NCBI RefSeq assembly: GCF_029868385.1
Contig: NZ_JARWNX010000027.1
Span: 40,679-104,678 of the forward strand
Direction of reading: 5' to 3'
Origin: Nocardia cyriacigeorgica
GTDB lineage: Bacteria > Actinomycetota > Actinomycetes > Mycobacteriales > Mycobacteriaceae
Length of the DNA: 64,000 nt
Of this stretch, positions 1 through 64,000 are shown piece by piece (the first letter of the stretch is position 1; each line of letters opens with the position of its first letter). The position numbers and the translations under genes are program-made. The notes beneath the pieces were generated by a model that searched no databases, was not told the origin of the DNA, and worked only from the letters and a program-made list of their open reading frames with translations.

Positions 1-677
1 CCAATGCGATGACGGTCTATCAGGCGAAACGGCTCGGGATAAAGAACTTCTCGCTGCTGGTCTCGCATGTGCTGGTACCGCCGGCGATTTCGGCGATCAT
101 GGAATCGCCGAGCTGCCGGGTGCAGGGCTTCCTGGCCGCCGGGCATGTGTGCACGGTGATGGGGACCGGTGAATACCCGCCGCTGGCGGAGAAATACCAC
201 GTGCCGGTGGTCGTCACCGGATTCGAACCGCTCGACATTCTCGAAGGCATCCGGCGCACCGTGCTCCAGCTCGAACAGGGCCGTCATGAATTGGACAATG
301 CCTACCGGCGCGCGGTGTCCGCCGACGGCAATCCCGCCGCCAAGGACATGCTCGCCGACGTCTTCGAACTCACCGATCGGGCCTGGCGCGGAATCGGAGT
401 GATTCCGGGCAGCGGGTGGCGACTCTCGCCCCGCTATCGCGAATACGATGCCGAGCATCGGTTCTCGGTGCAGAATCTGCACACCTCGGAGTCCTCGGTC
501 TGCCGCTCCGGTGAGGTATTGCAGGGCCTGATCAAACCGCACGAATGCGCCGCGTTCGGCAAACAGTGCACGCCACGAAATCCGCTGGGCGCCACCATGG
601 TGTCGTCGGAGGGCGCGTGCGCGGCGTACTACCTGTACCGGCGGCTCGATCTCCCCGCGGAGGTGGCTCATGCCTGA
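1..677 (+). CDS. hypD: Hydrogenase maturation protein HypD, C-terminal part
   Basis: This is the carboxy-terminal part of HypD, the cytoplasmic iron-sulfur scaffold that works with HypC and HypE to build the Fe(CN)2CO centre of [NiFe]-hydrogenases. The frame is open from the first bases, so the 5' part (roughly 150 codons, as the family is usually about 370-380 aa) lies outside the window; the ATG at 9 is internal. Family features seen are the [13 protein letters not shown] segment and the cysteine-rich end with '[13 protein letters not shown]', '[12 protein letters not shown]' and a final Cys near '[13 protein letters not shown]'. The last 8 bases overlap hypE, which implies translational coupling in one hyp operon. 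The hydrogenase structural genes are not in the window. Confidence 0.93.
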
Positions 678-1749
678 ATCCACCGAGACCACGGCGGCGG
701 GCATCGACTTCGAGAACTGGGTCTGCCCGATGCCGCTGCGCGATTCGCCGAATATCGTCATGGGGCACGGCGGTGGCGGTGCGATGTCGGGCGAGTTGAT
801 CGAGCATCTGTTCCTGCCCGCGTTCGGCGCCGCGGCCGCACCGGGGCTCGGCGATTCGGCCGTGCTCACCCTCGCCGGTGCGCGCTTGGCCTTCACCACC
901 GATTCGTTCGTGGTGAAACCGATGACCTTCCCCGGCGGTTCGATCGGGGAGCTGGCGGTCAACGGGACGGTCAACGATCTGGCGATGTCCGGTGCGCGGC
1001 CCATGGTGCTGTCGACGGCGTTCATCCTGGAAGAAGGCACACCATTGGCGTCGATCGCGGCGATCGCCGGAGCCATGGGCACGGCGGCGCTCGGCGCGGA
1101 CGTGAAACTGGTGACCGGTGACACCAAGGTGGTCGACGCCGGGCACGGCGACGGTGTCTATGTGAACACCGCGGGTATCGGTGTCCTGGACGCCGGGGTG
1201 GATATCCGGCCGGAACTTGCGCGGGCCGGTGATGTGGTGCTGGTCAGCGGTGAGATCGGTGTGCATGGTGTCGCGGTGCTGTCCTGCCGCGCCGGACTCG
1301 AGTTCGGGACCACGGTGTGCAGCGATACCGCGCCGCTGCACGGTCTGGTCGCCGCCATGCTCGCCACCGGCGCGCAGGTGCATGTCCTGCGCGACCCGAC
1401 CCGTGGCGGCGTGGCCGCGAGTCTGAACGAGATCGCCAGATCCGCGCAGGTCGGGGTGGTACTGGACGAGCGGAAGATCCCGATCCCGGCGGGCGTGCGT
1501 GATGCCTGCGGGCTGCTCGGCCTCGACCCGCTCTACGTCGCGAATGAAGGCAAACTGGTGGCCTTCGTCGCCGCCGAGGACGCGGATCGGGTGCTGGAGG
1601 CGATGCGCGCGCATCCGCTCGGGGTGCACGCCGAGGCCATCGGGCACTGTGTGACCGATCATCCGGGAATGGTGGTGGCCCGTACCGCACTGGGCGGTAC
1701 CCGCGTAGTGGACCTGCCTGCCGGAGAACAACTTCCGCGGATCTGCTGA
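670..1749 (+). CDS. hypE: Hydrogenase maturation protein HypE
   Basis: HypE (359 aa) dehydrates a carbamoyl group delivered by HypF to a thiocyanate on its own C-terminal cysteine and passes cyanide to iron on the HypC-HypD complex. The protein ends in the diagnostic Pro-Arg-Ile-Cys. The N-terminal half has the AIR-synthase-like ATP-binding features of the PurM superfamily: '[13 protein letters not shown]' near residues 35-47, '[16 protein letters not shown]' near 75-90 and '[13 protein letters not shown]' near 97-109; 'DPTRGGVA' lies near 242. The ATG at 670 lies inside the end of hypD (8-base overlap). Length and motifs are those of an intact enzyme. Confidence 0.95.
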
Positions 1750-1757
1750 GCCTCGCG

Positions 1758-2531
1758 GTGACGGAGCCGAGGATGGTGGACGCGTACCGGGCGCCGGGCG
1801 GTGGCGTCGGCATGTTCGCGCGATACGCGTACGCGCCCAATGCCCTCGGCTACTGCGGGCCACCCGAGCCCGGTCGTCTGCGTGACGGATCGCCCGCCGA
1901 GGTGCGGGCCGCGGCGGTCCGCTTCACCGGGGCCTGGCCGTATCTGCGGGTGCTGTCACGGATGACCGGCATCGCCGATCCGCTCGACGCTCGATTGGTC
2001 GAATCGTATTGGCTCGGCGGCGGAATCGGCGCGACGCTGGATCGCACGGCCTTCGCGGCCGAGCTCATGGCCGTGATCGAACCGCTGGCCGGGCACTATT
2101 GGAACCATCTGACCGATGACCTCGCCGAGGAAGCCGCGCCCGACCACTGCTTCCACGTCTTCGGCATCTATCCGTGGACGCGATTGCTCCGGGTCGGGAC
2201 CGGCGCCACCGCCGTGCGGGTGCTCGACAGCTGCCGGATCACCTGCGGTCTGATCGTCGCGCGCGAGGGGCCCGAGATCGTGGTGCGCAGCCGCGGACTC
2301 GGCTGGGACGGCCACCGGCTGCGGCTGGCGGAGCCGACCGAGCGCCGGATCGCGGTGACCATCGACGGCTATTCGGCCGTGCCCGATGTCCGGCCGGGCG
2401 AGGTCGTCTCACTGCATTGGGATCGCTTGTGCGCGCGGTTGACCCCGCGTCAGGCCGCCGACCTGAGCGCGAGCACGGCCCGGCAGCTGGACTGGACGAA
2501 CCGCCGCCTGTCGCGCGAGCAGGCCGAGTGA
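1758..2531 (+). CDS. Conserved hypothetical protein linked to hyp genes (DUF6390-like)
   Basis: A 257 aa soluble protein of unknown function, 8 bases after hypE in the same direction and so probably the last gene of the maturation operon. Its N-terminal stretch 'FARYAYAPNALGYCGPPEP' resembles a short actinobacterial family that I recall as DUF6390, found next to hydrogenase genes; this assignment is from memory. A Cys-Gly-Pro near residue 34 and His residues near 'DHCFHVFG' (about 128) could bind a metal, but no known enzyme motif is visible. The start used is GTG at 1758; an in-frame ATG at 1773 would remove five residues. A role in [NiFe] cofactor or hydrogenase assembly is inferred from position only. 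Confidence 0.75.
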   Translation: MTEPRMVDAYRAPGGGVGMFARYAYAPNALGYCGPPEPGRLRDGSPAEVRAAAVRFTGAWPYLRVLSRMTGIADPLDARLVESYWLGGGIGATLDRTAFAAELMAVIEPLAGHYWNHLTDDLAEEAAPDHCFHVFGIYPWTRLLRVGTGATAVRVLDSCRITCGLIVAREGPEIVVRSRGLGWDGHRLRLAEPTERRIAVTIDGYSAVPDVRPGEVVSLHWDRLCARLTPRQAADLSASTARQLDWTNRRLSREQAE

Positions 2532-2562
2532 AGCCGCAATAGAAAGCGGCGGTACGGATTCA

Positions 2563-2592
2563 CCGAGTCCGGGCGACGTTGACCGGGCTCGG
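2563..2592. terminator. Hairpin between convergent genes
   Basis: CCGAG-T-CCGG (2563-2572) pairs with CCGG-G-CTCGG (2583-2592) around a 10-nt loop, between the convergent hyp operon and the alpha/beta hydrolase gene. There is no U-tract, as is common for actinobacterial terminators. Confidence 0.5.
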
Positions 2593-2603
2593 CGAACCTC
2601 CGC

Positions 2604-3656
2604 TCAGCCCGCGGCGCTTGCGCGCAGGCCGGTGCGGCGGATGATCCGAGCCAGTTCGTCGTTGAACCGGTCGGCCGCTTCGATATTGGTGAGATGTCCG
2701 GTGGGCCAGACGTGATACCCGGCCAGATTGCCCGCGCGGTCGAGGGTGTCGGCGATGATGCGCGACATGCGCTCGGGCAGCAGATTGTCGCGGCTACCCG
2801 CGATGACCGTTGTCGGAACGGCGAGTGCGGCGGCGGCCTCGCCCAGCTCGAGGTCGGCGAGTGCGGCAGCATGCTTGCCGCGCGCGAGCGGACGGCACGA
2901 CCGGACCACACCGAGTGCGAATTCGACCTGGTCGGCGGTGGCATCGGGCGACATGATGCGCGCCTTGAGTACCGCGCGGGCGGGCCAACCGCCGGGAATC
3001 GGTACGGGCGCGGTGAGCAGGGTTTCGGCGATGGCGATGGGCATCCGCACACCCGCACCGAAGACCGTCACGGGGCGCTCGGCCACCATGAGCGGTTTGT
3101 TGAGCAGCGGCAGCAGATCCGTGTCGTACCGAATATTGCCGGAGGTGGTGTTCAGCAGCACAGCGGCTTTGGCGCGGCGGATGACCTGATCCGGGTGCCT
3201 GGCGGCCCAGGCTTGCAGGGTGATGCCGCCCATGCTGTGGCCGACGAGGACCGCCTGCTTGCCGGGGCGGAGCGTGGCGTCGAGGACCGCGGCCAGATCG
3301 TCGGCCATGGTGTCGGCGGAGGGCGGGAGCGTGCCCGCCTGGCTCTCGCCGTGGCCGCGCTGGTCGTAACAGACCACCCGGTGCGTATCGGCGAAGGCGT
3401 TGATCTGCGGATTCCAGTACTCGATGCTGCAACTCCAGCCGTGCACCAGCACGATGACCTCGCCGTCGGCGGGGCCGTAGGCGTGCACCCGCAGGCGGGC
3501 GCCGTCGACGGTGGTGACCGGGATGACCTCATGGGGTGCGGTCGGCGCGTTCAAGGACGCCGTGTCGAAGGTGCGCGACCGCAGTCCGGCGCGAAAGGGG
3601 GCGGTCAGGGCGCCGTGGCGGACCTGCGCCAGCGTCTTCATCGACTTCACCAGCAT
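2604..3656 (-). CDS. Alpha/beta hydrolase
   Basis: A 350 aa alpha/beta-hydrolase-fold enzyme. Seen: the oxyanion-hole motif HGWS near residue 72-75, the nucleophile elbow GHSMGG with Ser141, a candidate acid Asp in 'AGSRDNLLPE' and a catalytic His in 'WPTGHLTNIEA' near the C-terminus. The first 45 residues are basic and form no clear signal peptide or membrane segment. The substrate cannot be read; esters, lactones or epoxides are all possible for this fold. It is transcribed alone. Upstream (3691-3719) are three copies of TGCAAGC in a pattern that looks like a repressor operator, so inducible expression is likely. Confidence 0.88.
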   Translation of the reverse strand: MLVKSMKTLAQVRHGALTAPFRAGLRSRTFDTASLNAPTAPHEVIPVTTVDGARLRVHAYGPADGEVIVLVHGWSCSIEYWNPQINAFADTHRVVCYDQRGHGESQAGTLPPSADTMADDLAAVLDATLRPGKQAVLVGHSMGGITLQAWAARHPDQVIRRAKAAVLLNTTSGNIRYDTDLLPLLNKPLMVAERPVTVFGAGVRMPIAIAETLLTAPVPIPGGWPARAVLKARIMSPDATADQVEFALGVVRSCRPLARGKHAAALADLELGEAAAALAVPTTVIAGSRDNLLPERMSRIIADTLDRAGNLAGYHVWPTGHLTNIEAADRFNDELARIIRRTGLRASAAG

Positions 3657-3690
3657 CAGAGCACTCCTTTGTGTCTCCCGTCACGGTAAA

Positions 3691-3719
3691 TGCAAGCTGG
3701 GGTGCTTGCAAGTGCAAGC
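3691..3719 (-). promoter_or_regulatory. Candidate operator with three TGCAAGC half-sites
   Basis: TGCAAGC occurs at 3691-3697 and 3713-3719, and its complement GCTTGCA at 3704-3710. The last two form a perfect 7-bp inverted repeat with a 2-bp spacer. The cluster lies 35-63 bp upstream of the hydrolase start codon, where a TetR- or MarR-type repressor would act. The regulator is not in the window. Confidence 0.5.
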
Positions 3720-3900
3720 GCCTCATATCGGAAACAAATACCGCGACGGTGCGCTACACCGGGTGTCGGTCCGGTGCGTAATGCCGTTACCTGGAAAATG
3801 CCCGAAATCTGGGCAAAGTATGCCGAAAGTTTGCCGGAGTTTTCGGGAGGCGAGCCGGATCGGCGCGCACTGTCGTCGGACGACGTCGACGCGCGGCAGG

Positions 3901-4242
3901 TCAGGCGGTGATCGGGGTGCTGAGCAAGCCGAGTTCGGCTACCACGTCCGGCACCACGAGGCACACCTGATCGTCGGCGCGAAAGCCGGCGGGGACATCG
4001 TGGCCGCTGGGGGCGCGTACGAACACCACGACGGAGGAGCCATCGCCGGGATCTATTTCGACGGCGACCGAACGTTCGCCACGCGGGCCGGTGCCCGGAT
4101 CGAGGACGGCATCATCATCGGGGGCGTACCAGCGGCCCACATGCCCGAATTCGAGCTTGCGCGGCGGCCGGTCCCCGAACTCGTCGAGCCCGGTGACACC
4201 AGCGGCGTCCACGCTGAGAGAGCTTACGGGCCGGGACATCAC
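3901..4242 (-). CDS. Hypothetical protein
   Basis: A 113 aa acidic, probably cytosolic protein that I do not recognise. It has no signal peptide, membrane segment or known motif. Its pattern of short beta-strand-like stretches ('SVAVEIDP', 'SSVVVFVRAP', 'DQVCLVVPDV') suggests a small beta-rich domain. The start is the first of two consecutive ATG codons at 4242. It is divergent from the DUF2752 gene with a 108-bp gap. An overlapping plus-strand frame of similar extent shows no family features, so this strand is preferred. Confidence 0.55.
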   Translation of the reverse strand: MMSRPVSSLSVDAAGVTGLDEFGDRPPRKLEFGHVGRWYAPDDDAVLDPGTGPRGERSVAVEIDPGDGSSVVVFVRAPSGHDVPAGFRADDQVCLVVPDVVAELGLLSTPITA

Positions 4243-4336
4243 GGCGGAACGAGTTAGACCATGTCGTTACCTGCTGCGATCGGGTGGCCGTGGTATAGCG
4301 CACCATGCGCGATGGCGGTGCCAACGCGGTCCCGGC

Positions 4337-4342
4337 TACCGT
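4337..4342 (+). promoter_or_regulatory. Candidate -10 element (leaderless start)
   Basis: TACCGT ends 8 nt before the GTG start of the DUF2752 gene, so transcription would begin at or next to the start codon. Confidence 0.4.
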
Positions 4343-4350
4343 GAACAACT

Positions 4351-4800
4351 GTGGATATCACACAGCCCGGGCCGATCACGGCCGGGAAGCCGCCGAGTAC
4401 CCGATGGCGCGGTGTCGCGCTGCCCGCGGCGATCGCCGGGGCGGGCGTCGTCGCGGTGGCGGCGGTGCATCTGCGTGACCCGCATGTGGAGGGATCGTGG
4501 GGGATCTGTCCGGTGTACGCGCTGCTCGGGGTGTACTGCCCCGGCTGCGGTGGTATGCGCGCGGTACACAACCTCACGAATGGCCAGCTGCTGGATTCGC
4601 TGCACAGCAACCTCCTCGCGCTGCCATTGCTCATCCTGTTCGCGCTGTGGGTCGGTGACTGGGCCATCCGCGCCTGGCGGGGTAAGCCGATGCGGAACCT
4701 CGGCATCAACGGCCTCACCATGTGGTCGATCTTCGGCTTCCTCGCGATATTCACGGTGGTGCGCAATACCCCGGTGGGCACCTGGCTGACACCCGTCTGA
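4351..4800 (+). CDS. DUF2752 membrane protein
   Basis: A 149 aa membrane protein of the DUF2752 family. The family signature is visible as 'CPVYALLGVYCPGCGGMRA' near residues 52-70, with three cysteines and the Cys-Pro-Gly-Cys-Gly-Gly core. Hydrophobic segments lie near residues 20-38, 85-103 and 120-140, giving about three membrane spans. The function of the family is unknown. The GTG start at 4351 follows a TACCGT hexamer at leaderless distance. The gene stands alone, divergent from the 113 aa hypothetical protein and followed by a separate small gene. Confidence 0.85.
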   Translation: MDITQPGPITAGKPPSTRWRGVALPAAIAGAGVVAVAAVHLRDPHVEGSWGICPVYALLGVYCPGCGGMRAVHNLTNGQLLDSLHSNLLALPLLILFALWVGDWAIRAWRGKPMRNLGINGLTMWSIFGFLAIFTVVRNTPVGTWLTPV

Positions 4801-4907
4801 CCAGCGGGCGGTGGTGTCGCCGATGACCCTCACGGGGGCGAAGAACCGAGCGGAGCGCGCAACGGGGCAAGCTGGAGGTAGCGCATCGGCCGGAAAGGAC
4901 ACCGCAC

Positions 4908-5096
4908 ATGGTCGACTCACTGAAGGCGCGGGTACGCGCCAAACTGCTGCGTCAGCTGGCCGAAGACGGACCCGCCGATACCGAGCAGGACGATCCGAGG
5001 CTGATCTCGGTGGAAACCGATCTGGACGCACTCGACAGCGTCGCCGATGACGATCCGCTGGTGGAAGAACTCGCCGCCCGCTATCTCGTCTTCTGA
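4908..5096 (+). CDS. Small acidic hypothetical protein
   Basis: A 62 aa soluble acidic protein with no recognised family. The N-terminal 20 residues ('KARVRAKLLRQLAEDG') would form a basic amphipathic helix, followed by an Asp/Glu-rich tail. The reading frame is supported by a purine-rich ribosome binding site (GGAAAGGA) 10 nt before ATG. It ends 17 bases from the convergent M1 peptidase gene. Confidence 0.55.
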   Translation: MVDSLKARVRAKLLRQLAEDGPADTEQDDPRLISVETDLDALDSVADDDPLVEELAARYLVF

Positions 5097-5113
5097 CCCC
5101 GCCGGGCCACGGT

Positions 5114-6460
5114 TCAGGCGCCGGTCGATATCCCGCCCGACGGCGGCAACTGCGGTAGCGGCGCGTTCAGCAGCCAGCTGTCCCACAGTGGGCGTAACGG
5201 CACCATGCTGTAGTGCCCGGCCAGATCGGTGAACTCCTCGGTGGTCACCGATGCGTGCCGGTAGCGCACCGTCCACTCCCGCAGCAGCCGGAAGAACGCC
5301 GAATCACCGAGTTCGAGCCGCAACGAATGCAGGCACAGCGCGCCGCGCTTGTAGACCCGGTCGTCGAACATGTTCGTCGGTCCGGGATCGCCGACGATGA
5401 TGTCCTGCGGTTGACGCGCCAGATTGTGCCGGGCCGCCCTCGCCAGCTGATCGGCGGTCGGCCCGCCGGATTCCTCGGACCAGATCCACTCCGCGTAACA
5501 GGCGAAACCCTCGTGCAACCAGATATCGCGCCACTGCCGGATGGTCAGGCTGTTGCCGAACCACTGGTGCGCGAGTTCATGGGCGACCAGACGTTCCGCG
5601 CCGCGGCGGCCATCGCAATGGTTGGCGCCGAAGATCGAGATGCCCTGGGCCTCGATCGGTATCTCCAGCTCGTCATCGGTGACGACCACCGTGTACGCCT
5701 CGAACGGGTACGGCCCGAACTTCTCGGTGAACACCTCGAGCATCCGTGGCTGTCTGGCGAAATCGTGGTCGAAGGCGCCACGCAGCCGCGCGGGCACCAG
5801 TGCGTACATGGGCAGCGAGCGCTGCGGACCGATGCGATGTCGGCGGTACTGGCCGATCTGAATGGTCGCCAGATAGCTCGACATCGGTTCGGACTGCTCG
5901 TACACCCAGGTGGTCTGGCTCGCCTTGGTCTGTTTGCGCAGCAGGGTGCCATTGGCCAGCGCGTGGTAGGGCGTATCGGTGGTGATCGAAATGCGGTAGC
6001 TGGCCTTGGAACTCGGATGGTCGTCGCACGGGAACCAGGAGGCGGCGCCGTTGGGCTGGCTGGCGACGAGGGCGCCGTCGGTGAGTTCTTCCCAGCCGAC
6101 CTCACCCCACGGACCGCGGACCGGCCGCGGTGTCCCGGCATACTGCACGGTCACCGAGAGCAGCCCACCCGCCGGAATCCGCTGCTGCGGTGTGATGACG
6201 AGCTTGCCCTGCTGATGGCTGTACTTGGCTACCTTGCCGCCGTTGACCAACACCTTCGACACCGATAACGCCTGCGACAGATCGAAGGCGAAACGCGGCC
6301 GCACCTCGGTGGCGACCGCGGTGATCTCGGCGCGGCCCGCCAGCCGGTTGGCGGCGACCTTGTAGATCAGCTCTAGTTCGTACCGTGAGACCCGATAGCC
6401 CCGGTTGCCGTTCTGCGGCAGGTACTCGTCGATGGGAGCGTCGTAGAACTTGGCTCCCAT
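5114..6460 (-). CDS. M1-family zinc metallopeptidase, coupled to the Pls-type synthetase
   Basis: A 448 aa M1 (gluzincin) aminopeptidase-like enzyme. The zinc motif is HELAHQWFGN, with the third ligand Glu in 'HEGFACYAE' 18 residues on; a distal Tyr is in 'DRVYKRGALC'. The exopeptidase loop GxMEN is replaced by 'IPIEAQGISIFG', so substrate recognition may differ from general aminopeptidases. It is shorter than typical M1 enzymes (about 850 aa) because it lacks the large C-terminal domain. No signal peptide is seen. The start chosen is ATG at 6460, which shares one base with the TGA stop of the upstream synthetase (TGATG) and so implies translational coupling. The pair recalls epsilon-polylysine synthetase and its zinc-dependent degrading enzyme in Streptomyces; turnover or self-protection is inferred. 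Confidence 0.9.
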   Translation of the reverse strand: MGAKFYDAPIDEYLPQNGNRGYRVSRYELELIYKVAANRLAGRAEITAVATEVRPRFAFDLSQALSVSKVLVNGGKVAKYSHQQGKLVITPQQRIPAGGLLSVTVQYAGTPRPVRGPWGEVGWEELTDGALVASQPNGAASWFPCDDHPSSKASYRISITTDTPYHALANGTLLRKQTKASQTTWVYEQSEPMSSYLATIQIGQYRRHRIGPQRSLPMYALVPARLRGAFDHDFARQPRMLEVFTEKFGPYPFEAYTVVVTDDELEIPIEAQGISIFGANHCDGRRGAERLVAHELAHQWFGNSLTIRQWRDIWLHEGFACYAEWIWSEESGGPTADQLARAARHNLARQPQDIIVGDPGPTNMFDDRVYKRGALCLHSLRLELGDSAFFRLLREWTVRYRHASVTTEEFTDLAGHYSMVPLRPLWDSWLLNAPLPQLPPSGGISTGA

Positions 6461-9400
6461 CAGCGGGCGGCTCCCGGGTCGGTGGCGGTGGCCCACGGCG
6501 CGATCGGATTACCCCACCAGCGCGTCGACGGCGGGACGGTATCGCCACGCATCACCAGCGAAGCCGGTCCGATGGTCGCGCCCGCGCCGATGGTGGCGGC
6601 GGGCAGGGCGACGCAGTGCGGGCCGAGCGTGGCACCCGCGCCGAGGGTGACGGTATCCATGGACATGATCCGATCGTGGAACAGATGGGTCTGCACCACG
6701 CAGCCACGTTCCACGGTCGCGCCGTCACCGAGCGTCACCAAATCCGCCTCCGGTAGCCAATAGGACTCGCACCATACCCCGCGACCGATACGGGCGCCGA
6801 GGCCGCGCAGCCACAGATTCAGTACCGGGGTACCCGTCGCGGCGCGCGCGAACCACGGCGCGGCGACGGTCTCGACGAAGCTGTCGGAGACCTCGTTGCG
6901 CCAGACGAACGAACTCCACAGCGGATGCTCCTCCGCGCCGATCCGGCCGATCAGCAACCATTTCGCGGTCACCGCGCTCGCGCAGGCCACCGCGCCAGCG
7001 ACCATGAGCACCACACCGGACAGCAGCGCCGCGCCCGGATAGCCGATGGCCTGCGCCAACCAGGCGAGGGCGAACAGCACGCCGAGCCCGATCGCGAATG
7101 TCACCAGCACCGGCAGCAGGCGGCAGGTCTCCACCACGGCCCGGAACACCCGCAACCGCAGCGGTGGATCGAAAGTGCGCTCGGTATCGGTGGTTTCGGT
7201 GGCGCGCCGCAGCCGCACCGGCGGACTGCCGAGCCAGGACGAACCGGCCTTGGCCTTGCTCGGTGCGGCCGACAGCACCGCGACAAGGCCGTTCTTCGGC
7301 ACCCGTCGGCCGGGCGCGGTCATCCCGGAGTTGCCGAGGAACGCGCGTTTGCCGACCTTCGCCTCGCCGATGCGCAGCCAGCCGCCGCCGAGTTCATATC
7401 CGGCGATCATGGTGTCGTCGGCCAGGAACGCGCCGTCGGCGACGGTGGTGAACTTCGGCAGCAGCAACACCGTCGATGCCTCGACCCGTTTGCCGATCCT
7501 GGCGCCGAGCAGCCGCAACCAGATCGGTGTGAGCAGGCTGGCGTACAGCGGGAACAGGAAGTTGCGCGCGCCGTCGAGCAGGCGTTCGGTAGCCCACACC
7601 TGCCAGCCGACCCGGCTGCGGACCGGGTGATAACCCTCGGTGAGACCGATGCTGAGCATGCGCACCGCGATCACCGTCGCCACCGCGTAGACCAGCAGGC
7701 TCAGGAGGGTGGCCACGGGCAGGACGAGCAGTCCGCGGCCGAGCGCGCCCGCGATGGTGGTGGTGTCGCGGATCGACCAGACGATGAGCGCGCCACCGGC
7801 GGCCAGCCCGAAGATCGGCATCGCGGCCAACCCCATCGAGCTGAGCGCGAACGCCGCCACCCAGTGCACCGCACGCTTCGGGGTGTCGGCGGGCCAGCGG
7901 TGCCTGGCCTTGCCGACCTTCACCGCGGGTGAACCCGCCCACTCCTGATCCGGTTTGACCTTCCCGGCGACCGCCGAACCCGCCGCGATCTCGGCGCCGC
8001 GGCCGATCTTGGTGCCGGGCAGCAGGATCGAGCGCGCACCGACCACCGCCCCGCGACCGATCACGATCGGCCCGATATGGACGACATCGCCATCGATCCA
8101 ATATCCGGACAGATCCACCTCGGGTTCGACACTGCACCCGTCGCCGAGTTCGAGCATGCCGGTCACCGGCGGCAGGGTGTGCAGGTCGACGCCCTTGCCG
8201 ATCTTCGCGCCGAGCGCCCGCGCGAACGGCACCATCCACGGTGCACCGGAGAGGTTCTCCGCGCCGCTGGCCTCCGACAGCCGCACCGCCGCCCACAACC
8301 GCAGATGCACCGAACCGCCGCGCGGATAGCTGCCGGGTTCCACACCGCGCAGCAGCAGCCTGGCGCCGACGATACAGATGCTCATCCGCCCGAGCGGGGT
8401 GATGAACACGATGAACAACAGCAGCGTCCACCACCACGACAGCTGCGGCAGCCAGGGCAGCGCACCCGCCCGGCTCGCGATATTGCCGACGATGGCGAGC
8501 CAGGTCAGCCATTGCAGACCGGTGAGGGTGGTCAGCGGGATGGTGGCGAGCACCTGTGCGCACTGCGCCGACAGCGGGGTCGGCCGGACGGTGCGCTCGA
8601 CGACGGCGGCCGCCGGTGCGGTGTCGTCCAGCAGTTCGGCGAGCGCGCCGAGCCGGGGATGGTCGTACAGATCGGCGACAGCGATCCGCGGATACCGTTC
8701 GCGCAGCGCCGTCACCAACTGGGCGGCCGACAGTGATCCGCCGCCGAGATCGAAGAAATCGGCATCGGCGCCGGTGATTTCGGCGCCGAGGATCGAGGTC
8801 CACAGCTGCGCCACCCAGGCCGCGGTGCCGGTGAGCCCGTGATCGACGTTCTGATCGGTGCCCGCCACCGGCCAGGGCAGGGCGTCGCGATCGACCTTGC
8901 CCGAGGTGCGGGTGGGCAGTTCGGGAACCACGACCAGGCGCGGAACCAGCGGTGCGGGCAGCTGTTCGGCGAGCAGCGCGCGGGCGGCCTTGACGTCGTA
9001 ATCGGGCGGGGTGCCGGTGAGGTAGCCCACCAGGATCTGCGTTCCGGCCCCGGTGGTGCGCACGGCGGCCGCCGCACCGCTCACACCGGGCAGATGTTGC
9101 AGGGCGTTGTCGAGTTCGCCCAGTTCGATCCGGCGGCCACCCACCTTGACCTGATCGTCGGCGCGGCCGATGAAGACCAGCCCGGCACTGTCGTTACGCA
9201 CCAGATCGCCACTGCGGTAGGCCCGTTGCCAGCCGAGCGAGGGCAGCGGCGCGTACTTCTCGGCGTCCTTGGCCGGGTCGAGGTAGCGGGCCAGGCCGAC
9301 GCCACCGATCACCAGCTCACCGGATTCGCCCTCACCGACCGGATTACCGGCCGGGTCGACAACCGCCAGATCCCAGCCGTCGAGCGGCAATCCGATGCGC

Positions 9401-10389
9401 ACCGGCCAATTCCCGTCCAGCAGTGCCGCGCACGCGACGACCGTGGCCTCGGTGGGACCGTAGGTATTCCACACCTCGCGCTCGGCATCCGGATCGCCCG
9501 CCAGACGTTCGGCCAGCTCCGGAGGCACCGCCTCACCACCGAAGATGAGCAGCCGCACCGGTTCGAGCGCCTCGGCGGGCCAGGTCGCGGCCAGTGTCGG
9601 CACCGTCGATACGACGCTGATCTCATGGCGCACCAGCCACGGGCCGAGATCGGCGCCGGTGCGCACCAGCGCGCGGGGCGCCGGAACCAGGCAACCGCCG
9701 TGCCGCCAGGCCAGCCACATCTCCTCACAGGAGGCGTCGAAGGCCACCGACAGTCCGGCCAGCACGCGGTCGCCGGGGCCGATCGGAGCGTCCCGCAGGA
9801 ACATGCGTGCCTCGGCGTCGACCAGCGCGGCGGCATTGCGATGGGTCACCGCAACACCTTTCGGGGTGCCGGTGGAGCCGGAGGTGAAAATGATCCAGGC
9901 GTCGTCGGCAGGGGTCGGCGATGCCGGACCATCGGATTGCTCATCGGATGCTGAGGTGCGCTGTGCGTACTCGGTCGGCTCGATACCCGAAGCCGTCACG
10001 ATCGCGGTGACCTTCGCCTCACCGAACACCAAGCGCGCCCGTTCGTCCGGGTCGTCGGCGTCGACCGGAACATAGGCCGCACCCGCGTGCAGCACCGCCA
10101 GAATCGTGACGTACAGCTCACGGGTGCCCGACGGCATCCGCACCCCGACCCGGTCGCCGCGGCGCACACCGGCCGCGCCGAGACGCTGGACCGCGACCTC
10201 GATCTCGGCCAGCAGTTCGGTATAGGTGAGTGCGGTGTGGCCGTCGTCGATGGCCGGTGCGTCCGGGTGGGCGCGCGCGGTCTCGGCGAGGATATCGGTG
10301 AGCGTTCGCGCAGGTGGGGCGAGGTTCGAGCGGCGCAGTGGATCGAGCTCCCGGACCGAACCATCGGTATCGATCTGCGGCTGGAGCAT
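6460..10389 (-). CDS. Pls/PosA-family single-module NRPS (amino acid homopolymer synthetase-like)
   Basis: A 1309 aa membrane NRPS with the layout of Streptomyces epsilon-polylysine synthetase. Order: adenylation domain about residues 30-505 (A3 'TSGSTGTPKG' near 169-178, A5 'NTYGPTE' 308-314, A7 'YRSGDLV' 391-397, A10 'SGKVDR'), carrier domain with 'LGGGSLS' and attachment Ser552, then six membrane segments in three pairs alternating with three tandem C-domains resembling left-handed beta-helix acyltransferases (hexapeptide runs such as 'IGRGAVVGARSILLPGTKIG'). There is no thioesterase and no HHxxxDG condensation domain. Specificity positions aligned by eye read D218 A219 E222 S261 I282 G284 T309 V317 V318 K498, close to the lysine code. 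The start is ATG at 10389 behind GAGGAAGG; the frame is open 48 codons further. The product is inferred. Confidence 0.93.
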   Translation of the reverse strand: MLQPQIDTDGSVRELDPLRRSNLAPPARTLTDILAETARAHPDAPAIDDGHTALTYTELLAEIEVAVQRLGAAGVRRGDRVGVRMPSGTRELYVTILAVLHAGAAYVPVDADDPDERARLVFGEAKVTAIVTASGIEPTEYAQRTSASDEQSDGPASPTPADDAWIIFTSGSTGTPKGVAVTHRNAAALVDAEARMFLRDAPIGPGDRVLAGLSVAFDASCEEMWLAWRHGGCLVPAPRALVRTGADLGPWLVRHEISVVSTVPTLAATWPAEALEPVRLLIFGGEAVPPELAERLAGDPDAEREVWNTYGPTEATVVACAALLDGNWPVRIGLPLDGWDLAVVDPAGNPVGEGESGELVIGGVGLARYLDPAKDAEKYAPLPSLGWQRAYRSGDLVRNDSAGLVFIGRADDQVKVGGRRIELGELDNALQHLPGVSGAAAAVRTTGAGTQILVGYLTGTPPDYDVKAARALLAEQLPAPLVPRLVVVPELPTRTSGKVDRDALPWPVAGTDQNVDHGLTGTAAWVAQLWTSILGAEITGADADFFDLGGGSLSAAQLVTALRERYPRIAVADLYDHPRLGALAELLDDTAPAAAVVERTVRPTPLSAQCAQVLATIPLTTLTGLQWLTWLAIVGNIASRAGALPWLPQLSWWWTLLLFIVFITPLGRMSICIVGARLLLRGVEPGSYPRGGSVHLRLWAAVRLSEASGAENLSGAPWMVPFARALGAKIGKGVDLHTLPPVTGMLELGDGCSVEPEVDLSGYWIDGDVVHIGPIVIGRGAVVGARSILLPGTKIGRGAEIAAGSAVAGKVKPDQEWAGSPAVKVGKARHRWPADTPKRAVHWVAAFALSSMGLAAMPIFGLAAGGALIVWSIRDTTTIAGALGRGLLVLPVATLLSLLVYAVATVIAVRMLSIGLTEGYHPVRSRVGWQVWATERLLDGARNFLFPLYASLLTPIWLRLLGARIGKRVEASTVLLLPKFTTVADGAFLADDTMIAGYELGGGWLRIGEAKVGKRAFLGNSGMTAPGRRVPKNGLVAVLSAAPSKAKAGSSWLGSPPVRLRRATETTDTERTFDPPLRLRVFRAVVETCRLLPVLVTFAIGLGVLFALAWLAQAIGYPGAALLSGVVLMVAGAVACASAVTAKWLLIGRIGAEEHPLWSSFVWRNEVSDSFVETVAAPWFARAATGTPVLNLWLRGLGARIGRGVWCESYWLPEADLVTLGDGATVERGCVVQTHLFHDRIMSMDTVTLGAGATLGPHCVALPAATIGAGATIGPASLVMRGDTVPPSTRWWGNPIAPWATATDPGAAR

Positions 10390-10593
10390 CACGTCCGGCC
10401 CACCTTCCTCAGCACTGTCCGGCAGTAACCATGTTCGGCGGTACGGCCTCACCCAACTAATTCTCGAAGACGGTTGTTTCATACGAGGGTTACCAATGGG
10501 CAAACGGCGAATGCCCTGGTGACCAGTTGTCAACGGTACCCGCAGCGGTAACCGGGTTGACAGCAGCGTGGCCGGTCTGTCAGCCTCTGATCA
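10390..10593. other. Intergenic region between the Pls-type gene and the SAM-IV riboswitch
   Basis: A divergent promoter region. TTGACA occurs on the plus strand at 10557-10562 (pointing to the riboswitch) and on the minus strand at 10528-10533 (pointing to the synthetase gene). No good -10 element at standard spacing was found for either, and no gene is seen. Confidence 0.4.
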
Positions 10594-10709
10594 GGTCATG
10601 AGTGCCAGCGTCAAGCCCCGGCTAGCTGGTCGGCAACCCTCCTCCGCGGTGGGGTGCTCCGGGTGACGACCGGGCCGCAGCCCGACCGGGCGCGGCAAGC
10701 GCGGACTCG
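10594..10709 (+). promoter_or_regulatory. SAM-IV riboswitch
   Basis: The run from GGTCATGAGTGCCAGCG through CGTCAAGCCCCGGCT, CGGCAACCCTCC, GCGGTGGGGTGC and CCGGGTGACGACC to GCGGCAAGCGCGGACTC matches the actinobacterial SAM-IV aptamer almost base for base, as recalled from the mycobacterial example of known structure. Its 3' end overlaps a further hairpin: GGACTCG (10703-10709) pairs with CGAGTCC (10726-10732). That hairpin ends 21 nt before the start codon of the next gene, so ligand-dependent control of translation or elongation is likely. SAM binding would switch off the downstream sulfur-related gene. Confidence 0.9.
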
Positions 10710-10753
10710 ACGATTCCCCTTTTCGCGAGTCCCTCAGTCGATGGGATGACGTG

Positions 10754-12073
10754 ATGACTGCTGTGTTCGATCAGACCTGTGCCGCTCTCGCCCGGGTCTC
10801 CGGCGACGACCTCCAGGTCCCGCTGGTACAGGGCGGGACCTGCACGTACGCCAATCTCGACTACGCCGCGAGCGCACCGGCGCTCGCGCAGGTCACCGAC
10901 CGGGTGCAGCGCCTGCTGCCCTACTACGCCAGCGTGCACCGCGGCGCCGGATACGCCTCCCGGATCTCCACCGAATGCTATGAGGCGGCCCGTGGTTCGG
11001 TGGCCCGCTTCCTCGACGCGACCGACGACCAGGTGGTGGTCTTCACCCGCAACACCACCGATTCGCTGAACCTGCTCGCCGCCTGCGTTCCCGGCGACAC
11101 CGTGGTGCTCGATGTCGAACATCACGCCAATTTCCTGGCCTGGGAACAGCGCGGCAGGCGTGTGGTGCGGGCGGCCGACACGATCGAGGAGACCGTGCGG
11201 CGCGTCGTCGCCGAACTCTGCGCGAAACCCGCTGCGCTGCTTGCGGTCACCGGCGCCTCCAATGTGACCGGCGAGGTGCTGCCGTTGGCGCGGTTGGCCG
11301 AGATCGCCCATCAGTGCGGCGCCCGCATCCTCGTCGACGCCGCACAACTCGCGCCGCATCGTCGAATCAGCCTGCGCGAATGCGGTATCGACTACCTGGC
11401 CTTGTCCGGACACAAGCTGTACGCGCCGTTCGGCGCCGGTGTGCTCGTCGGCAATCGGGACTGGCTGGACGCGGCGCCGCCGTATCTGGCCGGAGGCGGT
11501 GCGGTGCGCGCGGTGCGGGTCGATGGCGTCGACTGGGCGCCCGCGCCCCAGCGGCACGAGGCCGGATCGCCGAATGTGCTCGGCGTCGCGGCATTGGCGG
11601 CGGCCTGCGAGGCGCTGGCCGAGATCGATGCGGAGCGGGCGATCGCGCATGAGCGGCTGTTGGCAGACCGGCTGCGGGACGGTCTGTGCGCCATTCCCGG
11701 CGTCCGATTGCTGCGTATCTGGTCCGACAGCCCCGATACCGTCGGCATCGTGGCCTTCACGCTGGACGGATTCGCGCCGGGTGAAGTCGCGGCGTACCTG
11801 TCCGCCGAACACGGCATCGGCGTACGTGACGGCCGGTTCTGCGCGCATCCGCTGCTGAACCGGCTCGGCGTCGACGGTGCGCTGCGGGCGAGCATCGGGT
11901 TGGGTACCAGTTCCACGGAGGTGGATCGGCTGATCGCCGCGGTCGCCACTCTGGTGCACGACGGCCCGTCATGGAACTACACGTGCACCGACGGCCTCTG
12001 GAATCCGAGCCCGGAAACCAGGCCGTTCACCGGCGTCGATGGTGTGGGCGCGGCTCCCTGCCTCATCGGCTGA
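10754..12073 (+). CDS. Class V aminotransferase / cysteine desulfurase-like PLP enzyme
   Basis: A 439 aa PLP-dependent fold-type I enzyme of the SufS/CsdA branch. Seen: 'YLDYAASAP'-like substrate region ('NLDYAASAPA'), 'TRNTTDSLNLLA' phosphate-binding region near 95, 'DVEHHANFLAW', 'DAAQLAPH' with the PLP-pairing Asp near 195, and 'SGHKLYAPFGAGVLVG' with the Schiff-base Lys near 221. A Cys in 'GRFCAHPLL' (near 362) sits where the persulfide Cys of SufS is found. No suf genes are adjacent. Control by the upstream SAM-IV riboswitch argues for a role in cysteine/methionine sulfur flow rather than general transamination. ATG at 10754 is used; GTG at 10751 is one codon earlier. Confidence 0.88.
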   Translation: MTAVFDQTCAALARVSGDDLQVPLVQGGTCTYANLDYAASAPALAQVTDRVQRLLPYYASVHRGAGYASRISTECYEAARGSVARFLDATDDQVVVFTRNTTDSLNLLAACVPGDTVVLDVEHHANFLAWEQRGRRVVRAADTIEETVRRVVAELCAKPAALLAVTGASNVTGEVLPLARLAEIAHQCGARILVDAAQLAPHRRISLRECGIDYLALSGHKLYAPFGAGVLVGNRDWLDAAPPYLAGGGAVRAVRVDGVDWAPAPQRHEAGSPNVLGVAALAAACEALAEIDAERAIAHERLLADRLRDGLCAIPGVRLLRIWSDSPDTVGIVAFTLDGFAPGEVAAYLSAEHGIGVRDGRFCAHPLLNRLGVDGALRASIGLGTSSTEVDRLIAAVATLVHDGPSWNYTCTDGLWNPSPETRPFTGVDGVGAAPCLIG

Positions 12074-12189
12074 ACGCTCGTCTCGGCCGCTGGCGGCATA
12101 CCCGGCCAACAACGTCGGCGCAGTAGCTACGGACGCGTCCCCCAGGTGACGCCGTCATCGGATCGGTCCGGGCCGCGGCCGGGGTTTCG

Positions 12190-12756
12190 TCAGTCTTCGT
12201 CGAGCGGAGTCGGCCGGTAGTAGCGACCGTTGTGATAGAGCAGCGGCGCCGCCGCAGGCTTCTCCTCGGTGGCATCGTGCACGCGGGTCACCCGGCCGAC
12301 GACGAAGGTGTGATCGCCGATCGGAATACGCTGCTCGACCGTGGTGCGCAGCCAGATCGGGGTGCCGTGCAGCACCGGCTCACCGGTATCGAGCGTGGTC
12401 CACAGCGACCGGTCGGTGAACCGCTCCCCGGCGCTGCGGGCAAAACGCTGGGCGATATGGCGCTGATGTTCACCCAGGAAATGGATCACCACCGAATCCG
12501 CGTCGTTCATCGCGTCCAGGCTCGACGAGGTGTGCGCGATATTGAACGACACCAGCGGCGGTTCCAGCGATAACGATGCGAAGGAGGTCGCGGTGAACCC
12601 GACCGGCCCGTTCGGCGAACACAGTGTCACCACCGTGACTCCCGACGGATAGTGCCGCATGGACGCGCGGTACTGCTCGGCGGTGATCCCGCTCAGATCA
12701 TCGGGCACCCGCAGCCCCGCCTCCGGTGCTGTCGGTTCAGGTTGCGCGTCGGTCAC
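12190..12756 (-). CDS. Flavin reductase family protein
   Basis: A 188 aa FMN-binding split-barrel protein of the flavin reductase (HpaC-like) family, which supplies reduced flavin to two-component monooxygenases. Diagnostic stretches are '[21 protein letters not shown]' in part (near 33-52), '[20 protein letters not shown]' (near 53-72) and '[10 protein letters not shown]' near 147. No partner monooxygenase is adjacent, so the acceptor is unknown. The GTG start lies 7 nt after CACAAT on the minus strand (12764-12769), a leaderless geometry. Confidence 0.88.
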
Positions 12757-12763
12757 CGTGTCG

Positions 12764-12769
12764 ATTGTG
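12764..12769 (-). promoter_or_regulatory. Candidate -10 element (leaderless start)
   Basis: CACAAT on the minus strand ends 7 nt before the GTG start of the flavin reductase gene. Confidence 0.35.
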
Positions 12770-12880
12770 CCGCTCGGTCGTCGCGGCGTGTTCGCGGGTT
12801 GCGTTCGGTAGCGCCGGGCTGGCTCGACGGCGCCTGTCCGGGCTGTTCACCGCCGGTGCTCGGCGAGGCGCGCTTCGGCA

Positions 12881-12960
12881 GCGTGCCACCAGGGTTTTGT
12901 GAGCCGCGTGCCACCAGGGTCTTGCGGGCCCGCCGCGGCGGCGCGTTGCCAGGGTTTGTG
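12881..12960 (+). repeat. Three degenerate copies of a GCGTGCCACCAGGGTTTTG repeat
   Basis: Copies start at 12881, 12906 and 12943 (the third is shorter, lacking two internal bases). They lie in a 250-bp gene-free gap between two minus-strand genes. No coding frame or paired stem explains them. Confidence 0.5.
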
Positions 12961-13006
12961 GCGGCGGCGTCACGCGGCGGCGGCCATGCACAATGGCCCG
13001 GCGCGA

Positions 13007-13480
13007 TCAATCCACGTCGATCGGCAGGCCCGCCGTGATGCGCACCAGTTCACGAAACGTTGTGCGGAACACCGCATCCGGGTGTCCGCCAGCGGCCCAC
13101 AGTTCGCGGTGGCGGGACAGGGCGGTGTCGACCCAGGTGGGGATGTTGGTGGGATGCCCGACGGGGGCGACGGCGTCGAGGGGGTGGCCGGTGACCTCGA
13201 GCACGAGATCGTCGGGGGCCGGGGTGAGGGTGCCTTCCATACGTTCGCCGGTGCGGTCCAGGTCGACCTCGTGTTCGCCGGAGACGAGCAGCAGCACCGG
13301 GTCGTCATCGAGGAGGAACAGCCGGGCTTGCGCGATCGCGCCGATATCGACGCCGAGAACCCGGGCGGCGGCGGGGGCCGCGGTGGGGCGATCCTGATGG
13401 GTGACGATGACGCCGTGGTGGCCGCGGGCGATCAGGGTGTCTGCGACCCGGCAGGCGACCGGAGGAAGTGACCTGCGCAT
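13007..13480 (-). CDS. YbaK/EbsC-family aminoacyl-tRNA deacylase-like protein
   Basis: A 157 aa protein of the YbaK/ProX superfamily, whose members hydrolyse mischarged aminoacyl-tRNAs in trans. Typical features are 'AARVLGVDIGAIAQARLFLL' (near 38-57, the helix with a conserved Ala-x-x-Leu pattern and the invariant-type substrate-pocket region), 'LLVSGEHEVD' near 64-73 and 'GHPLDAVAPVGHP' near 97-109. The usual catalytic Lys of YbaK-type Cys-tRNAPro deacylases is not evident here, so substrate and activity are uncertain. It is a single gene with the three-copy repeat downstream of its stop. Confidence 0.85.
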   Translation of the reverse strand: MRRSLPPVACRVADTLIARGHHGVIVTHQDRPTAAPAAARVLGVDIGAIAQARLFLLDDDPVLLLVSGEHEVDLDRTGERMEGTLTPAPDDLVLEVTGHPLDAVAPVGHPTNIPTWVDTALSRHRELWAAGGHPDAVFRTTFRELVRITAGLPIDVD

Positions 13481-13523
13481 GAATCCAGGGTAGTGCGAAC
13501 ACGTTCCGCGGCGCCGGTTCAGT

Positions 13524-13537
13524 GATAACAGGTTCTA
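13524..13537. promoter_or_regulatory. KstR-like operator (one mismatch)
   Basis: GATAACAGGTTCTA matches the KstR consensus TNNAACNNGTTNNA except for the first base. It lies 47-60 bp upstream of the crotonase start. The same 11-nt core recurs upstream of the lipase gene at 46095-46108. Confidence 0.4.
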
Positions 13538-13571
13538 TCCCACACGGTATCGACGCCGTGATCGGCGTGTA

Positions 13572-13577
13572 TACGCT
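13572..13577 (+). promoter_or_regulatory. Candidate -10 element (leaderless start)
   Basis: TACGCT ends 6 nt before the ATG of the crotonase gene; there is no Shine-Dalgarno sequence in between. Confidence 0.45.
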
Positions 13578-13583
13578 GTACAG

Positions 13584-14405
13584 ATGACTGAATGGCAGGC
13601 TTTCACCGTCGAAACCACCGACCACGTCGCGCGGGTCACCCTGACCGGTCCGGGTAAGGGCAATGCCATGGGCCCGGATTTCTGGCGCGAACTCCCGGAG
13701 ATCTTCGCCGCCCTCGACGCCGACCCGGAAGTCCGCGCGGTCGTGCTGACCGGTTCCGGTAAGCACTTCTCCTACGGCCTCGACCTGCCCGCGATGAGCG
13801 GCACCTTCGGCCCGCTGCTCGCCGACAGGGCGCTGGCCGCCCCGCGCACCGGCTTCCTGGACGAGATCCGCCGTATGCAAGCCGCGGTCACCGCGGTCGC
13901 CGAATGCCGCAAGCCCGTCATCGCCGCGGTCTCCGGCTGGTGCATCGGCGGCGGCCTCGATCTGATCGCCGCCGTCGACATCCGCTACGCCAGCGCCGAG
14001 GCCAAGTTCAGCCTGCGTGAGGCCAAGGTCGCCATCGTCGCCGATATCGGTTCGCTGCACCGCCTGCCCGCCATCATCGGCGAGGGCCAGCTGCGGGAAC
14101 TCGCCTACACCGGCAAGGACATCGACGCCGCGCGCGCGGAGAAGATCGGCCTGGTCAACGAGGTGTTCGCCGATCAGCAGGCGGCGCTCGACGCCGCCCA
14201 TGCCACCGCCAGCGAGATCGCCGCCAACCCGCCGCTGGTGGTGCAGGGCGTCAAGGACGTCCTGCACCAGCGCAACGCCTCCGAGGTAGCTGAGGGCCTG
14301 CGCTACGTATCGGCCTGGAACGCGGCCTTCCTCCCCTCCGAAGACCTCACCGAAGCCATCCAGGCGGTCTTCGAAAAGCGCCCCCCGCAGTTCAAGGGCC
14401 GCTGA
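13584..14405 (+). CDS. Crotonase family protein, dienoyl-CoA isomerase-like
   Basis: A 273 aa crotonase-fold enzyme acting on acyl-CoA. The oxyanion-hole segments are 'GKHFSYGLDL' (near 58-67) and 'GWCIGGGLDLIAA' (near 116-128). The segment 'VAIVADIGSLHRLP' (near 150-163) matches the AADVGTLQRLP-type motif of delta3,5-delta2,4-dienoyl-CoA isomerase (ECH1), including its Asp, so isomerisation of unsaturated fatty acyl-CoA is more likely than simple hydration. It appears monocistronic, with a leaderless-type promoter, a KstR-like box upstream and a strong terminator behind. Confidence 0.88.
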   Translation: MTEWQAFTVETTDHVARVTLTGPGKGNAMGPDFWRELPEIFAALDADPEVRAVVLTGSGKHFSYGLDLPAMSGTFGPLLADRALAAPRTGFLDEIRRMQAAVTAVAECRKPVIAAVSGWCIGGGLDLIAAVDIRYASAEAKFSLREAKVAIVADIGSLHRLPAIIGEGQLRELAYTGKDIDAARAEKIGLVNEVFADQQAALDAAHATASEIAANPPLVVQGVKDVLHQRNASEVAEGLRYVSAWNAAFLPSEDLTEAIQAVFEKRPPQFKGR

Positions 14406-14422
14406 CCAGCCCCACGAACGCC

Positions 14423-14460
14423 GAGCGGCATATCACCGGGGACCCGGTGATATGCCGCTC
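14423..14460. terminator. Perfect 18-bp hairpin, bidirectional terminator
   Basis: Arms 14423-14440 and 14443-14460 are perfectly complementary over 18 bp with a 2-nt spacer. The hairpin lies between the convergent crotonase and ppa genes and has no U-tract. Confidence 0.8.
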
Positions 14461-14496
14461 GTGGTTGCGCCGACAGTCGTCAGCGCGCGGCGATGC

Positions 14497-14988
14497 TCAG
14501 TGGCCGCCCTGGTCCTTCAGGCGCTGGATGGAGGCTTCCACCTCGGCCTCGGCCTCGGCGCGGCCGACCCATTCCGAACCCTTGACGTACTTGCCGGGCT
14601 CGAGATCCTTGTAGCGCTCGAAGAAGTGCTTGATCGCGGCCAGCTCGAACTCCGGCACGTCCTTCAGGTCCTGGATGTGATCCCAGCGCGGGTCACCGGC
14701 CGGGACACACAGCACCTTGTCGTCGCCACCGGCCTCGTCGGTCATCTTGTACATGGCGACCGGGCGGGCCTCGACGATGACGCCGGGGAACACCGAATCG
14801 GGCAGCAGGATCAGCGCGTCCAGCGGATCACCGTCTTCGCCGAGGGTGTTCTCGATGTAGCCGTAGTCGGCGGGGTACACCATGGAGGTGTAGAGGAAAC
14901 GGTCGAGCCGGACCCGACCGGTCTCGTGGTCGACCTCGTACTTGTTACGCGAACCCTTGGGGATCTCGATGGTGACGTCGAACTCCAC
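14497..14988 (-). CDS. ppa: Inorganic pyrophosphatase
   Basis: A 163 aa family I soluble pyrophosphatase that hydrolyses PPi to two phosphates, pulling forward biosynthetic reactions. Family motifs are '[13 protein letters not shown]' at the N-terminus, '[11 protein letters not shown]', the signature '[10 protein letters not shown]' (near 54-63) and '[10 protein letters not shown]' near the C-terminus. Length matches the mycobacterial enzyme. The start is GTG at 14988 behind GAAGGAG; the frame is open far upstream, but that extension lacks family similarity and overlaps dacB. It is divergent from dacB with a 150-bp gap, as in M. tuberculosis. Confidence 0.96.
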
Positions 14989-15138
14989 GCCAACTCCTTC
15001 TTCCGTTGCCTCTGGTGTGCTGCGGCTGTCCGGCGGGCCGACGGCCGCCGACGCGCCAGGTCGTTCGGGGGAACGGTAGCCGAACGAGGATAGTCTGGGC
15101 CAAGCGGATGTGGCGGGTGTGAGGAGACGGCGGACAAC

Positions 15139-16653
15139 GTGGTGGGTCGAGGCGGTAAGAACATCGGTGGGCTGGCCTCGCGGCGACGGCGCCGGATGTG
15201 GATCGGAGTGATCACCACACTGGTGGTGCTGCTCGCGGTCGCCACCGGTGTCGTGGTGACGGTGCAGCCGTGGACCGAGGAGTTCCGTCACGGTGGGCTG
15301 ACCATCGCCGAGCCGCCGGTACCGGTCCGGCCGTTCCCCGGCGTCGCGCCCGCACCCGACGACGCGCCCGTGCCGAGTACGGCCGGGTTGGCGGCGGCGT
15401 TGGCGCCGGTGGTGTCGAACCCGGATCTGGGCGGTTTCGCCGGTTCGGTGACCGACGCCGATACCGGGACGGTGCTGTGGAGCGCGGAGGCGGCCAAACC
15501 GATGGTCCCGTCCTCGACCGCCAAGATCCTGACGACGGCGGCCGCGCTGCTGACCTTGCCCGAGAATCAGCGGGTCGAGACCACGGTCGTCGCCGGTGCT
15601 GCGCCGGGGGAGATCGTGCTGGTCGGCGGCGGTGATCCGACGCTCACCGCGCAACCGGATGGCAAGGGCTACTACCCCGATGGGCCGAAGTTGTCGGATC
15701 TGGTGGACCAGATCCGGTCGGCGCAGATCCCGATCGATTCCATCGTGGTCGACACCTCGCGCTATTCGGGCCCGACCATGGCGCAGGGCTGGGAACCGAT
15801 CGATATTCCCGGCGGTTCCATCGCGCCGATCGACCCGGTGATGCTCGACGGCGGCAGGCTCGATCCGCTGGTCGAGTACGCGCCGCGCAGCACCACCCCG
15901 GGGCTCGATGTCGGGCGCAGGCTGGCCGCCGAACTCGGCCTCGATCCGGAACAGGTGCGGCCGGGGACTGCGTCGGCGGGCGCCAAGCAGATCGCGAGCG
16001 TGTCCTCGGCGCCGCTGGGGCAGCGGCTGCACGCCATGATGGTGCACTCCGACAATGTGCTCGCCGAAACCATCGGCCGGGAGATCGCGCTGGCCACCGG
16101 CGGTCCGGCCTCCTTCGCTGGCGCGGCCGCCGCGGTACGGGCGACACTCGAGCGGGCCGGCTTCGATCTGACCGGCGTGACCATGCACGACACCAGCGGA
16201 CTCTCCGTCGACGACCGCATTCCGGCGCAGATCCTGGACCGGATCCTGGCGACCGCGGCGCGCGATGACGAGGTCGCCGAACAGCCGAGCCCGACCGGTG
16301 CGCCGAGCCTGCGGCCGGGTTCGATCGTGCGGCCCGGCGCGTCCACCGGTAAGTCCGCCGACGACGAACCCGACCTGTCCGCGACCCTCGCACCGCTGCT
16401 CGACGATCTGCCCGTGGCCGGTGCCACCGGCTCGTTGGCCGCCCGCTATGTGGTGCGCGATCGGGACGGCGCCGGATGGGTGCGGGCCAAGACCGGAACT
16501 CTGTCGGTGGCGAGCACGTTGGTCGGATATGTGCTCGACAGCGATGGCCGGGTACTGACCTTCGCGTTGATGTCGAGTGATCGGCCGCCGGAGGTGAGCA
16601 GGCCCGCACTGGACGCCATCGCGGCCACGCTGCGCAATTGCGGATGCTCCTGA
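15139..16653 (+). CDS. dacB: D-alanyl-D-alanine carboxypeptidase/endopeptidase (PBP4 family)
   Basis: A 504 aa class C low-molecular-mass penicillin-binding protein that trims or cuts peptidoglycan stem peptides outside the membrane. A basic start is followed by one anchor segment (about residues 20-43). Active-site motifs are SSTAK (SxxK, near 125-129), SDN (near 304-306) and KTGT (near 453-456), with a long insert between the first two as usual for PBP4. A Pro-rich linker follows the anchor. Two consecutive GTG codons (15139, 15142) are possible starts. It is followed after 14 bp by the metalloprotease gene, the same order as Rv3627c-Rv3626c. Confidence 0.94.
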
Positions 16654-16667
16654 CGGGTGGGTGACCT

Positions 16668-17792
16668 ATGACGACCGAACAACGCCCCGGCGATACCGGC
16701 CCGGTCGAACCGGCCGGTGGCGCCGTAGACACCGTCGACGAGGCGAGTCCGCGTAGCCGCCTGTCGGCCACCGTCGACTGGCGCCTCGCCGCCCGCACCG
16801 GCGCGGCTCTCGTCCCGTCCGGGCCGCGGACCAGCAGGTATTCCGCCGAACAGGTGGTCACCGAGCTGGCCCACGCCTCGGTGCGCGCCGAATCCCCGGT
16901 CCGTGAGGTCACCGGACTGCTCGACGATCAGCCGGTGCCGCAGGCGCGCATCGTCGACCGGCCCGGTTGGATCGGTGCGGCCGCCGACTCCATGGCGCAG
17001 CTCACCGGCACCGGGGTCGACGAGGGCCGCGGGGTGTTCGCGGGTAAACCGGCCGGTGTGCAGGCCGGGGCCATGCTGGCGTTCCTGTCCACCGCGATTC
17101 TCGGTCAGTACGATCCGTTCACCGGCCGCGACGGCACACTGCTGCTGGTCGCGCCCAACATCATGTCGGTCGAGCGTGCGCTCGGCGTACAGCCGAGCGA
17201 TTTCCGTTTCTGGGTATGCCTGCACGAGGTGACCCACCGAGTGCAGTTCTCCTCCGCGCCGTGGCTGGCCGAGTACATGCGCACGAACGTGGACGTGCTC
17301 GGCGAGGTCGGTGACGAACCGATGGCCGATATGCTCGCCCGGCTCGTCTCCGAGGTGCGTGAGCGCCGCCGCAACGGCACCCCCGACGATCCGGCCGCCC
17401 GCGGTGTGGTCGGCCTGCTGCGGGCCACCCAGCCCGCACCGCAACGCGAGGCGCTGGACCGGCTGCTGATGCTCGGCACCCTGCTCGAGGGGCACGCCGA
17501 CCATGTGATGGACGCGGTCGGCCCATCGGTCATCCCGACCGTCGAACAGATCCGCGCCGCCTTCGACCAGCGCCGCAAACGTCCGACCAACCCGGTGCAG
17601 CGACTGCTGCGGGCCCTGCTCGGCGTCGACGCGAAGGTCGCACAGTATGTGCGCGGGAAAGCCTTCGTCGACCATGTCGTCGGCGCCGTGGGCATGCAAC
17701 GTTTCAACACCGTCTGGACCGATGCCGACACCCTGCCCCGCCCGGACGAGATCGAAGACCCGCAACGGTGGATCACCCGCGTCCTGGGATGA
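16668..17792 (+). CDS. Zinc-dependent metalloprotease (DUF2342, zincin-like)
   Basis: A 374 aa protein related to M. tuberculosis Rv3626c, a family sometimes labelled 'coenzyme F420 biosynthesis-associated' without proof. The helix 'HEVTHRVQF' (near 185-193) gives the HExxH zinc motif, and 'LLEGHADHVMDAV' (near 272-284) supplies a downstream Glu/His pair typical of zincins. No signal peptide or membrane segment is seen. Its stop overlaps the chosen tilS start (ATGA), so the two are translationally coupled. Substrate unknown. Confidence 0.88.
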   Translation: MTTEQRPGDTGPVEPAGGAVDTVDEASPRSRLSATVDWRLAARTGAALVPSGPRTSRYSAEQVVTELAHASVRAESPVREVTGLLDDQPVPQARIVDRPGWIGAAADSMAQLTGTGVDEGRGVFAGKPAGVQAGAMLAFLSTAILGQYDPFTGRDGTLLLVAPNIMSVERALGVQPSDFRFWVCLHEVTHRVQFSSAPWLAEYMRTNVDVLGEVGDEPMADMLARLVSEVRERRRNGTPDDPAARGVVGLLRATQPAPQREALDRLLMLGTLLEGHADHVMDAVGPSVIPTVEQIRAAFDQRRKRPTNPVQRLLRALLGVDAKVAQYVRGKAFVDHVVGAVGMQRFNTVWTDADTLPRPDEIEDPQRWITRVLG

Positions 17793-18913
17793 CACCCCAC
17801 CCGCCCGGACACCCGGAAGCCACGTGCGCCAGGCCCGCGCCAGGCTCGGCAGCCGAGCCGAAACGTCTACCGGAGACACCGGCCGTACTCGAACTGCGCC
17901 ACGCCGTCCGCCGCTGGCTGATGCGCCGGGACGGCAGTTCCGAAGTGGCCGTGGCGCTGTCCGGGGGAGCCGACTCGCTGGCCTTGACCGCCGCCGCGGT
18001 GGCCGAGTCCGAGGCGGTCGACGCACTGATCGTGGATCACGGCCTACAACCGGATTCGGCGGCGGTGGCCGCTACGGCGGCGGCGACGGCACTGAAGCTG
18101 GGTTGCCGATCGGCGCACGTACTGCCGGTCGAAGTGGGCCGAACGGGCGGGATGGAGGCCGCGGCCAGAACGGCGCGTTATACGGCGCTGGACGCCGCCC
18201 GCAGCGGCCTGCCGGTACTGCTCGGGCACACCCTCGACGATCAAGCCGAGACCGTGCTGCTCGGACTGGCCCGCGGCTCGGGCTCGCGCTCCATCCAGGG
18301 CATGGCGGCGTTCGCCCCACCGTGGGGTCGCCCGCTGCTCGGTGTGCGACGCGCCGTCACCAGGCAGTTCTGCGTCGATCTCGGACTCACCCCGCACGAG
18401 GATCCGCACAACGAGTCACCCGAGTTCACCAGGGTCCGGCTGCGTGCGCAGGTCCTTCCGCTGCTCGAGGAGGTGCTCGGTGGGGGAGTGGCCGAGGCGC
18501 TCGGTCGCACGGCCCAGCAGCTGCGTGAGGACAACACGGTGCTCGACGAACTGGCACACGACCTGATGCGTGTGGCCAGCCAACCGTCGACCGGTGATAC
18601 CGTGCCCGCCCGCATTCCCGGTGATACCGGGCCCGCCCGCACTCATGGCGTGACGCTGTCGTGCGAGACGCTCGCCACTGCCCCCGCCGCGCTACGCCGG
18701 CGCGCCATCCGGGCCTGGCTACTCGACGGAGGTGCGAAAGCGCTGACCGGCAAACATTTACAGGCGGTCGACCAGCTGGTCACCGCATGGCGTGGGCAGG
18801 GTGGGGTCGCGGTCGGCGGCGGCGAACCGGGGACGAGGTTGGAAGCCGTGCGTGAACATGGCAGGCTGACACTCGCGCATACCGATCGGGTTCGCCCGGG
18901 CGAGCGCGAGTGA
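17789..18913 (+). CDS. tilS: tRNA(Ile)-lysidine synthetase
   Basis: A 374 aa N-type ATP pyrophosphatase that adds lysine to cytidine 34 of tRNA-Ile(CAU), switching it from AUG to AUA decoding. The P-loop is 'SGGADSLALT' (near 53-62); 'DHGLQPDS' and 'GHTLDDQAETVLLG' (near 144-157) are further family motifs, and the C-terminal part holds the TilS-specific region. A Gly/Thr/Pro-rich insert near 260-290 is poorly conserved. ATG at 17789 overlaps the previous stop by ATGA and is preferred; an in-frame GTG at 17768 would add seven residues. Confidence 0.94.
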   Translation: MTPHPPGHPEATCARPAPGSAAEPKRLPETPAVLELRHAVRRWLMRRDGSSEVAVALSGGADSLALTAAAVAESEAVDALIVDHGLQPDSAAVAATAAATALKLGCRSAHVLPVEVGRTGGMEAAARTARYTALDAARSGLPVLLGHTLDDQAETVLLGLARGSGSRSIQGMAAFAPPWGRPLLGVRRAVTRQFCVDLGLTPHEDPHNESPEFTRVRLRAQVLPLLEEVLGGGVAEALGRTAQQLREDNTVLDELAHDLMRVASQPSTGDTVPARIPGDTGPARTHGVTLSCETLATAPAALRRRAIRAWLLDGGAKALTGKHLQAVDQLVTAWRGQGGVAVGGGEPGTRLEAVREHGRLTLAHTDRVRPGERE

Positions 18914-18998
18914 CGGGCCCCGAGGCGACGGCGCGGCGTGACCACGGACGGGCCCGCAGGAGCACCGCGGATCAACGCAGGGAAGGGAACCAGCGCAC

Positions 18999-19559
18999 GT
19001 GTACGGGGACGACATCGCCTCGGTGCTGATCACCGAAGAAGAAATTGCCGATAAGACCAGGGAACTGGCCGAACTGATCGCCAAGCGCTATCCGCCCGAC
19101 GCCCCCGAGGGTGATCTGCTGCTGATCGGCGTGCTCAAGGGCGCGATCTTCTTCATGACCGATCTGGCCAAGGCACTGCCGATTCCCACCCAGCTGGAAT
19201 TCATGGCCGTGTCCTCCTACGGTTCGTCCACCTCGTCGTCGGGCGTCGTGCGCATCATGAAGGACCTGGACAAGGACATCGCGGGCCGCAATGTGCTGAT
19301 CGTCGAGGACATCATCGACTCCGGTCTCACCCTGTCCTGGCTGATGCGCAACCTGTCCACCCGCAATCCGGCCTCGCTCGAGGTGGTGACCCTGCTCCGC
19401 AAGCCCGACGCGCTACGCACCCAGGTGGAGGTCTCGCACGTGGGCTTCGACATCCCGAACGAATTCGTCGTCGGTTACGGCCTCGACTACGCCGAGCGCT
19501 ACCGCGACCTGCCCTATATCGGCACCCTGCATCCGAAGGTATACGGCGGCGGAGCCTGA
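18999..19559 (+). CDS. hpt: Hypoxanthine phosphoribosyltransferase
   Basis: A 186 aa purine salvage enzyme converting hypoxanthine or guanine plus PRPP to IMP or GMP. The PRPP-binding motif is '[14 protein letters not shown]' (near 100-113); '[11 protein letters not shown]' (near 47-57) and '[14 protein letters not shown]' near the C-terminus are typical. The GTG start at 18999 has a GGAAGGG site 12 nt upstream. It follows tilS by 85 bp, matching the Rv3625c-Rv3624c order. After hpt the gene order departs from mycobacteria for about 11 kb. Confidence 0.95.
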
Positions 19560-19572
19560 CCTGCCCGCCGGG

Positions 19573-21609
19573 CTAGGCGGTCGCGGCTCGCTGGGTGACC
19601 GGATCACCGGGCGATACCACCCGCTCCAATGCGCGTAGATCGGCTTCGAGCGCGCGGAACAGCACGTATGTGCCGACGAAGGCGATGATGCCGCCCACGC
19701 ACAGCACCCGGACGGCGACGATCACCTCGGCGATATCGGTGGGTGGCAGGAACGTCACTCCGGCCACCGCCAGCAGTGGCACCGATGCCGCCACCGCGAG
19801 GTAGCCGTTGCAGCGCCGGTCCAGTTCGCGCAGCCATACCGCGTCCTCCGCGCCGACATCACCGTGGCGAAGGAATATCGGATATACGCAGCGCACCATG
19901 TAGAAGGTCGCCAGGAAGAACGGGTAGGCGACCGCGATCGCACCACACACCGCCTGCGAGGCCAGGAAATGCATCACCCCGCGCGCGGGCAGATCGTCGG
20001 TGGTCAGCCGCAGCGCGATCGGGAAGGTGAACGCGGCCACCACCCACAGCGAGAACGCGACGATCACCGCGTTGTCGCCGAGCCGCAGCGTGTCCCGTCT
20101 GGCGCGGCGCAGGGTGTCGGGGTCATAGCGTTTGCCGTGGCGCAGCCCACGGGTCACCCGGAGGACATGCCGCGACAGGTACAGCACGACCGCGATGCCG
20201 ACCGGGAACAGTACCGAATTGACGATCCCGGTGATCACCACGAAATTTCGCTGCGCCTCCTCCGACAGCCTGCTGACGATGAGCTGATGATTGTGTTCGA
20301 TGTTGTAGAGCGAGGCCAGCGCGTTGGGCACGCCGAGCGCGAACAACAGCACCGGCACCATCCACGGCCGCAGCCGCAGCCGCCAGCTGTCCGGCGCCGG
20401 ATCGACGAGTTCGCGTGCCCGCGGGTCGAGGCAGGTGTCGAACTGTCTGGCCAGCACAGCGCCATCGGGCCAGCGTCGGTCCCGGTCGGGGTCGAGGCAG
20501 GTCAGCAGGACCCGGCGCAGTGCGGCCGGGCAGTCCGGTGGCAGCCGTTCCAGCGCCGCCTCGTCGACGCCGGTGCTCCGGCGTTCCAGCATCGCCTCGA
20601 GGGTGGTGTCGTCACCCTGGTCGCCCGCACCCGCTGTGGTGTCGTCGAACGGTTTCGCGCCGGTCAGCAGCTCCCACAGCAGAACGCCGAGGGAGTAGAT
20701 ATCGGCGCGGGTGTCGAGATCGCCCGCCTCGCGCTGCCGCCCGGGATGGCAGGCCTCCAGCTGTTCGGGTGACATATAGGTCAGCGAGCCACCGAAGTAC
20801 GACACCGGGCTGGTGCCTTCCACATTGCGGCTGAAGCTGATGTTGAAATCGGCGAGCTTGGGCACCCCCTCCGCGGTGAGCAGCACATTCGCCGGTTTGA
20901 CGTCACGGTGCAGCACACCGTGCGCGGCGGCGTAATCGAGCGCCTCGGCCAGCCGCCGGCCGAGCCAGGCCACGGTCTCCGGCCAGCTCAGCAGGGCGAT
21001 CTCGGCGCGCACGCTGGAATCGGTCGGCCGGATCTCGCCCTTCTCCTCCATCGCGGTGTCCACCGCGTCGAGCAGCAGTCTGCCGTCGCGTTCGGCGGGC
21101 GGGGTCGCGCGGACCCAGCGCAGCGCGCCGAGCAGGGTGCCGCCCGGTAGGAACTGCATGTACAGGAATCGCAGCCGCCGCGAGCCGCGGGCACGATCGG
21201 ATTCGAGCAGTTGCTGATCGAATACCCGCACGATGTAGTCGTGGTCGAGTTGGGCAAGCGTCTGCGGTTCGGTGCCGTGATCGGCGGACACCTTCACCGC
21301 CACCAGGCGTTGTAGTGAACGTTGTCTGGCCAGGAACACTCGGGCGAAGGCGCCGCTGCCCAGCCCGGTGAGCAGGTCGAAATCGCCGATGCTCGTGCCG
21401 ACCTCGATCCGGTCGAGCGCCGCGTCGGTGCCCGGCCCGCTCTCGGCGCCGGGGTCGAGCCGGGTGGTCGGATCGAAGGCCGCGGTGGAGGTGCGGGTGG
21501 CGTCGTCGGCCCGGGTGGTCTCGGCGTCCTCGGGGTGCGGCGAGTCCGCTCCCGCAACGGAATTCGCCGCGGGGTCGGTTTCTGGGGTGGTCTCCGGTTC
21601 GGCGCTCAT
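19573..21609 (-). CDS. Membrane Ser/Thr protein kinase with six-helix C-terminal domain
   Basis: A 678 aa kinase. An acidic Thr/Ser-rich N-terminus (about 75 aa) precedes the kinase domain: glycine loop 'GLGSGAFARVF', ATP lysine in 'LVAVKVS', catalytic loop HRDVKPAN, activation segment 'GGSLTYMSPEQ' and 'RADIYSLGVLLWELLTG'. The magnesium-binding triplet is DFN rather than DFG. An insertion of about 35 residues before the catalytic helix is present. After about residue 430 come six hydrophobic segments, instead of the single span plus sensor domain of PknB-type kinases. ATG at 21609 is the start; upstream codons are low-complexity. It is transcribed alone, divergent from the amidase gene. Confidence 0.88.
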   Translation of the reverse strand: MSAEPETTPETDPAANSVAGADSPHPEDAETTRADDATRTSTAAFDPTTRLDPGAESGPGTDAALDRIEVGTSIGDFDLLTGLGSGAFARVFLARQRSLQRLVAVKVSADHGTEPQTLAQLDHDYIVRVFDQQLLESDRARGSRRLRFLYMQFLPGGTLLGALRWVRATPPAERDGRLLLDAVDTAMEEKGEIRPTDSSVRAEIALLSWPETVAWLGRRLAEALDYAAAHGVLHRDVKPANVLLTAEGVPKLADFNISFSRNVEGTSPVSYFGGSLTYMSPEQLEACHPGRQREAGDLDTRADIYSLGVLLWELLTGAKPFDDTTAGAGDQGDDTTLEAMLERRSTGVDEAALERLPPDCPAALRRVLLTCLDPDRDRRWPDGAVLARQFDTCLDPRARELVDPAPDSWRLRLRPWMVPVLLFALGVPNALASLYNIEHNHQLIVSRLSEEAQRNFVVITGIVNSVLFPVGIAVVLYLSRHVLRVTRGLRHGKRYDPDTLRRARRDTLRLGDNAVIVAFSLWVVAAFTFPIALRLTTDDLPARGVMHFLASQAVCGAIAVAYPFFLATFYMVRCVYPIFLRHGDVGAEDAVWLRELDRRCNGYLAVAASVPLLAVAGVTFLPPTDIAEVIVAVRVLCVGGIIAFVGTYVLFRALEADLRALERVVSPGDPVTQRAATA

Positions 21610-21836
21610 GGTCCCAAGGGGGTTGCTGGGTGGATGCCGCGAAACATGCACTGGTCGGCCGACGGGGTTGCCGATAAACTCCGCCACACCCGACGCCTTC
21701 GACGGCGACCGGTAATCGGAATGATACGTCCACCGACAGGGTGTCTCACCCGGTTTGGCCCAACGTGGCGTCGGGCCATGAGCTGGTTGAACGCGGGCCG
21801 GACCCGAGGGCGGGCAGGCACGGTAGGAGGGCATCG

Positions 21837-23243
21837 ATGGGGGCACATGAGCCTGCGGATACGAACGCGGGCAATGACCCGACCACTCCACCGGGACCGG
21901 TCGCGACGACCGCGGCCCGGGTACGCGAGGGCGTGACGACGCCGACCGCCGAGGTGGAGGCGGCACTGGCCCGGATCACCGAGGGCAATCCCGAGGTCTA
22001 CGCGTTCGACGTGGTGCGCGCGGAGCGGGCACGCGCGGAGGCGGCGGAACTGGAACAGCGCGTCGACCTGGACGGGCTGGCGCTGGCCGGTGTTCCGGTG
22101 GCGATCAAACACAATGTCGCGGTGGCGGGCGAAACCGTGCTCGATGGTTCGGCCGCCACCGATCCCACCCCGGCGACAACCGATCATCCGGTGGTGCGGC
22201 GGCTGCGGGAGGCCGGTGCGGTGGTGGTCGGGTTGACCACCGTGCCGGAGCTGAGCCTGTGGGGTATGACCGACGGACCGGACGGGACCACCCGCAATCC
22301 GTGGAACCCCGAGCGCACCTGCGGTGGATCCTCCGGCGGTGCGGCGGCGGCGGTCGCGGCCGGACTGGTTCCGGTCGCGCACGGCAACGACGGGCTCGGT
22401 TCGGTCCGCATTCCGGCGGCCTGCTGTGGCGTCGTGGGGGTCAAACCCGGTCGCGGGGTGGTGCCCGCCGAGGTCGGACCGGACTCCTGGGGCGGGATGA
22501 CCGAAAACGGTGTGCTGGCAACGACTGTCGCCGACGCCGCGCTCACCCTCTCGGTGCTCGCGGGTCGGCCGGAGCTGGCCGAGGTCGACCCGCCCGCCCC
22601 GCTGCGGGTCGCGCTCGCCGTCGGCGCGCCGAGTCCGCTGATCAAGGTCGACCGGCATTGGACCGCGGCCGCGCGTACCGCGGGTGCGGCCGCCGCGACC
22701 GCGGGTCATACGGTCGAGACGACGAAACTGCCCTACGGCGACGCGGTGACCGCGGTGATGCTGCGCTGGCCGATGCTGGCGCTCCCCGAGGCCGATGAGC
22801 TGCCGTACCCCGAGCGGCTACAGCGGCGCACCCGCCGCCATCTCGCACTGGGCAGACTGCTGGTGAAGCTCAATATGGTGCGGCCCGCGCAGGTCGAGCG
22901 GGTGGAGGCCAGATTGGTCGAGTTCTTCGACGATCACGATGTGGTGATCACGCCCGCGCTCGCCCTGCCGCCGCCGGCGGCGAAGGCCTGGCATGCCAAG
23001 GGTTGGTTGACGAACTTCATCAACAGCCCACGCTATTCACCGTTCACGCCGCTGTGGAATCTGGTGGGCTGGCCCGCCATATCGGTGCCCATGGGCCTGC
23101 ACCCGGAGTCCGGTACACCGGTGGCGGCCCAGCTGGCCGGTCCACCGGGCAGCGAATCGACGCTACTGCGGTTGGCTGCCCAGCTCGAGGCGCAGCACCC
23201 GTGGCCGCGGACGGCCGCGCAACGGCCGTCCGGGCCGGGTTAG
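21837..23243 (+). CDS. Amidase signature family enzyme
   Basis: A 468 aa amidase of the Ser-cisSer-Lys class, hydrolysing a C-N amide bond of unknown substrate. Seen: the catalytic Lys in 'VPVAIKHNVAVAG', the cis-Ser region 'CGGSSGGAAAAVAAGLVP' and the nucleophile region 'GNDGLGSVRIPAACCG', where GSxRIPA fits the nucleophile motif. The ATG at 21837 is fixed by a perfect AGGAGG six bases upstream; the frame is open further but without a site. No signal peptide. It converges with the LysR gene (7-bp gap). Confidence 0.92.
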   Translation: MGAHEPADTNAGNDPTTPPGPVATTAARVREGVTTPTAEVEAALARITEGNPEVYAFDVVRAERARAEAAELEQRVDLDGLALAGVPVAIKHNVAVAGETVLDGSAATDPTPATTDHPVVRRLREAGAVVVGLTTVPELSLWGMTDGPDGTTRNPWNPERTCGGSSGGAAAAVAAGLVPVAHGNDGLGSVRIPAACCGVVGVKPGRGVVPAEVGPDSWGGMTENGVLATTVADAALTLSVLAGRPELAEVDPPAPLRVALAVGAPSPLIKVDRHWTAAARTAGAAAATAGHTVETTKLPYGDAVTAVMLRWPMLALPEADELPYPERLQRRTRRHLALGRLLVKLNMVRPAQVERVEARLVEFFDDHDVVITPALALPPPAAKAWHAKGWLTNFINSPRYSPFTPLWNLVGWPAISVPMGLHPESGTPVAAQLAGPPGSESTLLRLAAQLEAQHPWPRTAAQRPSGPG

Positions 23244-23250
23244 TCCGGGA

Positions 23251-24135
23251 TCAGACCGCGACGGCGGGTTTGCTGGCGAACCCGCCGTCGGCGGCGCGAC
23301 CGGCGAATTCGAGAATGGTCGGCCGATTGTCGTCGGCGCGCCAGGCCACCGCGAGTTCACAGGGCGCGAGCCCGGTGACGGGGCGGGCGGTGAGGCCGGG
23401 CCAGCGGTACATCGGGACGTTGTTCTCGGCGAGCAGGCAGACGCCGAGCCCGAGGCTCACCGCTTCCAGCTTGTCCTCGGGGGTGGCGGCTTCGGCACCG
23501 ATCTTGGGCTGACGACCGCCGCGGCCGTCGTTGCCGAGCCAGAACTCGCGCACTGCGCCCGCTTCGGGCGGCAGTGCGACGAACGGTTCGTCGATCAGAT
23601 CGGCGAAGTCGATGGTGTCCTGTGTGGCCAGCCGGTGGTTCTCCGGTAGTAGCACCCAGCGGTCCTCGGTGCGTAGCACCTCCCACCGGTACCGGTTCGG
23701 GTCGGGTAGCGGTAGCCAGACCAGCGCCAGATCGGCCTGGCGGCCCGCCAGACCGCTGGACGGGTCGGTCCATGACGCGGAGTGCAGGGCGAGCCGGTGG
23801 CCGCTCGCGCTCTCCAGATCGTTGAGCAGTCCGCGACCGAGCGTGGACTGGATGCCGACGCGCAGCACCTCGCCCGCTTCCTGGAGCGAGGAGTTGGTGA
23901 GCTCCCACAGTTCCAGGATCTTGCGGGCGCCCTCGAGCAGTTCCTTGCCCGCGACGGTGAGTGCGACGCTGCGTTGGTTGCGATCGAACAGGACCACGTC
24001 GAGCTGGCGCTCCAGCTGCCGGATCTGGCGTGACAGCGTGGGTTGTGCGATGTGCAGCCGCTGGGCGGCGTTGGTGAAGTGCAGTTCCTCAGCGACAGCG
24101 ACGAAATACCGCAGGTCGCGCAAATGCGGGTCCAT
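23251..24135 (-). CDS. LysR-family transcriptional regulator
   Basis: A 294 aa LTTR. The N-terminal winged helix-turn-helix is clear ('LRYFVAVAEELHFTNAAQRL', 'AQPTLSRQIRQLERQL', residues 8-45), followed by a linker helix and a two-lobed periplasmic-binding-like effector domain (about 90-290). The target is unknown; no divergent gene lies within 100 bp, but the SDR/aldehyde dehydrogenase operon ends about 420 bp upstream. A palindrome covering the start codon (24134-24148) suggests autoregulation. Confidence 0.92.
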   Translation of the reverse strand: MDPHLRDLRYFVAVAEELHFTNAAQRLHIAQPTLSRQIRQLERQLDVVLFDRNQRSVALTVAGKELLEGARKILELWELTNSSLQEAGEVLRVGIQSTLGRGLLNDLESASGHRLALHSASWTDPSSGLAGRQADLALVWLPLPDPNRYRWEVLRTEDRWVLLPENHRLATQDTIDFADLIDEPFVALPPEAGAVREFWLGNDGRGGRQPKIGAEAATPEDKLEAVSLGLGVCLLAENNVPMYRWPGLTARPVTGLAPCELAVAWRADDNRPTILEFAGRAADGGFASKPAVAV

Positions 24136-24148
24136 AGCCTATTGCTAT
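24134..24148. promoter_or_regulatory. Palindrome over the LysR gene start
   Basis: ATAGC-N5-GCTAT, perfect 5-bp arms, overlaps the ATG of the LysR gene. It is LTTR-like in form and may be an autoregulatory site. Confidence 0.35.
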
Positions 24149-24501
24149 CAGAATTGGTGCCGGATTTCTAGCCCAATCAAACCGGAAAGTTTGGAATCTC
24201 GGCCCAAAACGGTCATCAGGTTTGTTAGTCACAGCATATGGGTTTCCATGGTGATGTGCATCATCGGACTCGGCGAATCTTCGGTGTGTGCGATCCGGGC
24301 CGAGGGCGATGGCGTCCACGGGTGTGGTGACCAGTGGTGATGTGTCAGGTGAATGGCAGGTCTGGCGTGCACGAGTGTTTCAGATTTACGACGGAAGGGC
24401 GGGTGTCCGGGTGCGCGTCGGGACGGATCCCGATGATGAGTGATTTTCATCACTATCAGGTTTGTGGGACGTCGTAATCCGTCACAACTGCGGACGCGAT
24501 A
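24149..24501. other. Gene-free region between the LysR gene and the SDR operon terminator
   Basis: About 350 bp with lower GC than the surroundings. No reading frame with a ribosome site or family match, and no recognised RNA element. It probably holds the LysR promoter. Confidence 0.5.
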
Positions 24502-24539
24502 CGGCGCCGCGACCGCCCCGAGGGGCGATCACGGCGCCG
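24502..24539 (-). terminator. Terminator hairpin of the aldehyde dehydrogenase-SDR operon
   Basis: CGGCGCCG (24502-24509) can pair with its identical self-complementary copy (24532-24539), enclosing CGCCCC-GA-GGGGCG (24514-24527). It lies just past the SDR stop codon. Confidence 0.65.
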
Positions 24540-24556
24540 CGTAGTCCGCGCCACAA

Positions 24557-25390
24557 TCAGGCGTTCCTGGCGCGCTCCTCGTACGCCTTGCGCTGATCGG
24601 TATCCACATCGCCGAGGAAGGCATCGGACGAGCCGAGTGCCCGTGCCAGTCCATCGGCCCACGATTCCGGCAGCAGATTGACCACCTGCGCGATCGCACC
24701 GGCCACCGCCGTCACCCGGACCTTGGACTTCGGCGCGGCGATCACATCCACGATGGCGTCGGCGATCTCCTCCGGCTCGGCCGGACGCAGGATCTTCGGG
24801 GTGCTGACGCCGGAACCGAGTTCGGTCTTGGTCAGCGTCGGCAGGATCGACGAGAAGCTGACACCCGAACCCCGGTACTCCTCGCGCAGCGTATCGGTGA
24901 ACCCGAGCACCGCATGCTTGCTGGCGTTATAGGTCGCCAGACCGGGGATATGGGTCTCACCGGCCAGCGACGCGATATTGATGACATGCCCGCTGCGTCG
25001 GGGCAGCATCCGCGCCAGCGCCAGCTTCGACCCGAGGATGACGCCGTAGACATTGATATCGAGGATGCGGCGGGTCACCTGATCGGGTTCGTCGGCCAGC
25101 TTGCCGGTCGGCATGATGCCCGCGTTGTTGATCAGCACATCGATCGGCCCGATGGTGCGTTCGACCTCGTCGAGAAAGGCCTCGAACGAGGACGGATCGG
25201 TGACGTCGAGGCGTCCGTACACCTCGAAATCGCGGTGGGAGCCCGACTCCTTGACCGTCGTCTCGTCGATATCGCCGATGGCGATCTTCGCCCCGAGCGT
25301 CTGCAACGCCGTCGCGGTGGCCAAGCCGATCCCGCGTGCGCCGCCGGTGATGACGACGACCTTGCCGCGAATCTTCGTCGCGTCTGCCAT
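24557..25390 (-). CDS. Short-chain dehydrogenase/reductase
   Basis: A 277 aa classical SDR. Seen: NAD(P)-binding 'TGGARGIG' (near 15-22), 'NNAG' near 89-92, catalytic Ser in 'INIASLAG', and Tyr/Lys in YNASK (near 156-160). The Asp in 'AIGDIDE' after the second strand suggests NAD(H) preference. The ATG follows the TAA stop of the aldehyde dehydrogenase gene without a gap (TAAATG), so the two enzymes are co-translated. Oxidation of an alcohol to an aldehyde and then to an acid is a plausible joint function, but the substrate is not known. Confidence 0.92.
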   Translation of the reverse strand: MADATKIRGKVVVITGGARGIGLATATALQTLGAKIAIGDIDETTVKESGSHRDFEVYGRLDVTDPSSFEAFLDEVERTIGPIDVLINNAGIMPTGKLADEPDQVTRRILDINVYGVILGSKLALARMLPRRSGHVINIASLAGETHIPGLATYNASKHAVLGFTDTLREEYRGSGVSFSSILPTLTKTELGSGVSTPKILRPAEPEEIADAIVDVIAAPKSKVRVTAVAGAIAQVVNLLPESWADGLARALGSSDAFLGDVDTDQRKAYEERARNA

Positions 25391-27013
25391 TTACTTCGCA
25401 CCCTTCGTATCGCCCTTGAGCCGCAGCAGCGCGGGCACATCGAGCCTGCGCAGCCCGCGCGCACCCGCCGCCCGCATCGCGCCGAGCGCGAACAGGATCT
25501 TGGGCAGCTCGTACGGGAACCAGATCAGTTCTTTTTCCTGCGTGGGCAGGATCGGTTTCGTGATCGCCTGTGCCCGGCAGTATTTGCGCACCCCGTTCGG
25601 GCCGCCCCACCGGGCGCCGACCCCGGAGTTGCCCCAGCCGCCCATCGGCAGCGCGAAGCTGAACATATTGCTGAAGACGTCGTTGATGTTCACCGCGCCC
25701 GCCGACAGTTGCCGGGCGACCCGCTCGCCGCGATCCTTGTCGCCGGTCCAGACCGACGCCGACAGGCCGAAACTGGAATCGTTGGCCAACCGGATCGCCT
25801 CGGCCTCATCGGCGACCTTCATCACCGGCAGGGTCGGGCCGAAGGTCTCCTCGGCGATACAGGACATGGAGTGGTCGACGTCGATCAGCACGGTCGGCTC
25901 GAAGAAGGTGCCGACGCCGGTGCGCTTACCGCCGGTGGTCACCGTGGCCCCGGCCGCGACGGCCTCGTCCACGTGGCGCTGCACGATCCGCACCTGGTTC
26001 TCATTGGCCAGCGCGCCCACATCGTGGTTCGGGGTGCGATCGTCGAGTCCCTGTCGCAGCGCCGCGACATCGGCGGTCAGCTTGGCGACGAACTCGTCGT
26101 AGACCGGCGCCTCCACATAGACCCGCTCCACCGAGATGCACACCTGCCCGGCATTGAACATGCCGCCGAAGGCGATGCCGTGTGCGGCTCGATCGATATC
26201 GGCGTCGGCCAGCACGATCGCCGGATCCTTACCACCGAGTTCGAGGCTGTAGGGGATCATCCGCTCCACACAGGCGGCGGCGATCTTGCGTCCGGTGGGG
26301 GTCGAGCCGGTGAACTGGATGTAATCGGCGTTGTCCACGACCGCGGCGCCGGTCGCGCCCGCACCGGTCACCACCGCGAATACCGGCGGCGCGCCGATCT
26401 CGGCCCAGCCGCGGGCCAGCTCCAGCGCCGACAGCGGCGTCACCTCCGACGGCTTGAGCAGCACCGCGGCGCCCGCGGCCAGCGCCGGGATCACATCGAC
26501 CACCGGCATGGCCAGCGGGAAATTCCACGGCGTGATCACACCGACCACCGGATACGGCTTGAAGGCGATCGACAGTTTCTTCACCCGGGCCAGCGGGCTG
26601 TGCGGTGACGGGTTCTCATCGGCGAGGAACTTCGCCGCGCGACGGGCGTAATAGCCGGTCAGATCGACCGAGAAGGCCGGGTCGATCAGCGCGTCGACCC
26701 TCGGCTTACCCGTCTCGGACTGCAAGACGTCGGCCAGCTGTTCGGTGTTGTCGATCAGCCAGTCCTGGAGCTTCAGCAACCATTCCTTACGGCCATCGGG
26801 ACCGATGGCCTCCCACTCCTGCTGGTACAGCCGCAGTTCGCGGACCTTGGCCGCCACATCCTCGGCCGAGACCTCCGGCACCGTGCCGACGATCTCGCCG
26901 GTGGCCGGATTGCGCACCTCGATCACGGCGGGTGCCTCGGTGGTCTTCTTACGCGTTGTCGTTCGTTTCGTCGTGCGGGCTGGTTCGGTGTCGGTCACTG
27001 TCTGTTCTCCCAC
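25391..27013 (-). CDS. Aldehyde dehydrogenase family protein
   Basis: A 540 aa NAD(P)-dependent aldehyde dehydrogenase. Motifs: 'PWNFPLAMP' (cofactor binding, near 161), 'FTGSTPTGRKI', catalytic Glu in 'LELGGKDP' (near 258) and catalytic Cys in 'FNAGQVCIS' (near 292), with 'EETFGPTLPV' near 385. It belongs to the succinate-semialdehyde dehydrogenase-like group. The N-terminus carries a Thr/Lys/Arg-rich extension of about 27 residues and the C-terminus about 45 extra residues. GTG at 27013 is used; a shorter start would remove the basic extension. It is divergent from a PucR-type regulator, the likely controller. Confidence 0.93.
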   Translation of the reverse strand: MGEQTVTDTEPARTTKRTTTRKKTTEAPAVIEVRNPATGEIVGTVPEVSAEDVAAKVRELRLYQQEWEAIGPDGRKEWLLKLQDWLIDNTEQLADVLQSETGKPRVDALIDPAFSVDLTGYYARRAAKFLADENPSPHSPLARVKKLSIAFKPYPVVGVITPWNFPLAMPVVDVIPALAAGAAVLLKPSEVTPLSALELARGWAEIGAPPVFAVVTGAGATGAAVVDNADYIQFTGSTPTGRKIAAACVERMIPYSLELGGKDPAIVLADADIDRAAHGIAFGGMFNAGQVCISVERVYVEAPVYDEFVAKLTADVAALRQGLDDRTPNHDVGALANENQVRIVQRHVDEAVAAGATVTTGGKRTGVGTFFEPTVLIDVDHSMSCIAEETFGPTLPVMKVADEAEAIRLANDSSFGLSASVWTGDKDRGERVARQLSAGAVNINDVFSNMFSFALPMGGWGNSGVGARWGGPNGVRKYCRAQAITKPILPTQEKELIWFPYELPKILFALGAMRAAGARGLRRLDVPALLRLKGDTKGAK

Positions 27014-27177
27014 TACGTCGTGGCCTCGGATTCCGTCGGCTCGCTGTGAAGCAGCTCACTGAACTATGATCGTGGCACAATCGCCGACGACATTCTTGGC
27101 TCGATATGTCAACGGGTGCGGCCCGGTTTGGACTTTCGATACAAATTCGGTGGATCAGACCGACCGCGAGGTGATCG

Positions 27178-28506
27178 ATGACGAATCCAGTACCCGACAC
27201 GCGACCCGGTCTGCTCGAGTCCGCCGCTGCACGTGCCGAAGGCGAATCGGCCGCCATGAACGAGCCGGTCCGGTACTGGCTGGCCGAATTCGTCTACGAG
27301 ATGATGCGGGCCGAAAACCTCGACCAGGTCGTGGACCGTCTCGATTCCGCGATCGTCGCGCGCATTCCCGAACTCGCCGACCGGGATATGCGCCGCGATC
27401 TCGCCGCGAGCACCCGCGCCCACGCACGAGTCGTACTCAGCGGCCTCACCAGCGACACGATCGATCCGGTGCTGCCCGAGCAGGCGCACGCCTTCGCCAG
27501 GACCATTGCCCGCCGCGGCTTCGAACTCAGGCTGCTGCTGCGCACCTACAACGTGGGGCTCGCGGCGGTACTCGACTTCTTCACCGACGCCCTCGATCAG
27601 CGCCCGACGCCCTACCCGATCGAACGCGCGGTGCTGCTGCGCATGTTCGAACGGGCCACCCAGTGGGTCGGCGCGTCGGTGGAAACCCTCACCGAGACCT
27701 ATATGGAGGAGCGCGAACGGGTGCTGCGCGCCGCGCTCAACCGCCGCACCGAAACCGTGCGGGCCGTGCTCGCCGGTGACGACATCGATATCGAACAGGC
27801 CTCGACCAGGCTCGGCTACCGGCTGAACCAGCAGCATCTCGGCGTGGTGCTCTGGGCCGACGAACCGGCGGACTCGGGCGGCGACGGCGAGATGAGTGGA
27901 CTGCTCGACCGGGTGACCGCCCGGCTGGCCGCCGAGATCGGCAGCAGCCGCGTGCTCACCGTCGCGTCGGGGGCCAGCAGCATGTGGGCGTGGATCGGAC
28001 TCGACGCGCAGCAGGGCGCGGTGGACGTGGATCGGACCAGCCGGTCGATCGAGGCGCCGGTGCGGATCGCCTTCGGCATACCGGGGGATCGGGTGGCGGG
28101 CTTCCGGCGCAGCCATGCCGAAGCGATGGCGGCGCGTCAGGTCGCCGAACGCGGGCCGGTGGACGCGCCGCGGGTGACGGCCTATCGCGAGGTGGAGATC
28201 GCCTATCTCGCCGGTGTCGATGAGACCGCCATGCGGGCGCTCATCGCGCGTGAGTTGCGCGGGTTGGCCCGCCGCGATCCGAACGCGGCCCGGCTACGCG
28301 AGACCCTGCGCGCGTATCTGCATTGTCAGCGCAGCCCGGAGGCCGCGGCGAAACTACTGGGCGTGCACAAGAACACGGTCCGCTACCGCATCCAGCGGAT
28401 CGAGGAACTGCTCGGTCATCCGATCGACGAGCGTGCGCTGCCATTGCACACCGCGCTCGCCTGCGTCGCCGCCTACGGCGTCGGGGTGCTGCCCGAGACC
28501 AGCTGA
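27178..28506 (+). CDS. PucR-type transcriptional regulator
   Basis: A 442 aa regulator of the PucR/CdaR group. The N-terminal half (to about 170) is an all-helical sensory region, the middle (about 175-330) a degenerate GGDEF-like fold, and the C-terminus the family HTH: 'LRETLRAYLHCQRSPEAAAK' followed by 'LLGVHKNTVRYRIQRIEELL' (about 380-420). Members of this group respond to metabolites and control adjacent catabolic genes. It is divergent from the aldehyde dehydrogenase-SDR operon across 164 bp, which fits direct control of those genes. Confidence 0.9.
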   Translation: MTNPVPDTRPGLLESAAARAEGESAAMNEPVRYWLAEFVYEMMRAENLDQVVDRLDSAIVARIPELADRDMRRDLAASTRAHARVVLSGLTSDTIDPVLPEQAHAFARTIARRGFELRLLLRTYNVGLAAVLDFFTDALDQRPTPYPIERAVLLRMFERATQWVGASVETLTETYMEERERVLRAALNRRTETVRAVLAGDDIDIEQASTRLGYRLNQQHLGVVLWADEPADSGGDGEMSGLLDRVTARLAAEIGSSRVLTVASGASSMWAWIGLDAQQGAVDVDRTSRSIEAPVRIAFGIPGDRVAGFRRSHAEAMAARQVAERGPVDAPRVTAYREVEIAYLAGVDETAMRALIARELRGLARRDPNAARLRETLRAYLHCQRSPEAAAKLLGVHKNTVRYRIQRIEELLGHPIDERALPLHTALACVAAYGVGVLPETS

Positions 28507-28592
28507 CCCGGCGCGACCCGTGTGCTGCGGCCAGGTGCGTGCCACGCGCCGGACACTCCGGCGGTGTCGGCCGATCCTGCGCGCGGCGGGCG

Positions 28593-28853
28593 CTAGGCCG
28601 GTGCTTCGCGGGCGGCGATCCGGCGCAGTGGCGGTTCGGTGCTCGGCGGCACCCGGCGATCGGGCAGTTCCGCCAACAGCTGGGTGGTCGCGGCGGCGAT
28701 TGCGGCGACGGCCTTGTCGACGGCGGGTTTGGTGGTGGAGCTCAGGCCGGTCAAGCCACCGACCTTGCGCACGTATTGCAATGCGGCGGCATAGATTTCC
28801 TGCTCGGTAGCGGCAGGCTCGAGGCCACGCAAGACGGTGATGTTTCTACACAT
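28593..28853 (-). CDS. DUF2277 family protein
   Basis: An 86 aa protein with the DUF2277 signature: start 'MCRNITVLRGLEPAATEQEI' and 'AAALQYVRKVGGL'. The function is unknown. The paired small helical protein has an N-terminal Cys-Arg and no membrane segment. It converges with the PucR gene. Confidence 0.88.
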   Translation of the reverse strand: MCRNITVLRGLEPAATEQEIYAAALQYVRKVGGLTGLSSTTKPAVDKAVAAIAAATTQLLAELPDRRVPPSTEPPLRRIAAREAPA

Positions 28854-28961
28854 GAATGCACATTAGCCCTCCGGTACCCCGGTCGGCAGGCCAAGAAAAC
28901 GAAGATGTGAAAAACCTTCGAACGCGGTCGGCGAACAGGCCACCACGCGGGCCGGGCCACC

Positions 28962-28967
28962 TACACT
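28962..28967 (+). promoter_or_regulatory. Candidate -10 element (leaderless start)
   Basis: TACACT ends 6 nt before the ATG of the DUF1266 gene; no ribosome binding site fits in the gap. Confidence 0.45.
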
Positions 28968-28973
28968 CGCCCT

Positions 28974-29789
28974 ATGCCTGCCCGCGCCCTACCCACGTTG
29001 ACAACATTCCCGTACAAGGATCTCGATCAGCGCGAGGACGACCACTGGTCCGGTGCGCAGATCTCCGACGATCAATTGCGCGCGCTGGCCCTCGGTGCGT
29101 TCTATTCGGCCCGCTGGGACGCATTCCACGACGAATTGTTGCTCGGCCCCGAACGTGAGCATCCGCTCGGCGATCGCCGTGAATTGGCCATCGATACCCT
29201 CACCGGCGCGTGGGGCATCACCGATGGCACCGAGGCGCGCGCCTCGATGGAACAGTTGCTCGACGGTATGCACGCCCCGCTGTACGCACTGGTGCATCCG
29301 CTGGTCACGGCGTCGATCAATGCCAGCGAGCGCGACCGTTTCGGTGAGCGCGCCGACCGGCATCGGGCGTTCCTGCGTCAGGTCGGCTCGTTCCGCGGGA
29401 TGGAGAATCCCGAAGCGCTGGTCCGCGACTACGACATCTGGTCCCAGGCGATCAAGATCGGTTTCACCGACCATCTGTCCCGGCCGCTGCCCGGCGATAT
29501 CTACGCCTGGGATCTGGCTCGGGTGGTCGCGGTGGCGCGGATGGCATTCACCGCCGGATATCTGGAAGCCGATATCGCGTGGAGTTATCTCGCGCGTGCG
29601 CTGCCGCTTGCCCGCAGGCGCTACCGCAATTGGCGCCAATTCGGCGACGCCTATCTGACCGGCTGGACCTACTGGCAGGCCACCGAGGATCTCGCCGAAC
29701 TGAAGGACGGCGGCGTCGATCGCAGAATGGAACTGCTGCGCCTGTGGACCCGCCCGACGAGCCCGTGGCGGCGCATCGGCCTGAACTGA
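28974..29789 (+). CDS. DUF1266 domain protein
   Basis: A 271 aa soluble protein of the DUF1266 family (E. coli YbeU/YbeR type), function unknown. Typical are 'TGAWGITDGTEARA' (near 76-89), 'YAWDLARVVAVARMAFTAGY' (near 176-195) and 'YLTGWTYWQA' (near 226-235), a Trp/Tyr-rich C-terminal helical region. It is monocistronic, with a leaderless-type promoter in front and a hairpin terminator immediately behind. Confidence 0.85.
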   Translation: MPARALPTLTTFPYKDLDQREDDHWSGAQISDDQLRALALGAFYSARWDAFHDELLLGPEREHPLGDRRELAIDTLTGAWGITDGTEARASMEQLLDGMHAPLYALVHPLVTASINASERDRFGERADRHRAFLRQVGSFRGMENPEALVRDYDIWSQAIKIGFTDHLSRPLPGDIYAWDLARVVAVARMAFTAGYLEADIAWSYLARALPLARRRYRNWRQFGDAYLTGWTYWQATEDLAELKDGGVDRRMELLRLWTRPTSPWRRIGLN

Positions 29790-29790
29790 A

Positions 29791-29821
29791 CGGCGGGCCC
29801 CCGCACCGCGGGAGCCCGCCG
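29791..29821. terminator. Hairpin terminator between convergent genes
   Basis: GGCGGGC (29792-29798) pairs with GCCCGCC (29814-29820), with an inner CCCGC/GCGGG stem (29800-29804, 29808-29812). It sits between the DUF1266 gene and the convergent PH-like gene. Confidence 0.75.
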
Positions 29822-29832
29822 CCAGAGCTCGG

Positions 29833-30792
29833 CTACACCCCGGGCAGGGAACGCAGGATCCCGCGGCCGTAGCGCTGGAACTGCGTATCGTCGACCATGC
29901 CGAGCGAATGCCGCTCCACCAGCAACTCCCACTCCGCGTACAGCTGCGAGGTGCCCGGATCGGCGGGCCCCGCCGCGCCGTCGGCGGATTCGAGCCGGAT
30001 CGCGAAGTTCACCGCACAGGTGACGCGCTGGATATCGGCGCGATCGAGCCCGGTGAAATGCAACGTCTGATTACCGTCGTGCACATCCATGCCGGTATCG
30101 GTGCGCGCGGTGCCGATCTCGCCGGGCGCGCTCGCCGGGCCATCGGTGCTGCGCGCCCACATGATGGCCGGTATCGCCAGTTCGTGGGCATAGCGTTCGC
30201 CGCTGCCGATGGAGATGAATAGCAGCCGTCCGGTGGTGGCGGCCAACAGTCCCTGGCCGTGCCCGGCGGGCGGATGGGCGACGGCCAGCGCCGTCTCCAG
30301 TACGTATTCATCGGGTGCGGCGAGCCGGTGCAGTGCACTGATCGCGGATTTGGCTTCCTTGCGCGGCGCCATCCGGCGCACCGCGCGCTCCACATCGGCG
30401 CGGATGGGTACGCCGGAATTCCAGGTCGGTGCGGGCGGGGTCAGATCCGGCGCCGCGACATCGACACGCTGGAAGTCCAGGATCTGATCGTTGATCCGGT
30501 CGACGATCTCGACCGCGGCGGGCACATCGTGCTCGGCGATCAGCACCGGGAGCGGGGTTCGGTCGGCGGGCACCCCGGTGAGGACGGGGGTGGGATATCG
30601 GAGGTAGATCTCGATCACGACCGCGTCGTCGGCGCGCCGGTTCAGGCGGACCTTCAACAGGTCGGTCACCGGGACGTCGAGCACTCGTTCGCCGTCGGTG
30701 TGCTCGCTGTCGGTGCCGGGTCGTAGGACGATCAGCCGCCCTCGGCCGTGACGCACTATCGCTGTGGGTGTCCGTAGCTCGACTATGTCCAT
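29833..30792 (-). CDS. Hypothetical protein with PH-like and short C-terminal helical domain
   Basis: A 319 aa soluble protein without an assigned function. Residues about 155-270 ('DEYVLETALAVAHP', 'GLLAATTGRLLFISI', then a strand-rich part) look like a bacterial pleckstrin-homology domain of the YokE type. The last 35 residues ('YAEWELLVERHSLGMVDDTQ' and on) resemble a SHOCT-like short helical module. The N-terminal 130 residues are beta-rich and unknown. There is no signal peptide. It is divergent from ftsH over a 358-bp gap. Confidence 0.7.
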   Translation of the reverse strand: MDIVELRTPTAIVRHGRGRLIVLRPGTDSEHTDGERVLDVPVTDLLKVRLNRRADDAVVIEIYLRYPTPVLTGVPADRTPLPVLIAEHDVPAAVEIVDRINDQILDFQRVDVAAPDLTPPAPTWNSGVPIRADVERAVRRMAPRKEAKSAISALHRLAAPDEYVLETALAVAHPPAGHGQGLLAATTGRLLFISIGSGERYAHELAIPAIMWARSTDGPASAPGEIGTARTDTGMDVHDGNQTLHFTGLDRADIQRVTCAVNFAIRLESADGAAGPADPGTSQLYAEWELLVERHSLGMVDDTQFQRYGRGILRSLPGV

Positions 30793-31150
30793 ACCCCCTG
30801 CGCTCTATGTGGTTGGGGTTTGCTCTCGGGCCCTACCTGGTACGCAAGCCGGGTGCCTGCGGTCGTTCCTGACGCGCCGCCGGCGGCCGGTGCTCGCGGG
30901 CACTGCACTGTGCCGTCGCTCACGATAGGCCGAACATGCCATGATTGTGACCACTCGGCACAAACCAGGCCGGAGAGATCGGGAACCACGGGCGTTCTCC
31001 GGCCGTTTACCTGTTGAACTCTCATGACCGGCCGAACTGCGCGATGTATCGGGTAGACCGTACGCGGTAACGTGGCATGTCCGCATCCGAACGCATCGCT
31101 AGGCAAGAACCGGAGACACCGGAAAGGACTGGCCGCCCGGCCGACGCTCT
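30793..31150. other. Gene-free region upstream of ftsH
   Basis: About 360 bp holding the ftsH promoter and that of the divergent PH-like gene. No coding frame with family similarity, no riboswitch and no strong hairpin was recognised. AAAGGA before the ftsH ATG is a weak ribosome binding site. Confidence 0.5.
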
Positions 31151-33529
31151 ATGAACCGCAAGACTGTGTTTCGCACCCTGGCGATAGTCTCGGGCATTCT
31201 GCTCGTGATCTATCTGTTCAGCTATTTCGGCAACGACACGCGCGGCTGGAAGAACGTCGACACCTCGGTGGCGTTGAGCCAGCTCCAAGACCAGGGCAAT
31301 GTCAAGAACGTTCAGATCGATGACCGCGAGCAGCAGCTGCGGATCGAGCTGAACAACGGCAACGACGCCACCGGCGGCGAGTCCAAGATCATCGCCAAGT
31401 ATCCGGGCGGCAGCCAGACCGCCGCGCAGATCTTCGACGAGGTGCAGAAGTCCGGCGCCCCGTACAACACGGTGGTCAAACAGGACAGCTGGCTCACCCA
31501 GATCCTGCTGTTCGTGCTGCCGATGATCATCCTGCTCGGCCTGTTCATCTTCGTGATGTCCCGGATGCAGGGCGGTGGCCGCGGCGGCATGATGGGCTTC
31601 GGTAAATCGAAGGCCAAGCAGCTGTCCAAGGACATGCCCAAGACCACCTTCGCCGATGTGGCCGGCGCCGATGAGGCCGTCGAAGAGCTGTACGAGATCA
31701 AGGACTTCCTCCAGAACCCGGTGCGCTATCAGGCGCTCGGCGCCAAGATCCCCAAGGGCGTGCTGCTCTACGGTCCGCCCGGTACCGGTAAGACGCTGCT
31801 GGCGCGCGCGGTCGCTGGCGAGGCCGGTGTGCCGTTCTTCACCATCTCCGGCTCGGATTTCGTCGAAATGTTCGTCGGCGTCGGCGCCTCCCGCGTGCGC
31901 GATCTGTTCGAGCAGGCCAAGCAGAACAGCCCGTGCATCATCTTCGTCGACGAGATCGACGCGGTCGGCCGTCAGCGTGGCGCGGGCCTCGGCGGTGGCC
32001 ACGACGAACGCGAACAGACCCTCAACCAGCTGCTGGTGGAGATGGACGGTTTCGGCGATCGCACCGGCATCATCCTGATCGCCGCCACCAACCGCCCCGA
32101 CATCCTCGATCCGGCGCTGCTGCGTCCCGGCCGGTTCGACCGGCAGATCCCGGTCAGCAATCCCGATCTCGCCGGTCGTCGCGCCATCCTGCGGGTGCAT
32201 TCGCAGGGTAAGCCGATCGCGCCGGAGGCCGATCTGGACGGTCTGGCCAAGCGCACCGTCGGCATGTCCGGCGCCGATCTGGCCAATGTCATCAATGAGG
32301 CCGCGCTGCTGACCGCACGCGAGAACGGCTCGATGATCACCGGCGAATCGCTCGAGGAGTCGGTGGACCGGGTCATCGGCGGTCCGCGCCGCAAGAGCCG
32401 CATCATCAGCGAGCACGAGAAGAAGATCACCGCCTACCACGAGGGCGGCCATACGCTCGCGGCCTGGGCGATGCCCGATATCGAGCCCGTCTACAAGGTC
32501 ACCATCCTCGCCCGCGGCCGCACCGGCGGCCACGCGATGACGGTGCCCGAGGACGACAAGGGCCTGATGACCCGCTCGGAGATGATCGCCCGCCTGGTGA
32601 TGGCCATGGGCGGCCGCGCGGCCGAGGAGCTGGTGTTCCACGAGCCCACCACCGGCGCGTCCTCCGATATCGATCAGGCCACCAAGATCGCCCGCGCGAT
32701 GGTCACCGAATACGGCATGAGCGCGCGCCTGGGCGCGGTGCGCTACGGCCAGGAGGCCGGCGATCCGTTCCTCGGCCGGTCGATGGGGCAGGCCTCGGAC
32801 TATTCGCACGAGGTCGCGGGCGCCATCGATGAGGAGGTGCGCAACCTGATCGAGGCCGCGCACACCGAGGCGTGGTCCATCCTCAACGACTACCGTGACG
32901 TCCTCGACGATCTGGCCACCGCGCTGCTCGAACGCGAGACCCTGCACCGCAAGGATCTGGAACAGATCCTCGCCGCGGTGGTCAAGCGTCCGCGGATCAC
33001 CGCGTTCAACGACTTCGGTGATCGGGTGCCCTCCGACAAGCCGCCGGTGAAGACCCCGGGCGAGTTGGCCGCCGAGCGCGGTGAGCCGTGGCCGCCGGAG
33101 CCGGTCGCACCGTCGCTGCCCGCCGCGGCGACGGCGGCCAGGGAACCGGCACCGGCCAACGGTTACCCGCCCGCTGGTGGCTATCCGGCGCAGCCCGGCC
33201 GTCCGGCTCAGCAGCCGGGTGGATATCCGATGCCACCGCAGCCGGGATACCAGCGTCCGGGCGCCACGCACGGCTCCCGCCCCGATTACGGTGCGCCCGC
33301 GGGCTGGTCGGCGCCCGGCTGGCCGCCGCGTGAGGAACCGCAGGAGCCCTCGGGCGAGCGCGGTTTCGGTGGCTGGCCCGATCCGGCCGAGGGCAGGCCG
33401 CGGCACGGCTATCAGCCCGAGCGCGGTTACGACGACCGCGGTGGTTACGACGATCGTGGCGGCTACCCCGACAACTCCAATCCCGAGAACGCGAATCGGG
33501 ACTGGGAAGGACCGAACGGCAGGGGTTGA
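31151..33529 (+). CDS. ftsH: ATP-dependent zinc metalloprotease FtsH
   Basis: A 792 aa membrane-anchored AAA+ protease that degrades misfolded membrane proteins and short-lived regulators. Two membrane segments (about 7-25 and 115-136) flank a small extracytoplasmic domain. The AAA domain has Walker A GPPGTGKT (208-215), Walker B '[13 protein letters not shown]' and the second-region 'RPGRFDR'. The zinc site is HEGGH (430-434); the usual Ala of HEAGH is Gly, which keeps both His and the Glu. The last 180 residues are a Pro/Gly/Tyr-rich tail with [13 protein letters not shown] repeats, long even for Actinobacteria. It is followed by folE, as in mycobacteria. Confidence 0.96.
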
Positions 33530-33601
33530 CCAGCGCCGATTACGCTCGATCCTCGGGGCCGGGCGATCTGCCCGCGCCCTGAGATTTGGAGGTGTCCTCG
33601 A

Positions 33602-34285
33602 TTGTCGGCCAACGATCACAGCAACGGCCAAGTCCCCACCGTGCCCGGTCGACCTGTTCGGGAAGGCTCCGGTTCGGAGGCGAACGAGCCGGAGCTCATC
33701 GCACTGCACACCGGTGCGCGGTTCGATCAGCCGCGGGCCGAGGCCGCGATCCGGGAACTGTTGATCGCCGTCGGCGAGGACCCGGACCGGCAGGGTCTGC
33801 GTGATACTCCGGCCAGGGTGGCGCGCGCCTACCGCGAGATGTTCGCCGGGCTCTATCTCGAACCCGATGCGGTGCTCAACACCACCTTCGATGAGGAACA
33901 CCAGGAACTGGTGCTGGTGCGCGATATTCCGCTGTACTCCACCTGCGAACACCATCTGGTGTCGTTCCACGGTGTCGCCCATGTCGGCTACATCCCCGGT
34001 ACACACGGCCGGGTGACGGGTCTGTCCAAACTGGCCAGGCTCGTCGACCTCTACGCCAAGCGCCCGCAGGTGCAGGAGCGGCTGACCAGTCAGATCGCCG
34101 ACGCGGTCATGCGCAAACTGGATCCGCGCGGCGCGATCGTCGTGGTGGAGGCCGAACATCTGTGCATGGCCATGCGCGGTATCCGCAAACCGGGTGCGAG
34201 CACCACCACCTCGGCCGTGCGCGGCCTGCTCCAGACCAACGCCGCCTCGCGCGCCGAGGCGCTCGATCTGATCCTGCGCAAGTGA
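33602..34285 (+). CDS. folE: GTP cyclohydrolase I
   Basis: A 227 aa enzyme converting GTP to 7,8-dihydroneopterin triphosphate, the first step of folate synthesis. Motifs include '[12 protein letters not shown]', the zinc ligands Cys/His in '[13 protein letters not shown]' and Cys in 'EHLCMAMRG', and '[10 protein letters not shown]'. The start is TTG at 33602 behind a GGAGGTG site; the N-terminal 35 residues are variable. It opens a folate operon in which every following gene overlaps its predecessor. Confidence 0.96.
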
Positions 34286-35160
34286 GCCACACACCGCGGC
34301 CGGGGGTGACGCCGCGCGCGGGTCGATCGTGCGTGGTGATGGGAGTCGTGAACGTCACGGCCGATTCGTTCTCCGACGGCGGCCGCTACCTCGATCCCGA
34401 GCTGGCCATCCGGCACGGGCTCGAGCTGTTCGAGGCGGGCGCCGACATCATCGACGTCGGCGGTGAATCGACCAGGCCAGGTGCGGTACGGGTGGACGCC
34501 GAGACCGAGACGGCACGGGTGGTCCCGGTGATCCGCGGGCTGGTCGCCGCGGGTGTGCCGGTGAGCGTCGACACCATGCGCGCACGGGTCGCCGAAGCTG
34601 CCATCGCGGCCGGGGTGTGCGTGGTCAACGATGTCTCCGGCGGCCGCGCCGACGCCGATATGGCCGAGGTCGTCGCGGGCGCCGATATCCCGTGGATCCT
34701 CATGCATTGGCGCGCCGGGGCCGATTACCGGCACACCGGCCCGGCCGACCATTACGACGATGTGGTCGCCGAGGTGCGTGCGGAGCTGGACACGCAGGTG
34801 CGCCACGCCATTGCCGCCGGTGTCGATCCGGCGCGGCTGATCCTGGATCCCGGCCTCGGCTTCGCCAAGAACGCCGAACACAATTGGGCGCTGCTCGGTG
34901 CGCTGCCGCAGTTCGTCGCCGACGGTTTCCCGGTACTGATCGGCGCCTCCCGTAAACGTTTCCTCGGCACACTGCTGGCCGATGACGCCGGTCCGCGCCC
35001 GCCCGACGGCCGCGAGACCGCGACCGCGACCATTTCGGCGCTGGCCGCGTTGCACGGCGCCTGGGGCGTGCGGGTGCATGATGTCCGCGCCTCCTTGGAC
35101 GCCGTCGCGGTGACCGATGCCTGGCAGCGCGCGGCGGATTCGGCAGGGGTGGTGCGTTGA
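34282..35160 (+). CDS. folP: Dihydropteroate synthase
   Basis: A 292 aa TIM-barrel enzyme joining p-aminobenzoate to dihydropterin pyrophosphate; it is the sulfonamide target. Signature stretches are '[15 protein letters not shown]' (near 20-34), '[16 protein letters not shown]' (near 54-69) and '[15 protein letters not shown]' (near 189-203), 'GASRKRFLG' near 223. The start is GTG at 34282 overlapping the folE stop (GTGA). An upstream extension inside folE is open but lacks family similarity. Confidence 0.96.
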
Positions 35161-35570
35161 ACGAGGTGGCAGGGCTCGCGCCGTCGCGGCGTGCCTCCGA
35201 TCGGATCGAACTGCGCGGACTGCGTGTCTTCGGGTATCACGGTGTGTTCGATCATGAGAAGCGCGACGGCCAGGAGTTCCTGGTCGATCTGACGGTATGG
35301 CTCGATTTCACCGCCGCCGCGGCCTCCGACGATCTCGCCGCCACCGTCGATTACGGTGCGCTCGCCGAACTCGCGGTCGGCATCGTCGCCGGGCCGCCGC
35401 GCGATCTGATCGAGACGGTGGTCGGTGAGATCGCCGATGCGGTGATGGCGGTCGACTCGCGGATCGATGCGGTGGAGGTCGTCGTGCACAAGCCGTCCGC
35501 GCCGATTCCGCATACTTTCGCCGACGTGCGCGTGGTCACCTCCCGCCAGCGCGAACGGGCGGCCCGATGA
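35157..35570 (+). CDS. folB: Dihydroneopterin aldolase
   Basis: A 137 aa enzyme cleaving dihydroneopterin to 6-hydroxymethyl-dihydropterin and glycolaldehyde. Typical are '[19 protein letters not shown]' (near 16-34), the catalytic-type Lys in '[11 protein letters not shown]' and 'DYGALAELA'. The TTG start overlaps the folP stop (TTGA) and its own stop overlaps the folK ATG, so translation is chained. Confidence 0.95.
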
Positions 35571-36118
35571 GCCGCGCGGTCCTGTCCATCGGATCCAATC
35601 TGGGTGATCGTCTCGGCTATCTGCGCAGTGTGATCGACGGTTTCGGGTCGCGCGTGGTCGCGGTGTCGCCGGTCTATTCGACCGCACCGTGGGGTGGGGT
35701 CGAACAGGACGATTACCTCAATGCCGTTGTCGTGGTGGAAGATCCGGACTTCGAATGCGCCGACTGGTTGCGCAGGGGCCAGGAACTGGAGCGGGCGGCC
35801 GACCGGGTGCGCGAAGTGCGCTGGGGCGCGCGGACATTGGATGTCGACGTGGTGTGGTGTGCCGAGGACGGGCCAACGGGGCCGGTGGCCTGTCGCAGCG
35901 TCGATCCGGAGCTGACCCTGCCGCATCCGCAGGCGCATCGGCGGGCCTTCGTGCTGGTGCCGTGGCTGGATGTCGACCCAGCGGCGGAACTCGAGGTCGA
36001 CGGACACGTGCGCCGCGTACGGGAACTGGTGGCGGAGTTGGATGCCGACGAACGTGACGGCGTGCACCGGACCACGTTGACCTTGGCGGTCGGGGGAGCG
36101 GGCCGGTGCAGCAGCTGA
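35567..36118 (+). CDS. folK: 6-hydroxymethyl-7,8-dihydropterin pyrophosphokinase
   Basis: A 183 aa HPPK that transfers pyrophosphate from ATP to 6-hydroxymethyl-dihydropterin. Motifs: '[15 protein letters not shown]' (near 6-20), '[20 protein letters not shown]' (pterin pocket), '[13 protein letters not shown]' with the metal-binding Asp pair and '[15 protein letters not shown]'. The ATG at 35567 overlaps the folB stop (ATGA), and its 3' end overlaps the DUF3180 gene by 13 bp. Confidence 0.95.
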
Positions 36119-36585
36119 AACCGACGCGCGTCCTCGACCTGACCGCGAATGTCGTGATCGCGGCGGTGGTGGCCTGGGTCGCCACCCGCATCGCCTACGG
36201 CAGTTTCCCGCCAATCTCCAGTTTCGCGGGGGCATCGCTGTATCCGGTGGCGGCAATCGAGGTGGCGCTGGGTTTCATCATCCGCGCCAGGGTCAATGAG
36301 CATCGCATCGGTGACGGACCGCATCAGCTGCATCCGATCACCGCGGCGCGGGCCGTGGCCTTGGCCAAGGCTTCGGCACAGGTGGGTTCGCTGGCGGCCG
36401 GGGTCTGGCTCGGATTCCTCATCTGGGTGTTCCCGCAGCGTGGTGATCTGCGGGCGGCCGCTGCCGATGTGCCGGGCGCGTCGATCGGGCTCGGGGCCGC
36501 GGTGGCGTTGGTCGCGGCGGCACTGTGGCTCGAATATTGCTGCCGCGCACCCGACGATCCTTCCGATGATCCAGCTACCACATAG
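36106..36585 (+). CDS. DUF3180 membrane protein
   Basis: A 159 aa membrane protein of the DUF3180 family (like Rv3605c), always found behind folK in Mycobacteriales, function unknown. Four hydrophobic segments lie near residues 11-28, 40-60, 90-110 and 122-142; 'LHPITAARAVALAKASAQVG' (near 75-94) is the conserved loop. The GTG start lies within folK, so it is translated as part of the folate operon. Confidence 0.88.
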   Translation: MQQLKPTRVLDLTANVVIAAVVAWVATRIAYGSFPPISSFAGASLYPVAAIEVALGFIIRARVNEHRIGDGPHQLHPITAARAVALAKASAQVGSLAAGVWLGFLIWVFPQRGDLRAAAADVPGASIGLGAAVALVAAALWLEYCCRAPDDPSDDPATT

Positions 36586-36586
36586 C

Positions 36587-36592
36587 TAACAT
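36587..36592 (+). promoter_or_regulatory. Candidate -10 element (leaderless start)
   Basis: TAACAT ends 6 nt before the GTG at 36599, supporting that start for the DUF6779 gene and a promoter at the end of the folate operon. Confidence 0.45.
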
Positions 36593-36598
36593 GGTTGG

Positions 36599-37954
36599 GT
36601 GAATCACCACCCCGGAACCTGGGCCGCCGCTGCCATCCAAGCTACCCTGGCGGGCATGGTTTCACCCTCCCGTACCAGCAGCTCCCCCCGACGGTGGGAC
36701 TATGCGGGAAAACTGTTCATCGGCGCGCTTATTCTGCTCGGCTTGGTTGCCAGTATTTTCCTGATTTTCAGCGATAGTCTGCAATTTATTCGGATCGGAT
36801 TGGTGGCCGCGCTCTGGGCGGCCGTACTCGGCGCGCTGGCCGCGACGAAGTACCGCAAGGAATCGACGATCGACAAGGCCAAGGTCCGCGATCTGCAAAC
36901 GGTCTACGAACTACAGCTCGACCGCGAGATCTCGGCCCGCCGCGAATACGAACTCGGCGTCGAGGCCAGGGTCCGCCATGAAGTCGGCGCCGATGCCGCC
37001 GAGATGGCCGCGCTGCGGGCGGAGCTGACGGTGCTGCGGGAGAGCTTGCAGCGGCTCTTCGACGGTGAGCTGCCGATGGATCGTCCGGCGCTGCGGGCCG
37101 ACGCCACCCGCGTCCAGGAACTCACCGGCCGACCGGCCGGTTCGGCGAACATTAACTCGGCGAATGCCAGCGGTTGGGTCGGGCCACAGCAGCCGCGCGA
37201 CGCGGTGACCCCGGTCTATGACACCGATCATCCGCAGCCCCCGATCTTCGCCAGCCCCTACGACGACCCGGTCACGGCGGAGACCTCGATCATCACCCTC
37301 GACCGCGATGAGACCGACGCCACGGAGTCGTCCACCGTGCCCACCGGCTGGGCCGACGCGTTCGCCGAAACCCCGGCCGACCCCGAGGACGAGCCAGCCG
37401 CCTCGTCCTGGCCTCGCGCTGATTCGACGGAAGCGGACCGGTCTCCGCTGGTCGGGCCGCTCGCGCCCATCCGGCCGGGCGAGTCCGGTAATCGACTCGC
37501 CTCGGAAATCGTCGGCCCACCGGCTTCCGGAGCGTCCGAGTCGGTGGTGTCTGCGCCTGAGTCGGTGGGGTCCGCGCCGGAATCGGTGGCGTCCACTCCA
37601 GGATCGGTGGTGTCTGCGTCCGAGTCGGTGGGGTCCGCGCCTGAGTCCGCGGTGTCCACGTCAGGATCGGTGGTGCCTGCGCCTGAGTCCGCGGCGTCCA
37701 CATCAGGATCGGTGGCGTCCGCGCCCGAATCGGTGCCGTCCGTGCCCGAGCAGGTGGCGTCTGCGAACACCGCCTCCAAACCCGATCCCACCCCGCCCGC
37801 CCGCCCGACGCAGCCCGGCCCCACGTTCGGTTCGGCCAGTTCACGCCGCCGCCGGCGGGCCGAATCGGAGTCGGGTGAATCATCGTCCAAACGGCTGTCG
37901 GTGGCCGAGATCATGGCGAACCTGCAATCCGAACAGCGCAACGGATCGCACTGA
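36599..37954 (+). CDS. DUF6779 membrane protein with heptapeptide repeats
   Basis: A 451 aa protein in the position of Rv3604c, a family I recall as DUF6779, function unknown. Two membrane segments (about 38-58 and 62-82) are followed by a charged coiled-coil stretch (about 85-165, 'KVRDLQTVYELQLDREISAR') and a disordered acidic/Pro-rich region. Residues about 312-388 are eleven consecutive 7-residue repeats of the type APESVxS. The C-terminus is basic ('SSRRRRRAESES') and ends in 'SVAEIMANLQSEQ'. GTG at 36599 fits a leaderless start; ATG at 36656 is the alternative. Cell-envelope or division-linked scaffolding is only a guess. Confidence 0.8.
   Translation: MNHHPGTWAAAAIQATLAGMVSPSRTSSSPRRWDYAGKLFIGALILLGLVASIFLIFSDSLQFIRIGLVAALWAAVLGALAATKYRKESTIDKAKVRDLQTVYELQLDREISARREYELGVEARVRHEVGADAAEMAALRAELTVLRESLQRLFDGELPMDRPALRADATRVQELTGRPAGSANINSANASGWVGPQQPRDAVTPVYDTDHPQPPIFASPYDDPVTAETSIITLDRDETDATESSTVPTGWADAFAETPADPEDEPAASSWPRADSTEADRSPLVGPLAPIRPGESGNRLASEIVGPPASGASESVVSAPESVGSAPESVASTPGSVVSASESVGSAPESAVSTSGSVVPAPESAASTSGSVASAPESVPSVPEQVASANTASKPDPTPPARPTQPGPTFGSASSRRRRRAESESGESSSKRLSVAEIMANLQSEQRNGSH
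37532..37762 (+). repeat. Eleven in-frame 21-bp tandem repeats
   Basis: Each 21-bp unit codes for seven residues (ASESVVS, APESVGS, APESVAS, TPGSVVS and variants). Alternating APES and TPGS/TSGS units show past duplication of pairs. Lengths stay in frame, so copy number could vary without breaking the gene. Confidence 0.85.
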
Positions 37955-38070
37955 CTGCGGCGTAGATCACGGGCCGGGGCCATGGCGCATGGCGTGTGAT
38001 GCCCATATCCTCGTGACGTAACGTCTGGTACCCGCGGAGCGGGACTGGAACGACATCCGAGAGGACACTG

Positions 38071-39018
38071 TTGACCTCGCCAAGCGTGACTTCTGGCAAT
38101 GCCGCGTCGGGACCCGATCCCGCGCCCGCACGACTGACGGTGGGAATCGTCTCGGCGGGACGCGTCGGTTCGGCCTTCGGGGTCGCATTGGAACGCGCCG
38201 GACATGTGGTGTTCGGCGTCGCCGCGATCTCCGACGCGTCGGTGCATCGGGCCCGCACCCGCCTGCCCGAGTCCAGGATTCTGCCGGTCGAAGAGGTCGC
38301 CTCCAGCAGTGAGCTGCTGATCCTCGCTGTGCCCGACGCCGAATTGGCCGGACTGGTCCGCGGCCTCGCCTCGGCCGGTGTGGTGCGGCCGGGCACCATC
38401 GTCGCGCACACCTCCGGCGCGAACGGCGTCGCCGTACTCGCCCCGCTCACCGAACTCGGCGCCCGCCCGCTGGCCATTCATCCCGCCATGACCTTCACCG
38501 GGCACGACGAGGATCTGGCCCGGCTGGCCAATTCCTGTTTCGGTATCACCGCCGCCGACGAGATCGGCTATGCCATCGCACAGTCGCTGGTCATCGAGAT
38601 GGGTGGGGAGCCGGTGCGGGTGGCCGAGGAGCACCGCACGCTCTATCACGCCGCGCTCGCGCACGGCAGCAATCATCTGGTCACGGTGATCGTCGATGCG
38701 GTCGCCGCCCTGCGCGCCGCGTTGGACGGTCCGGGGCTGCTCGGTCAGCAGGCCGTCGACGATCAGCCCGGCGGGCTGGCCGAGCGACTGCTGGCACCGC
38801 TGGCCTCGGCCGCCCTCGACAATGCGCTGCGCCGCGGCCAGTCCGCGCTCACCGGCCCGGTCGCCAGGGGTGACGTCGACGCGGTCGCCGCCCATCTGCG
38901 CGCCCTCGACGAACTCGACCCCCGCCTGGCCGCGAGCTACCGGGCACTGTCGCTGCGCACCGCCGAGCGGGTCGATTCCGATGCCACCCTGATCGATCTG
39001 CTGGAGGAGCGTCGATGA
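38071..39018 (+). CDS. Rossmann-fold DUF2520 protein
   Basis: A 315 aa protein like Rv3603c, with an N-terminal NAD(P)-binding fold ('[22 protein letters not shown]' in part, near 24-45) similar to F420-dependent NADP reductases and ProC, and a C-terminal helical DUF2520 domain ('[16 protein letters not shown]', '[16 protein letters not shown]'). The substrate is not known; constant linkage to panC suggests a role near pantothenate synthesis, as inferred for the family. TTG at 38071 follows GAGAGGA. Its stop overlaps the panC start (ATGA). Confidence 0.88.
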
Positions 39019-39944
39019 TGGATCCGAAATTGCGCGGCGCCTACAAACCGGGTGAGCTGACCGTGCACCATGACCCGTCGGTGGTCGCCGCGGTGGCCAA
39101 GGCGCTGCGCGGCGTCGGCCGCACGGTCGGCTTGGTGCCGACGATGGGCGCACTGCACGAGGGCCATCTGGAGTTGGTGCGCCGCGCCAAGCGGACCAAT
39201 ACCGTGGTGATCGTTTCGATCTTCGTCAACCCGTTGCAGTTCGGTGCGGGCGAGGACCTCGACAAGTACCCGCGCACCCTCGACGCCGATGTGGAATTGC
39301 TGCGCGCGGAGGGCGTGGATCTGGTCTTCGCGCCGAGTGCGGCCGATATGTACCCCGAAGGCCCGCGCACCACCGTGCATCCGGGCCCGCTCGGCGCCGA
39401 ACTCGAGGGCGCGACCCGTCCCACGCATTTCGCGGGCATGTTGACCGTGGTCGCCAAACTGCTCCAGATCACCCGGCCCAGCGAGGCGTTCTTCGGGGAG
39501 AAGGACTATCAGCAGCTCACCCTGATCCGCCAGATGGTGCGGGATCTGAATTTCGACATCCCCATCGTCGCCGTGCCCACCGTGCGCGAGGCCGACGGTC
39601 TTGCCTTGTCCTCGCGCAACCGCTACCTCGATCCGCAGCAGCGCGAGGCCGCCACGGCCCTGTCGGCCGCGCTGTTGGCAGGTGCCCGCGCCGGTGGACT
39701 CGGCGCCGAGGGCGTATTGCACGCCGCACGGGCTGTCCTCGACGCCGCCTCCGGACTCGATCTCGACTACCTCGAACTGCGTTCGTCGAACCTCGACCTC
39801 GCCCCGGCCTCCGGCAACGCCCGGTTGCTGATCGCGGCCGAGGTCGGCGCCACCCGGCTGATCGACAATATGCCGGTCACCCTCGGCGCCACGATCGACG
39901 GCCACCCCAATCCAAGTACTCCGCCCGCCCAGGTATCGGTATAG
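39015..39944 (+). CDS. panC: Pantothenate synthetase (pantoate-beta-alanine ligase)
   Basis: A 309 aa ligase making pantothenate from pantoate, beta-alanine and ATP. The nucleotidyl-transferase motif HxGH is '[11 protein letters not shown]' (near 45-55); '[20 protein letters not shown]' (near 67-86), '[20 protein letters not shown]' (near 158-177) and '[15 protein letters not shown]' are typical. Start ATG at 39015 overlaps the previous stop. Forms a CoA-synthesis cluster with panD and coaX. Confidence 0.96.
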
Positions 39945-39957
39945 GAAGGCGACGACG

Positions 39958-40377
39958 ATGTTGCGCACCATGATGAAGTCGAAGATCCACCGTGCCACGG
40001 TGACCCACGCCGATCTGCACTACGTCGGCTCGGTGACGGTGGACCAGGATCTGCTCGATGCCGCCGATCTGCTCGAAGGCGAGCAGGTCTGCATCGTCGA
40101 CATCGACAACGGCGCCCGCCTCGAGACCTATGTGATCGCCGGTGAGCGCGGTTCGGGTGTCATCGGGATCAACGGCGCCGCCGCCCATCTCGTGCATCCG
40201 GGTGATCTGGTCATCCTGATCGCCTACGCGATGATGGACGAGCAGGAGCTGAAGGAGTACGCGCCGAAGGTCGTCTTCGTCGACGATCGCAATCGCCCGG
40301 TGGAACTAGGCTCTGATCCGGCGCACGCCCCCGAGGGTTCGGGGCTGCTCACCCCACGCGACCTGTCGTTCGTCTGA
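39958..40377 (+). CDS. panD: Aspartate 1-decarboxylase (pyruvoyl type)
   Basis: A 139 aa proenzyme that makes beta-alanine from aspartate. Self-cleavage between Gly24 and Ser25 ('[10 protein letters not shown]') forms the pyruvoyl group. '[14 protein letters not shown]', '[17 protein letters not shown]' and '[13 protein letters not shown]' are family hallmarks. It starts 13 bp after panC, giving adjacent supply of beta-alanine. Its C-terminal about 20 residues are a variable tail, the region where pyrazinamide-related changes occur in mycobacterial PanD. Confidence 0.96.
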
Positions 40378-40401
40378 CGGCCGCGGGGGACGGATCCTGC
40401 C

Positions 40402-41196
40402 ATGCTGCTGACGATCGACGTCCGCACCACCAGCATCGAACTCGGATTGTTCTCCGGCAGCGGCGCCCACGCGAAACTGGCGCGGCACTGGCGAATTCAT
40501 ACCAATCCGCTGCTCACCGCCGATGAATTCGCCATGCAGGTGCGCGGGCTGGTCGGCGCCCATCTGGACGAGGTGGTCGGTGTGGCCGCGCTGTCGACGG
40601 TGCCGCCGGTGCTGCGCGAGCTGCGGTTGATGTTGGAACGGTACTGGAATCACGTACCGCATGTGGTGGTGGAACCCGGTGTGCGCACCGGAATCCCGCT
40701 ACTGGTCGACAATCCGAAAGAGGTCGGCGCGGATCGGATCGTGAACAGCCTCGCCGCCTACGACAAATTCGGCACCGCGGCCATCGTCATCGATTTCGGC
40801 GTATCGACCTGTGTGGACCTGGTCTCGGCCAAGGGCGAGTTCCTCGGCGGCGTACTCGCGCCTGGAGTGGAGATCTCCACCGAGGCCCTCATCGAACGTG
40901 CCGCGCTGCGTCGGGTGGAGCTGGCGCGCCCACGGTCGGTGGTCGGCAAGAACACCGTGGAATGCATCCAGTCCGGCGCGGTCTTCGGTTTCGCGGGCCT
41001 GGTCGATGGTCTGGTCGACCGTATCCGCGACGATCTCGATGCCTTCGCCGGTGACGATGTCGCGATCGTGGCCACCGGTGCGGGGGCACCGCTCATCGTG
41101 CCGGAATCGGAGACCATCGAACATCACGAACCGCGGCTGACGCTGACCGGTCTCCGGCTGGTCTACGAACGCAATCAGCGCAACCGCCGCGCATGA
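40402..41196 (+). CDS. coaX: Type III pantothenate kinase
   Basis: A 264 aa kinase phosphorylating pantothenate, the first step to CoA. Clear motifs are '[20 protein letters not shown]' (in part), '[16 protein letters not shown]', '[20 protein letters not shown]' (in part) and '[20 protein letters not shown]'. The N-terminal phosphate-binding motif DxGNT is changed to Asp-Val-Arg-Thr-Thr ('[14 protein letters not shown]'); the M. tuberculosis protein also departs from it (DVRNT), but retains Asn. Activity may be low or lost. No coaA-type kinase is in the window. Confidence 0.92.
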
Positions 41197-41254
41197 TCAT
41201 CGCGACGGTCGCGGGCTGTGGCGCAGGTCATCCGGCCGGTTCCGACGTGCCTGC

Positions 41255-41260
41255 TACACT
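41255..41260 (+). promoter_or_regulatory. -10 element of the cysteine leader/cdo operon
   Basis: TACACT ends 7 nt before the GTG of the leader peptide at 41268, so transcription should begin at that codon and the leader would be read as a leaderless message. Confidence 0.6.
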
Positions 41261-41267
41261 CATCGAC

Positions 41268-41309
41268 GTGTATTCCCGCGTGAGCACCCAGGAGTGTTGT
41301 CGAGGCTGA
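41268..41309 (+). CDS. Cysteine leader peptide (uORF)
   Basis: A 13-codon frame GTG..TGA coding for (M)YSRVSTQECCRG. Two consecutive Cys codons (TGT TGT, 41295-41300) stand three to four codons before the stop. It starts 7 nt after a -10 hexamer and so appears leaderless. Leaderless small frames with poly-Cys tracts are known in mycobacteria as cysteine-responsive attenuators of downstream operons; this one lies 66 bp before cysteine dioxygenase. Ribosome stalling at the Cys pair when Cys-tRNA is short would leave the 41301-41306 segment covered. Confidence 0.75.
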   Translation: MYSRVSTQECCRG

Positions 41310-41346
41310 CCCGCCTCGACCGTTCGAGGCACGCCAGATGTCCTCG
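41301..41346 (+). promoter_or_regulatory. Attenuator-like set of four mutually pairing segments
   Basis: CGAGGC (41301-41306), GCCTCG (41313-41318), CGAGGC (41325-41330) and CCTCG (41342-41346) can pair 1:2, 2:3 or 3:4. Segment 1 is the last two sense codons of the leader, directly after the Cys pair. The set ends about 16 nt before the GGAG ribosome site of cysteine dioxygenase. Confidence 0.65.
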
Positions 41347-41375
41347 ACCGCTGCATACCTCCTGGAGATTCGCTC

Positions 41376-42032
41376 ATGCGTTCTTCTGTCCTTTCCCTTT
41401 CTCCCGCACGTGATGCCCGCACGCTGACCGCCCGTGCCGAGCGTGCCGCCAACCCGTTGCCGACCCGGTCGACCGCCCCGGCGCTGCCAACCAGGCTGCG
41501 TCCGGCCGATCTGCTCCGGCTCACCGACGAGGGCGCCGATGATGTGCTCGCGGGTCGCTACGACCATCTGCTGCCCGCCGATGGGACGTGGCCGACCGAG
41601 GAGCGCTGGGCCACCAGGCTGCTCTCCGATGACGAGGTCGATGTCTGGCTGATCAGCTGGACCCCGGACAAGTACACCGAACTGCACGATCATGCCGGTT
41701 CCATCGGCGCGCTCACCGTCCTGAGTGGAGCGCTGTCGGAATATCGTTGGAACGGAACCGAATTACGTCATCGCACGCTGGTCGCCGGTGATCAGGCCTC
41801 CTTCCCGATCGGCTGGGTGCACGATGTCGTGCGCGCACCAGAACCGCCGGTTTCCTCCGGTATCGAGGTGCCGGTCGCCGTCGCGGATTCGATCGGCCCC
41901 CTGGATCCGACCCTGAGCGTGCACGCCTACTCCCCGCCGCTGACCGCCATGTCCTATTACGAACTCACCGGACACGGCAGCCTGCGGCGTACCCGAACCG
42001 TCCTCACCGACCAGCCCGAAGGTGATATGTGA
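41376..42032 (+). CDS. Cysteine dioxygenase
   Basis: A 218 aa non-haem iron enzyme of the cupin superfamily, oxidising L-cysteine to cysteine sulfinate. Iron ligands are visible in 'KYTELHDHAGSIGALTVL' (His-x-His) and 'FPIGWVHDVVRAPE' (third His). The Cys-Tyr crosslink of animal enzymes is not expected in this bacterial type. The ATG at 41376 follows GGAG by 8 nt. A Cys-codon leader precedes it, and it is coupled to a rhodanese gene (TGATG), so sulfur sensing and disposal are linked. Confidence 0.9.
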   Translation: MRSSVLSLSPARDARTLTARAERAANPLPTRSTAPALPTRLRPADLLRLTDEGADDVLAGRYDHLLPADGTWPTEERWATRLLSDDEVDVWLISWTPDKYTELHDHAGSIGALTVLSGALSEYRWNGTELRHRTLVAGDQASFPIGWVHDVVRAPEPPVSSGIEVPVAVADSIGPLDPTLSVHAYSPPLTAMSYYELTGHGSLRRTRTVLTDQPEGDM

Positions 42033-42463
42033 TGAGCCCGCAGACCATCGATCAGATGCTGGAGAGCGCGCGCTCGCAGCTGCACAGGCTGTATGCGTTC
42101 GAATTGCCGCAGGCACTCGAACGCGGCGCGATCCTGGTCGACATCCGCCCGCAGGCGCAGCGGATTCGTGAGGGCACGATGCCGGGCGCCCTCGTGATCG
42201 AGCGCAATGTGCTGGAATGGCGGCTCGATCCGTCCAGTTCGGCCCGGCTCGCGTTGGCCACCGATCACGATGTGGAATGGATCGTGCTGTGCTCGGAGGG
42301 CTACACCTCCAGTCTCGCCGCCGCATCGTTGCAGCAACTGGGCCTGCACCGGGCCACCGACCTGGTCGGCGGCTACCAGGCGCTGAAGGCGGCCGGGCTG
42401 CTCACGGTGGCGTCGCGGGCCCCGCATTTCGCCCGTGAGGTTGCGGCCCTCGCCTCGCTGTAG
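42032..42463 (+). CDS. Rhodanese-like sulfurtransferase
   Basis: A 143 aa single-domain rhodanese. The active Cys lies in the loop 'VLCSEGYTSSLAA' (near 89-101), giving CSEGYTS, and 'ILVDIRPQAQRIREGTMPGA' in part (near 34-53) is the CH2A-type motif. Such proteins move sulfane sulfur from thiosulfate or persulfides. The ATG shares a base with the stop of cysteine dioxygenase; a GTG at 42029 is one codon earlier. Co-expression suggests handling of persulfide or sulfite made during cysteine breakdown. Confidence 0.9.
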   Translation: MSPQTIDQMLESARSQLHRLYAFELPQALERGAILVDIRPQAQRIREGTMPGALVIERNVLEWRLDPSSSARLALATDHDVEWIVLCSEGYTSSLAAASLQQLGLHRATDLVGGYQALKAAGLLTVASRAPHFAREVAALASL

Positions 42464-42538
42464 AAACCGCGCCTCGCCGGGCCGGGAGCAGCGGATCAGC
42501 TGGGCCGGGCGGGGCGCGGAGCGGTTTCCGGTGCACGC

Positions 42539-42544
42539 TAGGGT
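42539..42544 (+). promoter_or_regulatory. Candidate -10 element (leaderless start)
   Basis: TAGGGT ends 8 nt before the GTG of lysS; the gap has no ribosome site. Confidence 0.4.
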
Positions 42545-42552
42545 AGTTCGAT

Positions 42553-44118
42553 GTGAGCACCCCCGATTCCCCCTCCACCGGTAGCTCCGCGGCATCGGCT
42601 CCCGCGGGCCGTGCCAACCGCTCCGTCGACGTCGACGACGTTCCGGAGCAGATGCGGATTCGCCGGGAGAAGCGGGAGCGCCTGATCGCCGAAGGCGGGC
42701 AGGCGTATCCGGTGGTCGTGCCGCGCACCCACACCCTGGCCGAGATCCGCGCCGAACATCCCGACCTCGAACCCGACACCAAGACCGGCAGCATTGTCGG
42801 TGTGGCCGGGCGGGTCATCTTCATGCGCAATACCGGCAAGCTGTGCTTTGCCACCCTGCAAGAGGGCGACGGCACCAAATTGCAGGCCATGATCAGCCTC
42901 AACGGTGTCGGCGCCGATGCGCTCGCCGCCTGGAAGGCCGATGTCGATCTCGGTGATTTCGTCTTCGTGCACGGTGAGGTCATCTCCTCGCGCACCGGCG
43001 AGCTGAGCGTTATGGCCGACGCCTGGAACATGGCTGCCAAATCGCTGCGTCCGCTGCCGGTCGCGCACAAGGAGATGAACGAGGAGTCGCGGGTCCGGCA
43101 GCGCTATGTCGACCTGATCGTGCGCCCGGAGGCCAGGGAGATGGCACGGACCAGGGTCGCGGTGGTGCGTGCCCTGCGCAATGCGCTGGAGCGTCGCGGA
43201 TTCCTCGAGGTCGAGACGCCGATGTTGCAGACATTGCACGGCGGCGCGGCGGCCAGACCGTTCGTCACCCATTCCAATGCGCTCGATATGGACCTGTACT
43301 TGCGTATTGCGCCGGAGTTGTTCCTCAAGCGCTGTGTGGTCGGCGGCCTGGAGCGAGTGTTCGAGGTCAATCGCAACTTCCGCAACGAAGGCGCCGACTC
43401 CACGCATTCGCCGGAGTTCGCGATGCTGGAGACGTATCAGGCGTACGGCACCTATGACGACTCGGCTCGTATGATCCGGGAATTGATCCAAGAAGTGGCC
43501 GAGGAAGCGTTCGGTACGCAGGTGGTGACACTCGCCGACGGCACCGAATATGACCTTCGTGGTGAGTGGGCGACGGTCGAGATGTATCCCTCGCTGTCGG
43601 ACTCACTGGGTGTGGAGGTCACCCCGGAAACGACGATTCCGGAATTGCTGGCACTGGCCGAACGGGTCGGTTTGGAAATTCCGGAGGGCAAGGGCTACGG
43701 CCACGGCAAACTCGTCGAGGAACTATGGGAGCATCAGTACGGCGACAAGTTGTACGCGCCCACATTCGTCCGTGACTTCCCGGTCGAGACTTCTCCGCTC
43801 ACCAGACAGCATCGCGATAAGTCCGGTGTCACCGAGAAGTGGGACCTGTATGTGCGCGGCTTCGAGTTGGCCACCGGCTATTCGGAGTTGGTCGATCCGG
43901 TGATCCAGCGGGAACGCTTCGTCGACCAGGCTCGGCTCGCCGCGGCCGGTGACGACGAGGCGATGGTGCTCGACGAAGACTTCCTCGCCGCGATGGAACA
44001 CGGTATGCCGCCGACCACCGGAACCGGTATGGGAATCGATCGCTTGTTGATGGCTCTCACCGGTTTGGGAATCCGGGAAACGATACTCTTCCCAATTGTG
44101 CGACCAGCCGCTCGCTGA
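42553..44118 (+). CDS. lysS: Lysyl-tRNA synthetase (class II)
   Basis: A 521 aa class II synthetase charging tRNA-Lys. The N-terminal OB-fold anticodon domain (about 60-170) contains '[20 protein letters not shown]'. The catalytic core shows motif 1 ('[13 protein letters not shown]'), motif 2 ('[20 protein letters not shown]') and motif 3 ('[15 protein letters not shown]', near 493-507). The first 35 residues are a Ser/Ala-rich extension. The GTG start fits a leaderless transcript. It precedes lsr2, as in M. tuberculosis. Confidence 0.96.
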
Positions 44119-44193
44119 GCGGTAGGATTGCACGGCTCCAGCTCGTGTTGGCATTTTTCGAATTAGAGGTATTCTTGCCTCGGGCAATCGGCC

Positions 44194-44199
44194 TAGTAT
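44194..44199 (+). promoter_or_regulatory. Candidate -10 element of lsr2
   Basis: TAGTAT lies in an A/T-rich stretch 35 bp before the lsr2 ATG, predicting a 5' leader of about 28 nt with GAGAGGA as ribosome site. No -35 at normal spacing is clear. Confidence 0.4.
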
Positions 44200-44233
44200 G
44201 CGGGTCGCACGATTTCGAGAGGACGTTCATCTC

Positions 44234-44593
44234 ATGGCAAAGAAGGTCACCGTAAGCCTGATCGACGATGTCGACGGTGAGTCCATCGCGGACGAGACCA
44301 TCGAGTTCGCTATCGATGGTGTGTCGTACGAGATCGACCTGTCGTCGGCAAATGCGGCCAAGCTGCGGGAAGAGATGGAGCAGTGGGTTGCCAACGCTCG
44401 CCGCGTGAGTGGTCGGCGTCGGGTGAAGGCCGCGGCGACCACCGGTGGCACCACCAAGAGCCGTGTTCCGATGGACCGCGAACAAACCGCGGCAATTCGT
44501 GAATGGGCTCGCCGGAATGGTCACAAGGTGCACGCCCGCGGTCGTATCTCCGCGGACATCACCGATGCCTACAACAAGGCAGCCAAGAGCTGA
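44234..44593 (+). CDS. lsr2: Nucleoid-associated protein Lsr2
   Basis: A 119 aa H-NS-like DNA-bridging protein that silences A/T-rich and foreign genes in Actinobacteria. The N-terminal oligomerisation domain ('[20 protein letters not shown]', '[21 protein letters not shown]' in part) is followed by a basic linker and a C-terminal DNA-binding domain with the AT-hook-like Arg-Gly-Arg in '[18 protein letters not shown]'. ATG at 44234 follows GAGAGGA; an earlier in-frame ATG at 44198 adds 12 residues absent from the family. A strong terminator follows. Confidence 0.96.
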
Positions 44594-44603
44594 CTCATCG
44601 AGT

Positions 44604-44644
44604 GGCTGCCGCCGGGCGGATCGTGCGACGCCCCGGCGGCAGCC
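44604..44644 (+). terminator. Terminator of lsr2
   Basis: GGCTGCCGCCGGG (44604-44616) pairs perfectly with CCCGGCGGCAGCC (44632-44644), followed by TTGTTC. Confidence 0.85.
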
Positions 44645-44739
44645 TTGTTCGTAGCGGCCGGAGCACGGCACGATGGACCTGTGCGCAGGTCCTCGCCCAG
44701 TAGAACCACGTCGTCCCGTCGAGCCGAGGTCATGGCGCC

Positions 44740-45363
44740 GTGACAACTTTCGTCGGATCCATTCTGCGGTTCGCCGACGCGGGCGGGCATCGGCAGGAAC
44801 TCATGCTGACCCCCGACCATCCGCGCGTCACCATCGGGCGTTCCACCCACGCCGATCTGTCCCTGCGCTGGGACGCCGAAGTATCCCGGCTGCACGCGGC
44901 CGTAGAATATCTGGGCGCCCAGTGGACCATCGTCGACGACGGGCTTTCCCGCAACGGCACCTTCGTCAACGGTGAGCGCCTGACCGGCAGGCGCAGGCTC
45001 ATGGCGGGCGATCGCATCCGGGTGGGCACCTCACTGATCTCCTTCCACGAATTCGGTGCTGTCGCCGACGACGCCACCCGCGCCTCCACCGGCACCATCC
45101 CCACCGCCCGCTCGCTCACCGATACCCAGCGCTCGGTGCTGGTCGCGCTGTGCCGCCCGTACAAACACGGCGCCGGGTTCGCGACCCCGGCCTCCAATCA
45201 GCAGATCGCCGAGGAACTGTTCCTCAGCGTCGACGCGATCAAAACCCATCTGCGCGCGCTGTTCGCCAAATTCGGCGTCGAGGACCTGCCACAGAACCAG
45301 AAACGAGTCCGCCTGGCCGCTCTCGCCATGCAGAGCGGTCTCATCTCCGACCGCGACCTGTGA
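44740..45363 (+). CDS. FHA domain protein with C-terminal helix-turn-helix
   Basis: A 207 aa protein joining a phosphothreonine-binding FHA domain (about 1-100; 'VTIGRSTHADLSL', 'VSRLHAAVEY', 'DDGLSRNGTFVNG') to a LuxR-like HTH (about 125-205; 'LTDTQRSVLVALCRPY', 'ASNQQIAEELFLSVDAIKTH', 'LRALFAKFGVEDLP'). The combination suggests a transcription factor whose activity depends on Ser/Thr kinase signalling; the kinase could be encoded elsewhere or be the one at 19.6 kb. The GTG start at 44740 lacks a strong ribosome site. Confidence 0.85.
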   Translation: MTTFVGSILRFADAGGHRQELMLTPDHPRVTIGRSTHADLSLRWDAEVSRLHAAVEYLGAQWTIVDDGLSRNGTFVNGERLTGRRRLMAGDRIRVGTSLISFHEFGAVADDATRASTGTIPTARSLTDTQRSVLVALCRPYKHGAGFATPASNQQIAEELFLSVDAIKTHLRALFAKFGVEDLPQNQKRVRLAALAMQSGLISDRDL

Positions 45364-45466
45364 GGTAGACGCTCGCTGATGGAGGCGAGCTTCTCAGCGA
45401 TGGTCGCTCGCGTCCGCTCCCGGTTGACTGAAAGTCGAAATCGAAGCGAGTACCAGGGAGCAGAAC

Positions 45467-46027
45467 ATGTCGGTAGGACGAATCGTCGCGCTGGTGGCGG
45501 CAACGCTTGCGACCGGGCTGATCGCGGGCGTCTTCTACGCCTACGCGATCTCGGTGATGCCCGCATTGGCGCGGATGGACGACCGCGCGGTGATCGAGAC
45601 GATGCAGAAGATCAATGTCGTGATCCTCAACCCGGCCTTCATGATCGGGTTCCTCGGTACGGTCGGGTTCACGGCATTGGCCGCGCTGCTGCACCTCGGC
45701 GCCGATCGGCGCACGACCCTGATCTTGATCGCAGTCGCCTTGGCGCTCAACGTGATCGCGTTCGCGGTGACCAGTGGGCTGAACGTCCCGCTCAACGATC
45801 AGTTGGCCGCCGCCGGTGATCCGGCCGCCATCGCCGATCCGGGGGCGGTGCGGGCACAGTTCGAATCTGCCTGGGTGCGTTGGAATATCGTGCGCGCCGT
45901 GCTGCACACCCTGGCGTTCATCGTGCTGTCGGGCGCGCTGTTCGTCGCCGGGTTGCAGCAGGGTCGCGACGATGCGGCCGCCGCGCAGCCGCATGCCGGG
46001 GTCGCGGTCGCGCAGCCGCTGTCCTGA
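45467..46027 (+). CDS. DUF1772 / anthrone oxygenase-like membrane protein
   Basis: A 186 aa membrane protein with about four hydrophobic segments (7-30, 55-75, 85-102, 145-165). 'GVFYAYAISVMPALARMDD', 'NVPLNDQL' and 'FESAWVRWNIVRA' match DUF1772, related to anthrone oxygenases. Whether it has oxygenase activity or merely the fold is unknown. ATG at 45467 is preceded by CAGGGAGC. It stands alone. Confidence 0.83.
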   Translation: MSVGRIVALVAATLATGLIAGVFYAYAISVMPALARMDDRAVIETMQKINVVILNPAFMIGFLGTVGFTALAALLHLGADRRTTLILIAVALALNVIAFAVTSGLNVPLNDQLAAAGDPAAIADPGAVRAQFESAWVRWNIVRAVLHTLAFIVLSGALFVAGLQQGRDDAAAAQPHAGVAVAQPLS

Positions 46028-46094
46028 GCTGGACTCGTTCCGGTACCTACCCGTCGGTAATGGTCACATCGACCCTGGTCGCGACGTAGCGTAC

Positions 46095-46108
46095 TGGAAC
46101 AGGTTCTA
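46095..46108. promoter_or_regulatory. KstR-consensus operator upstream of the lipase gene
   Basis: TGGAACAGGTTCTA fits TNNAACNNGTTNNA fully and overlaps a perfect palindrome GTTCTAGAAC (46103-46112). It ends 15 bp before the lipase ATG, a position suited to repression. Confidence 0.5.
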
Positions 46109-46123
46109 GAACTGGGAGGGGTC

Positions 46124-47056
46124 ATGCGCCGAGCGCCCATCACCGTCGTCATCGCCGCCGTCCTCATCGCGCTGTGGATCAGCGTGGCGGGGGCGGCGCA
46201 GGCCGAGCGGTATCCGGTGGTCTACAACTTCTTCGCGGGCATCCCCGCCGAACTGACCGATCCCGGTGGCTCGCTGCCCGGTGCCAACGACTGGTCCTGC
46301 CGCCCCAGCGCCGAACATCCGAATCCGGTGGTTCTCGCGCACGGCACCGGCGGCGGCGCTCAGACGAACTGGGGCACCTACGTCGCATTGCTGGCCAACG
46401 AGGGCTACTGCGTGTACTCGCTGACCTACGGCGCATACGACCTGCCGTGGCCGATCTCGGCGCTCGGCGGGATGCTGCCGATCCAGGACAACGCTGCCGA
46501 GTTCGGCGCCTTCGTCGACCGCGTGCTCGCGGCCACCGGCGCACAGCGGGTCGATATCGTCGGTCATTCCCAGGGCGGGCTGGTCGGCAACTACTTCGTC
46601 AAACGCCTGGGTGGTGCGGACAAGGTGGACAAAATCGTCGCCCTCGCGGTGCCATGGCTCGGCACCACGGCCTTCGGACTGGCCGATGTCGCCGCCTTCG
46701 CGCGTGCGGTCGGGCTCGGCGAGGCCTGGAACTCGATCCCCTGCCTGGCCTGCGCGCAGGTGCCAGCGGGCAGTCCGTTCCTCACCGAACTCAACGCCGA
46801 CGGCATCTACCACCCGGACGTGACATACACCAACATCGTGGGCAGCATGGAGGAGATCGTGGTGCCCTACACCTCGGCGGTGGCGCCGGGGCCGAACACC
46901 ACCAATATCGTCGTCCAGCAGGGCTGCGCCCAGGACTACTCCGAACATCTCGGTATCGCGGGCAGCCCGCGGGCCGCGGCCCACGTCCTCAACGCCCTCG
47001 ACCCTGCCCATCCGAGGGAAGTTCCGTGCCACTTCGTCGCACCGTTCACCGGCTGA
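46124..47056 (+). CDS. Secreted lipase/esterase (alpha/beta hydrolase)
   Basis: A 310 aa exported hydrolase. A signal peptide (about residues 1-27, ending 'AGAAQA') is followed by a lipase-class-2-like fold: 'VVLAHGTGGGAQTNW' (oxyanion-hole region), nucleophile elbow 'DIVGHSQGGLVGNY' with Ser near 150, and a His in 'DYSEHLGIAGSP'. Four Cys residues in the mature part could form two disulfides, in keeping with secretion. A GGGAGGGG site precedes ATG. The KstR-type box suggests a link with sterol or lipid use. Confidence 0.9.
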   Translation: MRRAPITVVIAAVLIALWISVAGAAQAERYPVVYNFFAGIPAELTDPGGSLPGANDWSCRPSAEHPNPVVLAHGTGGGAQTNWGTYVALLANEGYCVYSLTYGAYDLPWPISALGGMLPIQDNAAEFGAFVDRVLAATGAQRVDIVGHSQGGLVGNYFVKRLGGADKVDKIVALAVPWLGTTAFGLADVAAFARAVGLGEAWNSIPCLACAQVPAGSPFLTELNADGIYHPDVTYTNIVGSMEEIVVPYTSAVAPGPNTTNIVVQQGCAQDYSEHLGIAGSPRAAAHVLNALDPAHPREVPCHFVAPFTG

Positions 47057-47083
47057 GCGCTCGGGCTGGCAGGCACACCAGGT

Positions 47084-47102
47084 TGTTCGCTCTGGGCAAA
47101 AC
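47084..47102. promoter_or_regulatory. Candidate ClgR box upstream of clpC
   Basis: GTTCGC-N5-GCAAAAC resembles the ClgR recognition form GTTCGC-N5-GCGAAC with one central mismatch. ClgR is known to activate clpC in related Actinobacteria. It lies about 245 bp before the clpC start. Confidence 0.4.
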
Positions 47103-47344
47103 CGGTTCGGAAACGAAACCCGCACCCCTCACGTTATGAGTGAATGACCATGTCGCCACCGGTCGGCAATAGGGTGGACCGGCGGCGGCGGAATCCTCCG
47201 CCAACTAGAGTGGAGGCGGGGGCCGCAACCCCCGGGCTTCATGGCAGGCTGACGGCCAGGTTCGTCGGGTTGGCGCCCAGGTTTGTTCGACAGCACACTG
47301 CGGCGTCTGTTGCCAGAATGTCGGAGCAGGAGAGTGAGGGAGCG

Positions 47345-49903
<2,559 letters not shown>

Positions 49904-49913
49904 TTCGCGAATC

Positions 49914-49953
49914 GAGAACGGGCCCGTCCCCTGGTGGGGGCGGGCCCGTTCTC
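49914..49953. terminator. Strong terminator of clpC1
   Basis: Arms 49914-49931 and 49936-49953 form an 18-bp stem with one G-U wobble and a 4-nt loop, directly after the clpC1 stop and before the convergent response regulator gene. Confidence 0.85.
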
Positions 49954-50068
49954 GGCTGTAATGGGCACACATGAGTGGCGGCGGAGATGCATGGCAGGCT
50001 ATTCCGATATCACTGGTCAGCCGACAGAGTGGATCGTGCCGCGCGGCACGGCCGGCTGATCTCGCCGC

Positions 50069-50731
50069 TCACTGCCAGCCCGGCCGCACCAGCCCCGATT
50101 CGTAGGCCAGCACCACCAGTTGGGTGCGGTCGCGGGCGTCGAGTTTGGTGAGGATGCGGCTGACGTGGGTGCGGGCGGTGGCGGGGCTCATGAAGAGGCG
50201 TTCGCCGATCTCGGCATTGGTGAGACCTTCGGCGACCAGGGTCAGTACCTCGCGCTCCCGGTCGGTGAGTTCGGAGAAGGTCGCGGGCGGTGGTTGTTTG
50301 GCGTGTTCGGAGAATTCGGCGATCAGACGGCGAGTGACGCCGGGCGAGAGCAGGGCATCACCTGCCGCGACCACCCGGACCGCGCGCACCAGATCGGCCG
50401 GTTCGGTGTGTTTGACCAGGAATCCCGTCGCCCCCGAACGCATCGCCTCGAAAACGTATTCGTCCAGTTCGAAGGTCGTCAGCACGACCACCTTGACCTC
50501 GGCGAGTTTGGGGTCGTCGGCGATCATGCGGGTGGCGGCCAGACCATCGAGGATCGGCATCCTGATATCCATCAGCACCACATCGGGGGTGAGCGCGCGC
50601 GTCATCCGCACGGCCTGCTCACCGTTATCGGCCTCGCCGACGACCTCGATACCGTCCTGCGCGTCGAGTAGCGCGACGAATCCGCCACGAACCAGTGCCT
50701 GATCATCGGCGACCAGCACCCGAATGCTCAT
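50069..50731 (-). CDS. NarL/LuxR-type response regulator
   Basis: A 220 aa DNA-binding response regulator. The receiver domain (1-120) has the acidic pocket 'VADDQALV', the phospho-acceptor Asp in 'DVVLMDIRMPILDG' (near 54), 'VVLTTFELDEYVFEAMRSGA' (in part) and the Lys in 'GFLVKHTEP'. The C-terminal HTH (about 152-215) shows 'LTDREREVLTLVAEGLTNAE' and 'ATARTHVSRILTKLDARD'. Its ATG overlaps the kinase stop (ATGA), so the two form one operon. Confidence 0.94.
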   Translation of the reverse strand: MSIRVLVADDQALVRGGFVALLDAQDGIEVVGEADNGEQAVRMTRALTPDVVLMDIRMPILDGLAATRMIADDPKLAEVKVVVLTTFELDEYVFEAMRSGATGFLVKHTEPADLVRAVRVVAAGDALLSPGVTRRLIAEFSEHAKQPPPATFSELTDREREVLTLVAEGLTNAEIGERLFMSPATARTHVSRILTKLDARDRTQLVVLAYESGLVRPGWQ

Positions 50732-52446
50732 CGCAGCTCCGCTCCACCATGGTTGTCGGCCGTAACCTGGTGTATCTGTCCGGCCCCACCTGCGCGCGCC
50801 GTGGCGGACGAGGCCGCGGTGCGCGCCGGCCGACCGGACTTCGCGGCGTCGGATTCGGCCTCGGGTTCGGGTCGGGGCGAGGCCGAACCGCCGGGCGTGG
50901 TGTTGCCGTTGGGGCGCTGGGGCTCGCCGGATGATGTCGAGACTTCGGTGCCGGTCGTTGCGGCCCCTCCTTTCCCACGTGAACCGGCATCTCCGGCAGA
51001 CGGCGTTCCGGCGGAATCAGGACGGCCCGCCGAATCCGTTGCGGCACGAGGTGGTTCCGGTCGATCGGTCGCCACCGCCCGGACGGGTAGGCGCGCCGCC
51101 ACCCGGAACCCGCCGCTCGGCCTCGGTCCGGCGGTGAGTGCGCCGCCGAGGGCGTGCGCCCGCTCGCGCATGCCGATGATTCCGTTGCCGCCGGTGGTCC
51201 CGGTGCGGGCGGGCGCGCTGGTGGGGCGGGTGTTGTCGATGGTGAAATCGACCGAATCGGGGGTGTAGCGCACGGTGACGGTCGCATCGGCGCCCGGTGC
51301 GTGCCGGACCACATTGGTCAGCGATTCCTGGATGATCCTGGCCGCCGCCACATCGATGACGCTCGGCAGCGGTGCGACGGTGCCGAGCACGCGGGTGTGC
51401 ACGGTCAGTCCGGCTTCGCGTATGCGGTGCAGCAGTTCGTCCAGATCGGCGATGGTCGGCGCGGGGGTGCGTGGTGCGGCGGGCTGCGATTCGGCCTGCT
51501 CGGTCACCGCTGAATCACTCGTCGACCGGTTGTCGTCCTCGGGTGTGGGACTGGACGTATCCGAGGCCTCCGCCCGTCGAGCGGCCCGGCGCATCTCGGC
51601 GCCGCGCCGCCGGGCGCGTGCCCTGCGCCGCCGACCACGGCGAGCACGTTCGGCCGGATCCGACAGCTGTTCCGGTTCGGCGTCCGTGGCCTCGCCGCCG
51701 AGGGTGTTCCCGGTCCGAATGGTGTGTAGCAGCGTATGCACCTCGGCGAGCGCATCCTTGCTCGCGCCTTTGATCGCGGTGAGCGCCGACGCGGCCTGTT
51801 CGGGCTTCTTGTCGAACAGTTCCAGCGCCACCGAGGCCTGCACATTGATCAGCGACAGGCTGTGGGCGAGCACATCGTGCAGCTCCCGCGCGATGGCCAA
51901 CCGTTCCTCGGTGGCCTGACGTCTGCGCTGTGCCTGCTCGTCGCGCCGGGCGGCTTCGGCGCGCTGCCTGCGTGCCTCGAGCACCGCCTGGCGCTGGCGG
52001 ATCCCTTCGGCGAGGCCGACCAGCACCGCGAGCCAGGCCAGCAGACCGAAGATCTGCCAGACCTCGGTGTGGCGGCCGAGTAGTGCGGGCAGCGGCCAGA
52101 CGATCACCAGATAGCCGAGCGGGACCAGCGGATAGGTCCACCACCGTGATCCGCGGGTCGCGGCGGTGAGGAAGGCGATGACAAGGGAGAGGAAGATCGG
52201 CCCGTAGCCATAGTCGAGCCACAGATAGCTCACGCAGGTAGCGAGCGTGACGAACAGGACCGGCAGCGGCTCATGTCTGCGGAACAGCAGCGCTACCGGC
52301 CCGACCAGCAGCAACGCGTAGCCGAGGGCGTCGAGGGAGCGCACTCCGGTCTGGCCGAAGTTGGCCCCGCGCCCGCCGAACACCTGCACCAGAGCGACGA
52401 CAAGCGCCACCCCCCAGTCCCATCCGACCAGGCCCCGACCCGCCAT
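50728..52446 (-). CDS. DesK/NarX-type sensor histidine kinase
   Basis: A 572 aa kinase with about five N-terminal membrane segments (residues 8-140), a basic coiled coil, the HisKA_3 dimerisation motif 'ERLAIARELHDVLAHSLSLI' with the phospho-His, and a HATPase with 'ESLTNVVRHAPGA' and 'GTTGGNGIIGMRERA'. Between the two catalytic parts lies an unusual insert of about 75 residues, first Arg-rich ('[19 protein letters not shown]') and then Ser/Pro/Glu-rich. About 110 disordered residues follow the ATPase. ATG at 52446 is preferred (GGGAG upstream). The adjacent divergent ABC exporter is a likely target. Confidence 0.9.
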   Translation of the reverse strand: MAGRGLVGWDWGVALVVALVQVFGGRGANFGQTGVRSLDALGYALLLVGPVALLFRRHEPLPVLFVTLATCVSYLWLDYGYGPIFLSLVIAFLTAATRGSRWWTYPLVPLGYLVIVWPLPALLGRHTEVWQIFGLLAWLAVLVGLAEGIRQRQAVLEARRQRAEAARRDEQAQRRRQATEERLAIARELHDVLAHSLSLINVQASVALELFDKKPEQAASALTAIKGASKDALAEVHTLLHTIRTGNTLGGEATDAEPEQLSDPAERARRGRRRRARARRRGAEMRRAARRAEASDTSSPTPEDDNRSTSDSAVTEQAESQPAAPRTPAPTIADLDELLHRIREAGLTVHTRVLGTVAPLPSVIDVAAARIIQESLTNVVRHAPGADATVTVRYTPDSVDFTIDNTRPTSAPARTGTTGGNGIIGMRERAHALGGALTAGPRPSGGFRVAARLPVRAVATDRPEPPRAATDSAGRPDSAGTPSAGDAGSRGKGGAATTGTEVSTSSGEPQRPNGNTTPGGSASPRPEPEAESDAAKSGRPARTAASSATARAGGAGQIHQVTADNHGGAELR

Positions 52447-52633
52447 CCCGAACTCCCGCACCTTATGCACCCTATTCGTCCAGCAGCCGGAATCCATCCG
52501 TACCGACACGTATTTACCCCATACGCGCTGCGCACACCCCCGCGGCCACCCGATCTCCTACGCCGCCGGACGTACCCGAACCCGCGTCGCCGGACGGATG
52601 TGACCGCGGCGCGCGGCGAGGAGGGTTTCGGTC

Positions 52634-53533
52634 ATGACGGATTCGATTGTGGTGACCGATGAACTGACCAAGCGATACGGCGCCCATCTCGCGGTGGATC
52701 GGGTGGATATGCGGGTCGAGCCGGGCGAGATCTACGGCTTCCTCGGCCCCAACGGTGCGGGTAAGACCACGACCTTGCGCATGCTCGTCGGCTTGATCGC
52801 CCCGACCGCCGGTTCGGCCACCGTGCTCGGCCACCGGCCGGGTGATCCGGCGGTGGTGCGCCGGATCGGGGTGCTGATCGAGGGCCCCGGCTTCTATCCG
52901 TATCTGTCCGGCCGGGACAACCTGCTGGTCATGGCCCGATATCGCGGGCTCGGCCGGGCCGAGGTGGACGAGGCGTTACAGCGGGTGGGTCTGGCCGGGC
53001 GGGCCGACGACCGCTATCGCACCTATTCGCTCGGCATGAAACAGCGGCTCGGCGTCGGCTGCGCGCTGCTCGGCCGCCCCGATCTGCTGATCCTGGACGA
53101 GCCGACCAACGGCCTCGACCCGGCCGGTATGGCGGAAATGCGTGCGTTGATCACCGATCTGGCCTCCGATGGGCATACCGTGCTGCTGTCGAGTCACATG
53201 CTCAGTGAGGTGCAGGAGATCTGTGATCGCGTGGGCGTCATCTCCGATGGCCGCTTGCTGACCGAGTCGACGGTGGCCGAATTGCGTGGCGCCTCATCCC
53301 TGTTGGTCCGTGCCGAACCCGCCGAACTGGCGTTTCCCGCGATCCGCGCGGTACTGGGTGAGCCGGTGATGCTGACCAGCGCCGGAATTCGGATCGAGGC
53401 GGGCGCGGATGCGGCGCCGAAGGTCGCCCGCGCGGTGGTCGAATCCGGCGCGGACCTGCTGGAACTGCGAGTCGAGGAGAAATCGCTCGAGGAAGTGTTC
53501 TTCGAGATGACCGGACTGGAGGCCGTGAAATGA
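52634..53533 (+). CDS. ABC transporter ATP-binding protein
   Basis: A 299 aa ATPase of the DrrA/CcmA-like exporter group. Walker A 'GPNGAGKTT' (near 38-46), Q-loop region, signature 'YSLGMKQRLGVGCALLG' with LGMKQ (near 134), Walker B 'LLILDEPTNGLDP' and the switch His in 'VLLSSHMLSE' are all present. The C-terminal 80 residues are an accessory domain ending in 'EEKSLEEVFFEMTGLEAV'. ATG overlaps nothing upstream, but its stop overlaps the permease start (ATGA). Divergent from the two-component genes. Confidence 0.94.
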   Translation: MTDSIVVTDELTKRYGAHLAVDRVDMRVEPGEIYGFLGPNGAGKTTTLRMLVGLIAPTAGSATVLGHRPGDPAVVRRIGVLIEGPGFYPYLSGRDNLLVMARYRGLGRAEVDEALQRVGLAGRADDRYRTYSLGMKQRLGVGCALLGRPDLLILDEPTNGLDPAGMAEMRALITDLASDGHTVLLSSHMLSEVQEICDRVGVISDGRLLTESTVAELRGASSLLVRAEPAELAFPAIRAVLGEPVMLTSAGIRIEAGADAAPKVARAVVESGADLLELRVEEKSLEEVFFEMTGLEAVK

Positions 53534-54405
53534 GTGTGCGTAGCGCGAGATCGCCGATACCGGATCTGATCGCCAGTGTGCGGGCCGAACGGCTGCGCCT
53601 GACCAAATGGCCCGCGTTCTGGATCATTCTCGGCACCTGGATTCTGTTGAACCTCACCTTCGCGTACCTGTTCAACTATCTGGCCTACCGATCCGGTGAG
53701 CAGACGGCGATGTCGGATGGTCTGCCGAAAGAGCAACTGCTGCAACAGATGCTTCCCGCATCGGTACCCGAGGTGTTCACACAGGGCATGGCCATGTTCG
53801 GTGGTGCGCTGATGCTGATCCTCGGTGCGCTGACCATCGGTTCCGGCTACGGGTGGGGGACGTGGAAGACGGTGCTCACCCAGGGCCCGGCGCGGATCGT
53901 GGCGATCTCGGGGACGCTGATCTGCCTCGCGGTGGTGGTGATCGGCTTGGTGGTCACCGCTTTCGCGGTCGATCTCGGTGTCGCATCGCTGATCGCGAGC
54001 AGTGAATCGCAGCAACTGGTCATGCCCTCATTCGGGCATTCGCTGGACGGAATCCTCAGCGGCAGTCTGATTCTCGGTATGTGGACGCTGGCGGGCGCGT
54101 TGATCGGCGCGATCGCTCGTGGTCCGGCGCTCGCGGTCGGTCTCGGCCTGATCTGGGTGCTGGTGGTGGAGAATCTGTTGCGCGGCGTCGCGGGCATTTT
54201 CGGGCCGATCGAGGTGGTCACCGATCGGCTGCCCGGTACCGCCGCCGGCTCATTGGCCGGTGCGATGCGCACCAGCGCTGGTCCGCCGACGCCCGGCGTC
54301 CTCGATATCCTGACCCGCGCCGAATCGGTACTCGCGCTGACGATCTACACGGCGGTTTTCGTCACCGCCACGATCTGGCTGATCCGCAGACGCGATCTGG
54401 TCTGA
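53530..54405 (+). CDS. ABC transporter permease
   Basis: A 291 aa ABC-2-type permease with six hydrophobic segments: about 28-48, 90-115, 135-160, 180-202, 210-230 and 265-285. It pairs with the ATPase encoded immediately upstream (4-base overlap), as in bacitracin- or lantibiotic-resistance and lipid-export systems regulated by a neighbouring two-component system. The cargo cannot be read from the sequence. A palindromic terminator follows. Confidence 0.9.
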   Translation: MSVRSARSPIPDLIASVRAERLRLTKWPAFWIILGTWILLNLTFAYLFNYLAYRSGEQTAMSDGLPKEQLLQQMLPASVPEVFTQGMAMFGGALMLILGALTIGSGYGWGTWKTVLTQGPARIVAISGTLICLAVVVIGLVVTAFAVDLGVASLIASSESQQLVMPSFGHSLDGILSGSLILGMWTLAGALIGAIARGPALAVGLGLIWVLVVENLLRGVAGIFGPIEVVTDRLPGTAAGSLAGAMRTSAGPPTPGVLDILTRAESVLALTIYTAVFVTATIWLIRRRDLV

Positions 54406-54411
54406 ACGCCC

Positions 54412-54429
54412 GACGCCCGATCGGGCGTC
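54412..54429. terminator. Palindromic terminator between permease and TetR genes
   Basis: GACGCCCGATCGGGCGTC is a perfect 18-bp palindrome just after the permease stop, overlapping the last bases of the convergent TetR gene. Confidence 0.6.
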
Positions 54430-55036
54430 AGCGTTCGAGCAGTGCGTGTGCGAGCTGCCGCAGGGCCCCGGTGATCTCCGCCGGGGCCAAGCCGCGCGCG
54501 CGTTGCTGTTGATAGACCTCGGCGGCCAGCGGTGCGAGCAGCGGGTCGACCATGGCCTCCGGGTGGTCCAGTCCGGCCGCGCGCAGCAGCGCGCGCACAT
54601 GGGCGAACCAGAACCCGTAGGCGCCGGTGCCGAATCGGGCGCCGCCGGTCTCGGCGCCGAGCACCAGCCCGGAGTGGGTTTCCAGGAGTTCGACCATGGC
54701 CGCGTAGAAGGCGGCCAATCGTTCGGCGGGGGCCGCGCCCGGCCCGAGCGGTGGTGCACCGCCCAGCAGCTCTTCCTGTAGCGCCCGTTCGTGTTCGTCG
54801 AGCAGTGCGGCGGCGATCGAATTGGTATCCGCGTACCGGCGATACAGGGTGCCGCGGCCGACGCCCGCGGCCTTGGCGATGTCGTCCATGGTCACGGTGC
54901 GCGGGTCGCGTTCGGCGAAGAGTTCGGCCGCCGCGGCGAGCACCTTGGCCCGGTTACGTGCGGCGTCGGCGCGTTCGACGGGCGCGCCGGAGGACGGGCC
55001 CATACCGATGGTGAGCAGGTCAGCGGGGGGTTCCAT
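54428..55036 (-). CDS. TetR-family repressor of the azoreductase/SMR operon
   Basis: A 202 aa TetR regulator. The N-terminal HTH reads 'RNRAKVLAAAAELFAERD', 'VTMDDIAKAAGVGRGTLYRR' (near 28-67), followed by an all-helical ligand domain. The ATG at 55036 stands 7 nt after a minus-strand TACAGT (55044-55049), so it is probably leaderless; the frame is open 39 codons further without support. It is divergent from azoR and SMR genes, with two GGAC-N5-GTCC operators between, so autoregulation and drug- or quinone-induced release are likely. Confidence 0.92.
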   Translation of the reverse strand: MEPPADLLTIGMGPSSGAPVERADAARNRAKVLAAAAELFAERDPRTVTMDDIAKAAGVGRGTLYRRYADTNSIAAALLDEHERALQEELLGGAPPLGPGAAPAERLAAFYAAMVELLETHSGLVLGAETGGARFGTGAYGFWFAHVRALLRAAGLDHPEAMVDPLLAPLAAEVYQQQRARGLAPAEITGALRQLAHALLER

Positions 55037-55043
55037 GACGGCG

Positions 55044-55049
55044 ACTGTA
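55044..55049 (-). promoter_or_regulatory. -10 element of the TetR gene (leaderless)
   Basis: TACAGT on the minus strand ends 7 nt before the ATG at 55036. Confidence 0.5.
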
Positions 55050-55063
55050 ACCCATTCGAGGCT

Positions 55064-55084
55064 AAGTGGACAAGATGTCCACTT
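55064..55084. promoter_or_regulatory. TetR operator O1
   Basis: AAGTGGACA-AGA-TGTCCACTT is a perfect 9-bp inverted repeat with a 3-bp spacer. It lies between the two opposed TACAGT -10 hexamers (55044-55049 minus, 55091-55096 plus), covering both -35 regions. Confidence 0.75.
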
Positions 55085-55090
55085 GTGCTC

Positions 55091-55096
55091 TACAGT
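55091..55096 (+). promoter_or_regulatory. -10 element of the azoR operon
   Basis: TACAGT, same hexamer as the divergent TetR promoter, predicts a transcript start near 55103 and a 5' leader of about 43 nt that contains operator O2. Confidence 0.5.
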
Positions 55097-55109
55097 CACT
55101 TCCAGCAAT

Positions 55110-55130
55110 AAGCGGACACAACGTCCGGTT
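55110..55130. promoter_or_regulatory. TetR operator O2
   Basis: CGGAC-N5-GTCCG (55113-55117 and 55123-55127) shares the GGAC-N5-GTCC core and flanking AAG of O1. It ends 15 bp before the azoR start codon. Confidence 0.6.
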
Positions 55131-55145
55131 AGCGAAAGGGAGCCG

Positions 55146-55793
55146 ATGACCACCTTGCTGCACCTCGACGCCAGCGCTCGGCGTCAGTCGATCAGCCGCA
55201 CCTTGAGCGCCGAATTCGCCGATGCGTGGCGGCTCGCCAACCCGGACGGCGACTACCGTTACCGCGATCTCGCGGTGGATCAGGTGCCCTTCATCGACGA
55301 GGGCTGGACCGAACTCTGCGATCTGGTGCTGGCGAACGGCAGCACCGACCTGGGCCGCATCGCGGACCTGGTGCGCACCCCGGCTCAACGAGCGGCCTGG
55401 GCGATCACCGGTCCGCTGTTGGACGAACTGCTCGCCGCCGATGTCGTGCTCATCGGAACCCCGATGTACAACTACTCGGTTCCCGCCGCGCTCAAGGCTT
55501 GGATCGATCAGGTCGCATTCCCGCGAATGTCGCTGGGGCACAGGCGATTCGTTACCGTCACCGCACGCGGCGGCGCGTACTCGCCCGGTTCGCCCAAGGC
55601 CGACTTCGACTATCAGGAACGGTATCTGCGCGATTTCTTCGCCGGACATTTCGCGGTGCGGGACGCGAAGTTCGTCAATGCGGAACTGGCCAATTCCCGG
55701 CTCGATCCGGCCCTGGCGCATCTGCGGGCCGAACATGAACAGTCCTATGACCTCGCCCTTGCGGCGGTGCGCGAGCTGGCAGGGGAGTACTGA
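55146..55793 (+). CDS. azoR: FMN-dependent NADH:quinone oxidoreductase (azoreductase)
   Basis: A 215 aa flavodoxin-like oxidoreductase of the AzoR family, reducing quinones or azo compounds by two electrons. Seen: 'LLHLDASARRQSISRTLSAE' (FMN phosphate loop, near 4-23), 'LIGTPMYNYSVPAALKAWID' (near 101-120) and 'TARGGAYSPGSP' (near 138-149). ATG at 55146 has GAAAGGGAG upstream. It is the first gene of a TetR-controlled operon with an SMR transporter 2 bp downstream, a detoxify-and-export pairing. Confidence 0.93.
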   Translation: MTTLLHLDASARRQSISRTLSAEFADAWRLANPDGDYRYRDLAVDQVPFIDEGWTELCDLVLANGSTDLGRIADLVRTPAQRAAWAITGPLLDELLAADVVLIGTPMYNYSVPAALKAWIDQVAFPRMSLGHRRFVTVTARGGAYSPGSPKADFDYQERYLRDFFAGHFAVRDAKFVNAELANSRLDPALAHLRAEHEQSYDLALAAVRELAGEY

Positions 55794-55795
55794 CG

Positions 55796-56116
55796 ATGAG
55801 CTGGTTGATCCTCGGATTCGCTGGTCTGGTGGAGATCGCCTGGTCGCAGAGCATCAAACCGACCGAGAACTTCACCCGTCCGCTGCCGACGCTGCTGTGC
55901 TTCGCGCTCGGGGCGTTCGCGGTCTATCTGCTGTCGCGGGCGATGCAGTCGCTGCCGGTCGGCACCGCGTATGCGGTCTTCACCGGAATCGGCGCGGTCG
56001 GTGCGATCGTGCTCGGCATGATCGTGCATCGTGATCCGTTGAGCGCGGGCAGGTTTGTGGCCATGTCGCTGATCGTCGGCGGTATCGTCCTGGCCAAGGT
56101 GACCAACCCCGGCTGA
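55796..56116 (+). CDS. Small multidrug resistance transporter (SugE/Gdx-like)
   Basis: A 106 aa four-helix SMR protein. The essential Glu is residue 13 in 'GFAGLVEIAWSQSIK', followed by the SugE-type 'KPTENFTRPLPT' loop, and the GxxxxAY region is 'PVGTAYAVFTGIGAVGA' (near 55-71). SugE/Gdx members export guanidinium or quaternary ammonium compounds; which applies here is not known. It is cotranscribed with azoR under TetR control. Confidence 0.92.
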   Translation: MSWLILGFAGLVEIAWSQSIKPTENFTRPLPTLLCFALGAFAVYLLSRAMQSLPVGTAYAVFTGIGAVGAIVLGMIVHRDPLSAGRFVAMSLIVGGIVLAKVTNPG

Positions 56117-56163
56117 TCGGACGGCCGGTACGGCAAACGGTCGGGCGGGTCCGCGAGCACGGG

Positions 56164-56169
56164 TAAGGT
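56164..56169 (+). promoter_or_regulatory. Candidate -10 element (leaderless start)
   Basis: TAAGGT ends 7 nt before the ATG of the SRPBCC gene. Confidence 0.35.
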
Positions 56170-56176
56170 CGGTCTG

Positions 56177-56632
56177 ATGGTCGATCAGCAAGTGCGTTTT
56201 CCGGACCTGTCGGCACGGCCTCATGCGCTCACCGTGGAGCGCGTCATGGCCGCCTCGCCGACATTGTTGTACCTGGCCTTGACCCAGGGCTTCGATATCT
56301 GGCTCGCGATACCGGAGTCGGTCCGCATGCGCCCGCAGGTGGGTGAACCCTTCTATTTCGAAGCCGATGATCAGGGCACGCCCGTCCCGCATTACGGCCG
56401 TTTCCTACGGCTCGAGCCCGACCGGCTGGTCGAGTTCGCCTGGGTCACCGGAGCGGGCGGCACCGAAGGCGTGGAGACCGTGGTGCGCGTGGATTTCGTG
56501 CACCAACCGCGAGGCATCCGAATCAAGCTGCGGCACAGTGGTTTCCCAAACCAGGAAGTATGCGATCGGCATCGCGGCGCCTGGCCCGCGATACTGGAAC
56601 GGCTCGACGAGCGAACGGCTGCCGCGAGCTGA
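56177..56632 (+). CDS. SRPBCC (AHSA1-like) domain protein
   Basis: A 151 aa protein of the START/Bet v 1-like superfamily, AHSA1 type: 'TVERVMAASPTLLYLALTQG' near the start and 'LRHSGFPNQEVCDRHRGAWP' (near 118-137) giving the conserved GW-like end in degenerate form. These proteins form a hydrophobic pocket; no catalytic residues are evident. Probably monocistronic with a leaderless-type start, 60 bp after the SMR gene. Confidence 0.82.
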   Translation: MVDQQVRFPDLSARPHALTVERVMAASPTLLYLALTQGFDIWLAIPESVRMRPQVGEPFYFEADDQGTPVPHYGRFLRLEPDRLVEFAWVTGAGGTEGVETVVRVDFVHQPRGIRIKLRHSGFPNQEVCDRHRGAWPAILERLDERTAAAS

Positions 56633-56690
56633 GCCGGACGGGTAGGTTCGAGCGAGAACTCCCAGTAATTCGATTGTGGAAAGGACTGTG

Positions 56691-57134
56691 ATGCCTACAC
56701 GTACCGCGCGCACCGCATGGACCGGCGGTTTGCAGGACGGCACCGGACAGGTCGAGCTGGCCAGCTCGGGTGCAGGCAAGTACGACGTGTCGTTTCCGAA
56801 GCGCGCCGCCGACGCCGCTGACGGCACCACCAGCCCGGAGGAGTTGATCGCCGCGGCCCATTCGTCCTGCTACGCGATGGCGCTGTCGGCCGAGATCGGC
56901 AATGCCGGTGCCACCCCGCGCAGCCTCGACGTCACCGCCGATGTCACCCTCGGGCCCGACCCGGCGGGCGGTTTCCGCATCAGCGGGGTGAAGATCACCG
57001 TCCGCGGCCGCGTCGACGGGCTCGACGCCGCTGGCTTCAACGCCGCCGCCGAAGCCGCCAAGGCGGGCTGCCCGGTCAGCAAGGCCCTCGCCGGGGTCGA
57101 CAACATCACGCTGGACGCCGCGCTCGAGTCCTGA
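56691..57134 (+). CDS. OsmC/Ohr family peroxiredoxin
   Basis: A 147 aa thiol peroxidase of the OsmC family, reducing organic or fatty-acid hydroperoxides. The two catalytic cysteines are in 'AAAHSSCYAMALSAEIG' (near 59-75) and 'AAKAGCPVSKALAG' (near 120-133); 'TSPEELIAAAHSSCYAMALS' is the family signature. ATG at 56691 has GGAAAGGA 7 nt upstream. A symmetrical terminator separates it from the convergent cbt genes. Confidence 0.93.
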   Translation: MPTRTARTAWTGGLQDGTGQVELASSGAGKYDVSFPKRAADAADGTTSPEELIAAAHSSCYAMALSAEIGNAGATPRSLDVTADVTLGPDPAGGFRISGVKITVRGRVDGLDAAGFNAAAEAAKAGCPVSKALAGVDNITLDAALES

Positions 57135-57139
57135 GACAG

Positions 57140-57181
57140 GAAAGGGCGGCGCCGGTCAGCGCGACCGGCACCGCCCCTTTC
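57140..57181. terminator. Bidirectional terminator between osmC-like gene and cbtA
   Basis: GAAAGGGCGG...GCCGGTC (57140 onward) pairs with GACCGGC...CCGCCCCTTTC (to 57181) with small bulges and a 5-nt loop; A and U tracts at the outer ends suit termination in both directions. Confidence 0.75.
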
Positions 57182-57183
57182 GA

Positions 57184-57987
57184 TCAGGCCGCGGCCGCCA
57201 CTTCCGGTGCCGAGGCACCCGTGCGGTCGGCGAACTCGGTGAGTATCGCGTAGCCGAGGCCGAGGCAGGCCCACAGTGTCGTCGACACCGCCAGCGAGGA
57301 CACCCGGAACTCCCACAGCAGGCTCGCCGGGAAATCGGCGCCGACCTCGTTCACGCCGGGCAGAACGAGGTAGCCGATCGTGGCGAGCAGCACGAACGTG
57401 CCGACACCTGCGGTCAACCGCACGGTATCGAGTCGACCGGCGAGCAGCTTCCACACATACACTCCGGCGCCGACGGCCACCAGACCGAGCAGCACCGCCG
57501 CCACCCACAGCAGTGTCCGGTCGTTGATCGTTTCCGGATCGCCGACCGCGGGCGGATTGGCCGGGTACTTGAAGAACGGCACGGCGACGATCGCCGCCCA
57601 GCCGCCGATACCGAGCCCGAACGCCAGTTTCGGCCCGGACAGCGCGGTGTAGCGACGCGCCACATGGGCGACGGCGCCGAAGATCGCTCCGAAGGCCATC
57701 CCGGCGAGGCCGAGCGCCAGGAACTGGCCCGCCTTCTGGCCGGAGCGGCTGACCAGAGCTTCTCCATCGTCGCCGTGGCTGTGTCCGCCACCGGCGCCCT
57801 CATCGGCGTGCGCGCCGCCTTCGGTATGCGCCGATTCGGCGGCCGCACCGGCCTCCTCGATGGCGATGGCCGCTTCCACGTTGGGCTCACCGACGAAATA
57901 GCCGACGGTGCCCGCCAGCAGACCGGCGATCAGACCGGCCAGCAGGCCACGCAGCAGCAGGGTGCGCAGAGTTCCGGTCAGTGGCAC
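57184..57987 (-). CDS. cbtA: Cobalt transporter subunit CbtA
   Basis: A 267 aa membrane protein of the CbtA family, a predicted cobalt importer usually under cobalamin control. About six hydrophobic segments are seen (10-32, 85-108, 117-137, 157-177, 188-210, 228-250). A loop near 50-75 is rich in His, Asp and Glu ('HTEGGAHADEGAGGGHSHGD'), suited to metal capture. The GTG start overlaps the cbtB stop by 10 bases. The cbtBA pair is preceded by a cobalamin riboswitch, which supports the assignment. Confidence 0.92.
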   Translation of the reverse strand: MPLTGTLRTLLLRGLLAGLIAGLLAGTVGYFVGEPNVEAAIAIEEAGAAAESAHTEGGAHADEGAGGGHSHGDDGEALVSRSGQKAGQFLALGLAGMAFGAIFGAVAHVARRYTALSGPKLAFGLGIGGWAAIVAVPFFKYPANPPAVGDPETINDRTLLWVAAVLLGLVAVGAGVYVWKLLAGRLDTVRLTAGVGTFVLLATIGYLVLPGVNEVGADFPASLLWEFRVSSLAVSTTLWACLGLGYAILTEFADRTGASAPEVAAAA

Positions 57988-58181
57988 GGTAGGCCCAGCA
58001 GGTGGCGTCCGTCGTGCATCAGCTCATGCATGTACATCCCGCTGCGCGAGATGGCGCCCTGATCGAATCCGACCAGGTAGAGCGTGAGCAGAGCGAGCAG
58101 TACGACACCGACCGCGACGAGCACGGTTGCCAGGGAATCGGTGACCCGGGCTGATGCGCCGGGGGAGTGCGCGATGGCCAT
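57978..58181 (-). CDS. cbtB: Cobalt transporter subunit CbtB
   Basis: A 67 aa protein with one membrane segment (about 18-38) and a His-rich C-terminus ('MYMHELMHDGRHLLGLPCH'), the CbtB signature for metal binding. ATG at 58181 is fixed by AAGGAGG about 8 nt upstream; the frame is open further into the riboswitch without meaning. Confidence 0.92.
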   Translation of the reverse strand: MAIAHSPGASARVTDSLATVLVAVGVVLLALLTLYLVGFDQGAISRSGMYMHELMHDGRHLLGLPCH

Positions 58182-58229
58182 TCCAGTCCTCCTTGGGATA
58201 TTCGCGTCCCGTCGAGTGGTCGCGGAGGT

Positions 58230-58345
58230 GCCGGTGTCTGGCTTTCCGGCACCGGACCCGGTGGCTGGAACACAGTGGCGCGACCGCTCCGGAATCACAC
58301 CGGATTACCGCGTCACCTTCGCGTTTGTCCTTCGAACTGTGACAC
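58230..58345 (-). promoter_or_regulatory. Cobalamin (B12) riboswitch upstream of cbtBA
   Basis: Read on the minus strand, it contains GGTAATCCGGTGTGATTCCGG, CGGTCGCGCCACTGTG (the invariant GCCACTG element) and AAAGCCAGACACC, in the order of the B12 aptamer. It ends about 50 nt before the cbtB start; cobalamin binding would shut off cobalt uptake. The 5' boundary is approximate. Confidence 0.85.
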
Positions 58346-58400
58346 CCCACAGCAGCCGTCGTCAATACACCTGGCGACGGCTGCCGGTGGGATAAGCGTG

Positions 58401-58721
58401 TCAGTCGGCGGAGGCTGCCTTGCCAGCGACATCGAGGACGACCTCGAATTCGAGCAGCGACGCCCCGGTGGCGACCGGCTTGGTCTGCTGACCGGCATGC
58501 GCCTCGCGGGCCGGTCCGTCGCGCCAAGCCGCGAAGGACTCTTCCGAATCCCACTGGGTGACCACGAAGTACCGGTTCTCGCCCGCGGTCGGCCGCAGCA
58601 GCTGGAAGCCGAGGAAGCCCGGCGAATTCTCCACCGCGTGCGCCCGATGGGCGAAGCGCTTCTCCAGTTCGGGGCCCGCGCCCTCGGGAACCTCGATCGC
58701 ATTGATCTTCACAACAGACAT
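58401..58721 (-). CDS. mhuD: Haem-degrading monooxygenase MhuD
   Basis: A 106 aa antibiotic-biosynthesis-monooxygenase-fold haem oxygenase, nearly collinear with M. tuberculosis MhuD (Rv3592), which opens haem to mycobilin and releases iron without CO. Key residues are in place: Asn7, Arg26, Trp66 and His75, with 'RAHAVENSPGFLGFQLLRP' and 'PVATGASLLEFEVVLDV'. ATG at 58721 follows a minus-strand CACAAT by 6 nt, a leaderless start. It is divergent from a hydrolase gene, as Rv3592 is from Rv3591c. Confidence 0.95.
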   Translation of the reverse strand: MSVVKINAIEVPEGAGPELEKRFAHRAHAVENSPGFLGFQLLRPTAGENRYFVVTQWDSEESFAAWRDGPAREAHAGQQTKPVATGASLLEFEVVLDVAGKAASAD

Positions 58722-58727
58722 GCCTCG

Positions 58728-58733
58728 ATTGTG
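58728..58733 (-). promoter_or_regulatory. -10 element of mhuD (leaderless)
   Basis: GGCACAATCG on the minus strand; the hexamer CACAAT ends 6 nt before the mhuD ATG. The same 10-mer serves the divergent gene. Confidence 0.45.
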
Positions 58734-58787
58734 CCCCCTGCGTCTGCGCCGACCGGTAGGTGCGACCGGTATCACCGGCCCGTGCGG

Positions 58788-58793
58788 CACAAT
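58788..58793 (+). promoter_or_regulatory. -10 element of the divergent hydrolase (leaderless)
   Basis: GGCACAATCG on the plus strand; CACAAT ends 7 nt before the GTG at 58801. Confidence 0.45.
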
Positions 58794-58800
58794 CGCGGAC

Positions 58801-59562
58801 GTGTTGTACGACGAGGGCGGGACCGGCACACCGCTGGTGCTGCTGCACGGTCTGATGGGTAGTGCCCGTACCTGGCGCGATCATGTGGGCTGGTTGCGCG
58901 GTTTCGGGCACGTGTACACCTTCGACGCGGCCGGGCACGGCAGGCCAGCGCCCGCCGAGCTGAGCACGGAGGCATTCGTCGCCGATCTGGCCGCCGCGAC
59001 CGCCTCGATCACCGAGCCGATGGTGCTGATCGGGCATTCGATGGGTGGGCTGCACGGTTGGATGTTCGCCGCGCAGTATCCGCAACGGGTGAAAGCGCTG
59101 GTCGTCGAGGATATGGCCCCCGATTTCACCGGTCGCACCGCCGCGCACTGGGCCGCCATGATCGAAGCCTGGCCGCAGCCGTTCCCGGACGAGGCCGCGG
59201 TGCTCGAGTTCTTCGGACCGGTCGCCGGACGCTACTTCCTCGCCTCCTTCGACCACGGCCCCGACGGCTACCGGCTACACGGCTCGGTCGCCACCTTCCG
59301 CGATATCTCCGAGGAATGGGGCACACGGGACTTCTGGGCCCAGTGGCGCACGATCGACGTCCCCACACTCCTGCTCGAGGGCGAGCACACCATCACTCCA
59401 CCGGGCCAGATGCGCGAGATGGCGGCCGTGCATCCGGGTGCGGAGTACGCGCTCGTTCCCGACGCCGGGCATCTGGTGCACGACGACCAACCCGAGCGTT
59501 ATCGCACCGAGGTGAGCCGGTTTCTGAACCACGTGTTGGGTGGGCGCCCGCGTGCCCGATAA
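58801..59562 (+). CDS. Alpha/beta hydrolase (Rv3591c-like)
   Basis: A 253 aa alpha/beta hydrolase. 'LLHGLMGSARTW' holds the oxyanion-hole motif HG, the nucleophile elbow is 'LIGHSMGGLHGW' with Ser near 80, a Glu/Asp is in 'LLEGEHTITPP', and the catalytic His in 'VPDAGHLVHDDQP' (near 223). No signal peptide. The GTG at 58801 fits a leaderless start; the frame is open upstream over mhuD. Position next to mhuD matches Rv3591c, whose substrate I do not know. Confidence 0.88.
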   Translation: MLYDEGGTGTPLVLLHGLMGSARTWRDHVGWLRGFGHVYTFDAAGHGRPAPAELSTEAFVADLAAATASITEPMVLIGHSMGGLHGWMFAAQYPQRVKALVVEDMAPDFTGRTAAHWAAMIEAWPQPFPDEAAVLEFFGPVAGRYFLASFDHGPDGYRLHGSVATFRDISEEWGTRDFWAQWRTIDVPTLLLEGEHTITPPGQMREMAAVHPGAEYALVPDAGHLVHDDQPERYRTEVSRFLNHVLGGRPRAR

Positions 59563-59763
59563 CCGAGCGTAGGGCACGCTTTCGCGGACACGTGCACCCG
59601 GTCGCCGACGCCACCCAGGTCCACGCCGGGATGCTGTCCCTTATCGGGCGACCGCCACCATCCGCGCGCGCCGAGGAATCGGCTGGCGGTCTGGCCGGTC
59701 GGACACCGCGAACCGGCGGTCGATCTCGCGACCCGATCGGAAAGTCCGGCCGCGGACTCGGCC

Positions 59764-60681
59764 TCAGCTACCCGGTTCGGTGTGCCCGGCCTCGCCCGCC
59801 AATGCGAACAATCCGTCCGCGGTCTGCTCGATCAGCCCGTCCACCAGCAGTGAATCCAGTGCGCGATCCCGTTGGCCAGGGTCGCGGGTCCAGGCCATAT
59901 CGAGCCGTATCCGTTCCACCGGGCCGGACGAATCGCGTAGCACGTCCATGAGTCGCCCCCTGGCCTGCCGGTCGGTGCCCTCGTACTTCTGGGTCCGGCG
60001 CACCACCTGCGAGGCGGGTCGGCCGGCGGCGTTCCAGGCGCAATGCGGTAGCGGGCAGGCGCCGCATACGGGGGTGCGCGCGGTGCATACGAGCGCGCCG
60101 AGTTCCATCAGCGCGGCCGAGAACATCGCGGCGCGCGGAACCGGCTCCGGCAGCAGCGCCTCGGTCTCCCGCAGATCGCGCGCCGACGGATTACCGGCAT
60201 CGGCGCGCCCGTGCACGGCACGGGCAACCACCCGGCGAACATTGGTGTCCACCACCGGAACTCGCTGTCCGTAGGCGAAGCAGGCGACGGCCCGCGCGGT
60301 GTAGTCACCGATACCGGGCAGGCTCAGCAGCGTCTCGACATCCTGCGGCACCCGATCGCCGTGCTCGCTGGCCAGCACCCGCGCGCATTCGTGCAACCGC
60401 AGCGCGCGCCGCGGATATCCGAGCTTGCCCCACGCCCGCAGCACCTCTGCCTGCGAGGACGCCGCCATGGCCGAGGGCGCCGGCCAGCGCGCCACCCATT
60501 CCCGCCAGATCGGCTCGACCCGCGCCACCGGGGTCTGCTGCAACATGATCTCGCTCATCAGGATCTGCCAGGCACTCACATCCGGATGCCGCCACGGCAG
60601 ATCACGGGCGGTGCTCCGGTACCAGTCCAGCAGTGCGTCCGCGTCCACCGGGTCGTGCACTTCCTTCTGTGTCGCTCTCAT
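59764..60681 (-). CDS. mutY: A/G-specific adenine glycosylase
   Basis: A 305 aa base-excision repair enzyme removing adenine opposite 8-oxoguanine. The helix-hairpin-helix is 'LLSLPGIGDYTARAVACFA' with the catalytic Asp in 'VPVVDTNVRRVVAR'; a Glu lies in 'MSEIMLQQTPVARV'. The 4Fe-4S loop is C-x6-C-x2-C-x4-C ('VCTARTPVCGACPLPHC'), one residue shorter in the last gap than E. coli MutY, which I recall as usual in Mycobacteriales. The C-terminal NUDIX-like recognition domain is missing, so the enzyme is short. ATG at 60681; earlier codons are unsupported. Divergent from canB. Confidence 0.93.
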   Translation of the reverse strand: MRATQKEVHDPVDADALLDWYRSTARDLPWRHPDVSAWQILMSEIMLQQTPVARVEPIWREWVARWPAPSAMAASSQAEVLRAWGKLGYPRRALRLHECARVLASEHGDRVPQDVETLLSLPGIGDYTARAVACFAYGQRVPVVDTNVRRVVARAVHGRADAGNPSARDLRETEALLPEPVPRAAMFSAALMELGALVCTARTPVCGACPLPHCAWNAAGRPASQVVRRTQKYEGTDRQARGRLMDVLRDSSGPVERIRLDMAWTRDPGQRDRALDSLLVDGLIEQTADGLFALAGEAGHTEPGS

Positions 60682-60779
60682 GTGCTCACCGCGTTCGTTC
60701 GGGCCTGGCCAGACGGTGTTTGCGGGCCCGTAACGAGAACCAACTCGTCGGTAACACACAATCTGTGCAAAATGGACAC

Positions 60780-61403
60780 ATGCCTCAGTCGAACCCGATC
60801 AGTGCCTGGAAGTCCCTCCGCAACGGCAACGACCGTTTCGTCAATGGCACGTTGCAGCATCCTAATCAGGGGGCCGCTGACCGAGCCAAGCTCGTCGGAG
60901 GCCAGCATCCAACGGCCATCCTCTTCGGCTGCGGAGACTCCCGCGTCGCCGCCGAACTCATCTTCGACCAGGGCCTCGGCGATATGTTCGTGGTGCGCAC
61001 CGCGGGCCACGTCATCGATTCCTCGGTGCTCGGCTCCATCGAATACGGCGTGGAGATCCTGAACGTGCCGCTGATCGTGGTCTTCGGCCACGACAGCTGT
61101 GGCGCGGTGAAGGCCACCCTCGACGCCCTCGACGGCGGTGAGGTTCCCGGCGGGTTCATCCGCAGCATCGTCGAGCGGGTCACACCGTCCATGCTGCTCG
61201 GCCGGCGCGAGGGTCTGTCCAGCGTCGACGAGCTCGAGGCACGCCATGTCGTGGAGACCGCCGAATTGCTGCGTCAGCGTTCGTCGATCATTGCCGACCG
61301 CGTCGCAGCCGGCCAATGCGCGATCGCCTGTGTCACGTACAAACTGGCCGACGGCAAAGCCAAGCTGCACGGTTCGATCGGCGATATCGGCGAGGTCGCC
61401 TGA
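60780..61403 (+). CDS. canB: Beta-carbonic anhydrase
   Basis: A 207 aa zinc enzyme interconverting CO2 and bicarbonate. Zinc ligands and the Asp-Arg dyad are in 'ILFGCGDSRVAAELIFDQG' (Cys, Asp, Arg), with His and Cys in 'VFGHDSCGAVKAT'; 'DMFVVRTAGHVID' is typical. ATG at 60780 is used; no strong ribosome site is visible. It matches Rv3588c and is divergent from mutY. Confidence 0.94.
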   Translation: MPQSNPISAWKSLRNGNDRFVNGTLQHPNQGAADRAKLVGGQHPTAILFGCGDSRVAAELIFDQGLGDMFVVRTAGHVIDSSVLGSIEYGVEILNVPLIVVFGHDSCGAVKATLDALDGGEVPGGFIRSIVERVTPSMLLGRREGLSSVDELEARHVVETAELLRQRSSIIADRVAAGQCAIACVTYKLADGKAKLHGSIGDIGEVA

Positions 61404-61513
61404 GCCGCCGACGCTCACATTCGCCCAGCTCCAGGGGTGTGACCGGGGCGTCGTCGACACGGTTGACGCCCCGACACGCCGTGCCCCTGAGTTGCTGTGC
61501 CGAGCGGTGCGCT

Positions 61514-61519
61514 TACCGT
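61514..61519 (+). promoter_or_regulatory. Candidate -10 element (leaderless start)
   Basis: TACCGT ends 6 nt before the GTG of the anchored exported protein gene. Confidence 0.4.
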
Positions 61520-61525
61520 TGAGTC

Positions 61526-62194
61526 GTGCTGGAACCGAATGGACCGCTGCCTCCGGAGATCTACTGGCGGCGTCGTGTTTTTGCCATCGGCGTACTGGTC
61601 ATCGCACTCGTGCTGGTGATCTGGCTGGTGGTCGCGGTATCGCGTGGTGGAGACTCACCCGGCGATACCGCTGCGGCGACTTCGTCGACCGAGACGAACA
61701 AGCCAGCGGGTCAGGCCTCGACCAAGAAGGAATCGTCGGCGGCCCCCGAGTCGAAACCGTCCGAATCCGGCACGCCGAGCAGCGACGCGCCGGTCGCCGC
61801 CGGACAGTGCTCGGACCAGTCGCTCGCGGTGAAGGTGACCGTCGCCCAACCCACCTACCGGGTCGGTGAGCAGCCGGTATTCGGCATCGTGATCACCAAT
61901 ATCTCCGCCGATGCCTGCACCCGCGATATGGGCTCCGGCCTCCAACAGGTCTCCGTGCACACCCTCGACGGTCAGCGCAGGCTCTGGGCCAGCACCGACT
62001 GCTACCCCGACGGCGAACCGGATGAGCGCACCCTGAAACCCGGCGAACAGGCCGCCTTCACCGTCACCTGGACCGGCAACACCTCCCAACCGAACTGCGC
62101 GGGCGAGCGGTTGCAGGTTCCGGCGGGCGCATACAACGTCGTCGCCCAGCTGGGCGCCATCCGCAGCGCGGCGGAGCCATTCAACATGGCGTGA
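61526..62194 (+). CDS. Membrane-anchored exported protein (Rv3587c-like)
   Basis: A 222 aa protein with a short cytoplasmic start, one membrane span (about 19-38), a Ser/Thr/Lys/Pro-rich linker (about 45-90) and a C-terminal extracytoplasmic domain with an immunoglobulin-like strand pattern ('VGEQPVFGIVITNISADACT', 'LKPGEQAAFTVTWTGN'). Four Cys in that domain suit disulfides. It sits behind canB as Rv3587c does. Function unknown; a cell-wall or ligand-binding role is a guess. Confidence 0.85.
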   Translation: MLEPNGPLPPEIYWRRRVFAIGVLVIALVLVIWLVVAVSRGGDSPGDTAAATSSTETNKPAGQASTKKESSAAPESKPSESGTPSSDAPVAAGQCSDQSLAVKVTVAQPTYRVGEQPVFGIVITNISADACTRDMGSGLQQVSVHTLDGQRRLWASTDCYPDGEPDERTLKPGEQAAFTVTWTGNTSQPNCAGERLQVPAGAYNVVAQLGAIRSAAEPFNMA

Positions 62195-62204
62195 GTTGTG
62201 TTGA

Positions 62205-62241
62205 ATTTGCGCCGCCTGCGGTGTCGCGTGTTCGCGGCCCC
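62205..62241 (+). repeat. REP-like GC-rich repeat, copy A
   Basis: A 37-nt copy of ATTTGCGCCGCCTGCGG.GTCGCG.GTTCGCGGCCCC, differing by one transition and one insertion from the copies at 63787-63822 and (inverted) 63896-63931. It stands downstream of radA while the other copies stand upstream. Confidence 0.6.
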
Positions 62242-62258
62242 CGAGCCGGGCCGCGAAC
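62230..62258. terminator. Hairpin between convergent genes
   Basis: GTTCGCGGCCC (62230-62240) pairs perfectly with GGGCCGCGAAC (62248-62258) around a 7-nt loop, between the anchored protein gene and the convergent radA. It includes the end of repeat copy A. Confidence 0.65.
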
Positions 62259-62393
62259 GGGGCTCCTCGAGGTCGCCCCCGGCGCGATGCTCTGAACTGC
62301 ACAAATGTGTCGGGGCGGGTGTTTGTGCAGGTCCCGATAGGGTGAGGGCAGTTGGGCTCGAATGGTCGGGCCGCTGTGATGCGTATCGGGGGG

Positions 62394-63764
62394 TCAGCCC
62401 TTGCCTCTGCTCAGCCCTACGAGACGGATTGCGCTGCGCAATGAGGTCGCCTCGATCAGTTTCATCGGGGACGATTTCGCTTCGGTGCCCGGCGGCACGA
62501 TCGCGGTGGTGAAACCGAGCCGTTCGGCCTCGGCGAGGCGGCGGGCGGTGGCGGTGACTCGTCGGACCTCTCCGGCCAGGCCGACCTCGCCGAGGATCAC
62601 CCAGCCCGGCTCCAGCGCGGTATCGCGCGCCGAACTCGCGATGGCCAGCGCGACCGCCAGATCGGCGGCCGGCTCGATCAGGCGCATACCACCGACGGTG
62701 GCCGCGTAGATGTCCTGCTTGCCGACATAGAAACCGCAGCGGCTCTGCAAGACGGCCAGGATCATCGCCACCCGGTTGTAGTCCAGTCCACTCACGGCGC
62801 GCCGCGGCGCTGGCACCTGGGTGTCGACGGTCAGCCCTTGTACCTCACCGACCAGCGGCCGTTTACCGTCGAGGGCCACGGTGACCGCCGTACCAGGTAC
62901 CGAATCGGTGCGGTGATGCAGAAACAGCCCCGAGGGGTCGGCCACGCCGGTGATGCCGTCGTCGTGCAGCTCGAAACAGCCGACCTCGTCGGCGCTGCCG
63001 AAACGATTCTTGATCCCGCGCACCATCCGTAGCGTCGAGTTCTTATCGCCCTCGAACTGCAACACCACATCCACCAGATGCTCGAGCGTACGCGGACCGG
63101 CGACCGCACCGTCCTTGGTGACATGGCCCACCAGCAGCACCGCGATACCGCTCGACTTCGCCAGCGCCGTCAACGCGGCCGTCACCGCGCGTATCTGGGT
63201 GACACCGCCGATGACGCCATCGGTGTCCGGGGCCAGCATGGTCTGTACGGAATCGACCACCAGCAGCGTCGGACGGACCTGCTCGACATGCCCGAGCACG
63301 ATCGACAGGTCCGATTCCGCCGCCAGATACACCCGCTCGTGCACCGCACCGGTCCGGTCCGCGCGCAACCGCACCTGACCCGCCGATTCCTCGGCGGTCA
63401 CATACAGGGCCCGCTCGTCACGAGCGGCGGCCCAGCGATGGGCGACCTCGAGCAGCAGCGTCGACTTGCCGACCCCCGGCTCACCCGACAGCAACACCAC
63501 CGACCCGGCGACCACACCACCGCCGAGCACCCGATCCAGCTCGGCGACCCCGGTGGAGCGGGCCGCGGTGAGCTGAGAATCGATCTGGGAGATGGGCGAG
63601 GCCGCCGTACTCGGCAGCATGGCCCGCCGCCCCGCCGGTGCCGCCACCGCGGGCGCGATCTCCTCCACGGTGCCCCACGCACCGCAATCGGGACATTTCC
63701 CCACCCATTTGGCCACCTCGTGCCCACACCCGGAGCACTGGAAGACCGGCTTGTTCTTCGCCAC
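62394..63764 (-). CDS. radA: DNA repair protein RadA
   Basis: A 456 aa RecA-related ATPase helping branch migration in recombination. N-terminal zinc finger 'FQCSGCGHEVAKWVGKCPDC' (C-x2-C...C-x2-C, near 8-27), Walker A 'GEPGVGKST' (near 95), the RadA-specific 'KNRFG' (near 252) and a C-terminal Lon-like domain ('LGEVGLAGEVRRVTATARRL', in part). GTG at 63764 is the start; the longer frame upstream runs through the inverted repeat. In relatives disA follows radA; here the next gene is the anchored protein on the other strand. The first 47 bases of the gene reappear inverted at 63954-64000. Confidence 0.95.
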   Translation of the reverse strand: MAKNKPVFQCSGCGHEVAKWVGKCPDCGAWGTVEEIAPAVAAPAGRRAMLPSTAASPISQIDSQLTAARSTGVAELDRVLGGGVVAGSVVLLSGEPGVGKSTLLLEVAHRWAAARDERALYVTAEESAGQVRLRADRTGAVHERVYLAAESDLSIVLGHVEQVRPTLLVVDSVQTMLAPDTDGVIGGVTQIRAVTAALTALAKSSGIAVLLVGHVTKDGAVAGPRTLEHLVDVVLQFEGDKNSTLRMVRGIKNRFGSADEVGCFELHDDGITGVADPSGLFLHHRTDSVPGTAVTVALDGKRPLVGEVQGLTVDTQVPAPRRAVSGLDYNRVAMILAVLQSRCGFYVGKQDIYAATVGGMRLIEPAADLAVALAIASSARDTALEPGWVILGEVGLAGEVRRVTATARRLAEAERLGFTTAIVPPGTEAKSSPMKLIEATSLRSAIRLVGLSRGKG

Positions 63765-64000
63765 ACGCGCACTGTAGCTGTGTCTGATTTGCGCCGCCTG
63801 CGGCGTCGCGGTTCGCGGCCCCTGGGGGTCTCGCGTCTCCGCTACCGCTGCTTGCCTGCGGCGTACGCAGCGGTAGCGGAGACGCGAGACCCCCAGGGGC
63901 CGCGAACCGCGACGCCGCAGGCGGCGCAAATCAGACACAGCTACAGTGCGCGTGTGGCGAAGAACAAGCCGGTCTTCCAGTGCTCCGGGTGTGGGCACGA
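63718..64000. repeat. Perfect long inverted repeat covering the radA 5' end
   Basis: Bases 63718-63851 and 63867-64000 are perfectly complementary (134 bp per arm) around a 15-nt centre (63852-63866), and the symmetry runs off the window. Each arm holds the first 47 bases of radA, its leader and one copy of the REP-like element. This may be a true inverted duplication or an assembly fold-back. Confidence 0.95.
63954..64000 (+). CDS. Second, inverted copy of the radA 5' end (runs off window)
   Basis: From GTG at 63954 the plus strand codes for VAKNKPVFQCSGCGH, the same first 15 residues as radA, exactly mirrored across 63859. Whether the copy is complete cannot be seen. If the palindrome is an artefact, this feature is not real. 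Confidence 0.4.
   Translation, partial: MAKNKPVFQCSGCGH

What the first reader, a model, noticed from the sequence alone, without database searches (positions are those of the whole stretch)
5114..10389. Pls-type homopolymer synthetase with lysine-like code, translationally coupled to an M1 peptidase
Seen: one A-T module, six membrane segments in pairs, three left-handed-beta-helix C-type domains and no thioesterase, the layout of epsilon-polylysine synthetase. Ten specificity positions, aligned to GrsA by eye, read D-A-E-S-I-G-T-V-V-K; spacing between the first three groups (43 and 21 residues) equals GrsA. The recalled lysine code of bacitracin synthetase is D-A-E-S-I-G-S-V-C-K (8 of 10 equal). 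The next gene shares a base with its stop (TGATG) and encodes a short M1 zinc peptidase, recalling the synthetase-degrading enzyme pairs of Streptomyces. Inference: this organism makes a lysine (or close diamino acid) homopolymer or short isopeptide and turns it over. No such product is well known to me from Nocardia.
Basis: partly seen in the sequence, partly recalled or inferred. Interest (0 to 1): 0.82.

Follow-up and report, generated by a model that had tools for sequence, protein, structure and literature searches.

The report
Polylysine make-and-break gene pair
A Nocardia chromosome carries two overlapping genes, one for a membrane enzyme of the kind that strings lysines into the antimicrobial epsilon-polylysine and one for a zinc peptidase predicted to cut that polymer, and in 151 related genomes an intact pair is kept or lost together, so making and breaking polylysine is likely part of ordinary life in this bacterial family rather than a rare antibiotic trait.

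Summary
On the minus strand lie a 1309-aa synthetase (10389-6460) and a 448-aa M1 peptidase (6460-5114) sharing one base (TGATG). The synthetase is a Pls/PosA-family member; its code DAESIGTVVK equals that of the solved S. albulus polylysine synthetase at all ten positions. Prior print: Pls homologs in Nocardia (2014, 2025), pls-pldII coupling in S. albulus, and a Corynebacterium variabile homolog that made epsilon-polylysine in S. coelicolor. New here is the rule around the pair. Of 151 genomes of the family, 137 have both genes, 13 neither, none the synthetase alone, one the peptidase alone. That lone peptidase has lost all six catalytic residues; the 136 partnered ones read keep them. An rpoB tree needs at least seven losses; the active peptidase goes in all seven, also in a genus whose carriers hold the genes apart. 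The code is identical in 136 of 136 readable orthologs; 11 of 11 Phe-coded paralogs have no such peptidase nearby. PepN is in 151 of 151. In a phylum sample both genes mark the same 12 of 246 genomes. Not shown: that Nocardia makes the polymer or that this peptidase cuts it.

The parts
6460..10389 (-). Pls-family synthetase gene, 1309 aa plus stop
   Evidence: TIGR02353 759.5 bits; best PDB relative 7wew_A, epsilon-poly-L-lysine synthase, E 7.4e-185
8869..10332 (-). A domain (residues about 20-507), code DAESIGTVVK
   Evidence: Pfam AMP-binding 220.4 bits; code positions; identical to 7wew at the ten aligned positions
8629..8817 (-). T (carrier) domain, residues 525-587, with the GGGS motif at S552
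   Evidence: Pfam PP-binding 50.2 bits; S552 at least 99% conserved over 136 orthologs
6502..8559 (-). C-terminal membrane region with three beta-helical soluble blocks (residues 611-1296)
   Evidence: TIGR02353 2-695 of 695; model; fold matches to hexapeptide acyltransferases; QTHLF.DR with H1235 invariant in 51 aligned sequences including four paralogs
6460..6460 (-). shared base of the synthetase stop and the peptidase start (TGATG)
   Evidence: sequence; TGATG at the junction in at least 50 of 78 Nocardia-type loci (top rows only)
5114..6460 (-). two-domain M1 zinc peptidase gene (PldII-type), 448 aa plus stop
   Evidence: Pfam Peptidase_M1 95.2 bits; model pLDDT 94.4, best PDB match the Deinococcus two-domain M1 6koz, TM 0.86, 28% identity
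5510..5581 (-). codons of the zinc site HELAH-18-E (residues 294-317)
   Evidence: all six catalytic positions kept in 136 of 137 aligned orthologs
10473..10505 (-). upstream element GTTTGCC-N4-GGTAACCC...TATGA.ACAAC, probably part of the promoter
   Evidence: columns conserved in an alignment of 75 Nocardia-type upstream regions; GGTNACC 1.41 per 239 nt against 0.09 in Markov shuffles and 0.24 in random windows; not seen as such in other genera; function inferred

Best explanation
The two overlapping genes encode a membrane-bound Pls-family synthetase and a two-domain M1 zinc peptidase that are predicted to make and to break epsilon-poly-L-lysine in the same cell. Inferred steps: the A domain adenylates L-lysine and loads it on the T domain; the three beta-helical blocks between the membrane helices join the carboxyl group of one lysine to the side-chain amine of the next and pass the chain to or through the membrane; the peptidase, made at once by translational coupling, trims or destroys polymer that stays with the cell. 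Shown here: the family membership, the lysine-type pocket, the complete zinc peptidase site, purifying selection on both genes, and the rule that the synthetase never occurs without an active peptidase in the genomes read. I read the pair as a near-core, vertically kept function of this bacterial family in which the peptidase is the obligate safeguard or recycler.
For: Code identical to S. albulus Pls and in 136 of 136 readable orthologs of 27 genera, 75 of 75 readable Nocardia-type loci and 7 of 7 Pls genes of other families, each with the peptidase directly downstream. Synthetase in 137 of 151 family genomes, peptidase in 138 of 151: both 137, neither 13, peptidase alone 1, synthetase alone 0. 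PepN control 151 of 151. The lone peptidase, in G026, is altered at all six catalytic positions; the other 136 of 137 aligned keep them. rpoB tree of 57 genomes: at least 7 losses; active peptidase goes the same way in 7 of 7 independent pairs, sign test p 0.0156. In genus g3 all 9 carriers have the genes apart, yet G087 of that genus lacks both. Phylum sample: synthetase over cut-off in 12 of 246 genomes, peptidase at 400 bits or more in the same 12, next best 317.9 bits. 11 of 11 Phe-coded paralogs have no such peptidase in 11-15 kb. dN/dS 0.08-0.17 for pls and 0.11-0.15 for the peptidase, five comparisons each. In print: C. variabile homolog makes epsilon-polylysine in S. coelicolor (PMC8117764); repression of pldII lowers tolerance and lyses cells in S. 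albulus (PMC9223678, passages).
Against: No product or enzyme activity is shown for any Nocardia. C. variabile itself made no detectable polymer, its Pls protein was not among 1,647 detected proteins, and C. glutamicum expressing it made none (PMC8117764). A review says inactivating Pld and PldII in S. albulus changed neither yield nor chain length (PMC8506220, passages). PldII is described as lying outside the membrane (PMC9223678), but this peptidase has no hydrophobic or export segment (highest 19-residue hydropathy 0.9), so where it meets its substrate is open. In linked genomes one deletion can remove both genes at once. The peptidase of one synthetase-bearing genome (G104) was not read.
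Confidence: 0.8

Rival explanations
1. The pair is a conventional, mostly silent antibiotic locus: epsilon-polylysine is exported against competitors and the peptidase protects the producer, as proposed for S. albulus.
For: Known activity of the polymer and the self-protection proposal (PMC8117764; PMC9223678); no polymer detected in C. variabile under the conditions tried.
Against: 137 of 151 genomes over a whole family carry it with an invariant code and no other conserved neighbour: apart from the peptidase no gene cluster was found in more than 40 of 137 loci. Antibiotic loci are usually patchy (recalled).
Confidence: 0.35
2. The synthetase makes something other than plain polylysine: a short lysine oligomer, or lysine joined to a lipid or wall component.
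For: The C-terminal blocks resemble acyltransferases that use many acceptors; no Nocardia product is known to me.
Against: Same code and layout as Pls enzymes whose product is known, including the C. variabile homolog.
Confidence: 0.12
3. The peptidase is a general aminopeptidase that travels with the synthetase only because the genes are neighbours.
For: 124 of 137 family loci have it downstream on the same strand within the fetched window, so single deletions can remove both.
Against: All 9 carriers of g3 and 4 of 9 of g9 have the genes apart and still keep both, and a g3 genome lacks both; the only orphan is catalytically altered; Phe-coded paralogs lack it.
Confidence: 0.07
4. The locus is a decaying remnant without function.
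For: Silence of the C. variabile locus in culture.
Against: dN/dS 0.08-0.17 and 0.11-0.15; open frames and invariant catalytic residues over the family.
Confidence: 0.03

Closest known systems
Pls, epsilon-poly-L-lysine synthetase of Streptomyces albulus (A domain PDB 7wew)
   Same: A-T-membrane layout, ten of ten code residues, downstream M1-type peptidase gene in an overlapping pair (PMC4361855)
   Different: One shared base (TGATG) here against a 4-nt overlap there; Nocardia-type upstream element; near-core in its family instead of a trait of producers; product not shown here
Pls of Corynebacterium variabile (PMC8117764)
   Same: Actinobacterial homolog with a peptidase gene next to it; product shown to be epsilon-polylysine in S. 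coelicolor
   Different: That report covers cheese and skin isolates; it does not give the family-wide pairing, the joint losses or the altered orphan peptidase in the sections I read (3, 5, 6)
Pls homolog nfa3790 and polylysine-type clusters of Nocardia (PMC4035055, PMC12153302)
   Same: The same gene by description: printed as common to seven Nocardia strains and as a cluster class in 218 of 263 genomes (passages)
   Different: No peptidase partner or code is discussed in the passages I saw
PosA, delta-poly-L-ornithine synthetase of Acinetobacter baumannii (PMC10522769)
   Same: Same family (TIGR02353 name Pls/PosA)
   Different: Met at code position 2 and a single-gene operon; here Ala and a coupled peptidase
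Two-domain M1 metallopeptidase of Deinococcus radiodurans (6a8z, 6koz)
   Same: Compact two-domain M1 fold, TM 0.86
   Different: 28% identity; not linked to a synthetase as far as I know (recalled)

Membership tests
Pls/PosA cationic homopolymer synthetases (TIGR02353) | A domain, T domain and a TIGR02353 terminal region in one protein | tested here: met
Pls/PosA cationic homopolymer synthetases (TIGR02353) | no canonical condensation or thioesterase domain | tested here: met
   no such Pfam hit at E<=1e-3
Pls/PosA cationic homopolymer synthetases (TIGR02353) | six membrane helices in three pairs with three soluble domains | tested here: inconclusive
   two clear pairs; third modelled as one long helix over two hydropathy windows; three soluble blocks supported
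epsilon-polylysine (Pls) subfamily | Ala at code position 2 and the code of the known Pls | tested here: met
   ten of ten equal to 7wew; Ala for lysine enzymes, Met for PosA, Phe for PDAP/PDAB per PMC10522769
epsilon-polylysine (Pls) subfamily | makes epsilon-poly-L-lysine from L-lysine and ATP | not testable with these tools
   shown in print for the S. albulus and C. variabile enzymes, not for Nocardia
delta-poly-ornithine synthetase (PosA) | Met at code position 2 | tested here: not met
   A219
poly-diaminopropionate/diaminobutyrate synthetases | Phe at code position 2 | tested here: not met
   A219; Phe is found in the 11 paralogs
PldII-type epsilon-polylysine-degrading M1 peptidase | M1 fold with the full catalytic set | tested here: met
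PldII-type epsilon-polylysine-degrading M1 peptidase | gene coupled to a lysine-type pls | tested here: met
PldII-type epsilon-polylysine-degrading M1 peptidase | hydrolyses epsilon-polylysine | not testable with these tools
   needs an assay
PldII-type epsilon-polylysine-degrading M1 peptidase | sits outside the membrane, as described for S. albulus | tested here: inconclusive
   no export or membrane segment by hydropathy; no signal-peptide program was run

The most novel reading that the evidence does not exclude
Epsilon-polylysine is an endogenous polymer of ordinary physiology in this whole family, made and destroyed by an obligate two-enzyme cycle that was inherited from its ancestor: the synthetase is tolerated only where the peptidase works, and the peptidase keeps its catalytic site only where the synthetase exists.
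Probability: 0.4. Interest if true: 0.75.

Novelty: new member of a known kind. Interest (0 to 1): 0.5.

Why it matters
Polylysine is studied as a food-preservative antibiotic of a few Streptomyces. Here the same synthetase, with an unchanged lysine pocket and a peptidase that is never missing, is near-core in a family with Nocardia (and, by the control genome, a hit in Corynebacterium glutamicum). If the polymer is made, it is a little-studied polycation in many soil, skin and clinical bacteria. The orphan peptidase that lost its active site and the empty class 'synthetase without peptidase' turn the question of what the peptidase is for into a simple genetic test: loss of the peptidase should hurt only when the synthetase is present.

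Tried and rejected
Fusion as evidence: G037 shows synthetase and peptidase in one 1748-aa frame. Rejected: against G007 of the same genus the frame changes through an extra C in a C run right after the conserved GNP, so a recent one-base change or a sequencing error explains it, and G007 has separate overlapping genes.

First rpoB tree: wrong, 14 of 57 rows had been read in a wrong frame. Replaced; only one search is used. In it the 'active peptidase' state was set to present for all 43 synthetase-bearing rows; for G104 that was not read. G014 gave no rpoB match and is not in the tree.

Shared regulator over the family: the GGTNACC element is marked only in Nocardia (10 of 10 in 400 nt); elsewhere at most 5 of 8 (g19) and 4 of 9 (g11) against a control rate of 0.285, with the hits shown lying near the start codon; genera with one or two genomes say nothing. 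A likeness to known actinobacterial response-regulator boxes was recalled and not tested. Lysine riboswitch: none found at 10300-11200; the only strong hit is SAM-IV for the divergent gene.

Coupling over the family: an in-frame start within 4 nt of the synthetase stop exists in 69 of 122 loci examined, within 60 nt in 32 more, neither in 21; this counts any start codon, so chance ones too. Left out there: 13 loci without the peptidase in the window, the contig-edge locus of G014 and the fused G037.

Absences: fold comparison lists name other families only where listed; the first soluble block was not searched alone. Paper searches: of which 23 and 82 gave nothing of use; I saw no report of the joint losses or of the altered orphan in them, but only open-licence papers are held and the 2010 paper on PldII is not.

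Peptidase count in the phylum sample: the 400-bit line was drawn after seeing the gap (419.8 to 317.9 bits); inside the family the lowest ortholog has 361.7 bits and the next match 210.1.
Full report
What is there. Both genes lie on the minus strand. The synthetase runs from 10389 to 6460 (1309 aa), the peptidase from 6460 to 5114 (448 aa), and stop and start share base 6460 in TGATG. NCBIfam places the C-terminal region in TIGR02353, Pls/PosA family, at 759.5 bits against a cut-off of 423.1; Pfam gives AMP-binding, PP-binding and Hexapep and no condensation or thioesterase domain at E<=1e-3. The closest solved structure is the A domain of epsilon-poly-L-lysine synthase, 7wew, E 7.4e-185. The genome is a Nocardia: the best 80 loci by peptidase are 79 Nocardia titles and one Antrihabitans, the nearest N. 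cyriacigeorgica at 91%.

Substrate. The ten code positions read DAESIGTVVK, and in the alignment with 7wew every one carries the same residue. The PosA paper gives Ala at position 2 for lysine enzymes, Met for ornithine and Phe for diaminopropionate/diaminobutyrate enzymes (PMC10522769; passages, sections 9 and 10). A Corynebacterium variabile homolog made epsilon-polylysine of 26-35 residues when expressed in S. coelicolor, while C. variabile itself and C. glutamicum carrying it made none (PMC8117764, sections 3, 5, 6).

Distribution. TIGR02353 is over its cut-off in 137 of 151 genomes of the family, against 7 of 239 genomes outside it in the phylum sample (12 of 246 in all, five of them in the family). 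In the named control set, only C. glutamicum is over the cut-off. All 136 primary orthologs with a readable A domain, of 27 genera and with the window counted, have the same code; the 137th (G014) is cut by a contig end. Among 80 Nocardia-type loci 78 show the synthetase, 75 of them with all code positions readable and identical. Eleven paralogs in ten genomes read DFEYLGTVTK. Both genes are under strong purifying selection against five Nocardia loci: dN/dS 0.079-0.172 and 0.109-0.146.

The pairing rule. The peptidase (E<=1e-20) is in 138 of 151 genomes: 137 with both genes, 13 with neither, one (G026) with the peptidase alone, none with the synthetase alone. The general aminopeptidase PepN is in 151 of 151, so incomplete assemblies do not explain the gaps. 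In 124 of 137 loci the peptidase lies downstream on the same strand within the fetched window; the other 13 are all nine carriers of genus g3 and four of g9, where it lies elsewhere in the genome. No third gene is comparably conserved: the next cluster is found in 40 of 137 loci. G087, of g3, lacks both although its nine relatives hold the genes apart, so two separate losses are needed there. On an rpoB tree of 57 genomes, chosen by me to hold all 14 without the synthetase and 43 with it, well-supported branches force at least seven changes and the best tree eight. Over seven independent pairs the peptidase goes the same way in six (p 0.0312) and the active peptidase in seven (p 0.0156).

The orphan. 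Of 137 peptidases aligned (G104 was not fetched), 136 keep E270, H294, E295, H298, E317 and Y370; the exception is the one in G026, the only genome with the peptidase and without the synthetase. It is altered at all six positions in an otherwise open frame, and no synthetase remnant was found by tblastn in the 12 kb around it. G026 is the only genome held of its genus, so this is one event, not a trend.

Specificity of the pairing. In the phylum sample the seven synthetases outside the family all read DAESIGTVVK and have the peptidase directly downstream at 46-54% identity, and the peptidase at 400 bits or more is in the same 12 genomes as the synthetase, the next match having 317.9 bits. By contrast 0 of 11 Phe-coded paralog loci have such a peptidase within 11-15 kb, nor do the six other, partial or divergent TIGR02353 loci of that sample, whose held stretches are short.

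Structure. The model of residues 600-1309 (mean pLDDT 84.9, pTM 0.87) shows three beta-helical blocks separated by long helices. The second and third blocks match hexapeptide-repeat acyltransferases; the first has the Pfam Hexapep hit. Two helix pairs are clear; the third appears as one long helix, so the six-in-three-pairs layout, taken from print for Pls, is not fully shown here. H1235 in QTHLF.DR is the only invariant histidine over 51 aligned sequences including four paralogs; acyltransferases of this fold use a catalytic histidine (recalled), so the third block is my candidate for the joining site. The peptidase model (mean pLDDT 94.4) is the two-domain M1 fold.

How it most likely works. 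Lysine is adenylated, loaded on the carrier and polymerised by the membrane region (inferred from the family). The peptidase, coupled in translation, destroys or trims polymer that stays with the cell (inferred). The empty class 'synthetase without peptidase' and the altered orphan point both ways: the synthetase needs the peptidase, and the peptidase has no use without the synthetase. In print the evidence on pldII is mixed: one study reports lysis, lower tolerance and longer chains on repression (PMC9223678, passages), while a review states that inactivation changed neither yield nor chain length (PMC8506220, passages). Print puts PldII outside the membrane; this peptidase shows no export segment, which leaves its site of action open.

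Regulation. Across 75 Nocardia-type upstream regions a block GTTTGCC-N4-GGTAACCC...TATGA.ACAAC is conserved (window 10473-10505), with GGTNACC at 1.41 per 239 nt against 0.09 expected from Markov shuffles and 0.24 in random windows of the same loci. It is not marked in other genera. It is probably a promoter with an operator; the regulator is unknown.

What is new and what is not. The synthetase and its coupling to a degrading peptidase are known kinds, and Pls homologs in Nocardia are in print (PMC4035055; PMC12153302; passages only). I did not see the family-wide joint retention and loss, the altered orphan or the lysine-only specificity of the pairing in the passages and sections read or in seven searches, which cover open-licence papers only.

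Noticed in passing
window 10594-10707 (+) and 10751-12073 (+): A SAM-IV riboswitch (107.6 bits) stands before a divergent class-V aminotransferase gene that shares the intergenic region with the synthetase.
   Followed up: partly
window 9-2531 (+): HypD (end of the gene), a HypE-like AIRS protein and a DUF6390 protein in a row: a hydrogenase-maturation cluster at the left edge.
   Followed up: no
L151-L161: Eleven second Pls-family genes in ten genomes, code DFEYLGTVTK (Phe at position 2). Neighbours scanned in three of these loci (L155, L159, L161) include BPL_N proteins (L155, L159) and HGSNAT-type membrane acyltransferases (all three), and none of the eleven has the M1 partner; perhaps a modified diaminopropionate or diaminobutyrate polymer.
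   Followed up: partly
L147:4245-5564 (-): The peptidase of G026 is an open-frame pseudoenzyme altered at all six catalytic positions, in the only genome that has it without the synthetase.
   Followed up: partly
L105:4978-10224 (-): Apparent synthetase-peptidase fusion of 1748 aa in G037, traced to an extra C after the conserved GNP; true frameshift or sequencing error cannot be told apart.
   Followed up: yes
L283, L284: TIGR02353 proteins in which no A domain precedes the T and membrane parts; an A-domain match starting DIW lies in a separate stretch downstream. A split kind of this family without the peptidase.
   Followed up: no
whole genome G000: 114 AMP-binding matches, many in very long frames, in a 6.2-Mb draft: a genome rich in peptide synthetases.
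   Followed up: no
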